From Marivita sp. XM-24bin2 (GTDB lineage: Bacteria; Pseudomonadota; Alphaproteobacteria; Rhodobacterales; Rhodobacteraceae): a stretch of 57,904 nt of DNA. Under the pieces are notes generated by a model. It made no database searches. It was not told the DNA's origin and worked only from the letters and a program-made list of their open reading frames with translations. The translations under genes and the position numbers were made by a program. Shown here one piece after another: positions 1 through 57,904 of this stretch; the first letter of the stretch is position 1; the number at the start of each line of letters is the position of its first letter. The stretch spans positions 1 through 57,904 of the forward strand of contig QCWH01000001.1 of assembly GCA_003149565.1 (NCBI GenBank), written 5' to 3'.

Positions 1-500
1 TGGGAAAGGCCAATCGCCACAGATATCGGATCGCCGTCGATATCCATAACCTCGGCAACCCGCACCCCCGAGGCCCGGACAGCCGCGCGCATCGCATCGC
101 TGTGTTCCAGTCCGGGGAGCACAATCCCTCTCGGGCGCCAGGACAGCAAATCACGTACAAGTTCTTCTTCGCGTTCGGTGGAATATTCTGTGACACCGAA
201 TACCGGTTGCAGGCCGGAGTTCGTGAGGGTCGAGCTCACGCCGTTTAAGACTTCTGAGAATACGCGGTTACCCAGCGTGGGTAATACTACTGCAATCAGC
301 GGGGCGGTTTCATCCCGCAAAGCAGTCGCCAGGCGATTTGGGACGTAGCCAAGTGACCGCGCTGCCATCTCCACCCGTTTGCGGACTTCGTCGGACGTCT
401 GACCTGTGCCACGCATAACACGTGACACCGTCATCTGGCTCACACCTGCAGCCGCAGCAATATCGTCCATCGTAGGCCGTAAGTCTGTTTTTCCGCCCAT
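1..500 (-). CDS. LacI-family transcriptional regulator, C-terminus outside window
   Basis: DNA-binding repressor of the LacI/GalR type; the reading frame runs off the left edge, so about 166 N-terminal residues are visible. The N-terminus carries the family helix-turn-helix (TMDDIAAAAGVSQMTVSRVM, roughly residues 10-29) and hinge (RSLGYVPNRLA), followed by the start of the periplasmic-binding-like effector domain (IAVVLPTLGNRVFSEVLNGV). Start taken at the ATG at 500, which gives a normal short leader before the HTH. It diverges from the L-threonate operon, with two identical palindromes in the gap, so it most likely represses that operon and itself. The effector is unknown; a sugar acid or pathway intermediate is the natural guess. 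Confidence 0.93.
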   Translation of the reverse strand, partial: MGGKTDLRPTMDDIAAAAGVSQMTVSRVMRGTGQTSDEVRKRVEMAARSLGYVPNRLATALRDETAPLIAVVLPTLGNRVFSEVLNGVSSTLTNSGLQPVFGVTEYSTEREEELVRDLLSWRPRGIVLPGLEHSDAMRAAVRASGVRVAEVMDIDGDPISVAIGLS

Positions 501-568
501 TAAGCTGTCTTCCGAATTTGCGCTGGTTTCTCTGTTGCAGCTTTAAGAGCATTTTTAGGATTGACAAG

Positions 569-582
569 TGTTTACGTAAACA
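569..582. promoter_or_regulatory. LacI-type operator palindrome, copy 1
   Basis: Perfect 14-bp palindrome TGTTTACGTAAACA with the central CG step typical of LacI-family operators. It sits 3' of a TTGACA hexamer at 561-566 that could be a -35 element for the rightward operon, though no good -10 is seen at normal spacing. A second identical copy lies 32 bp further right (centre to centre), about three helical turns, so both copies face the same side of the DNA. Confidence 0.85.
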
Positions 583-600
583 TGAATGTCATTCAACAAA

Positions 601-614
601 TGTTTACGTAAACA
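601..614. promoter_or_regulatory. LacI-type operator palindrome, copy 2
   Basis: Second exact copy of TGTTTACGTAAACA. Between the two copies lies a different perfect palindrome, TGAATG-T-CATTCA (583-595). The paired arrangement suggests binding by two repressor dimers or by a bridging tetramer, controlling both the lacI-type gene and the ltnD operon. Function is inferred from symmetry, position and family habit. Confidence 0.85.
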
Positions 615-884
615 ATGTGCCGTAGGCGGGTAAATGAGACAATTGATGATCAGTGGGTCAGCTGTTTTTCTGTTTCTTGGGCTTATCCAGAATGGGCGGG
701 CTCCCACGGTTTCTTTCCGTCATGCGGCTCGGATTGGATGGCTGGTTGGTGAACGAGTTGCTGAACTTGTTCATGGCCAAGGCTGGAGTTCTGGCTTCGG
801 TGGAGTGAATGGCGTGACCGTGCCTGGGACGCATTTGATCCGAGTAAAGCTGGGTCATCCTTCTTTCTTCTGGTGCGCGAAGAG
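615..884 (+). other. Long leader between the operators and ltnD
   Basis: About 270 bases with no gene I can support. An open frame from 634 to 888 encodes 84 residues with no recognisable domain, no clear ribosome binding site and an arginine/tryptophan-rich composition, so it is not called. An imperfect inverted repeat GAACGAGTT-GCTG-AACTTGTTC (751-772, 8 of 9 pairs) could form a stem-loop in the leader mRNA. Nothing else stands out. Confidence 0.4.
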
Positions 885-1790
885 ATGACGGGCGTTTTGC
901 AGGCAACGCAGATAGCCGTCATTGGCCTCGGAGCTATGGGGTACGGCATGGCGCTGTCGTGTCTGCATGCGGGGCATCGTACATGGGGTTTCGATATCAA
1001 CCCTGATGCCATGAGTAGGTTTCGTGACGACGGTGGAGAGACCGGCGAGATACCGCCTAGCGTCGACATAGTCATGGTCGTGGTCCTGAACGCCGAACAG
1101 ACCTGCGATGTGTTGTTTGGGAGTTATGGCCTCGTATCCCGTTTGAAAAGCGGAGCAGTTGTCATCGGTTGCGCGACAGTCGCGCCCAATTTTGCGCGGG
1201 AAATGGAAGCGCGATGTGGTGAGGCTGGCGTACTTTATCTCGATGCGCCGATCTCCGGTGGGGCAGCCAAGGCGGCTCAGGGCGCTTTGTCAATAATGGC
1301 AGCAGGCGTGCCCGCAGCATTCCAAGCGGCAGATCCGGCACTCAAGGCCTGTGCGGAAACTGTCTTTGAACTGGGTGACTGCGCGGGGCCCGGATCTGCA
1401 ATGAAGGCAGTGAACCAATTGCTTGCCGGTGTTCATATCGCGACCATGGCAGAAGCTTTGACCTTTGGCATGACGCAGGGCGTCGCGCCCGAGCAGTTTG
1501 TCGAAGTTATCAGCCGCTGCGCTGGTACCAGCTGGATGCTTGAGAACCGCGCACCGCACATCGTCGATGGCGACTATTCACCGAAGAGCCAGATCAACAT
1601 CTGGCCAAAGGATCTGGGCATCGTTCTGGATATCGCAAAACAGGCCAGGTTCTCGGCCCCGATTACAGCTGCCGCCTTACAGCAGTACATGGTGGCCGTG
1701 GGGATGGGGCTCGGTCCGGAGGACGATGCCGCGATTGCCAAGGTTTACGCCCGTAATGCCGGTTTGGACCTTCCAGAACGTGATCCTTGA
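885..1790 (+). CDS. ltnD: L-threonate dehydrogenase (3-hydroxyisobutyrate dehydrogenase family)
   Basis: NAD-dependent oxidation of L-threonate to 2-oxo-tetronate, first step of the pathway encoded here. The 301-residue protein has the family layout: an N-terminal Rossmann domain with VIGLGAMGYGMA (about residues 12-23), the substrate-binding signature DAPISGGAAKAAQG near 120-133, and the catalytic lysine K174 in MKAVNQLLAGVH, a spelling close to LtnD enzymes. The ATG at 885 is preferred, with GAAGAG just ahead; a GTG at 873 in frame is possible. It heads the run ltnD-tctCBA-otnK-otnC-otnI. The family also includes tartronate semialdehyde and 3-hydroxyisobutyrate reductases; the presence of otnI, otnK and otnC makes L-threonate the best substrate assignment. 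Confidence 0.87.
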   Translation: MTGVLQATQIAVIGLGAMGYGMALSCLHAGHRTWGFDINPDAMSRFRDDGGETGEIPPSVDIVMVVVLNAEQTCDVLFGSYGLVSRLKSGAVVIGCATVAPNFAREMEARCGEAGVLYLDAPISGGAAKAAQGALSIMAAGVPAAFQAADPALKACAETVFELGDCAGPGSAMKAVNQLLAGVHIATMAEALTFGMTQGVAPEQFVEVISRCAGTSWMLENRAPHIVDGDYSPKSQINIWPKDLGIVLDIAKQARFSAPITAAALQQYMVAVGMGLGPEDDAAIAKVYARNAGLDLPERDP

Positions 1791-1837
1791 AAATCTGGCA
1801 ACTGGCAAAGCACACTTTATTCCAAGGGAGGAAAAGA

Positions 1838-2794
1838 ATGAAACTCAAAGCACAAATCGCAGGCGCATGCGCCTTGGTCCTGTCGTCGGTCTTGCCGGCG
1901 GTGGCGCAGGAATTCCCCGAGCGCCCGGTGAATCTGGTGGTGCCATTTAACGCCGGTGGCGGCACGGACTTGCTGGTCCGTGGGTTTGCTCCGCATTTTG
2001 CGGAAGCGCTCGGCGGTGACGTATTCGTGTCGAACATGGCGGGGGGCTCTGGCACGGTCGCGGCTGGCGCATTGGCCGGGCAAAAGCCAACAGGCTATCA
2101 GCTTGGATATTGGTCGGTTACCGTCAGCACGATCCAGCCGCAGATCAAGGATGTCCCGTACGGTATCGACAGCTGGGAACCCGTGTGCTCGGTCGCGGCA
2201 TCGCCAACCATGTTGTTCACCAACGCCGGGAACGGAATTGAAACCATCGAACAGGCCAAAGCTGCCATCGAGGCAGAGCCTGGTAAGTATCTCTTTGGTT
2301 CGTCGGGCCCAGGAGCCATGACGCATCTGACCGCTGTCGCAGCCTTTGAGGGCCTGGGTGTTCTGGGCAAGATCAAACACCTCCCGTTTCAAGGTTCTGG
2401 CCCTGCGCTGCAAGCAATGGCGTCAGGCACGATCCAGTTCTTTGGAGATACAGAAATCCTCATGCAGCGTGGTGATTTTACGCCGCTTGTGATCTTCTCG
2501 AATGAACGCTCACCAAACTTCCCGGCCGTGCCAACAGCCGCCGAAGTTGGGATCGCTGCTCCTCTGAATGAACTTTATCTCTGGGGTGGTCTGTTTGCGC
2601 CAGCTGAGACGTCCGACGAAGTCGTCGCCAAGCTTTCGGATGCCTGCGGCACCGCGGTTGCGTCCGACGGGTTTCAATCGTTTGCAAGCGACACCCAGAC
2701 GGTTCTCAAATACCGCAACTCCGAAGAATTCGACGCGTTCTTTCGCGCGCAATACGAAGGCAACACCGCGATCATCAAAGCGGCTGGCCTTTAA
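1838..2794 (+). CDS. tctC: Tripartite tricarboxylate transporter substrate-binding protein (TctC/Bug family)
   Basis: Periplasmic solute receptor of a TTT system. The 318-residue product begins with a Sec signal peptide (charged MKLK, hydrophobic core, cleavage likely after AVAQ near residue 24) and then the family opening EFPERPVNLVVPFNAGGGTD, where the AGGGTD turn shapes the carboxylate pocket. Start at 1838 is set by the strong GGGAGGA ribosome binding site at 1825-1831; an upstream in-frame ATG at 1787 would spoil the signal peptide. It lies 48 bases after ltnD and ahead of the membrane genes, so it probably delivers L-threonate or a related sugar acid. Bug proteins vary widely in ligand, so the ligand is inferred from context only. 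Confidence 0.93.
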   Translation: MKLKAQIAGACALVLSSVLPAVAQEFPERPVNLVVPFNAGGGTDLLVRGFAPHFAEALGGDVFVSNMAGGSGTVAAGALAGQKPTGYQLGYWSVTVSTIQPQIKDVPYGIDSWEPVCSVAASPTMLFTNAGNGIETIEQAKAAIEAEPGKYLFGSSGPGAMTHLTAVAAFEGLGVLGKIKHLPFQGSGPALQAMASGTIQFFGDTEILMQRGDFTPLVIFSNERSPNFPAVPTAAEVGIAAPLNELYLWGGLFAPAETSDEVVAKLSDACGTAVASDGFQSFASDTQTVLKYRNSEEFDAFFRAQYEGNTAIIKAAGL

Positions 2795-2845
2795 GACAAA
2801 ACGGGGTGCCGTATCTCGGTACCCCTTTCCCAAAGGGATTTCTGC

Positions 2846-3295
2846 ATGTCTGTGTTGACGGAACGACGGGTGACGTCGCTTGTTCTTTTGTTGGTGGGGG
2901 CAGCTCTGCTGTCACAGACCTTCGGTCAGGCTCATTCAGGCCTTGGGGCTTTCAGCCCGATGTTTTTCCCACGCATCGTTTTGGGATTCTGGGTGGCTGT
3001 CGCGGTTTTGGACATGGTCGCAGAATTGCGAGACCGCAAAGCTGTAACCCAACCTCGTTTATTGCGCGTCACGCTCATCGCGGTCGCATCACTCGCGTTT
3101 CTTTTGTCCATCACGCGCGTTGGGTTTTTCCTCGCAGCTGTGCCATTTGCGTTGGTCGCGCTCGTGACCCTTGGGGTGCGAAACCCTGTGTCAGTTGCAG
3201 GTGTCGCAATTGGCGTTCCCGCCGCGCTGGTCGCCCTGTTCAACCATATTCTGACATTACCTTTACCCACCTCGCCATTTGTCTGGTGGTTCTGA
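2846..3295 (+). CDS. tctB: TTT transporter small membrane subunit (TctB family)
   Basis: Small integral-membrane partner of TctA, 149 residues with four hydrophobic segments (about residues 8-25, 37-58, 72-92 and 93-135, the last region probably holding two helices). The subunit is poorly conserved in sequence; the call rests on size, hydrophobicity, the PMFFPRIV stretch common in TctB proteins, and its place between tctC and tctA. Starts at the ATG at 2846, after an AAAGGGA-like ribosome binding site near 2831, and ends 9 bases before tctA. It acts in the inner membrane with TctA, using the ion gradient to bring in the ligand captured by TctC. Confidence 0.88.
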   Translation: MSVLTERRVTSLVLLLVGAALLSQTFGQAHSGLGAFSPMFFPRIVLGFWVAVAVLDMVAELRDRKAVTQPRLLRVTLIAVASLAFLLSITRVGFFLAAVPFALVALVTLGVRNPVSVAGVAIGVPAALVALFNHILTLPLPTSPFVWWF

Positions 3296-3304
3296 GGACA
3301 TATC

Positions 3305-4798
3305 ATGATTGAATTGCTTCCTCAGGCAGCTTCGCTGATCTTCACGATTGAAGGCATTGGAGTTTTGGTGCTTGGGACAATGCTTGGCATCATCCTTGGC
3401 GCGCTGCCCGGAATTGGATCGACGGTCGCTGTTGCGATGATCCTGCCATTTACACTGACAATGAGCCAGGCTCCGGCCATCCTGCTTCTGCTCGCAGTCT
3501 ATGCAGGATCGGTCTATGGCGGTTCGTTATCTGCCATTCTGATAAACACACCTGGTACGCCACAATCGGCGGCAACGTGCCTTGATGGATACCCAATGGC
3601 GCAGCGCGGAGAAGCGGGATTGGCCTTGGGCTGGAGCACCGTTGCCTCTACGATCGGTGGGCTGACGTCGGCTATTGTCCTGCTTTTGGCAGCGCCGCAG
3701 TTGGCCGCTTTAGCCTTAAACTTCGGGCCGATTGAAACCTTTGCGCTTATTCTCCTAGGTCTGACTTGTATCGTCTCCGTATCCGAGGGATCATTGGTAA
3801 AGGGGCTCCTTGCTGGCGGCATCGGACTGTTCCTCGGTTGTGTGGGTGGCGATCCAATCACGGGCGAGGCGCGGTTTACGTTTGGCCAATTTCAATTGAT
3901 TTCCGGCTTTAATCTGTTGGCGGTGGTGATTGGCGTCTTCGCATTGTCCGAAGTATTGATCCGTGCGGCGAGCCGCGATGAAGCAGATCATGGGCTGGTT
4001 TCGTTTTCGGGGATCGTGCTTCCGCCGCTAGCCGCTTGGCGCGGTCGTGTTAAAGGGCTGATCAAGTCAGTCGCCATTGGAAACGGGATAGGGATCTTGC
4101 CTGGCACCGGGGCAGCAACCGCCGCTTTCATTTCTTACGCCGAGGCCCAGCGGTCATCGCCCAACCGCAAGAATTTTGGCAAAGGTGAACCGGATGGCCT
4201 TATCGCATCGGAATCTGCGAACAACGCTGTGACGGGGGGGGCACTCGTTCCGACAATGGCGCTTGGTATTCCCGGAGATGCAATTACAGCCGTCATGCTC
4301 GCGACGCTAACTTTGCATGGTGTCACGCCGGGTATCCGGCTGATGGCAGATAATCCGGTTTTGATTGCGGCGATCTTTTCAGGCTTTTTTGTCATCAACC
4401 TTATGCTGTTGCCGATGGGGATGCTTGTTGCCAAGGGGGCAGCCCCTCTGCTGCGCCTCCGCGAAGGGTACATGCTTGTGCTGATCGTTCTGCTTTGCGC
4501 CGTTGGTGTCTATTTCGTCCGCGGAAACCCATTCGATCTGTTGGTAATGGGGGGCGCAGGCATTGTCGGGTTCGTCCTGCGCCGACAGGGTATGCCAATG
4601 GCGCCGCTCGTGATCGGAATGGTTCTTGGCCCAACGCTTGAGATAAGTCTGCGCCAGGGGCTTATCATTACCGATGGCAGCTTTGGCGCTTTTTTCAGCG
4701 GTCATCCGATTGCGGTTGTACTGATGGCACTGGCCATCGGGATGCTGTCATTGCCGCTGGTCGGGGCATGGCGGAAAAGGTATGTGGCAACCGAGTGA
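3305..4798 (+). CDS. tctA: TTT transporter large membrane subunit (TctA family)
   Basis: Main translocation subunit, 497 residues, about 12 membrane spans, the usual family length. The first conserved block GTMLGIILGALPGIGSTVAV (near residues 24-43) and its C-terminal counterpart IGNGIGILPGTGAATAAFIS are the paired PG(I/T)G motifs of the two inverted repeats. The SANNAVTGGALVPTMALGIP segment near residue 305 is a further family signature. It follows tctB by 9 bases and its stop is 28 bases before otnK. Together with tctC and tctB it forms a complete tripartite tricarboxylate-type carrier devoted, by context, to tetronate uptake. Confidence 0.95.
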   Translation: MIELLPQAASLIFTIEGIGVLVLGTMLGIILGALPGIGSTVAVAMILPFTLTMSQAPAILLLLAVYAGSVYGGSLSAILINTPGTPQSAATCLDGYPMAQRGEAGLALGWSTVASTIGGLTSAIVLLLAAPQLAALALNFGPIETFALILLGLTCIVSVSEGSLVKGLLAGGIGLFLGCVGGDPITGEARFTFGQFQLISGFNLLAVVIGVFALSEVLIRAASRDEADHGLVSFSGIVLPPLAAWRGRVKGLIKSVAIGNGIGILPGTGAATAAFISYAEAQRSSPNRKNFGKGEPDGLIASESANNAVTGGALVPTMALGIPGDAITAVMLATLTLHGVTPGIRLMADNPVLIAAIFSGFFVINLMLLPMGMLVAKGAAPLLRLREGYMLVLIVLLCAVGVYFVRGNPFDLLVMGGAGIVGFVLRRQGMPMAPLVIGMVLGPTLEISLRQGLIITDGSFGAFFSGHPIAVVLMALAIGMLSLPLVGAWRKRYVATE

Positions 4799-4826
4799 GA
4801 GACGCGCTGGCAAACAGGAGGACTGC

Positions 4827-6089
4827 ATGAAGACGTATCTTGGATGCATCGCTGACGATTTCACAGGAGCAACCGATCTGGCGGGCTTGCTAGCGCGGTC
4901 TGGTTTCCCAGTGGCACTGCGCATCGGAGTTCCTTCCGAACCGCCCAAAGACCCAGCTCCTTTCGAGGTTGTCGCGCTCAAATGCCGTACCGCTCCAGTA
5001 CAAGATGCTGTGACTGAATGCCTTGCTGCCTTGGAGTGGCTGCGGAGCGCCGGGGCTGAACGTTTCTTCTGGAAGTACTGTTCGACTTTCGACTCGACGC
5101 CAGAGGGCAATATCGGGCCGGTTGCCGAGGCGTTGATGTCTGAACTCGGAACGGATCAGACGATCTACTGCCCCGCATTCCCGGAGAACGGGCGGGCGAT
5201 TTTCATGGGAAACCTGTTTGTCGGTCGTCAACCCTTGGCCGAAAGCCCGATGAAAGACCATCCTCTGACACCCATGCGGGATTCGAACCTGATGCGTTTG
5301 CTGGAGCCACAGGTTTCCAAGAAGGTTGGTCTTGCTGACAGATTGGCGGTTGCTCAGGGCGCAGACGTGCTGCGCGCCGAATTGGCGGTTCTGAAATCCG
5401 AGGGCATTGCCCATGTTGTGGTAGACGCCGTTGCAAACAGCGATCTCGAGATCATCGCTGATGCGTGTCGCGATATGCCTCTCATGACCGGTGGTAGCGC
5501 TGTCGCGATGCCGCTTCCGGCGCTTTATGTTGCCGAGGGCACGCTGCCCGTCGCACAGAGCGTTGATGCTATCGCGGACCTTTCGAAGTCCTCAGTGATC
5601 CTTTCCGGCAGTTGTTCGGCGATGACGAATGCCCAGGTTGCAGCGTACCAAAGAACCGGAGCTCCCAGTTTCAGGCTTGATCCGCGTGACCTGGCCCTTT
5701 CGGGTACGCAAGCCATGCTTGAGTGGCTCGAAAAGCAGGATCTCAACAAGGCTCCTTTGATTTACGCGACTGCCGATCCCGAAACTGTACGTGATGCACA
5801 ACAGGAACTGGGGCGTGCTCGCGCCGGTGAGTTGGTCGAACGCGCATTGGCCGATTGTGCTGTCGCCGCCAGAGACGCTGGGGCGCGGCGGATTGTGGTG
5901 GCGGGTGGTGAAACCTCGGGCGCTGTGACACAAGCGCTCGGTGTAACGCGGCTTGATATCGGGCAAGAAATCGCGCCGGGCGTGCCTTGGACGTTCTGTA
6001 CCAGCGACCGCCACCGTCTCGCACTCACGCTGAAGTCAGGCAATTTCGGTGCAGAAAGCTTTTTCTCAGACGCGCTGGAGAGCCTATGA
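4827..6089 (+). CDS. otnK: 3-oxo-tetronate kinase (four-carbon acid sugar kinase, DUF1537 family)
   Basis: ATP-dependent phosphorylation of 3-oxo-tetronate to the 4-phosphate. The 420-residue protein opens with LGCIADDFTGATDLAGLLAR, the diagnostic N-terminal DDFTGATD motif of the four-carbon acid sugar kinases, and its C-terminal nucleotide-binding domain carries VVAGGETSGAVTQAL near residue 360, the GGETSG loop. The ATG at 4827 is chosen for its AGGAGGA site at 4816-4822; an earlier ATG at 4782 lies inside tctA. Its last bases overlap otnC in an ATGA. DUF1537 also includes D-threonate and D-erythronate kinases, but the immediate otnC and otnI partners point to OtnK. Confidence 0.93.
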   Translation: MKTYLGCIADDFTGATDLAGLLARSGFPVALRIGVPSEPPKDPAPFEVVALKCRTAPVQDAVTECLAALEWLRSAGAERFFWKYCSTFDSTPEGNIGPVAEALMSELGTDQTIYCPAFPENGRAIFMGNLFVGRQPLAESPMKDHPLTPMRDSNLMRLLEPQVSKKVGLADRLAVAQGADVLRAELAVLKSEGIAHVVVDAVANSDLEIIADACRDMPLMTGGSAVAMPLPALYVAEGTLPVAQSVDAIADLSKSSVILSGSCSAMTNAQVAAYQRTGAPSFRLDPRDLALSGTQAMLEWLEKQDLNKAPLIYATADPETVRDAQQELGRARAGELVERALADCAVAARDAGARRIVVAGGETSGAVTQALGVTRLDIGQEIAPGVPWTFCTSDRHRLALTLKSGNFGAESFFSDALESL

Positions 6090-6736
6090 GCGCCGACGCC
6101 ACTTTGCGCGAACAAATTTGCTTGCTGGCGAAATCGCTTTTCGAGCGCGGTCTCACGCACGGCAGTACGGGAAATATTTCTGCTCGAACGCCGGATGGCG
6201 GGTTGCTCGTGTCACCAACTGGAACAAGTTTTGGCCGGCTTGATCCCGCCCGGCTCAGTCACTATGCTGCAGATGGCCAGTTCATTGATGGTGATCATCC
6301 AACAAAAGAAATGCCTTTGCACACAGCATTTTACGAAACGCGAAGCACGGCGGGTGCCGTAGTGCATCTGCACTCTTGTCATTCAGTCGCGTTGTCAATG
6401 ATGCCGGGTGTCGATCCGGACAATTTTCTTCCGCCGCTCACCCCTTATGGGATCATGAAGCTGGGCCGTGTGAAATTGCTTCCGTTCTTTCTACCGGGCG
6501 ATCCAGCGATGGGCGCGGCGGTGCGCGGTCTGGCTGGTAAACGCTCCGCTGTCATGTTGGCCAATCATGGTCCGGTCGTTGCCGGAAAAGATGTCGAAGC
6601 CGCATGCAATGCGATTGAGGAACTCGAAGACACAGCTCGACTTGCGATGATGACGCGCGGGCTGAACCCCCGCATGTTGACTGACGCCGAACAAGAGGCG
6701 GTGATCACAAAATTTGATGTAGAGTGGGACAAATGA
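6086..6736 (+). CDS. otnC: 3-oxo-tetronate 4-phosphate decarboxylase (class II aldolase fold)
   Basis: Converts 3-oxo-tetronate 4-phosphate to dihydroxyacetone phosphate and CO2. The 216-residue protein has the class II aldolase/adducin fold: LTHGSTGNISAR near residues 21-32, the proton-donor glutamate in TKEMPLH near residue 75, the metal-binding histidine pair in VVHLHSCHSV (about 93-102), and a later histidine in MLANHGPVV. The start ATG at 6086 overlaps the otnK stop (ATGA), and the stop overlaps the otnI start in the same way, so the three enzymes are translationally coupled. The fold alone would also fit a fuculose-phosphate aldolase; the neighbours decide. Confidence 0.92.
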   Translation: MSADATLREQICLLAKSLFERGLTHGSTGNISARTPDGGLLVSPTGTSFGRLDPARLSHYAADGQFIDGDHPTKEMPLHTAFYETRSTAGAVVHLHSCHSVALSMMPGVDPDNFLPPLTPYGIMKLGRVKLLPFFLPGDPAMGAAVRGLAGKRSAVMLANHGPVVAGKDVEAACNAIEELEDTARLAMMTRGLNPRMLTDAEQEAVITKFDVEWDK

Positions 6737-7494
6737 AATTTTCGGCAAACCTTGGGTTCCTCTGGTCTCTCATGGCGCTTCCCGACGCGATCCGGGAAGC
6801 TAAAGCTGCTGGCTTTGATGCTGTCGAATGCCATTGGCCGTATGAGACACCTGCGGGCGAGGTGAAAAACGCCTTGGACGAAACCGGTCTGCCTATGCTC
6901 GGTTTGAACACCGTCAGGGGCAGGCCCGGCGAAAATGGCCTCTCTGCTCTGCCGGGTCGCGAGTCAGAGGCACGGGCTGCCATTGATCAGGCAATTGAAT
7001 ATGCAAGCACAACCGGTACCAGAGCCATCCACGTTATGGCGGGCTTTGCAGAAGGGCCTGAAGCCCACGCCACATTTGTCGAAAATCTGAAATATGCGCG
7101 CCAAGCAGCTCCGTCGGACATCATGCTCCTGATTGAACCGCTGAACCGCCATGATGCACCAAATTATTTTCTAAAAACCACGCAGCAGGCAGCCGACATT
7201 TTGGCTGAACTTGATCAGACTGGCGTAAAGCTCATGTTCGATTGCTACCATGTTGGTAGAACTGAAGGCGATATTGTCACACGATTCCGCGCGCTCCGTC
7301 CGATTATTGGCCACATCCAATTCGCCTCGGTGCCTGATCGGGGCGCTCCAGATCAGGGAGAGGTCAATTATGGCTTTGTGTTGAGTGAAATCGTCCGCTC
7401 TGGATGGACTCGGCCACTGGGCGCTGAGTACAAACCCAAAGCAGCAACCAGTGACAGTCTCGGCTGGTTAAAGACATACCGAGGTATTCATTAA
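6733..7494 (+). CDS. otnI: 2-oxo-tetronate isomerase (hydroxypyruvate isomerase family)
   Basis: Isomerises 2-oxo-tetronate, the LtnD product, to 3-oxo-tetronate, the OtnK substrate. A 253-residue TIM-barrel protein of the Hyi/xylose-isomerase-like family: it opens MKFSANLGFLW, the family start, and shows metal-binding glutamates and histidines in the expected places (LIEPLNRHDAPNYFL near 137, MFDCYHVGRTEGD near 172, GHIQFASVPDRGAPDQGEVN near 196, and a C-terminal GAEYKP). The ATG at 6733 overlaps the otnC stop. It is last in the operon; no terminator is evident in the 109 bases that follow, before the convergent M20 gene. Confidence 0.92.
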   Translation: MKFSANLGFLWSLMALPDAIREAKAAGFDAVECHWPYETPAGEVKNALDETGLPMLGLNTVRGRPGENGLSALPGRESEARAAIDQAIEYASTTGTRAIHVMAGFAEGPEAHATFVENLKYARQAAPSDIMLLIEPLNRHDAPNYFLKTTQQAADILAELDQTGVKLMFDCYHVGRTEGDIVTRFRALRPIIGHIQFASVPDRGAPDQGEVNYGFVLSEIVRSGWTRPLGAEYKPKAATSDSLGWLKTYRGIH

Positions 7495-7572
7495 ATCGGC
7501 CTGATCCCGGTCCGTGAGCAAGCAAATTGATCTGCGGCTCCAGGCTCGCCTCGAAAGCTGAGTTTGCTCAGA

Positions 7573-7597
7573 TGGCCAATATTCAGGTGGCCAATAT
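7573..7597. repeat. Short tandem TGGCCAATAT repeat
   Basis: TGGCCAATAT occurs at 7573-7582 and again at 7588-7597, 15 bases apart, in the gap between the convergent otnI and M20 genes. The role is unknown; with only two copies it may be chance or a small local duplication. Confidence 0.4.
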
Positions 7598-7603
7598 AAT
7601 GTG

Positions 7604-8878
7604 TCAGGGTAGCAAAAGGGTTTCAAGGCTGCGGCCCATGACCTTAGCGCTGTCGAGCATATCGGTTATCCCGACCCACTCATCTGGTTTATGCGCCAGT
7701 TCCAGAACGCCTGGCCCGTAGGCTATGCAATTCTTCAATTTTCCGATCCGATCAATGTGCTTCTGATCGTAGCTGCCAGGCGAAGCGACGTAGGTTGGAT
7801 CCTGTCCAAGCACGTCCCGGATCGCCTCATGCACATTGGTGACAATCGGTGCGGCTTTGTCTGTCATCGACGGGATGACGCGGTTTATCTCTCTGATCTC
7901 GTAGTCGAAATTTGGTCGACGAGCCTTCAGATCGTCAAGCAGGTCTATCACCTCCTGTCGGACGGCTTCGATGGGTTCCTCCATCAGAAAGCGTCGGTCG
8001 ATCACAATGCGGCAGCTGTCGGGCACGCAATGGGCGGGCAGGCCTGTATAGTCGCTCGCCTGTTCCGGCTGGCCACCATGAATAGAGTTGATGTTCATTG
8101 TGGATTGCCGCGCGCCTTCCGGTACAACTGGCATCTCTGTCCAGCGCGCGGCCATCGCGGGATAGAGCGTTTCTTCGAAGGCGTGCAGCACGGCACCCAT
8201 GTGCCTCACCGCGCAGTCGCCTAGGAACGGCATTGAGCCATGCGCGATCTCACCTTTCGTTTCGATCTCAGCCCACCATCCGCCGCGATGACCAAGGCAG
8301 ATGCGGTCTTTGTTGAGCGGTTCGGGAATGATCACGTGTTGCACACGGTCTGGATCGAACCAGCCCTTTTCTGCAAGATAAGCAACGCCACCGTAGCCGC
8401 CGGATTCTTCATCCGCTGTGCCGCTGATCTCAATAGCACCGCAATATTCTGGGTATTCCGAAATGAATGCTTCTGCGGCAAGGATAGATGCCGCCAAACC
8501 ACCTTTCATATCGCAAGCGCCACGACCATAGACCTTATCGCCGTCGATCTCTCCGCCGAAAGGATCCCGGGTCCATCCTTGGCCGACTTCCACGACATCG
8601 GTATGAGAGTTGAAGTGGACGCAGTCGCCGGGGGCGGTACCTTCATGCCGCGCGACAAGGTTCCAGCGCGGGTAACGATCGCTATCCCCGGGCGCACCTT
8701 CAGCTCGCACCCATGTCGTTTCAAAGCCGGAGCGCGACAGCCGCGTATCAAGGAAGTCACAAATTGCGGCATAGTTCTCGCCGGGCGGATTCAATGTGGG
8801 AATGCGGATGAGGTCCTGCGTCAATGCGATGAGATCATCTCTCGCATCGTCAATTCTTTGAAACAGCCTATCGCCCAT
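7604..8878 (-). CDS. M20 family metallopeptidase/deacylase, ArgE/DapE-like
   Basis: Zinc-dependent amidohydrolase of the M20 family, 424 residues, cytoplasmic (no signal peptide). The first metal histidine and catalytic aspartate are in HFNSHTDVVEVG near residue 87, the bridging aspartate in YGRGACDMKGG near 118, the catalytic and metal glutamates in GTADEESGG near 152, and the last histidine in SPGSYDQKHI near 370-380. The dimerisation insert occupies roughly residues 190-310. A GAGGTGAG site precedes the ATG at 8878. The family covers acetylornithine deacetylase, succinyl-diaminopimelate desuccinylase and several N-acyl amino acid hydrolases; nothing nearby fixes the substrate, so only the family is called. 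It converges on otnI. Confidence 0.9.
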   Translation of the reverse strand: MGDRLFQRIDDARDDLIALTQDLIRIPTLNPPGENYAAICDFLDTRLSRSGFETTWVRAEGAPGDSDRYPRWNLVARHEGTAPGDCVHFNSHTDVVEVGQGWTRDPFGGEIDGDKVYGRGACDMKGGLAASILAAEAFISEYPEYCGAIEISGTADEESGGYGGVAYLAEKGWFDPDRVQHVIIPEPLNKDRICLGHRGGWWAEIETKGEIAHGSMPFLGDCAVRHMGAVLHAFEETLYPAMAARWTEMPVVPEGARQSTMNINSIHGGQPEQASDYTGLPAHCVPDSCRIVIDRRFLMEEPIEAVRQEVIDLLDDLKARRPNFDYEIREINRVIPSMTDKAAPIVTNVHEAIRDVLGQDPTYVASPGSYDQKHIDRIGKLKNCIAYGPGVLELAHKPDEWVGITDMLDSAKVMGRSLETLLLP

Positions 8879-8931
8879 ATCTCACCTCGCGTTTCTGACG
8901 AGTGTTGCGGGTGCCGCGCGCCTTGGCAAGT

Positions 8932-9909
8932 CTAGCGCCAACGCAGGGGCGGCAGTTGTCCAATCGGGATAGGGCCGACGAAAACGGTGCCTTGCTCGAG
9001 ACCGAGGGTTACATCCAGAGTGTCTCGCGCTCCACTCAAGGTGGCCAATAGCGTGAGCATCTCGATCAATCCCTCGCTCAACGCGGAGGGAAAGTCTCCG
9101 TTGGCGCGCACTGTCTCGAGTGCATCGCGCCAGTTGTCCGCAGAGACCGTGATTTCGCCGCTCGCACGTCCTTGCGCGTCCAAATCGGCTTGTCCGTCCA
9201 GGCGGAAAGTGACTGCCCCATAACGAACTTCAGATCGATGTATGGCGATCCGAGTGGGCTGGGGCGTTTGGTGTGAAAGAGCATCGAACGTGATCGGCTG
9301 GTCGAGCCCGAGATCGAGTTCCGCTCGGAAAGATGCAAGAGAGTCGGGACCGATGCTTGTGGAGACGTCTGGCGTCGACGCGGCAAAACTGCCCACAGAA
9401 ATGGCGACGCGGTAGTCTGCGGCCGTGGTCTCGATTCTTTGGATTGCCGCATTCACTTCGGCCATTGCGATACTGCGATCCGGAGAGTTTAGATTGAGGA
9501 CTGTCGCTTCGAGGCTACTGCGGATCAAGGTGCCATCCTCGTGGATCACACTTGCCCGGAGACCGTCCGATGATACGCCAATTGTGCGTTGGTCAGTGGT
9601 GAAGATCTGGGTATCAGGCCAGGCCACAATGACATGGCCTTTTTTGTAGGTTAGCCCGAGAATTTGCAGAAAAGGTGCCTGCCAGCCTATCTGGCTATCA
9701 GCATCTTCAAGAAAGGGGTCAGTAATTGTCAGGTCCGTTCGATTGGGAAAGCCGCGTACGGTCAGGTCCGAATAGCTGGCACTCAAACCCGCGTACCTCT
9801 GGTCTTGGAACCAACCAGCGACATCCGAGCGGAGTGCGTTCGACGCGTAAATCCACCAACCGGAATAGGCCAGGGCCGCAAGAATGATTGCCGTAAGCAG
9901 ACGTTTCAT
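8932..9909 (-). CDS. DUF2125 domain protein, membrane-anchored
   Basis: A 325-residue protein with a single N-terminal membrane helix (MKRLLTAIILAALAYSGWWIY, residues 1-21) and a long beta-rich remainder, expected to face the periplasm. It matches the DUF2125 proteins common in Rhodobacterales and other alphaproteobacteria; the LTVRGFPNRTDLTITDP stretch near residue 53 and the C-terminal PIGQLPPL are typical. The pattern of repeated short amphipathic strands recalls AsmA-like envelope proteins, but I do not assign a function. Start at 9909 has an AAGGGGG site; a longer frame reaching 10047 overlaps the divergent chaC-like gene and is rejected. Confidence 0.8.
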   Translation of the reverse strand: MKRLLTAIILAALAYSGWWIYASNALRSDVAGWFQDQRYAGLSASYSDLTVRGFPNRTDLTITDPFLEDADSQIGWQAPFLQILGLTYKKGHVIVAWPDTQIFTTDQRTIGVSSDGLRASVIHEDGTLIRSSLEATVLNLNSPDRSIAMAEVNAAIQRIETTAADYRVAISVGSFAASTPDVSTSIGPDSLASFRAELDLGLDQPITFDALSHQTPQPTRIAIHRSEVRYGAVTFRLDGQADLDAQGRASGEITVSADNWRDALETVRANGDFPSALSEGLIEMLTLLATLSGARDTLDVTLGLEQGTVFVGPIPIGQLPPLRWR

Positions 9910-9975
9910 GCGCAGCCCCCTTTTACCCATGCCGCGATTGGTGTTTACCGCGCGGTGAAAGGCAGGACCAGTATC

Positions 9976-10506
9976 ATGACGCTTTGGGTTTTTGGATATG
10001 GATCGCTCTTGTGGAACCCTGGTTTCACTGCGGTAGAAACCGTGCATGCGCGTCTCGAAGGCTATGCACGCAGTTTTTGCATGCGGTCAATCCACCACCG
10101 CGGCACGGACGAAAATCCAGGGTTGGTATTGGCTCTGGACGAACAGCCGGACGGTGTGTGTGATGGGCTTGCCATGCAGATGCACGAAGCCGAGTATGAC
10201 GCAACGATGGCCTATCTCCGAGAGCGGGAACTGGTATCCTCGGCCTATATTGAAAAGATACTTCCGCTGACGTTGGCGGATGGCCGAAAAACGCATGCGG
10301 TGACTTATGTTATTGACCCAGATCATGTGCAATACTGTGGATCGCTGGATCTTGAGGAGCAGGCTCAGATCATCGCGCATGCCGTTGGAGGGCGAGGGGC
10401 AAACAGCGAATATCTGTTCAATACGGCAACACATCTCGCCGAATTGGGCATTCCGGATGCAGAACTGGATTGGCTTTGCACCCGAGTAAAGGACTTGATT
10501 GCTTAA
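9976..10506 (+). CDS. Gamma-glutamylcyclotransferase, ChaC family
   Basis: Expected to cleave gamma-glutamyl peptides, for ChaC proteins glutathione, to 5-oxoproline and Cys-Gly in the cytosol. The 176-residue protein starts with VFGYGSLLWNPGF (residues 4-16), the YGSL substrate loop of the family, and has RRSIHHRG-like and RERELVSSAYIEKI segments, the latter holding the catalytic-glutamate region. The ATG at 9976 is the first that gives the family N-terminus; the frame is open further upstream without a homologous sequence. It diverges from the DUF2125 gene and precedes the motor pair by 72 bases. No regulatory site is apparent. Confidence 0.9.
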   Translation: MTLWVFGYGSLLWNPGFTAVETVHARLEGYARSFCMRSIHHRGTDENPGLVLALDEQPDGVCDGLAMQMHEAEYDATMAYLRERELVSSAYIEKILPLTLADGRKTHAVTYVIDPDHVQYCGSLDLEEQAQIIAHAVGGRGANSEYLFNTATHLAELGIPDAELDWLCTRVKDLIA

Positions 10507-10578
10507 CGTCTTGGCGATTGGCTGCGAACCGCCTAGAGTTGCCAGCGCAAAACAAGAAACGCGTCAGGAATTGTCCGA

Positions 10579-11772
10579 ATGGATCAGCCGGACATTGAGG
10601 CCGAGCCCCAGTTTTCTCAACCTGTAAGACAGGTTCTGTTAATGCTCCTCATTTTGGGGCTGACAGGGTTTGGGGCTTTTGTGGCCCTGCCGAGAGTATT
10701 GCCCGTTTTCCAATCCAACCCTTACTTAAATGGGTTCATCGCCTTTGTGTTTGTGTTGGGGGTGCTGGCCTGTTTTTGGCAGGTGTGGCAACTGATCCAG
10801 TCAGTGCGCTGGATCGAAAAATTCGCTCGCGAGCGCGAAAGCGGGTTTCAAAGTAAGCCTCCGCTATTGTTAGCGCCGCTGGCAACACTCCTGCGGTCTC
10901 GCGGCAAGCGGATGCAGATCACGACAACGTCGACGCGTTCGATCCTTGATTCCGTTGCAACCCGGATCGACGAGGCACGGGAAATCACGCGTTACATCGT
11001 CAATCTTTTGATCTTCCTCGGTCTCTTGGGCACGTTCTACGGCCTTGCCACGACGGTTCCGGCGCTGGTTGATACAATCCGCGGGTTGGCGCCAGAGGAT
11101 GGCGAAACAGGGACCGAGGTCTTTGCTCGACTTATGAACGGCCTCGACAGCCAATTGTCGGGCATGGGCGTGGCCTTTGCTTCTTCACTTCTCGGCTTGG
11201 CTGGCTCGCTTGTCGTCGGGCTTTTGGAGTTGTTCGCGGGACACGGTCAGAACCGCTTCTATCGCGAATTGGAGGAATGGCTGAGTTCAATCACCAAACT
11301 CGGCTTTTCAGGTGGTGACGGAGAAAGCGGCGGAGAATTGGGTACCGTTGGCGTGATCCTTGACCAAATGGTTGAGCAGATGGAAGGTCTGCAGCTGTTG
11401 TTTGCGCGATCTGAAGAGGGTCGATCCGAAGTGGAATATCGGCTTGGACAGCTCAGTGACACGCTTGAGCGGATGACGGAACGGATGGAAGCGACCGCTC
11501 CAAGTGCGACGGCGTTTGCCCGGATTGCGGACAGTCAGGACCGATTGATCGACGTTCTGTCGCAGAAATCCGAAAACGAAGGCCTTGATGCGGAAAGCCG
11601 TATGCGCTTGCGCTCGATCGACGTCCAGATGCTGAGAATTCTTGAGGAAGTCGCCGCAGGACGCCAGGAAACGATGGCAGAACTCCGCACAGACCTGAAC
11701 GCAATCGGACGGGCCCTGGACCGTTTGGCACGGAATTCCGCGCGCAAGACTGACACTCGGGGCGAGGGCTAA
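10579..11772 (+). CDS. MotA/TolQ/ExbB-family proton-channel subunit
   Basis: Stator-like inner-membrane protein, 397 residues. Four hydrophobic spans are visible, about 19-37, 50-72, 138-160 and 195-220. The last two contain the family core: FLGLLGTFYGLATTVPALVD and LSGMGVAFASSLLGLAGSLV. A cytoplasmic loop of about 65 residues (73-137) separates spans 2 and 3, and a C-terminal cytoplasmic tail from about 230 is highly charged and helical, likely coiled coil. It is followed after 3 bases by the OmpA-domain gene, so the two should form one machine, as MotA with MotB or ZorA with ZorB. It is not flagellar MotA or standard TolQ in length or topology. Function is unknown. Confidence 0.85.
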   Translation: MDQPDIEAEPQFSQPVRQVLLMLLILGLTGFGAFVALPRVLPVFQSNPYLNGFIAFVFVLGVLACFWQVWQLIQSVRWIEKFARERESGFQSKPPLLLAPLATLLRSRGKRMQITTTSTRSILDSVATRIDEAREITRYIVNLLIFLGLLGTFYGLATTVPALVDTIRGLAPEDGETGTEVFARLMNGLDSQLSGMGVAFASSLLGLAGSLVVGLLELFAGHGQNRFYRELEEWLSSITKLGFSGGDGESGGELGTVGVILDQMVEQMEGLQLLFARSEEGRSEVEYRLGQLSDTLERMTERMEATAPSATAFARIADSQDRLIDVLSQKSENEGLDAESRMRLRSIDVQMLRILEEVAAGRQETMAELRTDLNAIGRALDRLARNSARKTDTRGEG

Positions 11773-11775
11773 GCG

Positions 11776-14040
11776 ATGGCGCTGTCACGGCGCACCGGGG
11801 CCAGATTTCAGGCGTCGATCTGGCCTGGCTTCGTAGATGCGATGACCGGGCTGTTGCTTGTTCTGATGTTTGTCCTGACAATCTTTATGGTCGTGCAGGC
11901 GGTGCTGCGTGACACAATCACCGGACAGGAAAATGAACTGAATGCGCTTTCGTCCGAGATTGCTGAACTGGCGCGTGCGCTGGGCGTTGAGCATCAGCGC
12001 ACCACGTCATTGACCAATCAGCTTGGCGCATTGAACGCGACCCTGGATGACACCCAAGCCAGACTGACCGAACAGGAGGCGATTATTGCCTCTCTCTCGG
12101 CCACGCGCGACCGGCAGGCCGCGGCGCTTGAGGCCGCAGATGCGCGTATTGCGTCCTTTGAAGAGCAGGTTGCTGGACTCTTGTCAGAGCGGGACACCGC
12201 GCGCGAACAGGTGGCTGAGCTGACAGACACCCGTGACCAACTTCTGTCAGAGCGGGACGCCTTAAACCTAGCCCTAGCCACTGCGCGAAGTGAGATCGAC
12301 GAGCAGGTCGAAGCGGCACGTCTTGCCGCAGCCCGACGCGAAGCGCTGGAAGCTTTGGTGGCTGAATTGCGCGCAGAGAATGCGGACACGACGCAACAGG
12401 TGGGCGCATTGACGGCGCAGGTCGCTGATCTGGAAAATGCTCTTTCCGAAGAGGAAGCCGCAAAGCTGGCGGAGGCTGCGGCTGCCGAGGCATTGCGGGA
12501 CCGCCTCGAAAACGCCAATGCGGAACTCACCGCAATGACAATGGCGCTGGAAGAGCAGCGCGCCCGGGCCGAGGAAACACTGACGCTTTTGGCGGCGGCG
12601 CGTGAAGCCGAAGAGAACCTGAACGCGCAATTGGCAGCGGCACTTGTGGACGGACAGGAACGGGCTGAGGCTCTACAGGAACGTCTTGATGCTGCGTTGG
12701 CGCAAAGCGAAGACGAGCTTGCAAGACTAGAGGCCCAATTGGCTGCGACTGTCCAAGAAGGTACGGAAACAGAAACCAACTTGCGGTCACAGCTCTCGGA
12801 ACAGGCGCGTCGGATTGCCCAGCTTGAAAATGAAATTGCTGCGGCTAAGGTTGATCGGACGACCTTGACTTCACTCGAAGCGCGGTTGTCTCAGGCCTTG
12901 GCCCGGGTGTCCGAGGCTGAGGCCTTGGAGAAACGGCTAGAAGCGTTGCGTGCAGAGAATGCCAGTTTGACAGCCGATCTAAGCGGATCGGAGCAAACAA
13001 CCGCGGAATTGCAAGCCGCAGTCGAGGCGTTGCGTACCGCACTCGCGGAAGCGCAAGCCGAGGCAGCGGCTCGAACCGACAGCGAACAGACATTAGAGCA
13101 ACGTCTCGCAGCCGCCCTCGCGCAGCAAAGCTCAACCGAAGCGACGCTTGAAGAAACACGCAATCAATTGGCGGCCGCTTTGGCAGCCCAAGTGGCCGCG
13201 GAAACTGCTCTGGACGATCGCTTGAGCGAGGCAGAGCAGCGGCGCGTCTTGCTGGAACAGGCTCGTGATCGCTTGGAAGAGGAATCACAGCGTGCCACCG
13301 AAGCCCAGCGTCAGACAGAGTTGCTCAACCAGCAAGTTGGCGCATTGCGACGCCAGTTGTCATCGTTGCAATCCTTACTGGACGAAGCCGAGGCGCGGGA
13401 CGCTGCAGCACAGGTGCAATTGGAGAGCTTGGGCAGCGAATTGAACACAGCTCTTGCCCGTGTTGCCGCCGAAGAACGGCGCCGCCGGCAGTTGGAAGAG
13501 GCCGAGCGGATTCGACTTGAAGAAGAGCGCAAGCGGCTCGAAGAGGAGAAGCAGCGCCTGGCAGGCGAGAACCAGGACCTTGAAAGATACCGATCCGAGT
13601 TCTTCGGTCGCTTGCGGGATGTTCTTGGGGGACGTGATGGCGTTCGAATCGAAGGCGACCGCTTTGTCTTTTCCTCCGAAGTCCTCTTCCCCCCAGCGCA
13701 AGCGGGATTGTCTCCCGAAGGTCGCGCACAGATCGCAAACGTGGCGTCGATTCTGCGCGATGTAGCACAGGACATTCCGGACGAGCTGAACTGGATCATT
13801 CGCGTTGATGGCCATACCGACAATCTTCCTTTGTCAGGGCAGGGGCTCTATGCCGACAATTGGGAACTGTCGCAGGCCCGCGCTTTGTCGGTTGTGCGTT
13901 ACATGATCGAAGATTTGGGCATTCCGCCGCGTCGCCTGTCGGCTAACGCGTTTGGCGAGTACCAGCCCGTGAATTCTGAAGACACTGCTGAAGCACGCGC
14001 ACAGAATCGTAGGATCGAACTGAAGCTTACTGAACAGTAG
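11776..14040 (+). CDS. Membrane-anchored, peptidoglycan-binding OmpA-domain protein with very long coiled coil
   Basis: Partner of the upstream channel subunit, 754 residues. A short cytoplasmic tail is followed by one membrane helix (about 20-43) that carries an aspartate, D21 in PGFVDAMTGLL, at the place of the proton-accepting Asp of MotB, ExbD and TolR. Residues about 48-605 are almost unbroken Ala/Glu/Leu/Arg heptads: a giant coiled coil. The C-terminus (about 635-754) is an OmpA/MotB peptidoglycan-binding domain, with RVDGHTDNLPLSG, NWELSQARALSVV and QNRRIEL. Topology predicts N-in with coil and OmpA domain in the periplasm. It closely follows the MotA-like gene and converges on the M23 peptidase gene with a 3-base gap. 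Role unproven. Confidence 0.88.
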   Translation: MALSRRTGARFQASIWPGFVDAMTGLLLVLMFVLTIFMVVQAVLRDTITGQENELNALSSEIAELARALGVEHQRTTSLTNQLGALNATLDDTQARLTEQEAIIASLSATRDRQAAALEAADARIASFEEQVAGLLSERDTAREQVAELTDTRDQLLSERDALNLALATARSEIDEQVEAARLAAARREALEALVAELRAENADTTQQVGALTAQVADLENALSEEEAAKLAEAAAAEALRDRLENANAELTAMTMALEEQRARAEETLTLLAAAREAEENLNAQLAAALVDGQERAEALQERLDAALAQSEDELARLEAQLAATVQEGTETETNLRSQLSEQARRIAQLENEIAAAKVDRTTLTSLEARLSQALARVSEAEALEKRLEALRAENASLTADLSGSEQTTAELQAAVEALRTALAEAQAEAAARTDSEQTLEQRLAAALAQQSSTEATLEETRNQLAAALAAQVAAETALDDRLSEAEQRRVLLEQARDRLEEESQRATEAQRQTELLNQQVGALRRQLSSLQSLLDEAEARDAAAQVQLESLGSELNTALARVAAEERRRRQLEEAERIRLEEERKRLEEEKQRLAGENQDLERYRSEFFGRLRDVLGGRDGVRIEGDRFVFSSEVLFPPAQAGLSPEGRAQIANVASILRDVAQDIPDELNWIIRVDGHTDNLPLSGQGLYADNWELSQARALSVVRYMIEDLGIPPRRLSANAFGEYQPVNSEDTAEARAQNRRIELKLTEQ

Positions 14041-14043
14041 TCG

Positions 14044-14993
14044 CTAATCCACGATGACATCGGTGTGTACTATTGCAAGGATGGTGTCGCCCCGAATGAG
14101 CTTTGCCGTGCCATGATAACGGCCTTTCGGCCAACCGTCGCTTGGCGCGCGACGTCCATAGGCCCGCATCATTTCAGTCTGATCCTGTTGCAGCCGGGCC
14201 GTGTGTTCAAAGACGATGCCGTCCGGGCCGGTCAGCGCAAGCTCGATCCGATCATCCCTGTCACCGTGAAATCCATGCGCATAGAGAACCAGAGCGTCGC
14301 TCCGCAACAATAGATTTCGCCGCGCACTGCCGGATTGCACGTCTTCAAGATCCGGAACCGCATCAGTCACACCAGCGCTGAAGAGGCCCGCTTCATTGTA
14401 AGACGGACTTTGCTGCCACAGCGCTTCAAATGGCTCGCTACAGGCATTGCTCTGTTCTGGCGCAAATGGGTCAACAATGTCGGCGCCTTGCGTTATTGTG
14501 AGGTGTAGATGTGGGAAAGTGGTCAGGCCGCTCAGACCGACTTCGCCCAAGACCTGTCCCTGCACAACACGCTGACCAGGTGTGACGCGCACGGATCCGA
14601 GCTTCATGTGGCAATAAACGGATTGGTAACCATTGTCGTGATTGAGCCGGACGGCATTTCCACATTCCTGTCCCTTGAGGTCTGTGCCTGGAATGTACGG
14701 CTGATCGGGGCGCGTATTTCTGATGGCTTCAACTCGCCCGGCAGCGGCAGCAATCACGCGAACACCCTCGTCCATTTGATCGAAGCTCACGAGCGCGAAA
14801 TCCGTGCCGCTGTGTCCGTCATGGGTTTTCAATCCACAGCGGTAGTCCGACCTATCTGGGGACGGATCAATGTCGGGGTAAGTCGCGATCACGCATGTTT
14901 CGCCCAGTACGCAGTCAAGCGGCAGGCCCAAAAAGGAAACGTCCGCCACGGATCCCGTGGCGGACGCTATGGTCAGTGCGATTGCGTTGCGGA

Positions 14994-14997
<4 letters not shown>
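14044..14997 (-). CDS. M23-family (LytM-type) metallopeptidase, periplasmic
   Basis: Peptidoglycan endopeptidase-like protein of 317 residues. The LytM core shows HSGTDFAL (first zinc ligands, about residue 62) and FPHLHLTI (HxH motif, about 162), with VYCHMKLGSVRVTPGQRVVQ between, so the active site looks complete. A short signal peptide is likely (MIRNAIALTIASATGSVA). The C-terminal third is not recognised. The GTG start at 14997 overlaps the clpA stop as GTGA. A strong 11-bp hairpin with a T-rich tail lies within the first codons and may limit read-through from clpA; another start further inside would remove the signal peptide. It is convergent with the OmpA-coil gene. Confidence 0.85.
14941..14965 (-). 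terminator. Strong hairpin with T-rich tail inside the M23 gene start
   Basis: Perfect inverted repeat GTCCGCCACGG-N3-CCGTGGCGGAC (11-bp arms, 3-base loop), 29 bases after the clpA stop in the direction of transcription and followed on the minus strand by GTTTCCTTTTT. This has the form of an intrinsic terminator or attenuator for clpA transcripts, yet it also encodes the end of the M23 protein's signal peptide. Confidence 0.6.
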
Positions 14998-17318
<2,321 letters not shown>

Positions 17319-17476
17319 GACAGAGTGCTCCTTCCTTTTTTGCGTTGCGTCATAGGATACGGCGCAACTGTCTTCTTAGTATTAAAGTTTGGTCGTTACC
17401 GACGAAGCTTCAAGTTTTTTCTTCATCTCACTGGGTCACATCATACAGATTGTACGCACGTTCTTGTGATTTTGCC

Positions 17477-18244
17477 TCAGAAGCGATCCTTTCGGGCGCG
17501 AATTTCGGCAAAGACATCCACCGGGTCCGCTCCAATCATGTCGAGATGCGCCATGATGGCAGGGTCAGCGGCACGCAAGAACGGGTTGGTGGCCGCTTCT
17601 TCAGAAAGTTTGCTGGGAACAGTAGGTTCATTACGGGAACGCTTGGAATCTATACTTTCGATACGGTCTTTCAAGTCAGGATTATTTGGGTCGATCGTAA
17701 TCGCAAAGCGGGCATTGGCCTGTGTGTACTCGTGGCCCGAGCAGATCAAGGTTTCGGGATGAAGCGCAGCGAGCTTTTGCAAGCTCTCCCACATTTGAGC
17801 AGCGGTGCCCTCGAACAGCCGTCCGCACCCCAGTGCCATGAGGCTGTCGGCCGTAAAAGCATATCCCGATCCGGGGACCACGAAAGCGATATGCCCCAAG
17901 GTGTGTCCGGAAACGTCGAGAATATCGACCACTTCGCCACCAAATTCGAAGGCATCCCCGTCGCTCACTTCGCGATTAAGTGTCGGTAGACGGTGCCGGT
18001 CTGCTGCGGCGCCTGTGACCTTCGCATCATAGTGCGCAAGAAGGTCATCGACGCCGCCAATATGGTCGTGATGGTGATGCGTGAGCCATATTTCAGTGAG
18101 GGTCCAACCGCGCTTATCCAGCTCGTCAAGTATTGGCTGTGCCTCGGGCACGTCAATGCAAGCTGTCGCTCCGCTGTCGCTGTCATGCAGCAAATAGGTG
18201 TAGTTGTCCGACAGGGCAGGCAATGTGACGAGTTCGAGGGGCAT
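17477..18244 (-). CDS. gloB: Hydroxyacylglutathione hydrolase (glyoxalase II)
   Basis: Hydrolyses S-lactoylglutathione to lactate and glutathione, the second glyoxalase step, in the cytosol. The 255-residue protein is of the metallo-beta-lactamase fold with the THHHHDH binuclear metal motif (about residues 55-61), a further ligand in SGHTLGH near 112, the bridging aspartate in FTADSL near 132 and ICSGHEYT near 168. Residues after about 170 form the helical glutathione-binding domain. The ATG at 18244 gives the normal family N-terminus (LVTLPALSDNYTYLL) and has GGAAAG upstream; an in-frame ATG 30 bases earlier is less likely. A divergent methyltransferase gene starts 62 bases away, a gene pairing often seen in this order. 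Confidence 0.95.
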   Translation of the reverse strand: MPLELVTLPALSDNYTYLLHDSDSGATACIDVPEAQPILDELDKRGWTLTEIWLTHHHHDHIGGVDDLLAHYDAKVTGAAADRHRLPTLNREVSDGDAFEFGGEVVDILDVSGHTLGHIAFVVPGSGYAFTADSLMALGCGRLFEGTAAQMWESLQKLAALHPETLICSGHEYTQANARFAITIDPNNPDLKDRIESIDSKRSRNEPTVPSKLSEEAATNPFLRAADPAIMAHLDMIGADPVDVFAEIRARKDRF

Positions 18245-18306
18245 GGTGTTTCTTTCCGTGGTGGTTACACTCATATCTACTTAGGCCAATTTGAACGGAG
18301 GCCCAA

Positions 18307-19071
18307 ATGCATCTCGACGTGCAGCGGCTGCACAGCTTCTATTATCGCAGTGCGATAGGGCGTGTGGCGCAGCGCGTTGTGCGCGATCAGGTCAAGGTCT
18401 TCTGGCCAGAGGCTAAACAACAGTCCTTAGGTGGTTTCGGTTTCGCAGTTCCTTTGTTGCGTCCATACCTGCAAGAAGCGCGCCGAGTCATTGGATTGAT
18501 GCCCGCTCAACAGGGTGTGATGCCTTGGCCCGCAGGGATGCCTAATATTTCGGTGCTCTGTGAAGAGACACTTTGGCCCATTGAGAATGGTCGTTTCGAC
18601 AAACTGATCCTCATGCATGGCCTTGAGACATCGGAGCGTCCATCGGCGCTTCTTGAAGAATGCTGGCGTGTGCTGGGGCCGGGGGGCAAGGCGCTGTTCA
18701 TCGTTCCCAATCGCTCTGGGTTGTGGGCTCGCTCGGATGCGACGCCATTCGGTTTCGGGCGGCCTTATTCGATGAGCCAATTGGAGTCGCAGCTCAAGGC
18801 GCATAATTTTGCCCCTCAGCGTCACAAAGCTGTATTGTACCAGCCGCCTTCGACGAGACGCTTCTGGATGAAGACAGGACCTTTCTGGGAACAGATGGGT
18901 CGCAGCGTCTCGGCTTTGATCGCAGGGGGGGTCCTCATGGTCGAGGTGACCAAAACCAATCCAACGCCTGGTGGCTCAAAGGTGGAAAGCCGTGTGCTCA
19001 ACCCGTTGGGCAACCTTGTGCCAAAGCCGTCGGCCAAGCCCGCTCGTGCGCGCGTCCAAGCAGAACGGTAA
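18307..19071 (+). CDS. Class I SAM-dependent methyltransferase
   Basis: A 254-residue protein with a methyltransferase-type fold: the post-motif region [20 protein letters not shown] (about 95-114) is the acidic motif IV equivalent, and [19 protein letters not shown] (about 118-136) is the strand/turn following it, as in Methyltransf_11 proteins. The N-terminal SAM-binding glycine motif is degraded ([12 protein letters not shown]), as is usual for the relatives encoded beside gloB in alphaproteobacteria. The substrate is unknown. The C-terminal 30 residues are basic and Pro/Ala rich. It is divergent from gloB and 16 bases ahead of the PhzF-family gene, so it may share a transcript with it. 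Confidence 0.82.
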
Positions 19072-19087
19072 ATGAGCGGAGTGTCCT

Positions 19088-19933
19088 ATGCGCGCCAGAC
19101 GATTCATCCAAGCAGATGTCTTCACTTCCATCCCGACCAAAGGAAATGGATTGGCCGTCGTTGTCGAAGCTGAAGATATTTCCGATGAGCAGATGTTGGC
19201 ATTTGCGGCGTGGACCAATCTGGCAGAAACTACCTTTCTTTTGCCGCCAACGGTACAAGGCGCGGATTATCGACTGCGTATCTTCACACCGTCGCGAGAA
19301 ATGCTGTTTGCCGGACATCCAACGCTCGGCAGCTGTGCGGCCTGGTTGCATTGCGGCGGCAAGCCCAGGTCGCCAGACAAGATATTTCAGGAATGCGCTA
19401 TCGGTCTTGTTGAAATCGATATGACGGGCGAAGTCCCGGCCTTTGTCGCCCCGGACACCAAGATTTCTGCCATGGATGATGCATACAGGGCCGATCTGTG
19501 CCAGCAACTCCTGCTTGATCCCGAAAAGGTCGTCCGGTCGGCCGTCCTTGAGAATGGACCCGTCTGGAACGTTTTGGAGCTTGCGACAGCGGAAGATGTT
19601 CTGGCAGTCGATGCCACTCGCGTCAGTTGGCCCGATTATATAGGCGTGAGCCTCATTGGCCCCCATGATGCCGGCGCGGAATGCGACTTCGAAGTACGCA
19701 ACATCTCACCATCAAGCGGGATGGTTGAGGATCCCATCACCGGATCGTTGAACGCGGCTCTGGCAAGATGGATGTGGAAGGAAGGACGGTTGATCAAAAG
19801 CCTCTTGATCGCGCAAGGCACAAAAATGGGCCGGGTCGGCCGGGTTTTTGTCGGGGCGCCTTCCTTGGGGTCTGATCGTGTGACGATCGGCGGTCATGCA
19901 CATGTGGTCATCGACGGCGAGGTTTTCCTCTGA
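19088..19933 (+). CDS. PhzF family isomerase/epimerase-like protein
   Basis: A 281-residue member of the PhzF superfamily, whose two diaminopimelate-epimerase-like halves form one active site. The catalytic glutamate is E47 in NLAETTFLL, and GHPTLGS (about residues 77-83) and GMVEDPITGSLNAAL (about 215-229) are the family signatures. Biochemistry is known for only a few members (phenazine synthesis, trans-3-hydroxy-L-proline-type chemistry), and no phenazine genes are nearby, so no substrate is assigned. It follows the methyltransferase by 16 bases and is separated from the ATP synthase operon by a 330-base gap. Confidence 0.88.
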   Translation: MRARRFIQADVFTSIPTKGNGLAVVVEAEDISDEQMLAFAAWTNLAETTFLLPPTVQGADYRLRIFTPSREMLFAGHPTLGSCAAWLHCGGKPRSPDKIFQECAIGLVEIDMTGEVPAFVAPDTKISAMDDAYRADLCQQLLLDPEKVVRSAVLENGPVWNVLELATAEDVLAVDATRVSWPDYIGVSLIGPHDAGAECDFEVRNISPSSGMVEDPITGSLNAALARWMWKEGRLIKSLLIAQGTKMGRVGRVFVGAPSLGSDRVTIGGHAHVVIDGEVFL

Positions 19934-20263
19934 GACACGGACAGGACCAAGGTCAGGCAGGCTGTTGCTTAAATTTTGGGCAAATGGGATTTCGCGGCGT
20001 TGCAGCGTTGAGGAATCGCTGCGAGCCCGCAAATATGACAGAAAAAATCACCCTTTAGCGCGCGCAATACGTCGCACTTTGCTCAACGCCTTAAAAATAA
20101 GACGTTTTAGCCATCACAGTAAAACACCATACCGTGTTGCGGGCTGAGGACGCCTCTGCTACATCCGCGCTGATTTCTATGCCATGTGGCATTTGCCAAA
20201 CTGAAAACGCCTCTGACCACCGGTTCTTCGGGGGATCGGAGGCAGAATAGCGGAAGGGTGGAC
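19934..20263. other. Upstream region of the F1 ATP synthase operon
   Basis: A 330-base gap with no supported gene. It must contain the promoter of atpHAGDC, but no convincing -35/-10 pair can be picked by eye. A/T-rich stretches lie at 20085-20110, and a short inverted repeat GTTTTA-N10-TAAAAC sits at 20104-20125. Shine-Dalgarno-like GGAGG (20238-20242) and GGAAGG (20252-20257) precede atpH. Confidence 0.5.
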
Positions 20264-20824
20264 GTGTCTGAATCAGCATCCATTTCCTCGGGCATCGCGC
20301 ATCGCTATGCCATGGCGGTCTTTGACCTTGCCAAAGAGGGTAAAGAGCTCGACAAGCTCGAAGCCAACCTCGACGACCTGTCGGCCTCTCTTGCCAGCAG
20401 CCCCGAGCTTACCGATCTGATCCATTCGCCGGTGTATTCCCGCGACGCGCAAGCCAAGGCGATTTCAGCTGTCGCTGCCAAGATGGACCTGTCCCAGATC
20501 ATGCAAAACGTGCTGGCTCTGATGGCATCCAAGCGCCGTCTTTTTGTGGTCCCGCAGATGATCAACCGCCTGCGAGAGCTGATTGCGGAAGAAAAGGGCG
20601 AGGTCACGGCTGATGTCGTTTCGGCGGTCGAGCTGAGCTCTGCGCAATCCAAAGAACTTGCCAAGACACTGAAGGCCAAGGTTGGCAAAGACGTTAAGAT
20701 TAATGCGACCGTTGATGAATCCCTCATCGGCGGTCTTGTCGTTAAAGTGGGCTCGAAGATGATCGATACGTCGATCCGCTCCAAGCTCAACTCCCTGCAA
20801 AATGCTATGAAAGAGGTCGGATAA
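20264..20824 (+). CDS. atpH: F1 ATP synthase subunit delta
   Basis: Delta subunit, 186 residues, links the F1 head to the peripheral stalk. The N-terminal six-helix domain begins [17 protein letters not shown], the family start, and the C-terminal signature [24 protein letters not shown] (split here as [12 protein letters not shown] then [10 protein letters not shown]) lies near 155-178. Start is the GTG at 20264, six bases after GGAAGG, giving [10 protein letters not shown]; a GTG six bases earlier is in frame but lies against that site. It is first of five genes atpH-A-G-D-C, the usual alphaproteobacterial F1 operon without the F0 genes. It abuts atpA directly (TAAATG). Confidence 0.96.
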
Positions 20825-22363
20825 ATGGGTATCCAAGCAGCCGAGATTTCTGCGATCCTGAAGGAGCAGATCAAGAACTTCGGGCAGGACGCCGAAGTCA
20901 CCGAGGTGGGCCGCGTCCTTTCCGTTGGTGACGGTATTGCGCGCGTTTACGGCCTCGATAACATTCAGGCCGGTGAAATGGTCGAATTCCCGGGCGGAAT
21001 TCGCGGCATGGCGCTGAACCTTGAGGCCGACAACGTCGGTATCGTTATTTTCGGTTCGGACCGTGACATTAAAGAAGGTGACACCGTCAAGCGCACCAAC
21101 GCCATCGTGGACGTTCCGGTGGGTGACGAACTTCTGGGTCGCGTTGTTGACGGCCTGGGTAACCCGATCGACGGCAAAGGCCCGATCAAAACCGCCAACC
21201 GCTCCATCGCGGACGTGAAGGCACCGGGCATCATCCCGCGTAAATCGGTTCACGAGCCGATGGCGACCGGCCTCAAGGCCGTTGACTCGATGATCCCGAT
21301 TGGCCGTGGCCAGCGCGAACTCATCATCGGTGACCGTCAGACCGGTAAGACTGCCGTTGCTCTGGACGCGGTCCTGAACCAGAAATCGTACAACGACGCT
21401 GCTGGCGACGATGAGAGCAAGAAGCTCTACTGCGTATATGTTGCGGTTGGCCAGAAGCGCTCCACTGTGGCACAGCTGGTGAAAAAGCTCGAAGAGAGCG
21501 GCGCGATCGAATATTCGATCGTTGTGGCTGCTACCGCATCCGACCCGGCGCCGATGCAGTTCCTTGCACCGTATGCGGCGACTTCGATGGCCGAACACTT
21601 CCGCGACAACGGCCGCCACGCGCTGATCATCTATGATGACTTGTCCAAGCAGGCCGTTGCTTATCGTCAGATGTCCCTGCTGCTCCGCCGTCCGCCGGGC
21701 CGCGAAGCGTATCCGGGTGACGTTTTCTACCTCCACTCGCGCCTGCTCGAGCGTTCGGCAAAGCTGAACGAAGAAAATGGCTCGGGTTCGCTGACGGCTC
21801 TGCCGATCATCGAAACGCAGGGTGGTGACGTTTCGGCGTTTATTCCGACAAACGTGATTTCGATCACCGACGGTCAGATCTTCCTTGAAACCGAACTCTT
21901 CTACCAAGGCATCCGCCCGGCCGTGAACACCGGTCTGTCGGTGTCTCGTGTGGGGTCGTCCGCTCAGACTAGCGCGATGTCCTCGGTTGCCGGTCCGGTG
22001 AAACTGTCTCTCGCTCAGTACCGCGAAATGGCGGCCTTCGCCCAGTTCGGTTCCGACCTCGACGCCTCGACCCAGCAGCTGCTGAACCGTGGTGCGCGTC
22101 TGACCGAGCTGATGAAGCAGCCGCAGTATTCGCCGCTGACCAACGCGGAAATCGTCTGCGTGATCTTCGCCGGTACGAACGGCTACCTCGACAAGATCCC
22201 GCTTGACCGCGTCAAGGATTTCGAAGCGGGCTTGCTCGGCCACATGCGCGGCAAGCGTCAGGACATTCTTGATTGGATCACCAACGAAGATCCGAAGATC
22301 AAGGGCGATGCTGCAGACAAGCTCAAGGCCGCGATCGACGAATACGCCGCCGACTTCTCGTAA
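20825..22363 (+). CDS. atpA: F1 ATP synthase subunit alpha
   Basis: Alpha subunit, 512 residues, the noncatalytic nucleotide-binding partner in the alpha3beta3 head on the cytoplasmic face of the inner membrane. The N-terminal beta barrel is about 1-95, the Walker [14 protein letters not shown] lies near 170, and the family signature [17 protein letters not shown] lies near 365-380, with the arginine finger in it. Length and sequence are typical. It begins immediately after the atpH stop, so translation is probably coupled, and is 12 bases before atpG. Codon use looks strongly biased, as expected for a highly expressed gene. Confidence 0.99.
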
Positions 22364-22375
22364 GGAGACGAGGCA

Positions 22376-24698
<2,323 letters not shown>

Positions 24699-24714
24699 AA
24701 CGGGCGTTTATCTG

Positions 24715-24740
24715 TCCTCGCGACTATCTTCGCGGGGACA
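24715..24740 (+). other. Intercistronic hairpin between atpD and atpC
   Basis: GTCCTCGCG-N8-CGCGGGGAC, nine pairs including one G-U, with no T-tract after it. It therefore looks like an mRNA processing or stability element and not a terminator. It lies 16 bases after the atpD stop and 22 bases before the atpC start. Confidence 0.6.
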
Positions 24741-24761
24741 TCACCCTAAAGGAGATCACTC

Positions 24762-25196
24762 ATGGCAGAGACCATGCAATTCGATCTGGTCAGCCCCGAG
24801 CGGAGCCTGATGTCGGCGCAGGTCAAATCTGTGCAGATCCCGGGTGCGGACGGCGACATGACGGCAATGCCGAACCATGCGCCTCTGATCACAACACTGC
24901 GTCCCGGTATTCTGACTGTGGAAACCGAGAAGGGCACCGAAGAGTTCGTTGTGACCGGCGGTTTCGCCGAACTGGGCGACGGCCTGTCAGTGCTCGCTGA
25001 GCGTGCCCTTCCAAAAGGCGATGTTGATCAGGCGACCTACGAGGCGATGGTTGACGAAGCGCAGTCGACCTACAACCAGACCAAAGAGACGTTCAAGAAC
25101 GAGCCGGGTCCCGTAGACGATGCAGCCAAGCTGCTGTCCGATATGGTGGCGGTGGGCACGCACATTGGCCTGTCTCCGAAACAACCGTCACTTTAA
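24762..25196 (+). CDS. atpC: F1 ATP synthase subunit epsilon
   Basis: Epsilon subunit, 144 residues, a rotor protein that joins gamma to the c-ring and can inhibit ATP hydrolysis. The N-terminal beta sandwich shows [20 protein letters not shown] and the signature [22 protein letters not shown] (split: [14 protein letters not shown] then LITTLRPG), near 28-50. The C-terminal helical hairpin (about 85-144) is present but short and acidic, as in many alphaproteobacteria, where its inhibitory role is weak. AAAGGAGATC precedes the ATG at 24762. It is the last gene of the operon and is followed by an intrinsic terminator. Confidence 0.97.
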
Positions 25197-25218
25197 GCTG
25201 GCAGTTTTTCGAAAGAAT

Positions 25219-25246
25219 AGCCCCGCAGTTACGCGGGGCTTTTTTT
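25219..25246 (+). terminator. Rho-independent terminator of the atp operon
   Basis: AGCCCCGC-AGTTAC-GCGGGGCT followed by seven T residues, 22 bases after the atpC stop. Confidence 0.93.
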
Positions 25247-25301
25247 GTTTGGGGTGCCACCAGCGCTACGATAGAACCCTATGACCTCGAGAGATGTTGA
25301 C

Positions 25302-25652
25302 ATGCAAATCATCAATAGTTCGCGTATCGGGATTGCCCAAGGATCTGTCGATCTCTTTTCGGATTTCGAAGAAGGGGGCGATATGTGGACAGGTGAAGGC
25401 GCACGTATGCGGCGGCAGTGGATTGCTTTTGCAAAGCCTTATGCGACCACACCAATGGTCCATGTGTCACTGACGCTTTGGGATATGGACAGCGCGCACA
25501 ACGTACGCGCCGATCTCACCGCAGAGAATGTATCAGAAACCGGGTTTGAAACGGTCTTCCGCACATGGCTTGATACCCGCGTCGCGAGGGTTCGGATCTC
25601 CTGGTTGGCGATCGGAGCGGTTCATCACGAAGATGACTGGGATGTGTTGTGA
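25302..25652 (+). CDS. H-type lectin domain protein
   Basis: A 116-residue protein that is a single H-type lectin domain, the fold of discoidin and of Helix pomatia agglutinin. The block GSVDLFSDFEEGGDMWTG near residues 15-32, the strand VHVSLTLWDMDS near 56 and the end VRISWLAIGAVHHED near 95-109 follow the family pattern. No signal peptide is present, so it is probably cytosolic or leaves by an unknown route. The ATG at 25302 is preferred since GAGAG lies 8 bases upstream; an in-frame ATG at 25281 would add seven residues. These domains bind N-acetylgalactosamine-type sugars in animals; in bacteria the role is unknown. It is monocistronic between the atp terminator and prs. Confidence 0.75.
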   Translation: MQIINSSRIGIAQGSVDLFSDFEEGGDMWTGEGARMRRQWIAFAKPYATTPMVHVSLTLWDMDSAHNVRADLTAENVSETGFETVFRTWLDTRVARVRISWLAIGAVHHEDDWDVL

Positions 25653-25746
25653 TAGCCTAGGCAGCTTTGACGCAGAGGTTGAACCAGAAACACATTCCCG
25701 GTTCACTCCTGCGAAGACGTGATAACAGTCCTTACAAGACTTCGTT

Positions 25747-26757
25747 TCAGAGGATGCCTTCGTAAATTGGACCGAGCGTTTCTGTCTCGAAAAGCGACGA
25801 AACGGATGTACCGTTCCAGATATTGAGGATCGCCTGGGCGAACATTGGAGCCGTTGGAACGATGCGTATGTTCGGAGCGCTCGCCACCGCTTCGGTTGCT
25901 TGAATGGAGTCCGTGATCACCAGTGATTTCATGACCGACTTGGTGATCCGCTCCACTGCTGGCCCTGAAAGGACGCCGTGTGTGATGTAGGAATGCACCT
26001 CGGTTGCGCCATGTTGCATCAGCACTTCAGCAGCTTTGCACAGTGTTCCAGCCGTGTCACAGATGTCATCCACGATGATACACTTTTTGCCTGTCACGTC
26101 ACCGATGACAGTCATCTCGGCAACTTCGCCCGGCTTTTCACGGCGTTTGTCGACGATCGAGAGCGGTGCGTTGATCCGTTTTGCCAGTTCGCGCGCACGG
26201 GCCACGCCGCCGACGTCTGGAGAGACAATCATCACATCCTTGGTGTCGCCTTTGAACTGCTCCAAGATGTCGAGCGCAAAGATCGGCGACGCGTAAAGGT
26301 TGTCGACCGGAATATCGAAGAAACCCTGAATCTGCGCCGCGTGCAGGTCCATTGTCAGAACCCGCTCGATCCCCGCTTCAACGACCATGTTCGCCACCAG
26401 TTTCGCGCTGATCGGCGTGCGGGCCTTTGACCGGCGATCCTGACGTGCATAGCCGAAATAGGGAATAACGGCTGTGATGCGCGCAGCAGAGGAGCGGCGC
26501 AAAGCATCGGACATGATGAGAAGCTCCATCAAGTTGTCGTTGGCCGGGTTTGAGGTTGGCTGAATGATGAACATGTCCTCGCCGCGAACGTTCTCGTAGA
26601 CCTCGACAAAGATCTCTTGATCGTTGAAACGTTCGACCCGAGCATCGACCAGTCCAACGCTCATTCCACGGTACATCGTCATGCGTCGGGCAATCGCCTT
26701 GGCCAGAGGCATATTGCCATTGCCAGAGATCAGTTTGGGTTCATCAATGCTTGGCAT
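25747..26757 (-). CDS. prs: Ribose-phosphate pyrophosphokinase (PRPP synthetase)
   Basis: Makes 5-phosphoribosyl-1-pyrophosphate from ribose 5-phosphate and ATP, feeding purine, pyrimidine, histidine and tryptophan synthesis. The 336-residue protein shows the flexible catalytic loop after [20 protein letters not shown] (about residues 98-117), the metal-binding [18 protein letters not shown] near 140-157, and the PRPP-binding loop [13 protein letters not shown] near 228-240. It is about 20 residues longer than many class I enzymes, mostly through loop differences. The start is the ATG at 26757. It converges on the lectin gene and diverges from the DsbA-fold gene. Confidence 0.97.
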
Positions 26758-26862
26758 GGCAGCAGGCTCCGTAGACAGTCGTGTATGACAGATTCGTGAC
26801 GTTGCGCTCGCCTTAGCATGGGCCTACCGTCGCGCAAAGCAACAGACGCCCGGAGAGATGAT

Positions 26863-27462
26863 ATGGCCCACATTGATTACTTTTTTTCAACAACATCGCC
26901 ATATGCCTACCTAGCAGGCACCCGACTGGAAGAAGTTGCGGCCAAGCATGGCGCGTCCATCACCTACAAGCCCGTTGACACCTCAGGCCTTTTTGCGCGC
27001 ACCGGTGGCACGCCGCCAAATGAAAGACATGCGAGCCGGCTGGAAATGCGTGCACAGGAATTGACGCGCCAATCGAAAAAGCGCGGCTTGCCGATAACGC
27101 TTCAACCCGCCTTTTGGCCAACAAACCGTGCTCCGGCGGCTTATGCCATTATCGCTGCGCAGAACGCTGGCGGTGGCGATCTGGGTAAATTGACCCATAG
27201 CATACTTCGCGCTGTTTGGGCGGAGGACAAAGATATCGCGCAAGACGACGTGGTACGGTCCTGCCTGTCTGCTGCCGGGTTCGATCCGTCCCTCGCGGAT
27301 AGCGGGCTCTTGACCGGAGCGGAAACCTATGCCGCCAATTTGGAGGAAGCCGTGTCGCGCGGAGTCTTCGGTGTTCCATTCTACATTACGGATAACGACC
27401 AAAGGTTCTGGGGGCAGGATCGTATCGAGGATTTAGACCTGCATCTGGCAGGCAAACTCTGA
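26863..27462 (+). CDS. 2-hydroxychromene-2-carboxylate isomerase-like DsbA-family protein
   Basis: A 199-residue protein of the DsbA/kappa-class GST fold. The opening HIDYFFSTTSPYAYLAG (residues 3-19) is the isomerase form of the active site, with a serine in SPYAYL where disulfide enzymes have CxxC. The cis-proline loop is in RGVFGVPFYITDN near 170, followed by FWGQDRIEDL, the typical C-terminal signature. In naphthalene degraders such proteins act on 2-hydroxychromene-2-carboxylate with glutathione, but no aromatic pathway is nearby, so the true substrate is open. The ATG at 26863 follows GGAGAG. Its stop overlaps the start of the hydrolase gene (TGATG). Confidence 0.87.
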   Translation: MAHIDYFFSTTSPYAYLAGTRLEEVAAKHGASITYKPVDTSGLFARTGGTPPNERHASRLEMRAQELTRQSKKRGLPITLQPAFWPTNRAPAAYAIIAAQNAGGGDLGKLTHSILRAVWAEDKDIAQDDVVRSCLSAAGFDPSLADSGLLTGAETYAANLEEAVSRGVFGVPFYITDNDQRFWGQDRIEDLDLHLAGKL

Positions 27463-28265
27463 TGCTCGATAACGTCAGAGGCGGCTTCCCGGTTTACACG
27501 CGCAGTTTCGGTCACGGCTTACAATCGGGTCTACTTTTGCACTGTGCTCTGGCACATTCGAAGGTGTGGGCACCGCTTGCAACGCATTTGTCGGACGAAC
27601 TCACAATGATTGCCCCGGATATGCCGGGGCATGGGCGCAGCGCTGCCTGGGACCAAAGGTCTGACTTGCATGATCAGGTCACGGCAATTGCCTTGGATTG
27701 CTTGCGCGATGGCGGGCACGTCATCGGACACAGCTTCGGGGCGACGGTTGCGCTTCGTTTGGCGATTGAGGCGCCTGAAAGGGTGCATAGCCTCACGCTG
27801 ATCGAGCCCGTGCTCTTTGCGGCCGCGCGGGAAAGCGATGAGACCGTCTTTCAAAATTATCTTGACACATCGCGAGGGTTCGGCGCGGCTCTGGATCAGG
27901 AAGACTGGGCAAAAGCCGCCGCCGATTTTATCCGTGTTTGGGGCGATGGCCGTCCTTGGGGTGACCTGAGTGAGAAGGAACAAACACTGTTCTCTGCGCA
28001 AATGCCGTTCATCCGGGAAACCGAACCCTGTCTGGTCGACGATGCCAATGATTTGCTCTCCGGAGGTCGTCCCGAATCCATTCAATGCCCCACACAGTTG
28101 ATCCGCGGTGCTGAGAGCGAGCCGGTGATTGCCGCCATCCATGCAACGCTGGCGAGACGGATTCCACAGGCATCAGATGCCGTGGTGGCGGGGGCTGGAC
28201 ATATGGTTCCGATCACCCATCCAGAACAGGTCGCAGCCCTCGTTAAGCCTTTGATCATCGGCTAA
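27462..28265 (+). CDS. Alpha/beta hydrolase
   Basis: A 267-residue alpha/beta hydrolase with a complete-looking triad: nucleophile serine in the elbow GHSFGA (about residues 90-95), oxyanion segment LLHCALAHSKVW near 26, an acid near 220-225, and histidine in AGAGHMVPITHPEQV near 245. The MPGHGRS turn near 52-58 is typical of the family. It is translationally coupled to the DsbA-fold isomerase gene (TGATG), so the two may act on the same thioester or glutathione-linked compound; this is inference from overlap only. No signal peptide. Substrate unknown. Confidence 0.88.
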   Translation: MLDNVRGGFPVYTRSFGHGLQSGLLLHCALAHSKVWAPLATHLSDELTMIAPDMPGHGRSAAWDQRSDLHDQVTAIALDCLRDGGHVIGHSFGATVALRLAIEAPERVHSLTLIEPVLFAAARESDETVFQNYLDTSRGFGAALDQEDWAKAAADFIRVWGDGRPWGDLSEKEQTLFSAQMPFIRETEPCLVDDANDLLSGGRPESIQCPTQLIRGAESEPVIAAIHATLARRIPQASDAVVAGAGHMVPITHPEQVAALVKPLIIG

Positions 28266-28335
28266 CCCCTTGCAAGACGGGGATCGGTACGCCATCTACG
28301 CCCTGACGTAAGCACACTGGCGACAGGAGACGCAG

Positions 28336-29259
28336 ATGATCGAACTTGGACAAGGCCCATCCGCGGCAGAACTGGTCAAGGACGTGTCCCAAGATGCGTT
28401 CATGGCCGAAGTGGTCGACGGGAGCATGGAAACGCCGGTCATCGTTGATTTCTGGGCGCCGTGGTGCGGACCCTGTAAAACGCTCGGCCCAATGCTTGAA
28501 GCAGAAGTCACCGCCGCCCGCGGTGCGGTGAAAATGGCCAAGGTCAATGTAGACGAGGCGCAGGGGCTCGTGCAGGCATTGGCGCAGCAGGGGCTGCCGA
28601 TCCAGTCTATCCCAACCGTAGTGGCCTTTGTCAAAGGGCGGCCTGTGGACATGTTCCAAGGCGCGCAGCCGGGCTCCGAGATCAAGGCCTTTGTCGAGAG
28701 GGTCGTCAAAGCGGGTGGCGGGGATGCAAGCGGTGGATTGGACGATGCCGTTGAGGCGGCAGAGGAGATGCTTGAGACCGGTGCCGCTGTCGATGCCATG
28801 CAGACCTTTGCAGCTGTCCTCGAAGAAGACCCCCACCACGCTCGCGCCTATGCGGGTATGGTGCGTTGCGCTTTGGCAGCCGACGATCTGGAGCAGGCAG
28901 AGGCCATCTTGAACGGGGCGCCCGCCGAGATTTCAGACAAGCCGGAGCTGGAAGCGGTTCATGCTCAATTGGAACTGGCAAAGCAGGCCAGCAATTCTGG
29001 TCCGGTCGCGGAATTGCAAGCCGCTGTCGAAGCCGATCCCGACAATCACCAAGCCCGGTTTGATTTGGCACAAGCGCTTTATTCGAAGGGCGACGGCCAA
29101 GGGGCAGTCGATCATTTGCTGGAGCTTTTCCGCCGCGATCGCGAGTGGAATGACGGGGCTGCGAAGGCACAATTGATGACGATCTTCGACGCGCTGAAAC
29201 CAAACGACCCGGTTGCTCTGAACGGCCGTCGTCGTTTGAGTTCAATGATATTTGCCTGA
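28336..29259 (+). CDS. cnoX: Thioredoxin-TPR chaperone, CnoX (YbbN)-like
   Basis: A 307-residue fusion of an N-terminal thioredoxin domain (about 1-125) with tetratricopeptide repeats (about 135-307), the CnoX/YbbN layout. In Escherichia coli CnoX is a chlorine-activated holdase that works with GroEL and lacks thioredoxin activity; here the active-site pair is intact, WCGPCK with C44 and C47, as reported for Caulobacter CnoX, so it may act both as a reductase and as a holdase. The cis-proline SIPTVVAF near 95 is present. CAGGAGAC precedes the ATG. It is 27 bases ahead of the LON-domain gene and probably in one transcript with it and trm112. Confidence 0.88.
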   Translation: MIELGQGPSAAELVKDVSQDAFMAEVVDGSMETPVIVDFWAPWCGPCKTLGPMLEAEVTAARGAVKMAKVNVDEAQGLVQALAQQGLPIQSIPTVVAFVKGRPVDMFQGAQPGSEIKAFVERVVKAGGGDASGGLDDAVEAAEEMLETGAAVDAMQTFAAVLEEDPHHARAYAGMVRCALAADDLEQAEAILNGAPAEISDKPELEAVHAQLELAKQASNSGPVAELQAAVEADPDNHQARFDLAQALYSKGDGQGAVDHLLELFRRDREWNDGAAKAQLMTIFDALKPNDPVALNGRRRLSSMIFA

Positions 29260-29286
29260 TCGCAACGCCAGCCTACCTCTTGGGCT

Positions 29287-29931
29287 ATGACACGAGTTAG
29301 CGAATTGCCGGGGATGATCCCTGTGTTTCCACTGCCCGGGGCGCTCTTGCTGCCCCGCGCACGTCTTCCATTGCATCTATTCGAGCCGCGCTATCTGCAA
29401 ATGCTTGAAGATGCTATCAAAACGCCTGCGCGATTGATCGGTATGGTGCAACCGAACGTGCGTCCTAATGGCGATCAGGATGCGTTGCACCGCATCGGCT
29501 GTGCCGGGCGGGTCACGCAGTTTTCCGAAACCGAAGATGGCCGATACATGATCACCTTGTCCGGGATTTCGAGGTTCCGTCTTGGCAATGAGGTGGAAGG
29601 CTTCACACCCTATCGCCGCTTCGAGGTGGATTGGGAGGGCTTCGACCGGGATCAGGGCGGGCCGGAGCATGACCAAAGCTTTGATCGCGACAGTTTCCTT
29701 GGGTTGCTGGACCGCTACTTTGCAGCGCGCGACTTGTCTGCGGACTGGGACACATTGAAAGACGCGGATAATGAATTGTTGATCAATTCGCTCTCAATGC
29801 TGCTGGACTTCGAACCGGAGGAAAAGCAGGCACTCCTCGAAGCGCCGTCGCTGTCGACGCGCCGGGAAACACTGGTTACTCTGATCGAATATGCCCTGAG
29901 AGGCGGACAGTCAGAGGATATCCTGCAATGA
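29287..29931 (+). CDS. Stand-alone LON substrate-binding domain protein
   Basis: A 214-residue protein consisting of the LON N-terminal (PUA-like) domain alone, without AAA+ or protease parts. [29 protein letters not shown] (near residues 11-39) is the domain signature, given here in part: [24 protein letters not shown]. Acidic central insertion around residues 115-140. The function is not known; such proteins are frequently encoded beside cnoX-type genes in alphaproteobacteria, which suggests a protein quality-control link. The last bases overlap the following trm112 gene in an ATGA. Confidence 0.9.
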
Positions 29932-30110
29932 CCGAAACACCCGGGTTCGACCGCAAAATGCTTGAGGCGCTGGTTTGCCCGCAAACTCAGGGAAGACTCG
30001 AGTACGACGCGTCGAAGCAGGAATTGATCAGCCACACGGCACATCTTGCCTATCCGATCCGCGACGGCATTCCGATCATGCTGATCGACGAAGCCCGTGA
30101 GGTCGACTAA
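29928..30110 (+). CDS. Trm112 family protein
   Basis: A 60-residue protein of the Trm112/YcaR type. The [18 protein letters not shown] opening (about residues 7-24) and the end [18 protein letters not shown] (about 40-57) are characteristic. In eukaryotes and archaea Trm112 activates several tRNA, rRNA and protein methyltransferases; bacterial short forms are common but little studied. Only one cysteine of the zinc set is present (CPQT), as in other bacterial members. It overlaps the LON-domain gene by 4 bases, so it is translated with it. Confidence 0.93.
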
Positions 30111-30182
30111 CCCAACGAGCTGAATTGACAGGCTCTTTGCCCTGCGATACCTCGCCGGTCTTTCAAAGATGCGAGTGACACT

Positions 30183-31091
30183 ATGGGACGCAAACGCAAG
30201 GGTCGCGATATTTCCGGATGGCTGGTGGTGGACAAACCCGCGGGTCTGACATCGACCGCTGTGGTCAATAAAGTTCGCTGGGCGCTGGATGCAAAGAAGG
30301 CCGGCCACGCCGGGACGCTTGACCCCGATGCCACTGGTGTTCTGGCTGTGGCTCTCGGAGAAGCGACAAAGACGGTTCCTTACATCACAGATGCGCTCAA
30401 GGCGTACGAGTTTACCGTACGGTTCGGCCAGGCCACTCGTACGGATGATGCCGAAGGCGACGTGATCGCAACTTCAGAAAAGCGTCCCACGGACGAGGAG
30501 ATCAAGGAAGCCTTGCATCAATTTGTCGGGGACATCATGCAAGTGCCCCCGCAATTCTCTGCGGTTAAGATCGATGGAGAACGCGCCTACAAACGCGCCC
30601 GCGATGGAGAGGATATGGAAATCGCTGCGCGTCCGCTCTATGTCGACGAACTGACCGTTCTGGAGCGACCTGATACGGATCATGCCGTGTTGATGTTGGT
30701 CTGTGGCAAAGGTGGATATGTCCGCTCCATCGCGCGCGATCTGGGTGAAGCGTTGGGATGCCTCGGCCATGTGTTGAGCTTGCGTCGCATCTGGTCTGGT
30801 CCTTTTGACGCCGAAGATGGCTTGAGCCTGGAACAGATTGATCAACTGGCTCGCACACCGGAATTGGACTCTTATCTCAGGCCTCTTGAAGAAGGTCTTG
30901 CCGATTTGCCGGAATTGACTTGCACGCCCGAAGCGGCGGTAAAGCTGCGAAACGGCAACCCTGCGATGGTGATCGCGTCAGGGCTCGAATATGGTGATGA
31001 ATGCTGGGTGTCCTGTGACGGTAACCCAATTGCCGTCGGTCTGTACAAATCCGGTGAAGTGCACCCGTCGCGAGTGTTCGTCACGACATGA
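30183..31091 (+). CDS. truB: tRNA pseudouridine-55 synthase
   Basis: Makes pseudouridine 55 in the T-loop of nearly all tRNAs. The 302-residue protein has [20 protein letters not shown] (residues about 11-30), the catalytic aspartate in [19 protein letters not shown] (about 40-58), and [18 protein letters not shown] near 77. The C-terminal part beyond 230 is the short PUA-like extension. The DUF1643 gene overlaps its stop as ATGA, and rpsO and pnp follow, a piece of the common truB-rpsO-pnp order. A TTGACA hexamer at 30125-30130 upstream has no clear -10 partner. Confidence 0.97.
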
Positions 31092-31642
31092 CCGATCTGC
31101 CGTCCTCGCTGTCGGCGGACCTGGTTTACAGATCGCATCGCGCGAATGGTGTACTGTCTCGCGTTTGGTATTCTTCCTGTGACCATTACCGCTATGGCCT
31201 ATCACGGGTCTGGAATGCAGACGATCCGGCACTTTTGTTCATAATGCTCAATCCCTCGACCGCAGACGAGCATCGAAATGATCCAACCGTAGCCCGGTGT
31301 GAAACACGCGCACGGTCTATGGGGTTTGGAGGCGTTTGCATCGCGAATCTGTTCGCCTATCGAGCAACCCGGCCGCATGACCTCAAGCTGGCTGCTGAAC
31401 CGATAGGAGCGGCGAATACGGTCGTTCTTGAGCACTGGATGCGTTTGGCAGGCATGACGATTGCTGCCTGGGGCGTGCATGGTGGCCATCAGGATCGTGG
31501 TGTGGCGTTTGCCAAGGCAACGCAAACTGAGATGCATCACCTTGGCCTCACGAAAGACGGACACCCGCGTCATCCGCTCTACGTATCCTTCGCAACAGAA
31601 CCGAACCCTTGGCCGCAATCGGAGCGGTATATCTGCGGCTAA
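31088..31642 (+). CDS. DUF1643 family protein
   Basis: A 184-residue protein of the DUF1643 family, recognised by the [18 protein letters not shown] block (about residues 54-71) and the later LFAYRATRP and AWGVHGGH. The function is not known. The family is often found on mobile elements as well as in chromosomes; here it is locked to truB by a 4-base overlap (ATGA) and so is translationally coupled to a tRNA-modification gene, which hints at an RNA-related job without proving it. No signal peptide or membrane span. Confidence 0.88.
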
Positions 31643-31810
31643 AGAACGGATGCGACATCGGCGCTGGAAGCACGTGTGCAAAAGGCTTTTCAACTGACAA
31701 TTATTCGCCTATACGCCCCCATCCGCGCCATATGCGGAGATTCTCCACGGGCTTTGCTGGACGACATCCCGGCTTGCGCCATTCACTCAAACCTTCGAAA
31801 GGAGACCCCG

Positions 31811-32080
31811 ATGTCGATCACTGTTGAAGAAAAGAACCGTCTGATCAAAGAATTCGCGACCAAAGAAGGCGACACCGGTTCGCCTGAAGTTCAGGTTGCA
31901 ATCCTGACCAGCCGTATCTCCACGCTGACTGAGCACTTCAAGACGCACAAGAAAGACAACCACTCGCGTCGTGGTCTGCTCAAGCTGGTGGCTCAGCGTC
32001 GTAAGCTGCTGGACTACACCAAAGCCAAAGACGAAGCGCGCTATCAGGACCTGATCAAGCGTCTCGGCATCCGTCGCTAA
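31811..32080 (+). CDS. rpsO: 30S ribosomal protein S15
   Basis: S15, 89 residues, full length; primary 16S rRNA binder in the platform of the small subunit. [20 protein letters not shown] (about residues 20-39), [22 protein letters not shown] (about 50-71, shown in part: [10 protein letters not shown]) and the C-terminal IKRLGIRR are the family marks. AAGGAG at 31798-31803 sets the ATG at 31811. A moderate terminator-like stem follows at 32103 and then the long pnp leader. In other bacteria S15 represses its own translation by binding its leader; I could not confirm such a fold by eye. Confidence 0.98.
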
Positions 32081-32102
32081 GGCTTTTCTGAACTATACGT
32101 CG

Positions 32103-32127
32103 AAGGGCTCGCTATGCGGGCCCTTTT
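32103..32127 (+). terminator. Terminator-like stem after rpsO
   Basis: AAGGGCTCGC-TAT-GCGGGCCCTT, ten pairs with one G-U, followed by only a short TT run. Probably a leaky terminator or 3'-end stem separating rpsO from the pnp leader. Confidence 0.65.
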
Positions 32128-32190
32128 GCGTTTCTGGCAAGGCTTTTGCCATTGGCGCATCATGAGAATTACCCAAGCTTTGACGCCTTT

Positions 32191-32273
32191 GCGTCATTGC
32201 ATCTCAGACTGAAAACGAACGGTTTCCCTGAACGCAAAAATCCTGTAAGGCCGCTGCATCTGAGACGTGACGC
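32191..32273 (+). promoter_or_regulatory. Long-range stem in the pnp 5' leader
   Basis: GCGTCA (32191-32196) and TCTCAGA (32202-32208) can pair with TGACGC (32268-32273) and TCTGAGA (32259-32265), giving thirteen pairs with a small internal loop and a roughly 50-base apical region. A second stem GGCGGC/GCCGCC lies at 32307-32324. In Escherichia coli the pnp leader hairpin is cut by RNase III as the basis of PNPase autoregulation; this may be the counterpart. Confidence 0.5.
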
Positions 32274-32376
32274 TTCGACCTTGGCGCATGGCATGATGAA
32301 AGGGTCGGCGGCAATGGGGCCGCCACGAAAACGGGAGACCCGGAGGGCCGGGAGCGCTCCCTTACAGGAAACGATG

Positions 32377-34518
32377 ATGTTTAACATTTCGAAGAAAAGC
32401 ATGCAGTGGGGCGAGGAAACGCTCACACTGGAAACGGGCAAGGTTGCCCGTCAGGCCGATGGCAGCGTGATTGCCACCCTCGGCGAGACCTCTGTGATGG
32501 CCAACGTGACGTTCGCCAAACAACCGAAACCCGGTCAGGACTTCTTTCCGCTGACCGTCCATTATCAGGAAAAATACTACGCAGCCGGTAAAGTGCCGGG
32601 TGGTTTCTTTAAACGCGAGGCACGTCCGACCGAAAAAGAGACGCTGACCGCGCGCTTGATCGACCGTCCGATCCGGCCGCTTTTCGTACCGGGCTTCAAA
32701 AACGAAGTGCTGGTGATGTGTACCGTTCTGTCGCACGATCTGGTCAACGATCCCGATATCGTCGCAATGATCGCTGCGTCTGCCGCACTGACCATTTCGG
32801 GTGCACCCTTCATGGGGCCGATCGCGGGTTGCCGCGTAGGCTATGTCGATGGCGACTACATCCTCAACCCCGAGGTCGAGGATATGGATCAGTTGCGCAA
32901 CAACCCCGAGCAGCGCCTTGATCTGGTTGTCGCGGGCACCAAAGATGCCGTGATGATGGTGGAATCGGAAGCTTATGAGCTGACCGAGGATGAAATGCTG
33001 GGTGCCGTTACGTTCGCGCACGAGCAAATCCAGCCGGTTATCGACCTGATCATTGATCTGGCCGAAGATGCAGCAAAAGAACCTTTCGATTTCCAGCCTC
33101 CGGATTATTCTGAGTTGTATGATGCGGTTAAGGCCGCAGGCGAGGACAAGGTCCGCGCCGCTTATGCCATTACAGACAAGCAAGAGCGCACCACAGCGGT
33201 CTCTGATGCCAAAGCTGCGATCATGGAAGCGCTGAGCGAAGAGCAGCTTGAAGATCCGAATCTCGGCTCCGCACTGAAAAAGCTCGAAGCTTCGGTTCTG
33301 CGTGGCGATGTCGTCAAGACTGGCAAGCGGATCGATGGTCGTGCATTGGACGAAGTGCGTGACATTGTCTGCGAAACTGGCCTTTTGCCACGCACGCACG
33401 GATCTGCTTTGTTCACCCGTGGTGAAACGCAGGGTCTGGTTGTCACCACACTCGGTACAGGTGACGACGAACAAATCATCGACGCGCTGCACGGAAATTT
33501 CCGTTCGAACTTCCTGCTGCACTATAACTTCCCGCCGTATTCGGTTGGTGAAGCCGGTCGCGTGGGCCCTCCGGGACGTCGCGAAATCGGTCACGGTAAA
33601 CTGGCATGGCGTGCGCTTCAGGCGGTTCTGCCGGCGGCAACCGATTTCCCCTACACCATCCGGGTGGTGTCTGAGATCACCGAATCCAACGGCTCGTCTT
33701 CCATGGCCTCCGTGTGTGGCGGTTCGCTCTCCATGATGGATGCGGGTGTTCCGCTCAAGTCCGCCGTCGCTGGCGTTGCAATGGGTCTGATCCTCGAAGA
33801 GGACGGCTCCTACGCGGTTCTCACAGACATCCTGGGTGACGAAGACCACCTTGGCGACATGGACTTCAAAGTGGCAGGTACCGAGAACGGCATCACGTCG
33901 CTGCAGATGGACATCAAGGTTGCTGGCATCACACCCGAGATCATGAAGAAGGCGCTCGCTCAGGCGAAAGAAGGCCGGATGCATATCCTTGGTGAGATGA
34001 ACAAGGCCCTCACTGGCGCTGCTGAGTTCTCTATCCACGCACCGCGTATCGAAACGATGCAGATCCCAACCGACAAGATCCGCGAAGTGATCGGTTCGGG
34101 CGGTAAGGTCATTCGTGAAATCGTTGAGGTTTCGGGTGCAAAAGTCGACATCAACGACGAAGGCATTATCAAGATCGCCAGCCCCAACGGCGAGGCCATC
34201 AAGAAAGCCTACGACATGATCCACTCGATCGTCGCAGAACCGGAAGAAGGCCAGGTCTACAAAGGCAAGGTCGTGAAGATCGTCGATTTTGGCGCATTCG
34301 TGAACTTCTTTGGCAAGCGCGATGGCCTGGTCCATGTGTCCCAGATCGAAAACCGTCGCCTGAACCATCCCTCTGATGTGCTCAAGGAAGGCCAGGAAGT
34401 CTTTGTGAAGCTTCTGGGCTTTGACGACCGCGGCAAGGTTCGCCTTGCGATGAAAATGGTTGATCAGGAAACCGGCGAAGAAATCGCACCGGAGAAAAAG
34501 AAGGAAGACGCAGAGTAA
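32377..34518 (+). CDS. pnp: Polynucleotide phosphorylase
   Basis: 3'-5' phosphorolytic exoribonuclease of the RNA degradosome, 713 residues. Two RNase PH domains flank an alpha-helical linker (about 220-310); RNA-binding loops include [12 protein letters not shown] near 76 and RPIRPLF near 98; the second core has [20 protein letters not shown] near 390 and catalytic aspartates in [21 protein letters not shown] (split: [14 protein letters not shown]) near 485. KH domain ([15 protein letters not shown], about 565) and S1 domain ([15 protein letters not shown], about 627) close it. Of two adjacent ATGs, 32377 is chosen: AGGAA is 6 bases upstream and it yields the family start [12 protein letters not shown]. 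Confidence 0.98.
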
Positions 34519-34545
34519 TCTGTAACTTTCCAAGTGTCTGAAATT

Positions 34546-34573
34546 AAAGCGCCTCTTCGGAGGCGCTTTTTTT
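34546..34573 (+). terminator. Rho-independent terminator of pnp
   Basis: AAAGCGCCTC-TTCG-GAGGCGCTTT, ten perfect pairs closed by a UUCG tetraloop and followed by T residues to 34573. The GGAGG in its right arm (34559-34563) lies 10 bases before the ATG of the CIA30 gene. Confidence 0.95.
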
Positions 34574-35140
34574 ATGTGCAGCCCGGACTATCTCACGCGC
34601 ATGGGATGGAAAGCGATGGTGATTGGGATGATGTTAGCGGGACAAACGGCTGCGGAGACGTTATTTGATGATTTTTCTGGCGAGGCAGACACGCGATGGG
34701 ATTATGTCGCGGATGGAGTGATGGGTGGCGTCTCATCAGGGACAGCCGACATTATCGGATCCGGGGCACAGGCCATACTGCGTCTGCGTGGCACTGTCAG
34801 CACAGAAAACAATGGTGGTTTCATCCAGGTTCGTCGCCGGTTTGACAACGACTGGCCACGGGCAGCCGAGGGATTACGCCTGACAGTTAAAGGCAACGGC
34901 GCCCTCTACTATGTCTTCCTCAAGACGCCGAATCTGTCGCGAATCTGGCATTCGTATCGCGCGTCTTTTGTCGCGCCAGCGCATTGGCAGACCATCGACT
35001 TACCGTTCGACATGTTTGGCCCGTCGCATATGGGTATGCCTGCAATGTATGATCCCCTAGAGGTTACCAGCGTTGCCATCGTGGCCTATGGCGACGACTA
35101 TGAGGCAGATATCTCTGTGCGCGAAATTAGTTTGTTCTAA
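34574..35140 (+). CDS. CIA30 family protein (NDUFAF1-like)
   Basis: A 188-residue protein of the complex I intermediate-associated protein 30 family, a jelly-roll fold known in mitochondria for assembly of respiratory complex I. WDYVADGVMGGVSSG (about residues 42-56) is the signature, with NNGGFIQVRRRF near 77 and the C-terminal VTSVAIVAYGDD. A membrane-leading segment (AMVIGMMLAGQTAA, about 14-27) suggests export to the periplasm. The first ATG at 34574 abuts the pnp terminator and would use the GGAGG inside it; ATGs at 34601 and 34616 are credible alternatives. Bacterial function is unproven. Its TAA merges with the A-run that is the T-tract of a minus-strand terminator. Confidence 0.8.
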   Translation: MCSPDYLTRMGWKAMVIGMMLAGQTAAETLFDDFSGEADTRWDYVADGVMGGVSSGTADIIGSGAQAILRLRGTVSTENNGGFIQVRRRFDNDWPRAAEGLRLTVKGNGALYYVFLKTPNLSRIWHSYRASFVAPAHWQTIDLPFDMFGPSHMGMPAMYDPLEVTSVAIVAYGDDYEADISVREISLF

Positions 35141-35168
35141 AAAAAAGACCCCGGAAAAATCCGGGGCC
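35139..35168 (-). terminator. Strong intrinsic terminator, minus strand
   Basis: Read on the minus strand: GGCCCCGGA-TTTT-TCCGGGGTC followed by eight T residues. The T-tract is only on this strand, so it serves leftward transcripts: the response regulator mRNA and, if real, the small RNA described next. Confidence 0.92.
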
Positions 35169-35223
35169 AGGTCCAACAGGGAGGTGCATATGATGACCCG
35201 CATATGCGACGGGAACTCTTGAG
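35139..35223 (-). ncRNA. Candidate FNR-controlled small RNA, about 85 nt
   Basis: On the minus strand a perfect FNR box (35256-35269) is followed 20 bases later by TTTAAT (35235-35230, five of six to a -10), which would start a transcript near 35223. That RNA would hold a 7-bp stem-loop GCATATG-N8-CATATGC (35207-35186), a single-stranded stretch ACCUCCCUGUUGG with a CCUCCC anti-Shine-Dalgarno-like motif, and the strong terminator at 35168-35139. This is a textbook trans-acting sRNA layout. It lies in the 3' region of the response regulator transcript. Everything except the motifs themselves is inference; the site-to--10 distance is 1-2 bases short of the class II ideal. Confidence 0.45.
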
Positions 35224-35255
35224 ATCCGGATTAAAGATACACGTATCATGCTTCT

Positions 35256-35269
35256 TTGATCTGAATCAA
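35256..35269. promoter_or_regulatory. FNR/FnrL-type binding site
   Basis: TTGATCTGAATCAA, an exact match to the TTGAT-N4-ATCAA consensus of FNR/Anr/FnrL, the oxygen-sensing activators. It lies between the 3' ends of two convergent genes, so it does not precede any annotated gene; the only transcript it could drive in normal geometry runs leftward into the terminator at 35139. Confidence 0.75.
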
Positions 35270-35283
35270 AATCGACCAAGGTC

Positions 35284-35970
35284 TTAAGATACCAAACGAT
35301 ATCCTCCAGACTCTGTAACAAGCAAACGCGCGTTAGAGGGATCTGGTTCAATTTTTTGACGCAAGCGGTAGATATGCGTCTCTAGCGTGTGCGTAGTAAC
35401 GCCGGCATTGTACCCCCAAACCTCGTGCAGCAAGGTATCGCGTGCGACCACGCCCTCGGTGGACCGGTAAAGAAACTTGAGAATGTTTGTTTCTTTCTCG
35501 GTCAAACGGATCTTCTTGTCATCATCCGTGATCAAGAGCTTCATGGACGGTTTGAACGTGTACGGGCCAAGCGTAAAAACAGCGTCTTCGGATTGTTCAT
35601 GCTGACGCAGTTGGGCTCGAATACGTGCCAGAAGCACCGGAAACTTAAACGGCTTGGTGACGTAGTCATTGGCACCGGCGTCCAGCCCGAGGATTGTATC
35701 CGCATCTGAATCGTGACCGGTCAGCATCAGAACCGGGGCCTTAACGCCTTGTTTGCGCATCAGGCGACACAATTCACGGCCATCGGTGTCGGGAAGACCG
35801 ACGTCGAGGATAATCAGATCATAGAGCTGTTCCTTCACCCGACTCATCGCAGCGGTGCCGCAATCGGCTTCGAACACTTCAAAGTCTTCTGTCATAACAA
35901 GCTGCTCGGCCAGCGCCTCGCGCAGATCGTCATCATCATCGACCAGAAGGATATTCTTAAGCTGTGCCAT
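35284..35970 (-). CDS. OmpR/PhoB-family response regulator, CenR-like
   Basis: Two-component DNA-binding regulator, 228 residues. The receiver domain has the acidic pocket VDDDDD near residues 10-15, the phospho-accepting aspartate in LIILDVGLPDTDG near 55, threonine in MLTGHDSD and lysine in YVTKPFKFP near 105. The C-terminal winged helix has EKETNILKFLYRSTEGVV and THTLETHIYRLRQKIEPDP. The sequence strongly resembles the CenR-type regulators conserved in Rhodobacterales, which control envelope genes; that identity is from memory and tentative. No histidine kinase gene is adjacent. It is monocistronic, followed by a 115-base untranslated region with an FNR box and a strong terminator. Confidence 0.93.
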   Translation of the reverse strand: MAQLKNILLVDDDDDLREALAEQLVMTEDFEVFEADCGTAAMSRVKEQLYDLIILDVGLPDTDGRELCRLMRKQGVKAPVLMLTGHDSDADTILGLDAGANDYVTKPFKFPVLLARIRAQLRQHEQSEDAVFTLGPYTFKPSMKLLITDDDKKIRLTEKETNILKFLYRSTEGVVARDTLLHEVWGYNAGVTTHTLETHIYRLRQKIEPDPSNARLLVTESGGYRLVS

Positions 35971-36129
35971 CGTTGTGTTTCTCCGTCGGTTTCGAGAGAC
36001 ATGGGCAAGGCGTTGCGTGCGGGCAAGAATTGCTGCAAGTGTTTCACAGCCTCGTGTATGCAGGGGCCAAATGTTTCATAAATTGGGGCCTTTTGTTGCA
36101 AAAGGCCCGTTCTGGATGGCTTCGATTCC

Positions 36130-37218
36130 ATGACGCTTGCGCCTGATATCACTGATCTTTTGGCCCGGGCACGGGCAGATCTTCGTATGGGCGTGCCGAT
36201 TGTCCTTGGTACACAATCGGGGCTGTTGGTGCTTGCCGTGGAATCCTTGGGGCCCGAACGGTTGCGGGATGTGATTGCGCTTGGTGAGGACGTAGACCTC
36301 GTTTTGACGGGTCGACGTGCCGCCACGCTCAAGGCCAGAGCCTATGATGGCGATGTGGCACGGGTGGTGTTGCCCGACGATGCCAGCCTGCGCTGGGTAC
36401 AGGCGGTGGCTGATCCTGCTGACGACCTGTCGCATCCGATGAAAGGACCATTGGTGACGCGGCGCAGCGGAGATCCCACGTTGCACCGCCTTGCGGTCAC
36501 CTTGGCAAAGACGGCGCGTCTTTTGCCTGCGGTAATTACCATGGAAGTCCGGGACGCAAAGGCGTTTGCTTCTGAGCATGCCTTGACGCTGATTGACCCG
36601 GTTGTCGCAGCCCCTCGCCTGGGCGCCTCTGCCGTGTTTGATGGCGTGGTGTCTGCACGAGTTCCTCTGCGCGCGGCCCAGAATGCGCGCTTGCATGTGT
36701 ACCGCCCCGAAGATGGCTCAGAGGAGCACTACGCCATCGAAATCGGCCGCCCGGATCGGGCGAAACCGGTCCTCGCGCGGCTTCACTCGGCCTGTTTTAC
36801 GGGGGACCTGCTGGGTAGTCTCAAATGTGATTGCGGCCCGCAATTGAACGGCGCACTCGCGGCGATGGGCGGCGAGGGGGAGGGCGTTCTGCTCTACCTA
36901 AATCAGGAAGGGCGCGGGATCGGCCTTGCCAACAAGATGCGCGCCTATGCCCTTCAGGATCAGGGGTTCGACACGGTCGAGGCCAACCACAGGCTGGGCT
37001 TTGAAGATGACGAACGGGATTTCCGAATCGGGGCGGAACTCCTGCGCAAACTGGGGTTCGGCTCGGTCCGGCTGATGACGAACAATCCCGCCAAGATTGC
37101 GATGATGGAGAAACAGGGCATTACCGTTGCTGAACGTGTGCCGCTGAAAGTCGGTGAGAATCCACACAATACAGACTATCTCGCCACCAAGGCGCGCAAG
37201 TCGGGGCATCTTCTGTGA
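36130..37218 (+). CDS. ribA: GTP cyclohydrolase II with N-terminal extension
   Basis: Catalyses the first step of riboflavin synthesis, GTP to diaminohydroxyphosphoribosylaminopyrimidine. The C-terminal 190 residues are the enzyme: zinc ligands C222, C233 and C235 in HSACFTGDLLGSLKCDCG, then LLYLNQEGRGIGLANKMRAY near 255 and the arginine-containing NPAKIAMMEKQGI near 318. The N-terminal 165 residues look like a degenerate DHBP synthase (RibB) domain: DADASRWVQ-type positions remain in part, but the RibB acidic metal motif is not seen. This two-domain RibA is common in Rhodobacterales. The stop overlaps the next start as GTGA. Confidence 0.93.
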   Translation: MTLAPDITDLLARARADLRMGVPIVLGTQSGLLVLAVESLGPERLRDVIALGEDVDLVLTGRRAATLKARAYDGDVARVVLPDDASLRWVQAVADPADDLSHPMKGPLVTRRSGDPTLHRLAVTLAKTARLLPAVITMEVRDAKAFASEHALTLIDPVVAAPRLGASAVFDGVVSARVPLRAAQNARLHVYRPEDGSEEHYAIEIGRPDRAKPVLARLHSACFTGDLLGSLKCDCGPQLNGALAAMGGEGEGVLLYLNQEGRGIGLANKMRAYALQDQGFDTVEANHRLGFEDDERDFRIGAELLRKLGFGSVRLMTNNPAKIAMMEKQGITVAERVPLKVGENPHNTDYLATKARKSGHLL

Positions 37219-37721
37219 CGCCGGTCGACTTGGTTCTCACGCGGCAGGGCCTGAGATTTATGGGCCGGTTATGGCCCTGCACCATCGGCAAAGGCGGTGT
37301 CCGAGCCGACAAGCGCGAAGGCGATGGCGCGACACCCGTTGGGGTGCATCGCATCGTTGCCCTTCTCTATCGTCCCGACCGGATGGCACGTCCGACGGAT
37401 TGGGCGGTGCCGATCCGTCCGGGGGATCTCTGGTCCGACGATCCTTCACATGAGGATTACAATCTCATGGTCCGTGCGCCTTATCCCTATAGCCACGAAA
37501 CCCTGCGCCGGGCTGATCCGCTTTATGATCTGGTGCTGCTGACCGACTGGAACTGGCCCCGTGCCGAAAAGGGTAGGGGATCGGCGATTTTTCTGCACCG
37601 TTGGCGTCGCCCTGGCTATCCCACCGAAGGCTGTGTTGCGTTCCGATCTGATCATCTGCAGCGGATCGCCCGACTGATCCGCCATGAGACCCGGCTGATC
37701 GTTCCCGCCTCATTGACCTGA
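37215..37721 (+). CDS. L,D-transpeptidase-fold (YkuD) protein without signal peptide
   Basis: A 168-residue YkuD/ErfK-type domain. The catalytic signature is intact: histidine in FLHRWRRPGYPTEGCVAF (about residues 123-142), with cysteine C140 preceded by the TEG turn. Enzymes of this fold cross-link or modify peptidoglycan in the periplasm, but this protein has no signal peptide or membrane anchor, begins directly with the first strand (VDLVLTRQGLRF), and is translationally coupled to cytosolic RibA by a GTGA overlap. Either export uses another route or its substrate is cytosolic. It is encoded between riboflavin and DNA-repair-like genes, which gives no further hint. Confidence 0.88.
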   Translation: MTPVDLVLTRQGLRFMGRLWPCTIGKGGVRADKREGDGATPVGVHRIVALLYRPDRMARPTDWAVPIRPGDLWSDDPSHEDYNLMVRAPYPYSHETLRRADPLYDLVLLTDWNWPRAEKGRGSAIFLHRWRRPGYPTEGCVAFRSDHLQRIARLIRHETRLIVPASLT

Positions 37722-37746
37722 GGCGTGAGGCATTACATCTGGACGC

Positions 37747-38328
37747 ATGACAGTTCAGGATCGCCTTGCCAACTGCACACTGTGCGCGGACCGTTTCGCC
37801 GCCACCGCGACCCACCACAGGCCGAAGCCCGTGGTTTGGTTCCGCCCTGGCGCGCGGCTGTTGATCTGCTCGCAGGCACCGGGCATGCGCGCGCACAACA
37901 GCCGTACGCCTTTTGACGACCCCTCTGGTGATCGTCTGCGGGATTGGTTGGGGCTGGACCGCACTGCGTTCTATGACCAAACCCGTGTTGCGATTGTCCC
38001 GATGGGGTTCTGCTTCCCGGGCTATGACGCGGCAGGTTCTGACCTGCCGCCACCCGCGATCTGCCGCGAAACATGGCACAGCGAAGTTTTGGGCCATATC
38101 GGTGACGTGCCTCTTAAACTCGTGATCGGAGGGTATGCGCACAAATACCACCTAGGCACCAAGGCAGGCGTGACCGAAACCGTACGCGCCTGGCGCGACC
38201 ATTGGCCGTCGGTTCTGCCCTTGCCGCATCCAAGCTGGCGCAATACGGCATGGATCAAGAAAAACCCGTGGTTCGAGGTCGAGGTTCTGCCCGCCCTGCG
38301 CGCCCGGGTGCAGGAGGTGATGGCATGA
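37747..38328 (+). CDS. Uracil-DNA glycosylase family protein, four-cysteine type
   Basis: A 193-residue UDG-superfamily protein. The family motif is in LLICSQAPGMRAH (about residues 38-50), where SQAPG replaces GEAPG/GQNPG, and the leucine-loop motif is PLPHPSWRN (about 160-168). Four cysteines fall in the pattern of iron-sulfur UDGs: CTLC near 10-13, then C in GFCFPG and C in AICRETW, 16 residues apart, so a 4Fe-4S cluster is likely. It may excise uracil from DNA or be a catalytically altered relative. Its stop overlaps the SseB gene (ATGA). Confidence 0.85.
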   Translation: MTVQDRLANCTLCADRFAATATHHRPKPVVWFRPGARLLICSQAPGMRAHNSRTPFDDPSGDRLRDWLGLDRTAFYDQTRVAIVPMGFCFPGYDAAGSDLPPPAICRETWHSEVLGHIGDVPLKLVIGGYAHKYHLGTKAGVTETVRAWRDHWPSVLPLPHPSWRNTAWIKKNPWFEVEVLPALRARVQEVMA

Positions 38329-39116
38329 CTTTGCAAACCCCGTTGGATCATGCCCATGCGGCAATGGAGGCGGCCCCCGATGCGGATGCGCTGCGCCTCC
38401 GCTTCTACGATCGCCTGGCCGAGGCCGAGTTGTTCCTGATGCTGGCCCGAGAGGCCGAGGGTAATCAGGCGGAACCGGAGCTTTTCGATTTGGGCGATGC
38501 GCAATTTGTGCTTGTGTTCGACACCGAAGACCGTCTGGGCACTTTTGCAGGACGGGTTGTGCCCTATGCGGCTTTGTCCGGGCGGTCGATCGTCGGGATG
38601 CTGGCCGGGCAGGGGATCGGTATCGCATTGAACCCCGAAGTTGCGCCGTCTTCGATCCTGCTGCCCGCCGAAGCGGTGGATTGGCTGGCGGAAACCGTGG
38701 CGCAAGGTCCATCCGAGGCTGAAGCGCGCCCGGAAGAATTACGCGCGCCGAGGGCTTTGCCGGATGGGCTGCTCGAAGCGATCGATGCCAAGTTGCGCAC
38801 GGCGACCGGTCTGGCGCGGCGCGGTTATCTCGCCGAAGTGGTCTATGACAGTGGTGTGCGTGGACATCTGATCGGCTTTACCGGCGCTGTACCCGGCGCA
38901 GAGGGCGCGCTGGCGCGAGCCATTCAGGAAGCGCTTGTGTTTTCCGGCCTGGAAGCCGCAGCGCTGGACGTCGTTTTCCTGCGGGACAGCGACCCTGTGA
39001 CGGCGCAATTGGCTCGGGTGGGTCTGCGCTTTGATCTGCCGGAACACGAAGCGCCCGCGCATGTCGAGCGGATCGCGCCGGGGAGTGATCCTGAGAAACC
39101 GCCGATCCTGCGGTGA
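38325..39116 (+). CDS. SseB family protein
   Basis: A 263-residue protein with an SseB N-terminal domain (about 1-125): ELFLMLAREAEG near 31, FDTEDRLGTFAG near 61, IVGMLAGQGIGIALNPE near 87 and SILLPAEAVDWL near 106. The remaining half matches the SseB C-terminal domain loosely. SseB was first described as a sulfur-metabolism or serine-sensitivity enhancer; the molecular role is not known. CAGGAGG precedes the ATG at 38325, which overlaps the UDG-like gene's stop. It ends the ribA-ykuD-udg-sseB run, followed by an inverted repeat. Confidence 0.85.
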   Translation: MTLQTPLDHAHAAMEAAPDADALRLRFYDRLAEAELFLMLAREAEGNQAEPELFDLGDAQFVLVFDTEDRLGTFAGRVVPYAALSGRSIVGMLAGQGIGIALNPEVAPSSILLPAEAVDWLAETVAQGPSEAEARPEELRAPRALPDGLLEAIDAKLRTATGLARRGYLAEVVYDSGVRGHLIGFTGAVPGAEGALARAIQEALVFSGLEAAALDVVFLRDSDPVTAQLARVGLRFDLPEHEAPAHVERIAPGSDPEKPPILR

Positions 39117-39117
39117 C

Positions 39118-39139
39118 CAAACTCCGATGACGGAGTTTG
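39118..39139. terminator. Inverted repeat between convergent genes
   Basis: CAAACTCCG-ATGA-CGGAGTTTG, nine perfect pairs, directly after the SseB stop and 14 bases before the P1 peptidase stop. No T-tract on either side, so it is at best a weak bidirectional terminator or an mRNA 3'-end stem. Confidence 0.55.
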
Positions 39140-39152
39140 CAAAACTGGCAGA

Positions 39153-40160
39153 TCAATTTTGCCCAAGCTCGTGACGGAAGGTCGGTAGAGCGTCATCGGC
39201 ACTCTGTGTCGCCTCCCAGATCGCTCGTGCGATGGCACGCGCCATACAGATCGCCGCGTAGTGCCCAAGCAAAGGCATCACCTCCTCGGACGGCGGGCCG
39301 CGTCGCGAGGTGCTGGAGGCGAAGATCAGATCGCCATCGTAAGGCGTGTGCGACGGCACCAGCGCCCGGGCGAACCCGTCATGCGCCGCCGTCGCCAACC
39401 GTTTGCAGGCCGCTTTTTCCAAAGTGGCATCCGTGGCGACGACACCGATGGTCGTATTGCCATGCTGCGCCATCGCTGCTGTTTTGCGGCTAGGCGGAAG
39501 GGGTTGAAGATTGGCAGTCGGATCGGGGCCAAGCCCGCCGAATTCGTCACCTATCTCGAAGGGCGCGGCCCAAAAGTGTTTGCCGGAAGGGGTTGTCGCG
39601 CTTCCCAATGCGTTCACCACGACCAGCGCGCCGATGGTGGTGCCATCGGGCAAAACCATCGAGGCCGACCCTAGCCCGCCTTTGTACTGGGCGTCTGTCG
39701 CCCCGGTTCCGGCACCGGATGTGCCGAGAGTGAAGTCATGGCCTGCGTCGGCCAGCGCTTGTCTGCCGAGTGCGGGATAAGGGTTGGCGGTCCAGTCCTT
39801 TTGTCCGTTGTTCAGAAGATCGAAGATGATTGCGGCTGGAACAATCGGCACACGGGCAGAATGCACCTGAAATCCGCGCCCTTGTTCGGCCAAAGCGTCC
39901 ATGACGCCCTGCGCTGCCGCCAGACCGAACGCGGATCCTCCGGACAGCACAATGGCATCAACCCCCGGCACGGTCTTGTCTGGCTCCAACAGATCTGTGT
40001 CCCGTGTCCCGGGTGCCCCGCCCATCACGGCGTAACTGGTTGTCATCGGACCGTCTTCTGACAGCAGGACGGTTGTGCCGGATTTGAGGCCGTCGTCCTG
40101 GGCGTTGCCCACTGTCAGACCGGTGACGTCCGTGATCAGGTTGCGCGGTCCGGTTTTCAT
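39153..40160 (-). CDS. P1 family peptidase (DmpA/peptidase S58 family)
   Basis: A 335-residue Ntn-type hydrolase of the DmpA/BapA family, which self-cleaves and then acts as an N-terminal aminopeptidase, some on D- or beta-amino peptides. The start NLITDVTGLTVGNAQDDGLKSG, in part VTGLTVGNAQDD near 12-23, the LSGGSAFGLAAAQGVMDALA block near 73-92 and the TIGALVVVNALGS segment near 176-188, which holds the cleavage/nucleophile region, are the family features. No signal peptide. It is the last gene of the minus-strand run from the peptide-type ABC transporter, 85 bases after the SDR gene, so it may act on what that transporter imports. Confidence 0.88.
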   Translation of the reverse strand: MKTGPRNLITDVTGLTVGNAQDDGLKSGTTVLLSEDGPMTTSYAVMGGAPGTRDTDLLEPDKTVPGVDAIVLSGGSAFGLAAAQGVMDALAEQGRGFQVHSARVPIVPAAIIFDLLNNGQKDWTANPYPALGRQALADAGHDFTLGTSGAGTGATDAQYKGGLGSASMVLPDGTTIGALVVVNALGSATTPSGKHFWAAPFEIGDEFGGLGPDPTANLQPLPPSRKTAAMAQHGNTTIGVVATDATLEKAACKRLATAAHDGFARALVPSHTPYDGDLIFASSTSRRGPPSEEVMPLLGHYAAICMARAIARAIWEATQSADDALPTFRHELGQN

Positions 40161-40189
40161 TTCGGCGTTCCGCGTGTGGTGGCGTCGGA

Positions 40190-40209
40190 GTGAGGGGCCA
40201 GCCCCTCAC
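40190..40209. repeat. GC-rich inverted repeat, possible Rhodobacterales intergenic repeat
   Basis: GTGAGGGGC-CA-GCCCCTCAC, nine perfect pairs, followed on the plus strand by ACTCCCCGAAGTATTTTTG and an AGAGAAG tail. Hairpin plus CCCCGxxGTATTT strings of this form recur between genes in many Rhodobacteraceae genomes; that recollection was not checked. It sits between the SDR stop and the peptidase start. Confidence 0.55.
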
Positions 40210-40245
40210 ACTCCCCGAAGTATTTTTGAACCAGAGAAGCACAGG

Positions 40246-40986
40246 TCATATGCAGCGGCCTCCGTCGACTTCCATGCAGACGCCGGTGATCATGCTGGCG
40301 TCGTCCGAACACAGGAAGGCGGCGGCGTTCCCAAGGTCTTCGGGTTGCGAGAAGCGGCCCAGCGGGATGGTCGAAAGGAATTTCGCCCGCATCTCGGGGG
40401 TATCCTCGCCCATGAAGCTTTTGAGGAGCGGCGTTTCCCCCGCCACCGGGTTGAGTGCGTTGACTCGGATGCCGTCGGGCGCAAGTTCGACAGCCATTGT
40501 ACGCGTAGCGGTGATCATCCAGCCTTTGGAGGCATTGTACCAGTTCAGGCGCGGACGTGGGGACACTCCGGCAGTGGACGCGATGTTGAGGATGTTGCCG
40601 GAGCCGCGATGCTTGAAATGCGGCACCAGAGTCCGCGCACTCAGATAGACGGATTTGCAGTTCACGGCAAAGACACGATCGAAATCCTCTTCGCTGATAT
40701 CTTCGAGCGGTCCCGGCAAGTGAGTCACACCGGCATTGTTTACCATGATGTCGATATGGCCCATCGTCTTGATCGCGGTTGCGATCATGTCGGCCACCTG
40801 ATCGCCGTTTGAAACATCGGCTTTATGAGCGTGGCCGCCTATCTCGGCTGCAATCGCTTGAGCAGCGTCGCTGTTCAGATCGACCACCATGACTGTCGCC
40901 CCTTCGGCCGCAAACGTGCGCGCGATGCCTGCGCCAAAGCCGGACGCGGCTCCGGTTACGATGGCGGTTTTGTCTTTGAGCCTCAT
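40246..40986 (-). CDS. SDR-family oxidoreductase
   Basis: Classical short-chain dehydrogenase/reductase, 246 residues. NAD(P) motif TGAASGFGAGIA (about residues 12-23), D in VVDLNSD near 38 favouring NAD, NNAGVTH near 88, catalytic serine in NIASTAG near 140 and YNASK (about 154-158). The C-terminus ends MITGVCMEVDGGRCI, as in 3-oxoacyl-ACP reductase-like and glucose-dehydrogenase-like members. The start at 40986 has GGGAGGAC upstream; a longer frame reaches back into the aldehyde dehydrogenase gene and is rejected. It follows that gene by 13 bases, so it probably shares its transcript; an alcohol-to-aldehyde-to-acid pair is plausible. Confidence 0.93.
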   Translation of the reverse strand: MRLKDKTAIVTGAASGFGAGIARTFAAEGATVMVVDLNSDAAQAIAAEIGGHAHKADVSNGDQVADMIATAIKTMGHIDIMVNNAGVTHLPGPLEDISEEDFDRVFAVNCKSVYLSARTLVPHFKHRGSGNILNIASTAGVSPRPRLNWYNASKGWMITATRTMAVELAPDGIRVNALNPVAGETPLLKSFMGEDTPEMRAKFLSTIPLGRFSQPEDLGNAAAFLCSDDASMITGVCMEVDGGRCI

Positions 40987-40999
40987 GTCTGTCCTCCCG

Positions 41000-42445
41000 T
41001 TAGCCGTGTTTGGCGGCGACAGTTTTGAGGGTTGAGAAGCCATAGAGCGCCTCGAACCCTTTTTCACGGCCGTGACCGGACTTTCCGATACCGCCAAAGG
41101 GCAGTTCAACCCCGCCGCCCGCGCCGTAATTGTTGAGGAAAACCTGCCCGGTTTTCAGCGCTTTGGCCAGCCGCATCTGCCGCGCGCCATCACGGGTCCA
41201 GACCCCAGCGACAAGCCCGTAGATCGTGCCGTTGGCGATGCGGATTGCGTCCTCTTCGGTGTCGAAGGGAATGAGGACCTGCACCGGGCCGAATAGTTCG
41301 TCCTGGGCCAACGGGTGGTCTGGCGGGACGGGACCGTAGAGGCGGGGTTGGACATAGGCGCCCTTGGGCGGCAGGTCGTCGGGCATTGGTGTTTCGGCGA
41401 TGCAGGGCAGGTCATGGGCGGCTTCGAGGAGGGATGCGAGGCGGGTTTTCTGCTTGACTGAGATCAGCGGGCCGATATCGGGATCGCTGCTGGCTGGTCC
41501 GATGGACTTGGCGCGGTAGGCGTCGGCCATGCGGGCGGCGACCCTGTCATAGACACCGCGCTGGATCAGGATGCGCGAGGCAGCCGAGCAGGTCTGACCT
41601 GCGTTCTGAAGGCCTGCATTTACGAGGAAAGGCAGCGCTGCGTCGATGTCGGCATCTTCGAAGACGATCTGAGGCGATTTGCCCCCGAGTTCCAATGTGA
41701 CGGGCACGACGTTCTCTGCGGCCAGCGTCTGGATGGTGCGCCCGGTCTGTACCGAGCCGGTGAAGCTCAGATGCTGGACCCCGGGATGGCGGGCCAGTGC
41801 CGCGCCGGCCTCTGCCCCGAGGCCGGGAACCACGTTCAGCGCTCCATCCGGAAAGCCGGCCTCTTTCGCCAGATGCGCAAACATCAATGCCGTCAGGCAG
41901 GCATCCTCGGCGGGTTTCAGAACGCAGGCATTGCCCATTGCGAGGGCCGCCCCGACGGATCGACCTATGATCTGCATCGGGTAGTTCCATGGCACGATAT
42001 GCCCCGTCACCCCATGCGGTTCGCGCAGGGTGTAAACGGTGTAGCCGTCGAGATAAGGGATCGTGGTTCCATGCACCTTGTCCGCCGCGCCTCCGTAGAA
42101 TTCGCAGTAACGGGCGAGAGCGATCGCGTCTGCGCGGGCCTGGCTGACGGGTTTGCCCACATCGAGCGCTTCCAGCGTCGTCAGCAGATCGGCGTGCTCC
42201 AGCACCAACTGGCCCAGCCGGGTCAGGCAGCGTCCACGCTCTAACGCGCTCTTCCGGCCCCAATCCCCGTTCAACGCGTCCTGCGCTGCTGTGACGGCTG
42301 CATTCACGTCGGCCACGGTGCTGCAGGCAATCTGGCACAGGGTCGTGCCGTCGGAGGGATTGATCAGAGACAAGGTCTCGACGGTGGCGCGCCATGTGCC
42401 GCCGACCAGGATGTGGCCGGGATCAAAGGGCAGGTTGGGGAGCAT
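41000..42445 (-). CDS. NAD-dependent aldehyde dehydrogenase family protein
   Basis: A 481-residue ALDH. N-terminal cofactor-binding region with VTGHIVPWNYPMQI (about residues 145-158) and KPAEDACL; the glutamate in LELGGKSPQIVFED near 252; catalytic cysteine in NAGQTCSAASR near 286; and ELFGPVQVLIPFDTEEDA near 385. The class resembles betaine-aldehyde and aminobutyraldehyde dehydrogenases, but substrate cannot be read from sequence. Its first 23 bases overlap the end of the ABC ATPase gene, so it is translated with the transporter, and the SDR follows. The group suggests uptake and oxidation of an amine, amide or alcohol compound. Confidence 0.95.
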   Translation of the reverse strand: MLPNLPFDPGHILVGGTWRATVETLSLINPSDGTTLCQIACSTVADVNAAVTAAQDALNGDWGRKSALERGRCLTRLGQLVLEHADLLTTLEALDVGKPVSQARADAIALARYCEFYGGAADKVHGTTIPYLDGYTVYTLREPHGVTGHIVPWNYPMQIIGRSVGAALAMGNACVLKPAEDACLTALMFAHLAKEAGFPDGALNVVPGLGAEAGAALARHPGVQHLSFTGSVQTGRTIQTLAAENVVPVTLELGGKSPQIVFEDADIDAALPFLVNAGLQNAGQTCSAASRILIQRGVYDRVAARMADAYRAKSIGPASSDPDIGPLISVKQKTRLASLLEAAHDLPCIAETPMPDDLPPKGAYVQPRLYGPVPPDHPLAQDELFGPVQVLIPFDTEEDAIRIANGTIYGLVAGVWTRDGARQMRLAKALKTGQVFLNNYGAGGGVELPFGGIGKSGHGREKGFEALYGFSTLKTVAAKHG

Positions 42446-44039
42446 CTTGAGCCTCCGGAAAGTCGGGCAATTGCGGGGCAGCGTTCATCAGGTCGCGGGT
42501 GTAGGGATGGTCAGGCGCGGTAAAAAGGTCGGCCGTGGGCCGATCCTCGACAATCTCTCCTGCGCGCATGACCATCACGCGGTCGGTGATGGACCGCACG
42601 ACACTCAAGTCGTGGCTGATGAAGAGGTAGGTCAAGCCATAGGCACGGCTGAGGTCTGCCATCAGGTCGAGGATTTGCGCCCGCACCCGAACGTCGAGTG
42701 CCGAGACCGCTTCGTCGAATACAATCAGGTCGGGTTTGATGATCAACGCGCGGGCAATGGCGATGCGTTGACGCTGACCACCAGAGAAGGCGTGGATGTG
42801 CCTATCGGCATCTTCGGGTTTGAGGCCCACGGCGATTAGCGCCTCGGCAATGGCGGTATTGCGCGCGGCGTGCCTGGGCGGATCGGGCAGCAGGTGGAAC
42901 GGTTCGGTGATCAGGCGCGATACCCGGTGCCTGGGGTTGAAGCTTCCATAGGGGTCTTGGAAAACCACCTGCATCTTGCGGCGCACTGTCAGGTTCGGGT
43001 GGCCATCTTGCCAGACCGGATCACCGTCGAGAGTGATCTTTCCGCTTTGCGTCGGCTCCAGTCCTAGGATGGCGCGGGTCAGGGTGGATTTGCCACAGCC
43101 GGACTCACCGACGAGCCCAACACGTTCGCCGCGCCTTATGTCAAAGCTGACGTTCCTGACGGCCTTGAACATCGGGCGCGCGCCGAAGAGCGATTCTCGC
43201 GGGAGGGGGTAATCGCGGCTGACGTTCTGGACCGAGAGCAGAGGCGCGGCGGCCTTGGCTGCGCCGAGGTCAGCCTGATGGCGGGAGGCTTCGAAGAGGT
43301 GCCGGGTGTAAGGGTGGCGCATCTCGCGCAGGACCTTCGCTGTTGGTCCGGCCTCTACGATCTCGCCATGGCGCATGACGTTCAGGGTGTCAGCCATATC
43401 GCTCACCACCGCCAGATCATGGGTGATCATCATCAGCGCCATGCCGTCTTCTTTGACCAGCCGCTTGAGCAGGTCGAGTATTTGCGCCTGTGTGGTGACG
43501 TCCAGCGCGGTCGTTGGTTCGTCCGCGATCAGCAGGCGGGGGCGCAGGGCGATGGCCATCGCAATGACCACGCGCTGGCGTTGTCCGCCACTGAGTTCAT
43601 GGGGGTATCGCGACAGGGGAAACCGGTCAATGGGCAGGCCAACCCGATCCAGCACTTCGCGGGCACGCTCTTCTGCGTGTTCCGGCGCCATTGCCTTATG
43701 GATAAGCATGGTCTCCATCACCTGCGCGCCGATGGTTTGCACCGGGTTCAGGGCGGTCATGGGTTCCTGAAACACCATCCCGATCTCGCGTCCGCGCAGG
43801 TCACACATTTGCGGCTCAGACAGGGTCAGCATGTCGGTTCCGTTAAAGGCGATCGCGCCGCTGGCGACCGTCCCTTTCGGCAGCAGACCCATTGTCGCGA
43901 AGGCTGTCATGGACTTGCCCGATCCGCTTTCGCCGGTGAGCGCCGTGATCTCACCTTCCGCAATCTCGAGCGAGACGCCCTTGAGGATCGACGTGCCGTG
44001 TATCGCAAGCGACAGGTTCTCGATGCACAAGAGGCTCAT
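42423..44039 (-). CDS. Peptide/nickel-type ABC transporter, fused two-ATPase subunit (DppD-DppF)
   Basis: A 538-residue protein with two complete ABC ATPase domains in tandem, equal to DppD and DppF joined. First domain: Walker A GESGSGKSMTA near 36, signature LSGGQRQRV near 149. Second domain (from about 270): Walker A GESGCGKSTLT near 318 and signature FSGGQRQRI near 432. The usual DppD/OppD C-terminal extension with MRHPYTRHLFEA appears after each domain. It works on the cytoplasmic side of the two permeases encoded just upstream. Overlaps dppC by 4 bases and the ALDH gene by 23 bases. Confidence 0.95.
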   Translation of the reverse strand: MSLLCIENLSLAIHGTSILKGVSLEIAEGEITALTGESGSGKSMTAFATMGLLPKGTVASGAIAFNGTDMLTLSEPQMCDLRGREIGMVFQEPMTALNPVQTIGAQVMETMLIHKAMAPEHAEERAREVLDRVGLPIDRFPLSRYPHELSGGQRQRVVIAMAIALRPRLLIADEPTTALDVTTQAQILDLLKRLVKEDGMALMMITHDLAVVSDMADTLNVMRHGEIVEAGPTAKVLREMRHPYTRHLFEASRHQADLGAAKAAAPLLSVQNVSRDYPLPRESLFGARPMFKAVRNVSFDIRRGERVGLVGESGCGKSTLTRAILGLEPTQSGKITLDGDPVWQDGHPNLTVRRKMQVVFQDPYGSFNPRHRVSRLITEPFHLLPDPPRHAARNTAIAEALIAVGLKPEDADRHIHAFSGGQRQRIAIARALIIKPDLIVFDEAVSALDVRVRAQILDLMADLSRAYGLTYLFISHDLSVVRSITDRVMVMRAGEIVEDRPTADLFTAPDHPYTRDLMNAAPQLPDFPEAQDAPQPAL

Positions 44040-44851
44040 GCGCGTACCACCTTGAGGCGCGGGTCCAACGCATCGCGCAAGCCGTCGCCCAACAGGTTCA
44101 GCCCCAGCACCATCGCCACGATGGTCAGACCTGGGATCAGTGCCACATGCGGGGCCAGTGACACCATTGTTTGCGCATCGGCCAGCATCCGGCCCCAGCT
44201 AGGTATAGGCGGCTGTGCGCCGAGGCCGACATAGCTCAGGCCCGCTTCGGCCAGAATGCCAAGGCTGAACTGGATGGTGCCCTGAACGATCAACAGGTTC
44301 GCCACGTTTGGCAGGATATGTTCCACGCTGATCCGGGTACGGGTCTTTCCGGCCACCTGTGCGGCCATTATGAACTCGCGCTTCCAGAGGCTGAGAGCCG
44401 CGCCGCGCGTGATGCGGGCAAAGACCGGAATGTTGAAGATGCCGATGGCGATGATTGCGTTGGTGGCCGAGGGGCCAAAGACGGCCGTGATCAGGATGGC
44501 GATGACCAGAGACGGGAACGCGAAGATCAAGTCGTTCATCCGCATGATGACCTCATCCAGCATTCCACCGCGCCGTGCGGCGGCCGCAAGGCCCAAGGGG
44601 ACGCCAAGGCCCATGCCAATGCCGACCGCGACCAAGGCAACGGCAATCGACGTGCGCGCGCCGACCATCAGCATCGACAAAATGTCCCGCCCGAAGTGAT
44701 CGGTGCCCAAAAGGTTGTCCGCGCTGGGCGGTTTGAGGCGGTTCGCGATATTCATCGCCTCGACGCTGTCGGGGGTCCAGGCAAAGGACAGCATCGCCGC
44801 GATGACGAACACGCTGGTCAGCAGCCCGCCAAGGATCAGATTGCGGCTCAT
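44036..44851 (-). CDS. Peptide-type ABC transporter permease (DppC family)
   Basis: Inner-membrane permease of 271 residues with six hydrophobic spans. LLGTDHFGRDILSMLMVGARTS (about residues 46-67; core GTDHFGRDILS) is the DppC/OppC N-terminal signature, and EAA-loop-like RITRGAALSLWKREFIMAA lies near 147-165, followed by HILPNVANLLIVQ. The ATG at 44851 overlaps the dppB stop by 4 bases; a longer open frame upstream lies inside dppB and is rejected. It pairs with DppB to form the channel and docks the fused ATPase. Confidence 0.93.
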   Translation of the reverse strand: MSRNLILGGLLTSVFVIAAMLSFAWTPDSVEAMNIANRLKPPSADNLLGTDHFGRDILSMLMVGARTSIAVALVAVGIGMGLGVPLGLAAAARRGGMLDEVIMRMNDLIFAFPSLVIAILITAVFGPSATNAIIAIGIFNIPVFARITRGAALSLWKREFIMAAQVAGKTRTRISVEHILPNVANLLIVQGTIQFSLGILAEAGLSYVGLGAQPPIPSWGRMLADAQTMVSLAPHVALIPGLTIVAMVLGLNLLGDGLRDALDPRLKVVRA

Positions 44852-45795
44852 ACCCGTGTCCTCAGGCGTGGATCGACGACTGCGTAGGCCAGATCGACGA
44901 GGAAATTCACCATGATGACTGCAAAAACCAATAGCATCACCACGGATTCCACAACGATCAGATCGCGCTGAGTGATGGCTTGAAAAATCAGACGGCCAAG
45001 ACCGGGAAGAAAGAATACCTGCTCGATGATGATCGCTCCGGCCAGCAGAAAAGCGAATTGAAGGCCAATGATCGTCAGGACGGGTATCAGCGCGTTCCGC
45101 AGCCCATGCCGCCAAAGCGCTTGACGCGCCGACAGCCCCTTGGCGCGCGCGGTGCGCATGAAATCCTCGCCTAGGATATCTAGCAACGAAGACCGCATGA
45201 CGCGAGTGAGAATGGCGGCTTGTGGCAATGCAAGAGCGATAGCAGGCAAGGTCAGCGCCTTCATACCAGCCCAGAAGCCGCCATCCCAACCGGGAAACCC
45301 ACCTGCACTGAACCAGCGCAGCTGAATGGCGAAAATCAGAACCAACATCATCGCGAACCAGAAATTCGGTATCGCCACGCCGAGCTGAGTTGCGCCGGTC
45401 ACGGCCAGATCACCCGGTTCGCCCCTGCGTGCGGCGGCAAAAATACCGGCGGGAAAGGCGATGAGTGTCGAGAGTGTCAGTGCATAAAGTGCCAAAGGCA
45501 GGGATACCCACATGCGGTCTGCAATCATCTGCGCCACAGGTGTGCGATATGTGTACGAGGTCCCGAAGTCTCCGGTCAGCATGCCGCCGACCCAGCTCAG
45601 ATATCGGTCCAGTTTCGACTGATCGAGGCCAAGCTCTGTGCGCAATGCGGCCACGGTGTCTGGCTGTGCATTGATGCCCAGCATAAAGCTGGCTGGGTCA
45701 CCCGGTGCCACCTCGACAACACCGAAAATCACCACCGACGCCACGATCAGGCTCATGGCAAGTGAGATCAGTCGTTTGACGATATAACCCAGCAT
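44848..45795 (-). CDS. Peptide-type ABC transporter permease (DppB family)
   Basis: Inner-membrane permease of 315 residues with the DppB layout: first span in MLGYIVKRLISLAMSLIVAS, APGDPASFMLG near 31, the GDFGTSYTYRTPVAQMI block near 92-108, the EAA loop RVMRSSLLDILGEDFMRTARAKGL near 197-220 (core DFMRTARAKGLS) and the terminal VVDPRLRTR. It is the first gene of the block dppB-dppC-dppDF-aldh-sdr-peptidase. No periplasmic binding protein gene precedes it: the next gene upstream is phhB, 81 bases away. The receptor must therefore be encoded elsewhere or be shared. Confidence 0.93.
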   Translation of the reverse strand: MLGYIVKRLISLAMSLIVASVVIFGVVEVAPGDPASFMLGINAQPDTVAALRTELGLDQSKLDRYLSWVGGMLTGDFGTSYTYRTPVAQMIADRMWVSLPLALYALTLSTLIAFPAGIFAAARRGEPGDLAVTGATQLGVAIPNFWFAMMLVLIFAIQLRWFSAGGFPGWDGGFWAGMKALTLPAIALALPQAAILTRVMRSSLLDILGEDFMRTARAKGLSARQALWRHGLRNALIPVLTIIGLQFAFLLAGAIIIEQVFFLPGLGRLIFQAITQRDLIVVESVVMLLVFAVIMVNFLVDLAYAVVDPRLRTRV

Positions 45796-45876
45796 TGCGG
45801 GCAGGTTAGGCGATGCATTCGAGCAAGGGAACGCAGAAAACGAACCCGTTCTAATGCGAGTTCGGAATCTTATTGC

Positions 45877-46167
45877 TCAGAGCGAATCCAGTTTCCGCGC
45901 CAGTTTGGCATCAAGTGCCGAGAGGCCGTCCACGTCATGCGTCGTAAGTGTGACCTCAACGCTATTGTAAACGTTGGACCACTCTGGGTGATGGTTCCAT
46001 TTCTCTGCCCACATTGCGGCCCGGGTCATCCAGCCGAATGCTTCGACAAAGTCTTTGAACTTGAAAGTCTTCGAGATCGCATCTCGCTCTTCGTCCAGAC
46101 TCCATCCACTCTTCAAGAGCGGATCGAGAACGGTTTTGCGCGCGGTGTCTGATAGTTGTTCGGTCAT
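45877..46167 (-). CDS. phhB: 4a-hydroxytetrahydrobiopterin dehydratase (pterin-4a-carbinolamine dehydratase)
   Basis: A 96-residue PCD/DCoH-fold protein. [43 protein letters not shown] (about residues 36-78; core [14 protein letters not shown]) carries the HHPEW histidines and tryptophan of the active site. It recycles the pterin cofactor of aromatic amino acid hydroxylases, but no phenylalanine hydroxylase gene is in the window, and bacterial PCD proteins are also thought to serve molybdopterin metabolism. The ATG at 46167 overlaps the stop of the acyltransferase gene (ATGA), making it the last gene of a tightly coupled four-gene run. Confidence 0.93.
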
Positions 46168-47363
46168 TGCTGCTCCTCTGCTGTGACTTTGCGGAACGGG
46201 CCATAGCTTGTGAGGATCTCGATATCCTCTCCCACCGCCTGCGTTTCGGCTTCTAGATAGCGCGCGATAGCATCCGAAAATCCGGGATCACCAACCCAGT
46301 GAAGGGAATGCGTGTACACCGGCAGATATCCTCGGGCCAGCTTGTGTTCACCCTGTGCGCCGGCCTCGACACGGGTTAGGCCGTGCGAAATCGCGTAGTC
46401 CATAGCCTGATAGTAACACAGTTCGAAATGCAGGCAGGGGTGATCCTCGATGCAGCCCCAATAGCGCCCGTAGAGCGTATCGCGGCCGATGACATTGAGC
46501 GCGCCAGCGATCCATTGACCGTCGCGCTCGGCAAGAACCAAAAGAATATCATCCCGCAACCGTTCCTGGGCTATGTCGAAGAATTTGCGTGTGAGGTAAG
46601 GCGTGCCCCATTTGCGCGCCCCTGTGTCCTGGTAGAATGTCCAGAACGCATCCCAATGCTCGGGCTCGATTTGATCGCCGGTAAAATGGTGGATGGTTCC
46701 ACCAAAACCCTGCGCCCGAGCGCGCTCTTTCCGGATCGTCTTGCGCTTCCGCGAACTCAGTTCGGCGAGAAAGCCATCGAAATCAGAATAGTCCCGGTTT
46801 TCCCAATGATACTGCTGGGTGCGCCGCCGCAAGAGCCCGATCTGCTCGCCGGCGATTGCTTCGGCTTCAGTGCAGAAGGTGATGTGGAGCGACGACAATT
46901 TGTTCTCGGACGCCACTTGGACAGCGCCCTGTATCAAGGCGCTGATCCCCTCAGCCTCAAATCCCGGTTGCGTCAGAAAACGGCGACCTGTGGCGGGGGT
47001 AAATGGCACCGCAATCTGCAGCTTCGGGTAATACCGTCCGCCGGCTCTCTCCCAAGCGTGCGCCCAGTTGTGGTCGAAGATATATTCGCCCTGGCTGTGG
47101 CTCTTTGCATAGAGCGGTGCACACGCGATGATCCGGCCGTCCATCTCGGCGGTCATGTAGCGCGGGTCCCAGCCTGTTCCCGCGCCGACCGAACCGCTGT
47201 CCTCTAATGCCTTGAGGAACCGGTATGTCGTGAACGGGTCATATGCCCGCCCGCCATCGGCGACCTCGGGACAGGCGCAGGCGTCCCATTCCCCTGCCGC
47301 GATTTGCGACAGAGAACCGTACATCGAAATAGCGATTGTGGTCGCGTCTGCTGGGTCGGACAT
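46164..47363 (-). CDS. GNAT/FemAB-like acyltransferase (DUF482 family)
   Basis: A 399-residue protein of the peptidogalycan-biosynthesis/DUF482 group, a double-GNAT fold related to FemAB transferases. Family marks are [18 protein letters not shown] near 41, the [29 protein letters not shown] region near 95-122 (core [15 protein letters not shown]), [15 protein letters not shown] near 205 and [15 protein letters not shown] near 338. The donor and acceptor are not known; relatives in actinobacteria and alphaproteobacteria are only predicted. No signal peptide. It sits between the GDPD and phhB genes, overlapping the latter by 4 bases. Confidence 0.87.
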
Positions 47364-47411
47364 GTCCGTTCCTTGGTTACGCGGTTCTACGTGGGTCTTA
47401 TCAGGCGCGGA

Positions 47412-48167
47412 TCAAGCCGCGTAGCCTTCAAAGGTGACGTTGTCGGCAACTTTGCGGGCAACGTGCTCTTGCCGGGGGCTGCGAATGGTCCAGCACAAAA
47501 TCGTCACGCCGCGCGCCTTGAGCTGTTCCACCCTTGGTGAGTCGAGGTTGGTGTGATCGTGGCTCAGGAAATCCGCTCCGACCCTTTCAAAGTCGGGGAT
47601 AGCTGCAAGTTCTGCGCGCCTGTCGACAGGCACATGCGCTTCGTCGATCTTGCGCCAAGCCGAACTGACCAAACCACGCGGGGCATGCGGGGCAATTTCT
47701 GCGACCTGCGCCATTATGTGTGGGTTAAAGGACATGAGGGCAAAGGCACCTGCATATCCCTCAAGCAAACGCAACGCCGCGCGTTCCAGCGTGCCATCCG
47801 TTTTGCCCATTTGGCCATGTTGGTCTTTCAGCTCGATAAGCAAAGGCACCTGACCGCCGACCAACTCCAGCACGTGGGCAAGTGTCGGGATATGATCGCT
47901 GCTGTCCTTCAATCCGATAGCCTCCAAGGCGGACGCATCCCGTTCCCGCACCGGGCCCTTTTCTTTGGTCAGCCGGTCAAGAACGTCATCGTGAAAGACC
48001 ATTGGCACGCCATCTCGCGACAACTGCAGGTCAAGCTCGATCGGATAACCTGCAGCAATCGCGGCAGCAAAAGCCGAGGGGCTGTTTTCGACAACGCCCT
48101 CGGCTTTGTTGTGGTAGCCGCGATGCGCAATCGGGCGCTTCAAAAACGCGGACGATAGCCGTGTCAT
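47412..48167 (-). CDS. Glycerophosphodiester phosphodiesterase family protein
   Basis: A 251-residue TIM-barrel GDPD. The active-site sequence is intact: IAHRGYHNKAEGVVENSPSAF near residue 13 (catalytic HRG with the following ENS), the metal-binding ELDLQLSRDGVPMVFHDD near 44-61 with the second catalytic histidine, and LIELKDQ near 108. It lacks a signal peptide, so is probably cytosolic, hydrolysing glycerophosphodiesters to glycerol 3-phosphate and an alcohol. The ATG at 48167 overlaps the RidA stop (ATGA); 48 bases separate it from the acyltransferase gene. Confidence 0.93.
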   Translation of the reverse strand: MTRLSSAFLKRPIAHRGYHNKAEGVVENSPSAFAAAIAAGYPIELDLQLSRDGVPMVFHDDVLDRLTKEKGPVRERDASALEAIGLKDSSDHIPTLAHVLELVGGQVPLLIELKDQHGQMGKTDGTLERAALRLLEGYAGAFALMSFNPHIMAQVAEIAPHAPRGLVSSAWRKIDEAHVPVDRRAELAAIPDFERVGADFLSHDHTNLDSPRVEQLKARGVTILCWTIRSPRQEHVARKVADNVTFEGYAA

Positions 48168-48625
48168 AGCAGTTCGAAAATGCCTTCGACTTCGACAGCC
48201 ACGCCAAAGGGCAGGGATGCCGCGGATACAGCCGAGCGGGCGTGACGGCCATTGTCCCCCAAGACGTTGACCATCAGGTCCGACGCACCGTTGACCACCT
48301 TGGGTTGGTCGCCGAAATCAGCCGTCGAGTTCACAAATCCCACCAGTTTGACCACGCGAATACGGCTAAGATCGCCGCCAGCAGCCTTCCGTGCCTGAGA
48401 CAGCAAAGCAAGCGCACAGTATTTTGCGGCTTCTGCGCCCGCGTCCGCGTCCAGATCATCGCCCAGTTTGCCTTTGATCAGGCCGTCTGGACCTGTCGGC
48501 AGTTGGCCGGAAACGTACACCTGATTACCGGTCTGCACAAAAGGCACGTAATTCGCGGCTGGAGCCGGAGCATCCGGCAGGGTCAGGCCCAGTTCTGCAA
48601 GGCGGGCGTCGATAGCATTGGTCAT
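48164..48625 (-). CDS. RidA family protein
   Basis: A 153-residue member of the RidA/YjgF family in its longer form. NQVYVSGQLPTGPDGLIKGKLG (core YVSGQLPTG, about residues 33-41), AAKYCALALLSQARKA near 67 and RSAVSAASLPFGVAVEVEG near 130 follow the family. The usual catalytic arginine for imine hydrolysis in canonical RidA, in the RxxxxAxLP segment, is present as R130 (RSAVSAASLP). RidA removes reactive enamine/imine intermediates produced by PLP enzymes; other subfamilies differ, so the substrate is open. GGGGAGA precedes the ATG. It heads the coupled run ridA-gdpd-acyltransferase-phhB. Confidence 0.9.
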   Translation of the reverse strand: MTNAIDARLAELGLTLPDAPAPAANYVPFVQTGNQVYVSGQLPTGPDGLIKGKLGDDLDADAGAEAAKYCALALLSQARKAAGGDLSRIRVVKLVGFVNSTADFGDQPKVVNGASDLMVNVLGDNGRHARSAVSAASLPFGVAVEVEGIFELL

Positions 48626-48717
48626 GATGTCTCCCCTGTTTGGTTTGCCGGGACGCTATTGCGCGTCGCTGGAAATGGGAAGGGGAAAGCATGATTTGTC
48701 GTGCGTCTGGCGACCGC

Positions 48718-50880
48718 CTAGTTGCGTCCGAGAATATCGCGCAGCAACTGGTTCAGCGCGTTCTCAAGAGCGTTGCCGCCTTGATTGTTCTGCGGAGCGG
48801 GCTGCTGCGTTTGTGGCTGTGCCACTTGGCGCGGCGGAGACGGTTCAATCATCGGCAAGGGACGTACCGGCAGGCCTTCATGCACCCGCACCATTGCCTC
48901 GTGCCAGATCTCTGCGGGCAAACCACTGCCCGTCACACCAGCCAGTGGCGTGTTGTCGTCATAGCCCATCCAAACGCCTGCCACGTAATCCGCAGTGAAA
49001 CCGATGAACCACGCGTCCCGTGCCTGCTGTGAGGTGCCTGTCTTGCCAGCGACCTGACGATCCGCCAATTTCGCGCGTCCCCCGGTCCCTTGAGTGACGA
49101 CCTTTTCCATCATCCAGATCAGCTGTCGGGCGGCGCTTTCATTGATCACACGTTCACCGATACCCCCACCGGCCCCCATTACCGGAGCCTCTTCGCCCAC
49201 AAGCCGCAGTTCCCTAAGGCCGTAAGGGGTCACCGACGAACCACCATTCAAAATCCCGGCATAGGCACCTGTCATCTCAAGCAGAGAGGCCTCGGACGCG
49301 CCAAGGGCGAGGGCAGGCGTGTCCGTCAACGAGCTTTGGATCCCAAAATCTTCAGAAACCTTGCGTACAAGATCGCGACCCACGGATTCAGAAATCTTGA
49401 TCGCAGGGATGTTCAGGCTTTTGGCCAATGCATCGACCAAAGTGACAGACCCAAGATAGTCCCTTGAATAGTTCTCTGGGCACCATTGGCCGGATCCTGG
49501 GATGTTCATGCAAAACGGTTCGTCCTGCACTTGATCATAGGGGCTGTAGCCCAATTCCAGTGCGGTCGCATAAACAAACGGCTTGAACGCCGAGCCAGTC
49601 TGCCGCTTGGCTTGCGTCGCGCGGTTGAAGACACCTGACACATTTGTCTGTCGCCCTCCGACCATGCCACGCACCGCACCATCCGCTGACATCACGACAA
49701 TTGCCGCCTGAGCTTTCGATCCTTCGCGAACCTTGGTGGCAAAAACCGTCTTGATCGCGTCTTCCGCCGCCTTCTGGATTCGTTGGTCCAGTGTGGTCGA
49801 GATGATCACGTCTTCGGTCGTGTCGCGGGTAAAGAAGTCCGGGCCCGACTGCATGACCCAATCGGCAAAATAACCACCTGTCTGTGCCTTCGCTTTTTCA
49901 GAGAGCGTAGCGGGATTGGCCTGCGCCGCACGCATCTCTTCGTCCGTCAGGTAGCCCTGCTCATTCATCAGGCGCAGCACCGTGGCGGCCCGTGCCTGCG
50001 AACGTTCAAGATTGGATGTCGGCGCCAGCGTGGAAGGAGCCGTCAGCAATCCGGCGATCATTGCGCCTTCCTGTGGGGTCAGAGCCGAGGCGGGTTTCGA
50101 GAAATACCGCTCTGCAGCGGCCGCCGCGCCATAGGCTCCTCCGCCCATGTAAGCGCGGTTCAGGTAGATCGAGAGGATCTCGTCCTTGGAGTACTTGATC
50201 TCCATCGCAAGCGCATAGATCGCTTCTTTGGCTTTCCGGTACAGCGAACCCCTCCGGCAATCCGCTATATACTCGGCCTCGCTCTTCCATTCGTTCGGGT
50301 CGTAAGTGACCCCAAGACACAAAAGCTTGGCGGTCTGCTGGGTGATGGTCGAACCACCGTGACCTGAGAGAGGCCCCCGCCCCTCAGACAGGTTGATGCG
50401 CACCGCCGAGGCAATGCCGCGTGGAGAAATCCCGAAGTGACGGTAGAAGCGCCGGTCTTCTGTTGCGATGACGGCATTCTTGAGGTGCGGTGAAACTGTG
50501 TCAGTGGTGACCACGCCACCAAACTGATCGCCGCGCCAGGCAAAGGCGACGCCATCCCGGTCCAAAAGCTGCACCGATCCGCGTGCGCGGCCATCAAGCG
50601 CCTGAGAGACACTTGGCAAAGTCGTATATTCGTAGGCCACAAATCCCGCGATGATGATCGCGGCAACGATGCCTGCGCGGACAAAGAGCCTCAGGAAAAA
50701 GCGGAACACCCAGCTGATGATCCCGCGAAAAAAACCGACAATGCCCCCACGCCTGGCCTTTGCGCGCGTCGGTTTGCGCTTCGTGGCAGCTGCCTTGCGC
50801 GGCTTGGAGGCTTTGCGCTGTGCCTTGGGATATCGCCGGTCAGCGACCAGTCGACTTTTTCCGCGTCGTGAATCGGTCAT
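48718..50880 (-). CDS. Class A penicillin-binding protein (PBP1-type transglycosylase/transpeptidase)
   Basis: Bifunctional peptidoglycan synthase, 720 residues. A very basic cytoplasmic tail (about 1-47) precedes one membrane anchor (about 60-86). The GT51 domain has the catalytic glutamate in IATEDRRFYRHFG near 140 and GGSTITQQTAK near 176. The transpeptidase has the SxxK serine in RQTGSAFKPF near 436, SLN near 490 and KTGTS near 615. The C-terminal 60 residues are Pro/Gln-rich and disordered, a trait of PBP1A/1C-like proteins in this order. Transcribed alone, divergent from glnK-amtB across a 250-base gap. Confidence 0.96.
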   Translation of the reverse strand: MTDSRRGKSRLVADRRYPKAQRKASKPRKAAATKRKPTRAKARRGGIVGFFRGIISWVFRFFLRLFVRAGIVAAIIIAGFVAYEYTTLPSVSQALDGRARGSVQLLDRDGVAFAWRGDQFGGVVTTDTVSPHLKNAVIATEDRRFYRHFGISPRGIASAVRINLSEGRGPLSGHGGSTITQQTAKLLCLGVTYDPNEWKSEAEYIADCRRGSLYRKAKEAIYALAMEIKYSKDEILSIYLNRAYMGGGAYGAAAAAERYFSKPASALTPQEGAMIAGLLTAPSTLAPTSNLERSQARAATVLRLMNEQGYLTDEEMRAAQANPATLSEKAKAQTGGYFADWVMQSGPDFFTRDTTEDVIISTTLDQRIQKAAEDAIKTVFATKVREGSKAQAAIVVMSADGAVRGMVGGRQTNVSGVFNRATQAKRQTGSAFKPFVYATALELGYSPYDQVQDEPFCMNIPGSGQWCPENYSRDYLGSVTLVDALAKSLNIPAIKISESVGRDLVRKVSEDFGIQSSLTDTPALALGASEASLLEMTGAYAGILNGGSSVTPYGLRELRLVGEEAPVMGAGGGIGERVINESAARQLIWMMEKVVTQGTGGRAKLADRQVAGKTGTSQQARDAWFIGFTADYVAGVWMGYDDNTPLAGVTGSGLPAEIWHEAMVRVHEGLPVRPLPMIEPSPPRQVAQPQTQQPAPQNNQGGNALENALNQLLRDILGRN

Positions 50881-51000
50881 GGCGCTCGCCTGTGCTGCTG
50901 CTCGTTTTCTATCAATTTAGTGGTTTTCCTTGTCGATGTGGACTGGCCAAAAGCGGGTATTTCCGTTTTTTGATTGCCTAAAAATGATGCAATTGTCAAA

Positions 51001-51023
51001 AATTGTGCAAAATTTGTGCAATT
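51001..51023. promoter_or_regulatory. Dyad upstream of glnK-amtB, possible nitrogen-control site
   Basis: Two inverted half-sites of the form AATTG-N2-CAAA face each other across one base (centre 51012), 18 of 23 positions symmetric. TGCAA also recurs at 50988, 51006 and 51017. It lies about 110 bases ahead of glnK, a suitable distance for an NtrC-type activator, but it does not match the classical TGCACCA NtrC half-site well. The 50881-51130 gap also holds the PBP promoter on the other strand. Confidence 0.45.
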
Positions 51024-51130
51024 TGTCCGCATGTCAGATCGTCAAGACCCCGTCAAACCTTTCATTCCGGCCCAGCGTCCTCCTTTTCTGCGCATGCAAA
51101 CAGATCGACCTGCAAGGGAAAGGGACCAAG

Positions 51131-51469
51131 GTGAAGTTCATCATAGCGACAATCAAGCCATTTAAGCTTGAAGAGGTTCGCGAGGCGCTCACAGACATCG
51201 GCGTTCGCGGAATGATGGTAACCGAGATCAAAGGGTTCGGCTCTCAGTCGGGCCACACAGAGATTTACCGTGGTGCAGAATACGCGGTGAACTTCGTGCC
51301 GAAAATCAAACTCGAAATCGTGGTTGCTGCCGACATGGCCGATCAAGTGATCGAAACCATCACCAAGACAGCCCGCACCGGCAAGATTGGTGACGGCAAA
51401 ATCTTCGTGCTCGATGCGCAGCAGGCGATCCGCGTGCGTACAGGCGAAACCAATGGGGATGCGCTCTGA
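51131..51469 (+). CDS. glnK: Nitrogen regulatory protein P-II (GlnK type)
   Basis: PII signal protein, 112 residues, trimeric sensor of ATP/ADP and 2-oxoglutarate. MKFIIATIKPFKLEEVREAL opening, T-loop with the uridylylated tyrosine in TEIYRGAEYAVNF (Y51), and the C-terminal GKIGDGKIFVLDAQQAIRVRTGE, core KIGDGKIFVLD near 85. The start is the GTG at 51131, seven bases after AAGGGA; the open frame extends far upstream without homology. Linkage to amtB, 36 bases on, identifies it as the GlnK paralogue, which blocks the AmtB pore when nitrogen is plentiful. Confidence 0.95.
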   Translation: MKFIIATIKPFKLEEVREALTDIGVRGMMVTEIKGFGSQSGHTEIYRGAEYAVNFVPKIKLEIVVAADMADQVIETITKTARTGKIGDGKIFVLDAQQAIRVRTGETNGDAL

Positions 51470-51505
51470 ACAGGCGCTGTGACAGAGATTAGGGGACACA
51501 TACAG

Positions 51506-52816
<1,311 letters not shown>

Positions 52817-52851
52817 TCTCCTCCTTCCAATCAGTCTTTAGTGACCAACTG

Positions 52852-52877
52852 CCCGGGCGTTCGCGCCCGGGTTTTTT
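52852..52877 (+). terminator. Rho-independent terminator of glnK-amtB
   Basis: CCCGGGCG-TTCG-CGCCCGGG with a UUCG tetraloop and six T residues, 35 bases after the amtB stop. Confidence 0.95.
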
Positions 52878-52894
52878 GTTGGCTTAAGGGCGCT

Positions 52895-53869
52895 TTACCC
52901 GCTGCCGATCAGAACGCCTGCCGCAAAGACCAGCGCTCCGCCCAGAACAACCTGGAAAGCAGCGCGGAAGAACGGCGTATCCATGTACTTCTTCTGAATC
53001 CACGCAATCGCCCAAAGTTCGATAAACACCACCACGAAAGCCGTGATCGTTGCTGTCCAGAAATCCGGAATGAGGTAGGGCAAGGCGTGCCCCAACCCGC
53101 CGACGGTGGTCATGATGCCAGACGCAAAGCCCCGCTTGATCGGCGACCCGCGTCCTGAAAGCTGCCCGTCGTCAGACGCCGCTTCAGTGAACCCCATCGA
53201 AATCCCGGCACCGACGGACGCGGCCAGGCCGACCAGAAACGTTGTCCACGTGTCCTGCGTCGCAAAGGCGGTTGCAAAAATCGGGGCCAAGGTCGAAACC
53301 GACCCATCCATCAATCCGGCCAGCCCCGGTTGAACCCAGGTCAGCACAAACTGTCGGCGTGCGTTGTCTTCCTCACTGCTGCGGGTGCCCTCCGTCAGGT
53401 GTTCCTGCTCTAGCTTCTCCGCCGTGCTCTGGTGGCCTGCCTCCGCGGCCGCGAGATCGCCCAACAGCTTGCGCGTCGCAGCGTCACTGGTGCGCTGGGC
53501 CGCCGCCAGATAGAACCGCTCCGCATCCCGCTCCATCGCTTCGGCTTCCGCCCGGATGCGTTCAATTCCGAGGTTCTCGATCAACCACACTGGTCGTCGC
53601 GCATAATACCCCGCCACATGCTCGCGCCGGATCAGTGGGATAACATCTCCGAACCGATCGCGGTGCAAATCCACGAGCCGTTGGCGGTGCCTGTCCTCTT
53701 CGGCCGCCATCCCATCAAAGACAGCGGCCGTGGCCGGGAACTCTGCTCGCAGCCGTTCGGCATAAGATCGGTATATTCGCGCGTCATCTTCCTCAGATGA
53801 AATCGCAAGCGCGAGGATCTCTTGCTCGGACAGGTCTGAAAATCGTCGGCGGTTCAAAGAAAAACGCAT
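52895..53869 (-). CDS. mbfA: Membrane-bound ferritin/iron exporter, MbfA (Er-VIT1) type
   Basis: A 324-residue fusion of an N-terminal erythrin/rubrerythrin diiron domain with a C-terminal VIT1/CCC1-like membrane domain. Ferritin-type ligands: EEDDARIYRSYAE near 25, AAEEDRHRQRLVD near 60, AEAMERDAERFYL near 108 and AAEAGHQS near 142. The membrane part (about 175-324) has the TWVQPGLAGLMDGSVSTLAP opening (core PGLAGLMDGS) and about five spans. In Bradyrhizobium and Agrobacterium MbfA exports iron and protects against peroxide. AAGGAG fixes the ATG at 53869; a longer frame to 53944 would cover the intergenic region. A TetR gene diverges from it across a palindromic operator. No Irr-type ICE motif was seen. 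Confidence 0.92.
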   Translation of the reverse strand: MRFSLNRRRFSDLSEQEILALAISSEEDDARIYRSYAERLRAEFPATAAVFDGMAAEEDRHRQRLVDLHRDRFGDVIPLIRREHVAGYYARRPVWLIENLGIERIRAEAEAMERDAERFYLAAAQRTSDAATRKLLGDLAAAEAGHQSTAEKLEQEHLTEGTRSSEEDNARRQFVLTWVQPGLAGLMDGSVSTLAPIFATAFATQDTWTTFLVGLAASVGAGISMGFTEAASDDGQLSGRGSPIKRGFASGIMTTVGGLGHALPYLIPDFWTATITAFVVVFIELWAIAWIQKKYMDTPFFRAAFQVVLGGALVFAAGVLIGSG

Positions 53870-53962
53870 GAAACACTCCTTCTGGGCAGGATGAATCGCG
53901 TGTGACTTCGCGGCGTCCATCTTGTTTTCCAAGACGGATGGCACACATCCCTACTTGCGAGA

Positions 53963-53980
53963 CTAAACTGATCTGTTTAG
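53963..53980. promoter_or_regulatory. Palindromic operator between mbfA and tetR
   Basis: CTAAACTGATCTGTTTAG: six-base arms CTAAAC/GTTTAG around a central GATC, 16 of 18 positions symmetric. It lies 28 bases before the TetR ATG and 94 before the mbfA ATG. A weak -35/-10 pair (TTGCGA 53955-53960, TAGCTT 53978-53983) for tetR would straddle it. Size and symmetry fit a TetR dimer site. Confidence 0.7.
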
Positions 53981-54007
53981 CTTTTGAAGCCGACATAAGG
54001 GAAGAGA

Positions 54008-54649
54008 ATGGCAACCGCGCAGGCGCAAATCCGAAAAGGCCGCAAGTTCGATCAGGTGGTCGAAGGCGCGCGGGAAATCTTTCTGCGCGACGGGTTCGAG
54101 GGCGCGAGCGTAGACGACATCGCACGCGCAGCCGGTGTGTCGAAAGCCACCCTCTACAGTTACTTTCCTGACAAGCGTCTTCTGTTCATGGAGGTTGCGA
54201 CGAGCCAATGCGCCGAACAGGCGCGCATTTCGCTGGAAAAGATCGACAGCTCACGCCCGCCGCAAGAAGTCCTGACTTGCGTCGCCCAGCAATTCCTTGG
54301 GTTCATCTATTCAGAGATGGGCCAGCGCATTTTTCGCATTTGCGTGGCCGAAGCCGACAGGTTCCCGCAATTGGGACAGGAATTTTACCACTCCGGTCCC
54401 ATGATCTTGCGCGCTGCAGTGGTGGAATATCTCAAGAAATCCGCAGCGCGTGGCGAGCTTGCAATCGAGGACTTCAACCTGGCTGCCGATCAGTTCGCCG
54501 AACTCTGCAAAGCGGATGTTTGGCCCAAACTGCTGTTCGGCATTATCAGTTCGGTCCCTGATGCAGAAAAGAACCGTATTATCGACGGCGCGGTGACAAC
54601 CTTCCTCGCGCGTTACGGGTCGGAGCCGTCCGCATTCAGCACCGAATGA
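54008..54649 (+). CDS. TetR/AcrR family transcriptional regulator
   Basis: A 213-residue TetR-type repressor. The HTH is in GASVDDIARAAGVSKATLYS (about residues 38-57), followed by YFPDKRLLFMEV, the canonical end of the DNA-binding domain. The remaining part is helical, with RIFRICVAEADRFPQLGQEFY near 110-130, typical of the AefR-like C-terminal class. It diverges from mbfA with an 18-bp operator between them, so it most likely represses mbfA and itself. The ligand is not known; iron or an oxidant-linked molecule is a guess from the target. The last 37 bases overlap the end of the convergent B12-binding gene. Confidence 0.93.
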   Translation: MATAQAQIRKGRKFDQVVEGAREIFLRDGFEGASVDDIARAAGVSKATLYSYFPDKRLLFMEVATSQCAEQARISLEKIDSSRPPQEVLTCVAQQFLGFIYSEMGQRIFRICVAEADRFPQLGQEFYHSGPMILRAAVVEYLKKSAARGELAIEDFNLAADQFAELCKADVWPKLLFGIISSVPDAEKNRIIDGAVTTFLARYGSEPSAFSTE

Positions 54650-55428
54650 TAGAGCGCCTCAAGCTTTTCAATACACGCATCCATTGATGCGGCCGCCGCG
54701 TCGGCGCCAACCCGTATCGCAATGTCCTTTTCGATCTGCACGATACCGCCGCTGATGAAGATCAGCGACCAAGGTGCGGCCACGCGAAGTTCGACAACCG
54801 TGCGGGTCAGTGCGCGAACGTGCTCGGCGCCCGATGCTGACAACCCGATGATCGGGTATCCACCGTCATGCACTATCTTGCACAACTCGGTTTCTGTGCG
54901 GCCGAGTTGCAAATCAATATGCCAACCTTTGTCACGGAGGATATCCGCTGCCATCGTAACGCCGATCACATGCTGTTCACCGGGAACAGTTGCAAACAAG
55001 GCCTCACGGCGGCCTTTGACGGGCACATTGGGCATCGCCATTCGAAGATCGCGCAACAGATGCAGAATCCGACCCGCGGCGATGGCCATGTCGCTGAAGT
55101 GGATTTTGTCTCGCTCCCACCATACTCCAAGCTGACCCGCTGCCGCTGCGATATACGAGATGCAGAGAGTCTGATGACTGGCACCTCGCTCTTTTGCATC
55201 ATTCAGAAACTCATATGCCTGGGTTGCGCTCGGGCCAACCAGCGCAGCGCAAAACGCTTGCAGATCAACTTCAGTTGGCGCCGCAGCGGCATTGCGCGAG
55301 ATGTGAGAAAGGCGGGAAATCACTTCATGCGCCATGACAAGCAGTGACGCATCAGAAAGCCGTTTGGTCTGAGCATGCATGTCGTCGTCGATTGCACGCA
55401 CAAAGATTGGTGTGTCGATAGTCGTCAT
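54613..55428 (-). CDS. Cobalamin (B12)-binding domain protein, PpaA/AerR-like
   Basis: A 271-residue cytosolic protein. The C-terminal half is a B12-binding Rossmann-like domain: FATVPGEQHVIGVTMAAD near 165-182 contains a histidine in a QHxxG arrangement in place of the classical DxHxxG; IIGLSASGAEH near 212 and LIFISGGIVQ near 240 supply the SxS and GG loops. The N-terminal half (about 30-150) is helical, with QLGVWWERDKIHFSDM, a stretch seen in B12 photoreceptor and antirepressor proteins. In Rhodobacter such proteins (PpaA/AerR) relieve repression of photosynthesis genes, but none are nearby. GGAGACC precedes the ATG at 55428. Confidence 0.8.
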   Translation of the reverse strand: MTTIDTPIFVRAIDDDMHAQTKRLSDASLLVMAHEVISRLSHISRNAAAAPTEVDLQAFCAALVGPSATQAYEFLNDAKERGASHQTLCISYIAAAAGQLGVWWERDKIHFSDMAIAAGRILHLLRDLRMAMPNVPVKGRREALFATVPGEQHVIGVTMAADILRDKGWHIDLQLGRTETELCKIVHDGGYPIIGLSASGAEHVRALTRTVVELRVAAPWSLIFISGGIVQIEKDIAIRVGADAAAASMDACIEKLEALYHSVLNADGSDP

Positions 55429-55541
55429 AGCTGGGTCTCCAGCGCTCTCGCGCAGTAACCCCTGTTCCCCCGGCGGACGATTGCACGCCGTCATCTTTCC
55501 CGCAATGATCAATCTCAAATCACAAGCGAAAGCTGGATTGA

Positions 55542-56252
55542 TCAGTCCCGCCTGCGGACCATCAACTGGTTGTTCGGCCCGCGTTTCACCTCAAGCACCT
55601 TCAATTCGGTGACAAGGTCGCTCAGCTTGCGTTTTCCATAGGTGCGCGTGTCGAAATCAGGATTGGCCGAGACGATATGCTGGCCCAGCTGGCCAAGGCG
55701 ATACCATTCGTCATCCTGATCAATCGCATCCATCGCCTTGAGGATCAGATTGCGTGCATCGTTGAGGTTGCCCTTCTTGCCGTGCTTTGCCTCTTTCGGA
55801 TCGGTCTCAGGCGCATCTTCGAGGTTTTCCAGAAAGATGAACCTCTTGCACGCCCTCCGGAACGCGTCCGGAGTCTTCTGCATTCCCATCCCGTACACAT
55901 CCAGGCCCTGTTCCCGAAGACGCTGCGCCAGCCGGGTAAAGTCGCTGTCCGAACTGACCAGCACAAACCCGTCAAACCGTCCGGTGTGCATCAGATCCAT
56001 CGCGTCAATCACCAAGGCGATATCACTGGCATTCTTTCCCACCGTATTCGCCGGTTGGTGATGCGGGACCAGCCCGAACTCCGCCTGTACCTTGGACCAC
56101 CCCGCCATCTGTTGACTGGAGAAGTCTCCATAGCAGCGCCGCACGCTGGCTTCACCCAAAGACGCGATCTCATCGAAAATCGCACGGGCATATTTCGGAG
56201 AGGTGTTATCGGCGTCGATCAGAACGGCCAGCAGGGAAGGGGTATCAGGCAT
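55542..56252 (-). CDS. NYN domain protein with C-terminal OST-HTH/LOTUS-like region
   Basis: A 236-residue protein of the LabA/DUF88 type. The NYN (PIN-like) nuclease domain covers about 1-150: VLIDADNTSPKYARAI (acidic D near 12-14), NASDIALVIDAMDLMHTG near 74-91 and LVSSDSDFTRLAQRLREQG near 99-117, so the metal-binding aspartates are in place. A charged linker leads to a C-terminal winged-helix-like OST-HTH/LOTUS region (about 165-236) expected to bind RNA. It is probably an RNA-processing or decay enzyme. The ATG at 56252 begins the conserved part; an in-frame ATG at 56303 adds 17 unconserved residues, and neither has a good ribosome binding site. Confidence 0.85.
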   Translation of the reverse strand: MPDTPSLLAVLIDADNTSPKYARAIFDEIASLGEASVRRCYGDFSSQQMAGWSKVQAEFGLVPHHQPANTVGKNASDIALVIDAMDLMHTGRFDGFVLVSSDSDFTRLAQRLREQGLDVYGMGMQKTPDAFRRACKRFIFLENLEDAPETDPKEAKHGKKGNLNDARNLILKAMDAIDQDDEWYRLGQLGQHIVSANPDFDTRTYGKRKLSDLVTELKVLEVKRGPNNQLMVRRRD

Positions 56253-56354
56253 AAGAGGAAAACTTTGCTCCGTCGTGTCTGGTTCCGGGGGGAGGACGTA
56301 CATCGCGTAAGCGGACGGCCCGGTCAGGCCGCCAGCGCCATATTCGGCTGTTCC

Positions 56355-57904
56355 TCATTCGCCAAGCGCAATGCCTTCGCGACGCGGATCTGCGCCACCC
56401 TTCAGGGTGTCACCGAGGGAAATGGCGTGCAATCCGGAATTCAATCCGCGCACACCGACTTCGAATCCGAGATCGCTCAAGGCTGCTTCCAGATCTGCTG
56501 CAGGTGTGCCTTGCTCCAGGTCATAGGTGCCAAACCGGTTCACCAGATGCGGCATTGCCACGGCCTGCTGAACATCCATCCCCCAATCGACATGCGCGAT
56601 AACTGCCTGCGCGACATAGCCAATGATGCGGCTGCCCCCCGGTGACCCGATCACCAGCGACGGCGCGCCATCGGTCATCACGATGGTCGGGGCCATTGAC
56701 GAGCGTGGGCGCTTGCCCGGCTCCAACCGGTTTGCAATCGGGCGCCCGTCCGCATGGGTGCGAAACGAAAAATCGGTCAGCTCATTGTTCAGCAGGAACC
56801 CCCTTACAAACAGGCGGGAGCCAAAGCCGTTTTCGATCGTCGTGGTCATCGACAGCGCGTTGCCGTAGCTGTCCACGATCGAGATGTGGGACGTCGACGG
56901 CAGCTCAAGGCTCTCATCCGGCGCAAGCTGCATCGCGTGATCCCATTCGGGCATGCCCGGTGCGACCTCGGGCAGCGCATCATCTCCGCTCAGCAATTGA
57001 CCGCGTTCCTGCAGATACGCGGGTGCCACCAACCCCTGCGTCGGCATCGGAACATAGTCGCTGTCGGCCATGTAAAGCCCGCGATCTGCAAAGGCGAGCC
57101 GCGACGCATCACCAATCAGCCGCCAGGCCTCTGCACTCTCCGGCCCAAGGGCTGCAAGGTCATAGCCATCCAGCATGCCAAGGATTTGCCCAACGGTCAG
57201 AGCGCCGGACGAAGGCGGACCCATTCCGCAGACCTCGTGCGCGCGGTAAGGCACACAAACCGGGGCGCGTTCCTTGACCTTGTAAAGGGCAAGATCGGCG
57301 CGCGACAACACACCGGGATTGCCCGCAGCGGTCCGCACGGTTGCGACAATGTCCGACGCGATAGGCCCGGTGTAGAAGGCCTCTGCGCCCTCAGCCGCGA
57401 TCAGACGCAGCGTGTTGGCATACGCGTCGTTGACCAGTGTATCCCCGGCCGAAATCGGCGTTCCACCCGGCAGGAAATAGTCCTGCGTCGCTTTGAACCT
57501 CCCCAATCGTTCTGCGCCCCCGGCAACCATTTCGGCAAGACGCGGAGAAACTGTGAACCCGCCCTCGGCCAGGGAAATCGCTTCCGAGAACAGTCCCGCC
57601 CAGTCGGAGCGCCCCCATTTCTCATGTGCAGCCTGCATCAGCGCGGGCGTGCCTGGGGTGCCAACAGACCGCCCACCAACAACCGCATCGAAAAAGCCCA
57701 TTGTCTCACCGTCGGGCGTCTGAAACAGCGTCGGCGTCGCCTCCGTAGGCGCTGTTTCCCGCCCATCCAACGTTGTGACCTCGCCTGAGTTGGCGTCGTA
57801 CCAGACCAGAAACGCCCCGCCGCCAAGGCCCGAGCTTTGCGGCTCGACCAAGCCCAGCACGGCCTGCACTGCGACCATTGCATCTGCAGCCGTTCCGCCC
57901 TCCC
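56355..57904 (-). CDS. ggt: Gamma-glutamyltransferase, N-terminus outside window
   Basis: Ntn-hydrolase that cleaves gamma-glutamyl bonds of glutathione, made as a precursor and self-cleaved. About 516 C-terminal residues are visible; the frame continues past the right edge, so signal peptide and start are missing. GGTAADAMVAVQ opens the visible part, then SSGLGGGAFLVWYDANSGE and LDGRETAP, where the arginine binds the glutamyl carboxylate. The nucleophile threonine is in ELPSTSHISIVDS, just after the autoprocessing point, and the C-terminal PRSSMAPTIVM and VIGSPGGSRII loops are present. Probably periplasmic, as in other proteobacteria. Confidence 0.95.
   Translation of the reverse strand, partial: EGGTAADAMVAVQAVLGLVEPQSSGLGGGAFLVWYDANSGEVTTLDGRETAPTEATPTLFQTPDGETMGFFDAVVGGRSVGTPGTPALMQAAHEKWGRSDWAGLFSEAISLAEGGFTVSPRLAEMVAGGAERLGRFKATQDYFLPGGTPISAGDTLVNDAYANTLRLIAAEGAEAFYTGPIASDIVATVRTAAGNPGVLSRADLALYKVKERAPVCVPYRAHEVCGMGPPSSGALTVGQILGMLDGYDLAALGPESAEAWRLIGDASRLAFADRGLYMADSDYVPMPTQGLVAPAYLQERGQLLSGDDALPEVAPGMPEWDHAMQLAPDESLELPSTSHISIVDSYGNALSMTTTIENGFGSRLFVRGFLLNNELTDFSFRTHADGRPIANRLEPGKRPRSSMAPTIVMTDGAPSLVIGSPGGSRIIGYVAQAVIAHVDWGMDVQQAVAMPHLVNRFGTYDLEQGTPAADLEAALSDLGFEVGVRGLNSGLHAISLGDTLKGGADPRREGIALGE

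Follow-up and report, generated by a model that had tools for sequence, protein, structure and literature searches.

A conserved FNR-type class II promoter predicted upstream of the small RNA SorX in Rhodobacteraceae

We analyzed a 57,904-nt stretch of the Marivita sp. XM-24bin2 genome (hereafter the window) and conclude that the small RNA SorX, encoded behind the response regulator gene cenR, probably has its own oxygen-controlled class II FnrL promoter here, alongside the processing of cenR read-through RNA (probability roughly 0.8). As the initial annotation of the locus had supposed, an FNR-type class II promoter before the sRNA is a prediction strongly supported by conservation, through exact boxes at many loci and a −10 element anchored to them. 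Comparison between genomes at the sequence level establishes what the RNA is and that the predicted promoter unit is conserved. Both the sRNA and FnrL binding close to it are known from one species, Rhodobacter sphaeroides, where they have been described in the literature; new here is the conserved FNR promoter unit across genera. The locus is laid out as follows.

35284–35970, minus strand: cenR (ompR-1), response regulator gene of 228 aa (ORF)
34574–35140, plus strand: convergent ORF (ORF list)
35256–35269, minus strand: FNR/FnrL box, TTGATTCAGATCAA in minus-strand reading, centred at −41.5 from the predicted start
35253–35255, minus strand: AGA flank directly after the FNR box; AG conserved, on the SorX side only
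35236–35228, minus strand: CTTTAATCC, comprising CTT and the −10-like element
35228–35233, minus strand: −10-like element TAATCC (T−12 A−11), with CTT before it
35221, minus strand: predicted FNR-dependent transcription start, placed by class II geometry
35141–35214, minus strand: SorX sRNA, Rfam RF02784, full model 1–73
35186–35207, minus strand: SorX 5′ hairpin of 7 bp, arms 35207–35201/35192–35186, with covariation among 147 distinct sequences
35172–35184, minus strand: CCUCCCUGUUGGA core, candidate seed
35184–35177, minus strand: CCUCCCUG
35139–35168, minus strand: intrinsic terminator, 9-bp stem (35168–35147) and U8 (eight T, 35146–35139)

The sRNA is SorX, an already described family. 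RF02784 was the sole gathering-level Rfam match within the window (71 bits against a gathering cut-off of 46.6, E 2e-15), which rules out a new RNA family and overturns the earlier statement that no sRNA had been described at this locus. The RNA lies in the 3′UTR of cenR and outside its coding region, rather than nested in the 3′ region of the response regulator gene as first annotated; its position behind a CenR-like regulator held, as did the 7-bp stem-loop and the eight-T terminator. The T-run of the terminator overlaps the stop codon of the convergent plus-strand gene. Folding of the predicted SorX RNA gave a structure more stable than that of shuffled sequences (z = −2.9; 2 of 200 shuffles as good). 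The CCUCCCUG stretch, previously described as exposed, is open in the centroid structure and partly paired with the 5′ end of the RNA in the minimum-energy structure, so that exposure is likely, not certain. Identity with SorY (RF02651) was rejected, the score being 38.7 bits against a cut-off of 111. The sub-threshold SorY match spans 35140–35206 on the minus strand, and the two RNAs may be related or share targets. Two further SorX-like matches in the same genome, G000:C10:53962-54016 (L032) and G000:C59:22558-22616 (L033), also scored below threshold with 42 and 34.5 bits, respectively, and are possibly SorY or other relatives.

SorX is nearly ubiquitous in the family. With one genome per genus, 282 of 295 genomes had a match at E ≤ 0.001, 232 of them above the gathering cut-off, and a single match, in Caulobacter and under the cut-off, was found among 14 control genomes. 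In 142 of the 146 SorX matches at the 144 loci examined, the RNA follows a CenR-like C-terminus. The seven pairs of the 5′ stem are kept via double changes, with 134–145 of the 147 distinct sequences paired at each; the pair at the foot of the stem, for instance, is G-C in 81 sequences, C-G in 27 and T-A in 12. UUGGA, which follows the alignment anchor, is retained in 145–147 of the 147; CCTCCCTG served as the anchor itself and is therefore invariant by selection. The RNAalifold consensus of a quick alignment recovered the 5′ stem and missed the terminator stem, which we attribute to the ragged 3′ alignment. The window's CenR and RibA are 96.9% and 90.6% identical to those of Marivita lacus, and 99.1% and 93.6% identical to those of a MAG.

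Between the cenR stop codon and the convergent ORF lies the exact palindrome TTGATCTGAATCAA, the FNR box that the initial annotation had pointed out. In the form TTGATN4ATCAA it occurs once in the window and 16 times in the genome. Such a box alone is weak evidence, as 1.6 sites with at most one mismatch are expected per window, and its weight therefore comes from conservation. The TTTAAT hexamer noted at near class II distance is present at 35235–35230 on the minus strand, and its TA is conserved at box positions 37–38. With the box centre at −41.5, T37 and A38 fall at −12 and −11, where the bacterial −10 element begins. The box being centred 41.5 bp before the predicted start, with the −10 at the matching distance, the putative promoter has class II geometry. 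A generic sigma-70 scan of 34000–36500 returned no promoter, as expected if an activator site stands in for the −35 element.

To assess conservation, upstream regions were taken from 144 loci, one per genome, representing the better-scoring half of the 282 matching genomes (G028, where the contig ends, was left out). From the matches found there, L137 and L142 were set aside for want of the CCTCCCTG core and T-run, and L058, L080, L127 copy 2 and L152 because no CenR tail was recognized by pattern, although L152 was later found to be cenR-linked. The resulting 142 matches come from 139 loci; the second copies of L077, L079 and L145 were counted as long-UTR, and that of L145 is among the box-bearing loci below. 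As SorX nt 1 we took the position 30 nt ahead of CCTCCC; it may differ by 1–2 nt from the Rfam start. By this measure, at least 40 nt separate SorX nt 1 from the stop codon in 112 of the 142 cenR-linked matches (long UTR), and 30 have less (short UTR).

An exact TTGAN6TCAA at −75 to −36 was present in 38 of the 112 long-UTR matches, from different genera, compared with a mean of 0.2 and a maximum of 2 when the long-UTR sequences were shuffled 200 times; the 30 short-UTR matches had none. A position-weight score for box plus −10 exceeded the 99.9% shuffle threshold in 50 of the 112 long-UTR matches, a number that includes the 38 exact-box loci on which the score was trained, and in none of the 30 short-UTR matches. 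The other 62 long-UTR matches had no promoter-like match above the threshold. TTGA and TCAA are invariant in the box alignments by selection, and the remaining positions were not selected. There, the inner box positions stand out, as does the flank after TCAA (A in 32, G in 36 and A in 20 of 38), with AG at box positions 15–16 conserved on the SorX side only; conservation is weaker at positions 19–21 (G in 26, C in 22 and A in 27 of 38). Further downstream, T37 is found in 33 and A38 in 29 of the 38 loci, and the TA dinucleotide occurs at 37–38 in 28 of them, the next best offset reaching 10. The T at −7 is weak (16/38), and the −10 of the window, TAATCC, does not have it. The majority of boxes agree with the FNR consensus TTGAYNNNNRTCAA.

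The strict architecture of exact box and exact core was found in 67 of 394 family genomes, although visual inspection suggests a chance match in 2 or 3 of these (G046, G311), and a backwards-pattern control gave none. Together with the shuffles, this control excludes a chance origin of the box. Among named records, at least 117 stretches carry the architecture, including Ruegeria, Roseovarius, Shimia, Tateyamaria, Phaeobacter, Leisingera and Marivita. Of the 117 listed, 110 are cenR-linked and 89 have TA at 37–38; this set is not independent, since presence of the box was its selection criterion and some of its members recur in the genus set. A plus-strand promoter was considered and rejected: by eye there is no TA at 37–38 in reverse, the opposite flank is unconserved and that side runs into cenR. 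Elsewhere in the window's genome, the 15 remaining exact boxes have TA at 37–38 in 2 of 30 directions.

Some loci show other arrangements. At L067, L107 and L131, where the UTR is 16–17 nt long, an exact FNR box reaches into the end of cenR, its position being −20 or −21 relative to SorX nt 1. Class II initiation from this box would begin within SorX itself, so that the box may have another role at these loci. Separately, L024, L055, L022 and L027 have GTGA-type palindromes (e.g. GTGATCCGGATCAC) at −48 or −49, suggesting another Crp/Fnr protein.

Box and SorX are 48 to 64 nt apart, depending on the locus, which allowed us to ask what the −10 is tied to. Of the 17 loci whose box is at −51 or beyond, 11 show TA at box positions 37–38, and 16 do so when 1 nt of tolerance is given; at SorX positions −12/−11 it is found in 1 and 2 of the 17, respectively. 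Far-box loci among the named stretches listed behaved in the same way, with 29 of 43 box-anchored (37 within 1 nt) and 0 of 43 SorX-anchored (9 within 1 nt). The TA thus keeps its distance to the box, not to SorX, and is not simply part of the surroundings of the RNA. When the window was aligned with 12 named records, picked for CenR similarity and all with a box, the box with AAAG, the −10 and SorX stood out between cenR and the terminator, and the spacers diverged.

In the window, the predicted start at 35221 (box position 49) lies 7 nt before the Rfam start and would give an RNA of ∼81 nt. The initial annotation had placed the start at 35223, for an RNA of about 85 nt; the sRNA layout it described stands, and class II geometry moves the start by 2 nt. 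In the commonest arrangement, with the box at −48 to −50 (21/38), initiation is predicted at SorX nt 1, which corresponds to the mature 5′ end attributed to RNase E in R. sphaeroides, or 1–2 nt before it; at other loci the predicted start is up to 16 nt before SorX nt 1.

We propose the following sequence of events. At low oxygen, FnrL in its 4Fe-4S form would bind the palindrome at 35256–35269 and, contacting RNA polymerase as a class II activator, would allow initiation at a promoter for which the −10 element at 35233–35228 suffices; we infer activation here, rather than repression. Transcription from 35221 would yield the ∼81-nt RNA ending at the SorX terminator, which would need little or no processing. 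In parallel, read-through transcription of cenR would supply SorX via nuclease cleavage, as in R. sphaeroides. SorX would then pair with mRNAs via the CCUCCCUGUUGGA region. Pairing with many mRNAs at their Shine-Dalgarno sequences, as the initial annotation suggested, would be one possibility, but the single target examined, potA, lent it no support, its start pairing no better than others. The duplex energy predicted for the core with the start of potA in this genome was −18.5 against a median of −17.7 for 67 starts, a simple energy that leaves out accessibility and uses guessed start sites, with comparison starts from six-frame window ORFs of at least 150 aa, many of which are not genes.

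For R. sphaeroides, we turn to the genome G051 (L020), which, from the agreement of coordinates, we take to be strain 2.4.1. Rfam places its SorX start at 2598225. A weaker box, TTGCGTGAGATCAA, lies upstream, in the region 2598148–2598196, where it overlaps the cenR stop codon and has TATAAA exactly at positions 37–42; its score of 6.1 is above the 99% (3.3) and below the 99.9% (8.9) shuffle threshold. The FNR-dependent start predicted from it, 2598196, agrees with neither of the 5′ ends in print, 2598182 and 2598224, the latter being the mature end attributed to RNase E (PMC6238624). Reading the pre-SorX 5′ end as the FnrL start was accordingly discarded, as it is 14 nt off the prediction. 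FnrL binding has been mapped in this species: in 2014, a ChIP-seq site was described in the putative promoter of RSs2461, and Imam et al. could not establish an effect of FnrL on this RNA (PMC4263372). RSs2461 is the old name of SorX (PMC5036791). The TTGCGTGAGATCAA box with its TATAAA may explain that site.

In R. sphaeroides, the host gene of SorX is given as RSP_0847 (cenR/ompR-1; PMC6238624), named CenR in PMC9275681, and SorX is cut from its mRNA by RNase E and another nuclease (PMC6238624, PMC9438474). RNase E-dependent maturation and Hfq binding are both reported (PMC6238624, PMC9438474, PMC5036791), SorX is counted among the RpoHI/RpoHII-dependent sRNAs (PMC5036791), and it appears as an example in a review of 3′-end-derived sRNAs, where potA is described as repressed by SorX (PMC9438474). 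Under iron depletion, SorX declines relative to its precursor, which was read as slower RNase E processing (PMC8625941); an alternative reading would be that an iron-sulphur regulator, for example FnrL, is lost. Our literature search turned up no account of an FNR promoter that is shared by SorX loci of different genera, the main SorX paper (Peng et al. 2016) being outside its coverage; the R. sphaeroides CenKR paper does not mention SorX, and the term sRNA does not occur in the R. capsulatus FnrL paper.

Second and detached copies of SorX give a view of the box away from cenR: 4 of 6 such copies have a box of their own (2 exact, 2 TTGC variants). In G190 (L303), the first copy begins 4 nt after the cenR stop and has no box, and the second, 644 nt further and behind the terminator of the first, has an exact box at −55. 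G210 (L304) has two copies 153 nt apart, with an exact box, also at −55, at the second only. SorX lies ∼2 kb beyond cenR in G088, with TTGCGTCAGATCAA, and on a 5.7-kb contig without cenR in G236, with TTGCGATAGATCAA. Neither SorX copy has a box in G283 (L306) or G022 (L307). In G190, G210 and G088, a CenR 90–91% identical to that of the window is on the same stretch as SorX. By these counts, copies unable to lean easily on cenR read-through tend to own a box.

These copies bear on two other explanations. FnrL bound in the 3′UTR could repress or roadblock RNA polymerase coming from cenR and so lower processed SorX at low oxygen. FNR proteins can repress, and the site is in a presumably transcribed 3′UTR; a roadblock, however, has no need for a −10 at class II spacing, yet the element is conserved and box-anchored, and the detached copies keep their box. 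We regard this explanation as highly improbable. It is also unlikely, if less remote, that SorX derives solely from processed cenR read-through RNA, the box being irrelevant or a relic. The nucleolytic origin described for R. sphaeroides speaks for it (PMC6238624, PMC9438474), as do the 30 matches packed within 40 nt of the cenR stop codon, all boxless; but a neutral remnant would not preserve box, flank and −10, nor the fixed distances between them, amid diverging spacers, and copies behind another SorX terminator or ∼2 kb past cenR retain the box.

A different question is which protein uses the site. The window's genome encodes an FnrL with the CX2C...CX2C motif, as well as reaction-centre genes, and it contains several Crp/Fnr genes, with five strong HTH_Crp_2 matches. 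In some genera, another member of the family (e.g. CrpK, RedB or a nitric-oxide type regulator) might therefore act here, which would fit the binding determinants that CrpK and FnrL have in common (PMC4263372) and the few GTGA-type palindromes. Against this, most boxes match the FNR consensus, and the ChIP site published at SorX belongs to FnrL (PMC4263372), so that we hold such a substitution to be a minor prospect, though one to be kept in mind. The distribution of the box was set against that of FnrL and of photosynthesis genes. It had no significant association with FnrL: of the 50 genomes with a box, 1 had no FnrL match, compared with 6 of the remaining 89 (p = 0.42), with 20 of the 36 genomes without a match listed as such and 16 inferred from gaps. 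Nor was it associated with photosynthesis genes, which 17 of the 50 and 39 of the 89 possess (p = 0.28).

Taking FnrL-driven initiation as the preferred reading for the window, we further suggest, with somewhat better than even confidence, a dual origin of SorX across Rhodobacteraceae: cleavage from cenR mRNA under stress and class II FNR initiation at low oxygen would produce nearly the same 5′ end, lineages would have shifted between these two unrelated routes, and the role of SorX would reach beyond photooxidative stress to general regulation at low oxygen, since the link to the box holds in non-phototrophs too. SorX hard against the stop codon would then be processed only, and some genomes with two copies would have one of each kind; two-copy genomes offer a natural experiment on how processed and promoter-driven sRNAs evolve into each other. 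If many genera also start SorX from an FNR promoter, at the same nucleotide or close to it, processing as seen in R. sphaeroides may represent just one of two ways to make the RNA, and the published FnrL ChIP site would gain a concrete promoter to test. Physiologically, oxygen limitation would be tied to a stress-resistance RNA in bacteria with and without photosynthesis.

Parallels exist among known sRNAs. DapZ and MicL are 3′UTR sRNAs with a promoter inside or behind the gene and a terminator shared with the mRNA; we know of no switching between promoter-borne and processed forms across genera for sRNAs of this type. To our knowledge, E. coli FnrS is neither attached to a 3′UTR nor also processed from an mRNA. 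It is likewise a short terminated sRNA, and is under direct FNR control of the kind predicted here (general background; see also PMC4263372), but it occupies another locus and is described as having no sequence similarity to RSs2461 (PMC4263372). SorY (RF02651) has the CCUCCCUGUUGGAC core and terminator layout in common with SorX, but differs in its 5′ hairpin and, by the published description, is transcribed in R. sphaeroides from a promoter of its own (PMC6238624). Closest is SorX of Rhodobacter/Cereibacter sphaeroides itself, with the same RNA family, host gene, structure and core, and an FnrL ChIP-seq site; the RNA there is described as cut from mRNA, whereas the window and dozens of genera have a stronger predicted class II FNR promoter, whose predicted start coincides with the mature 5′ end or slightly precedes it.
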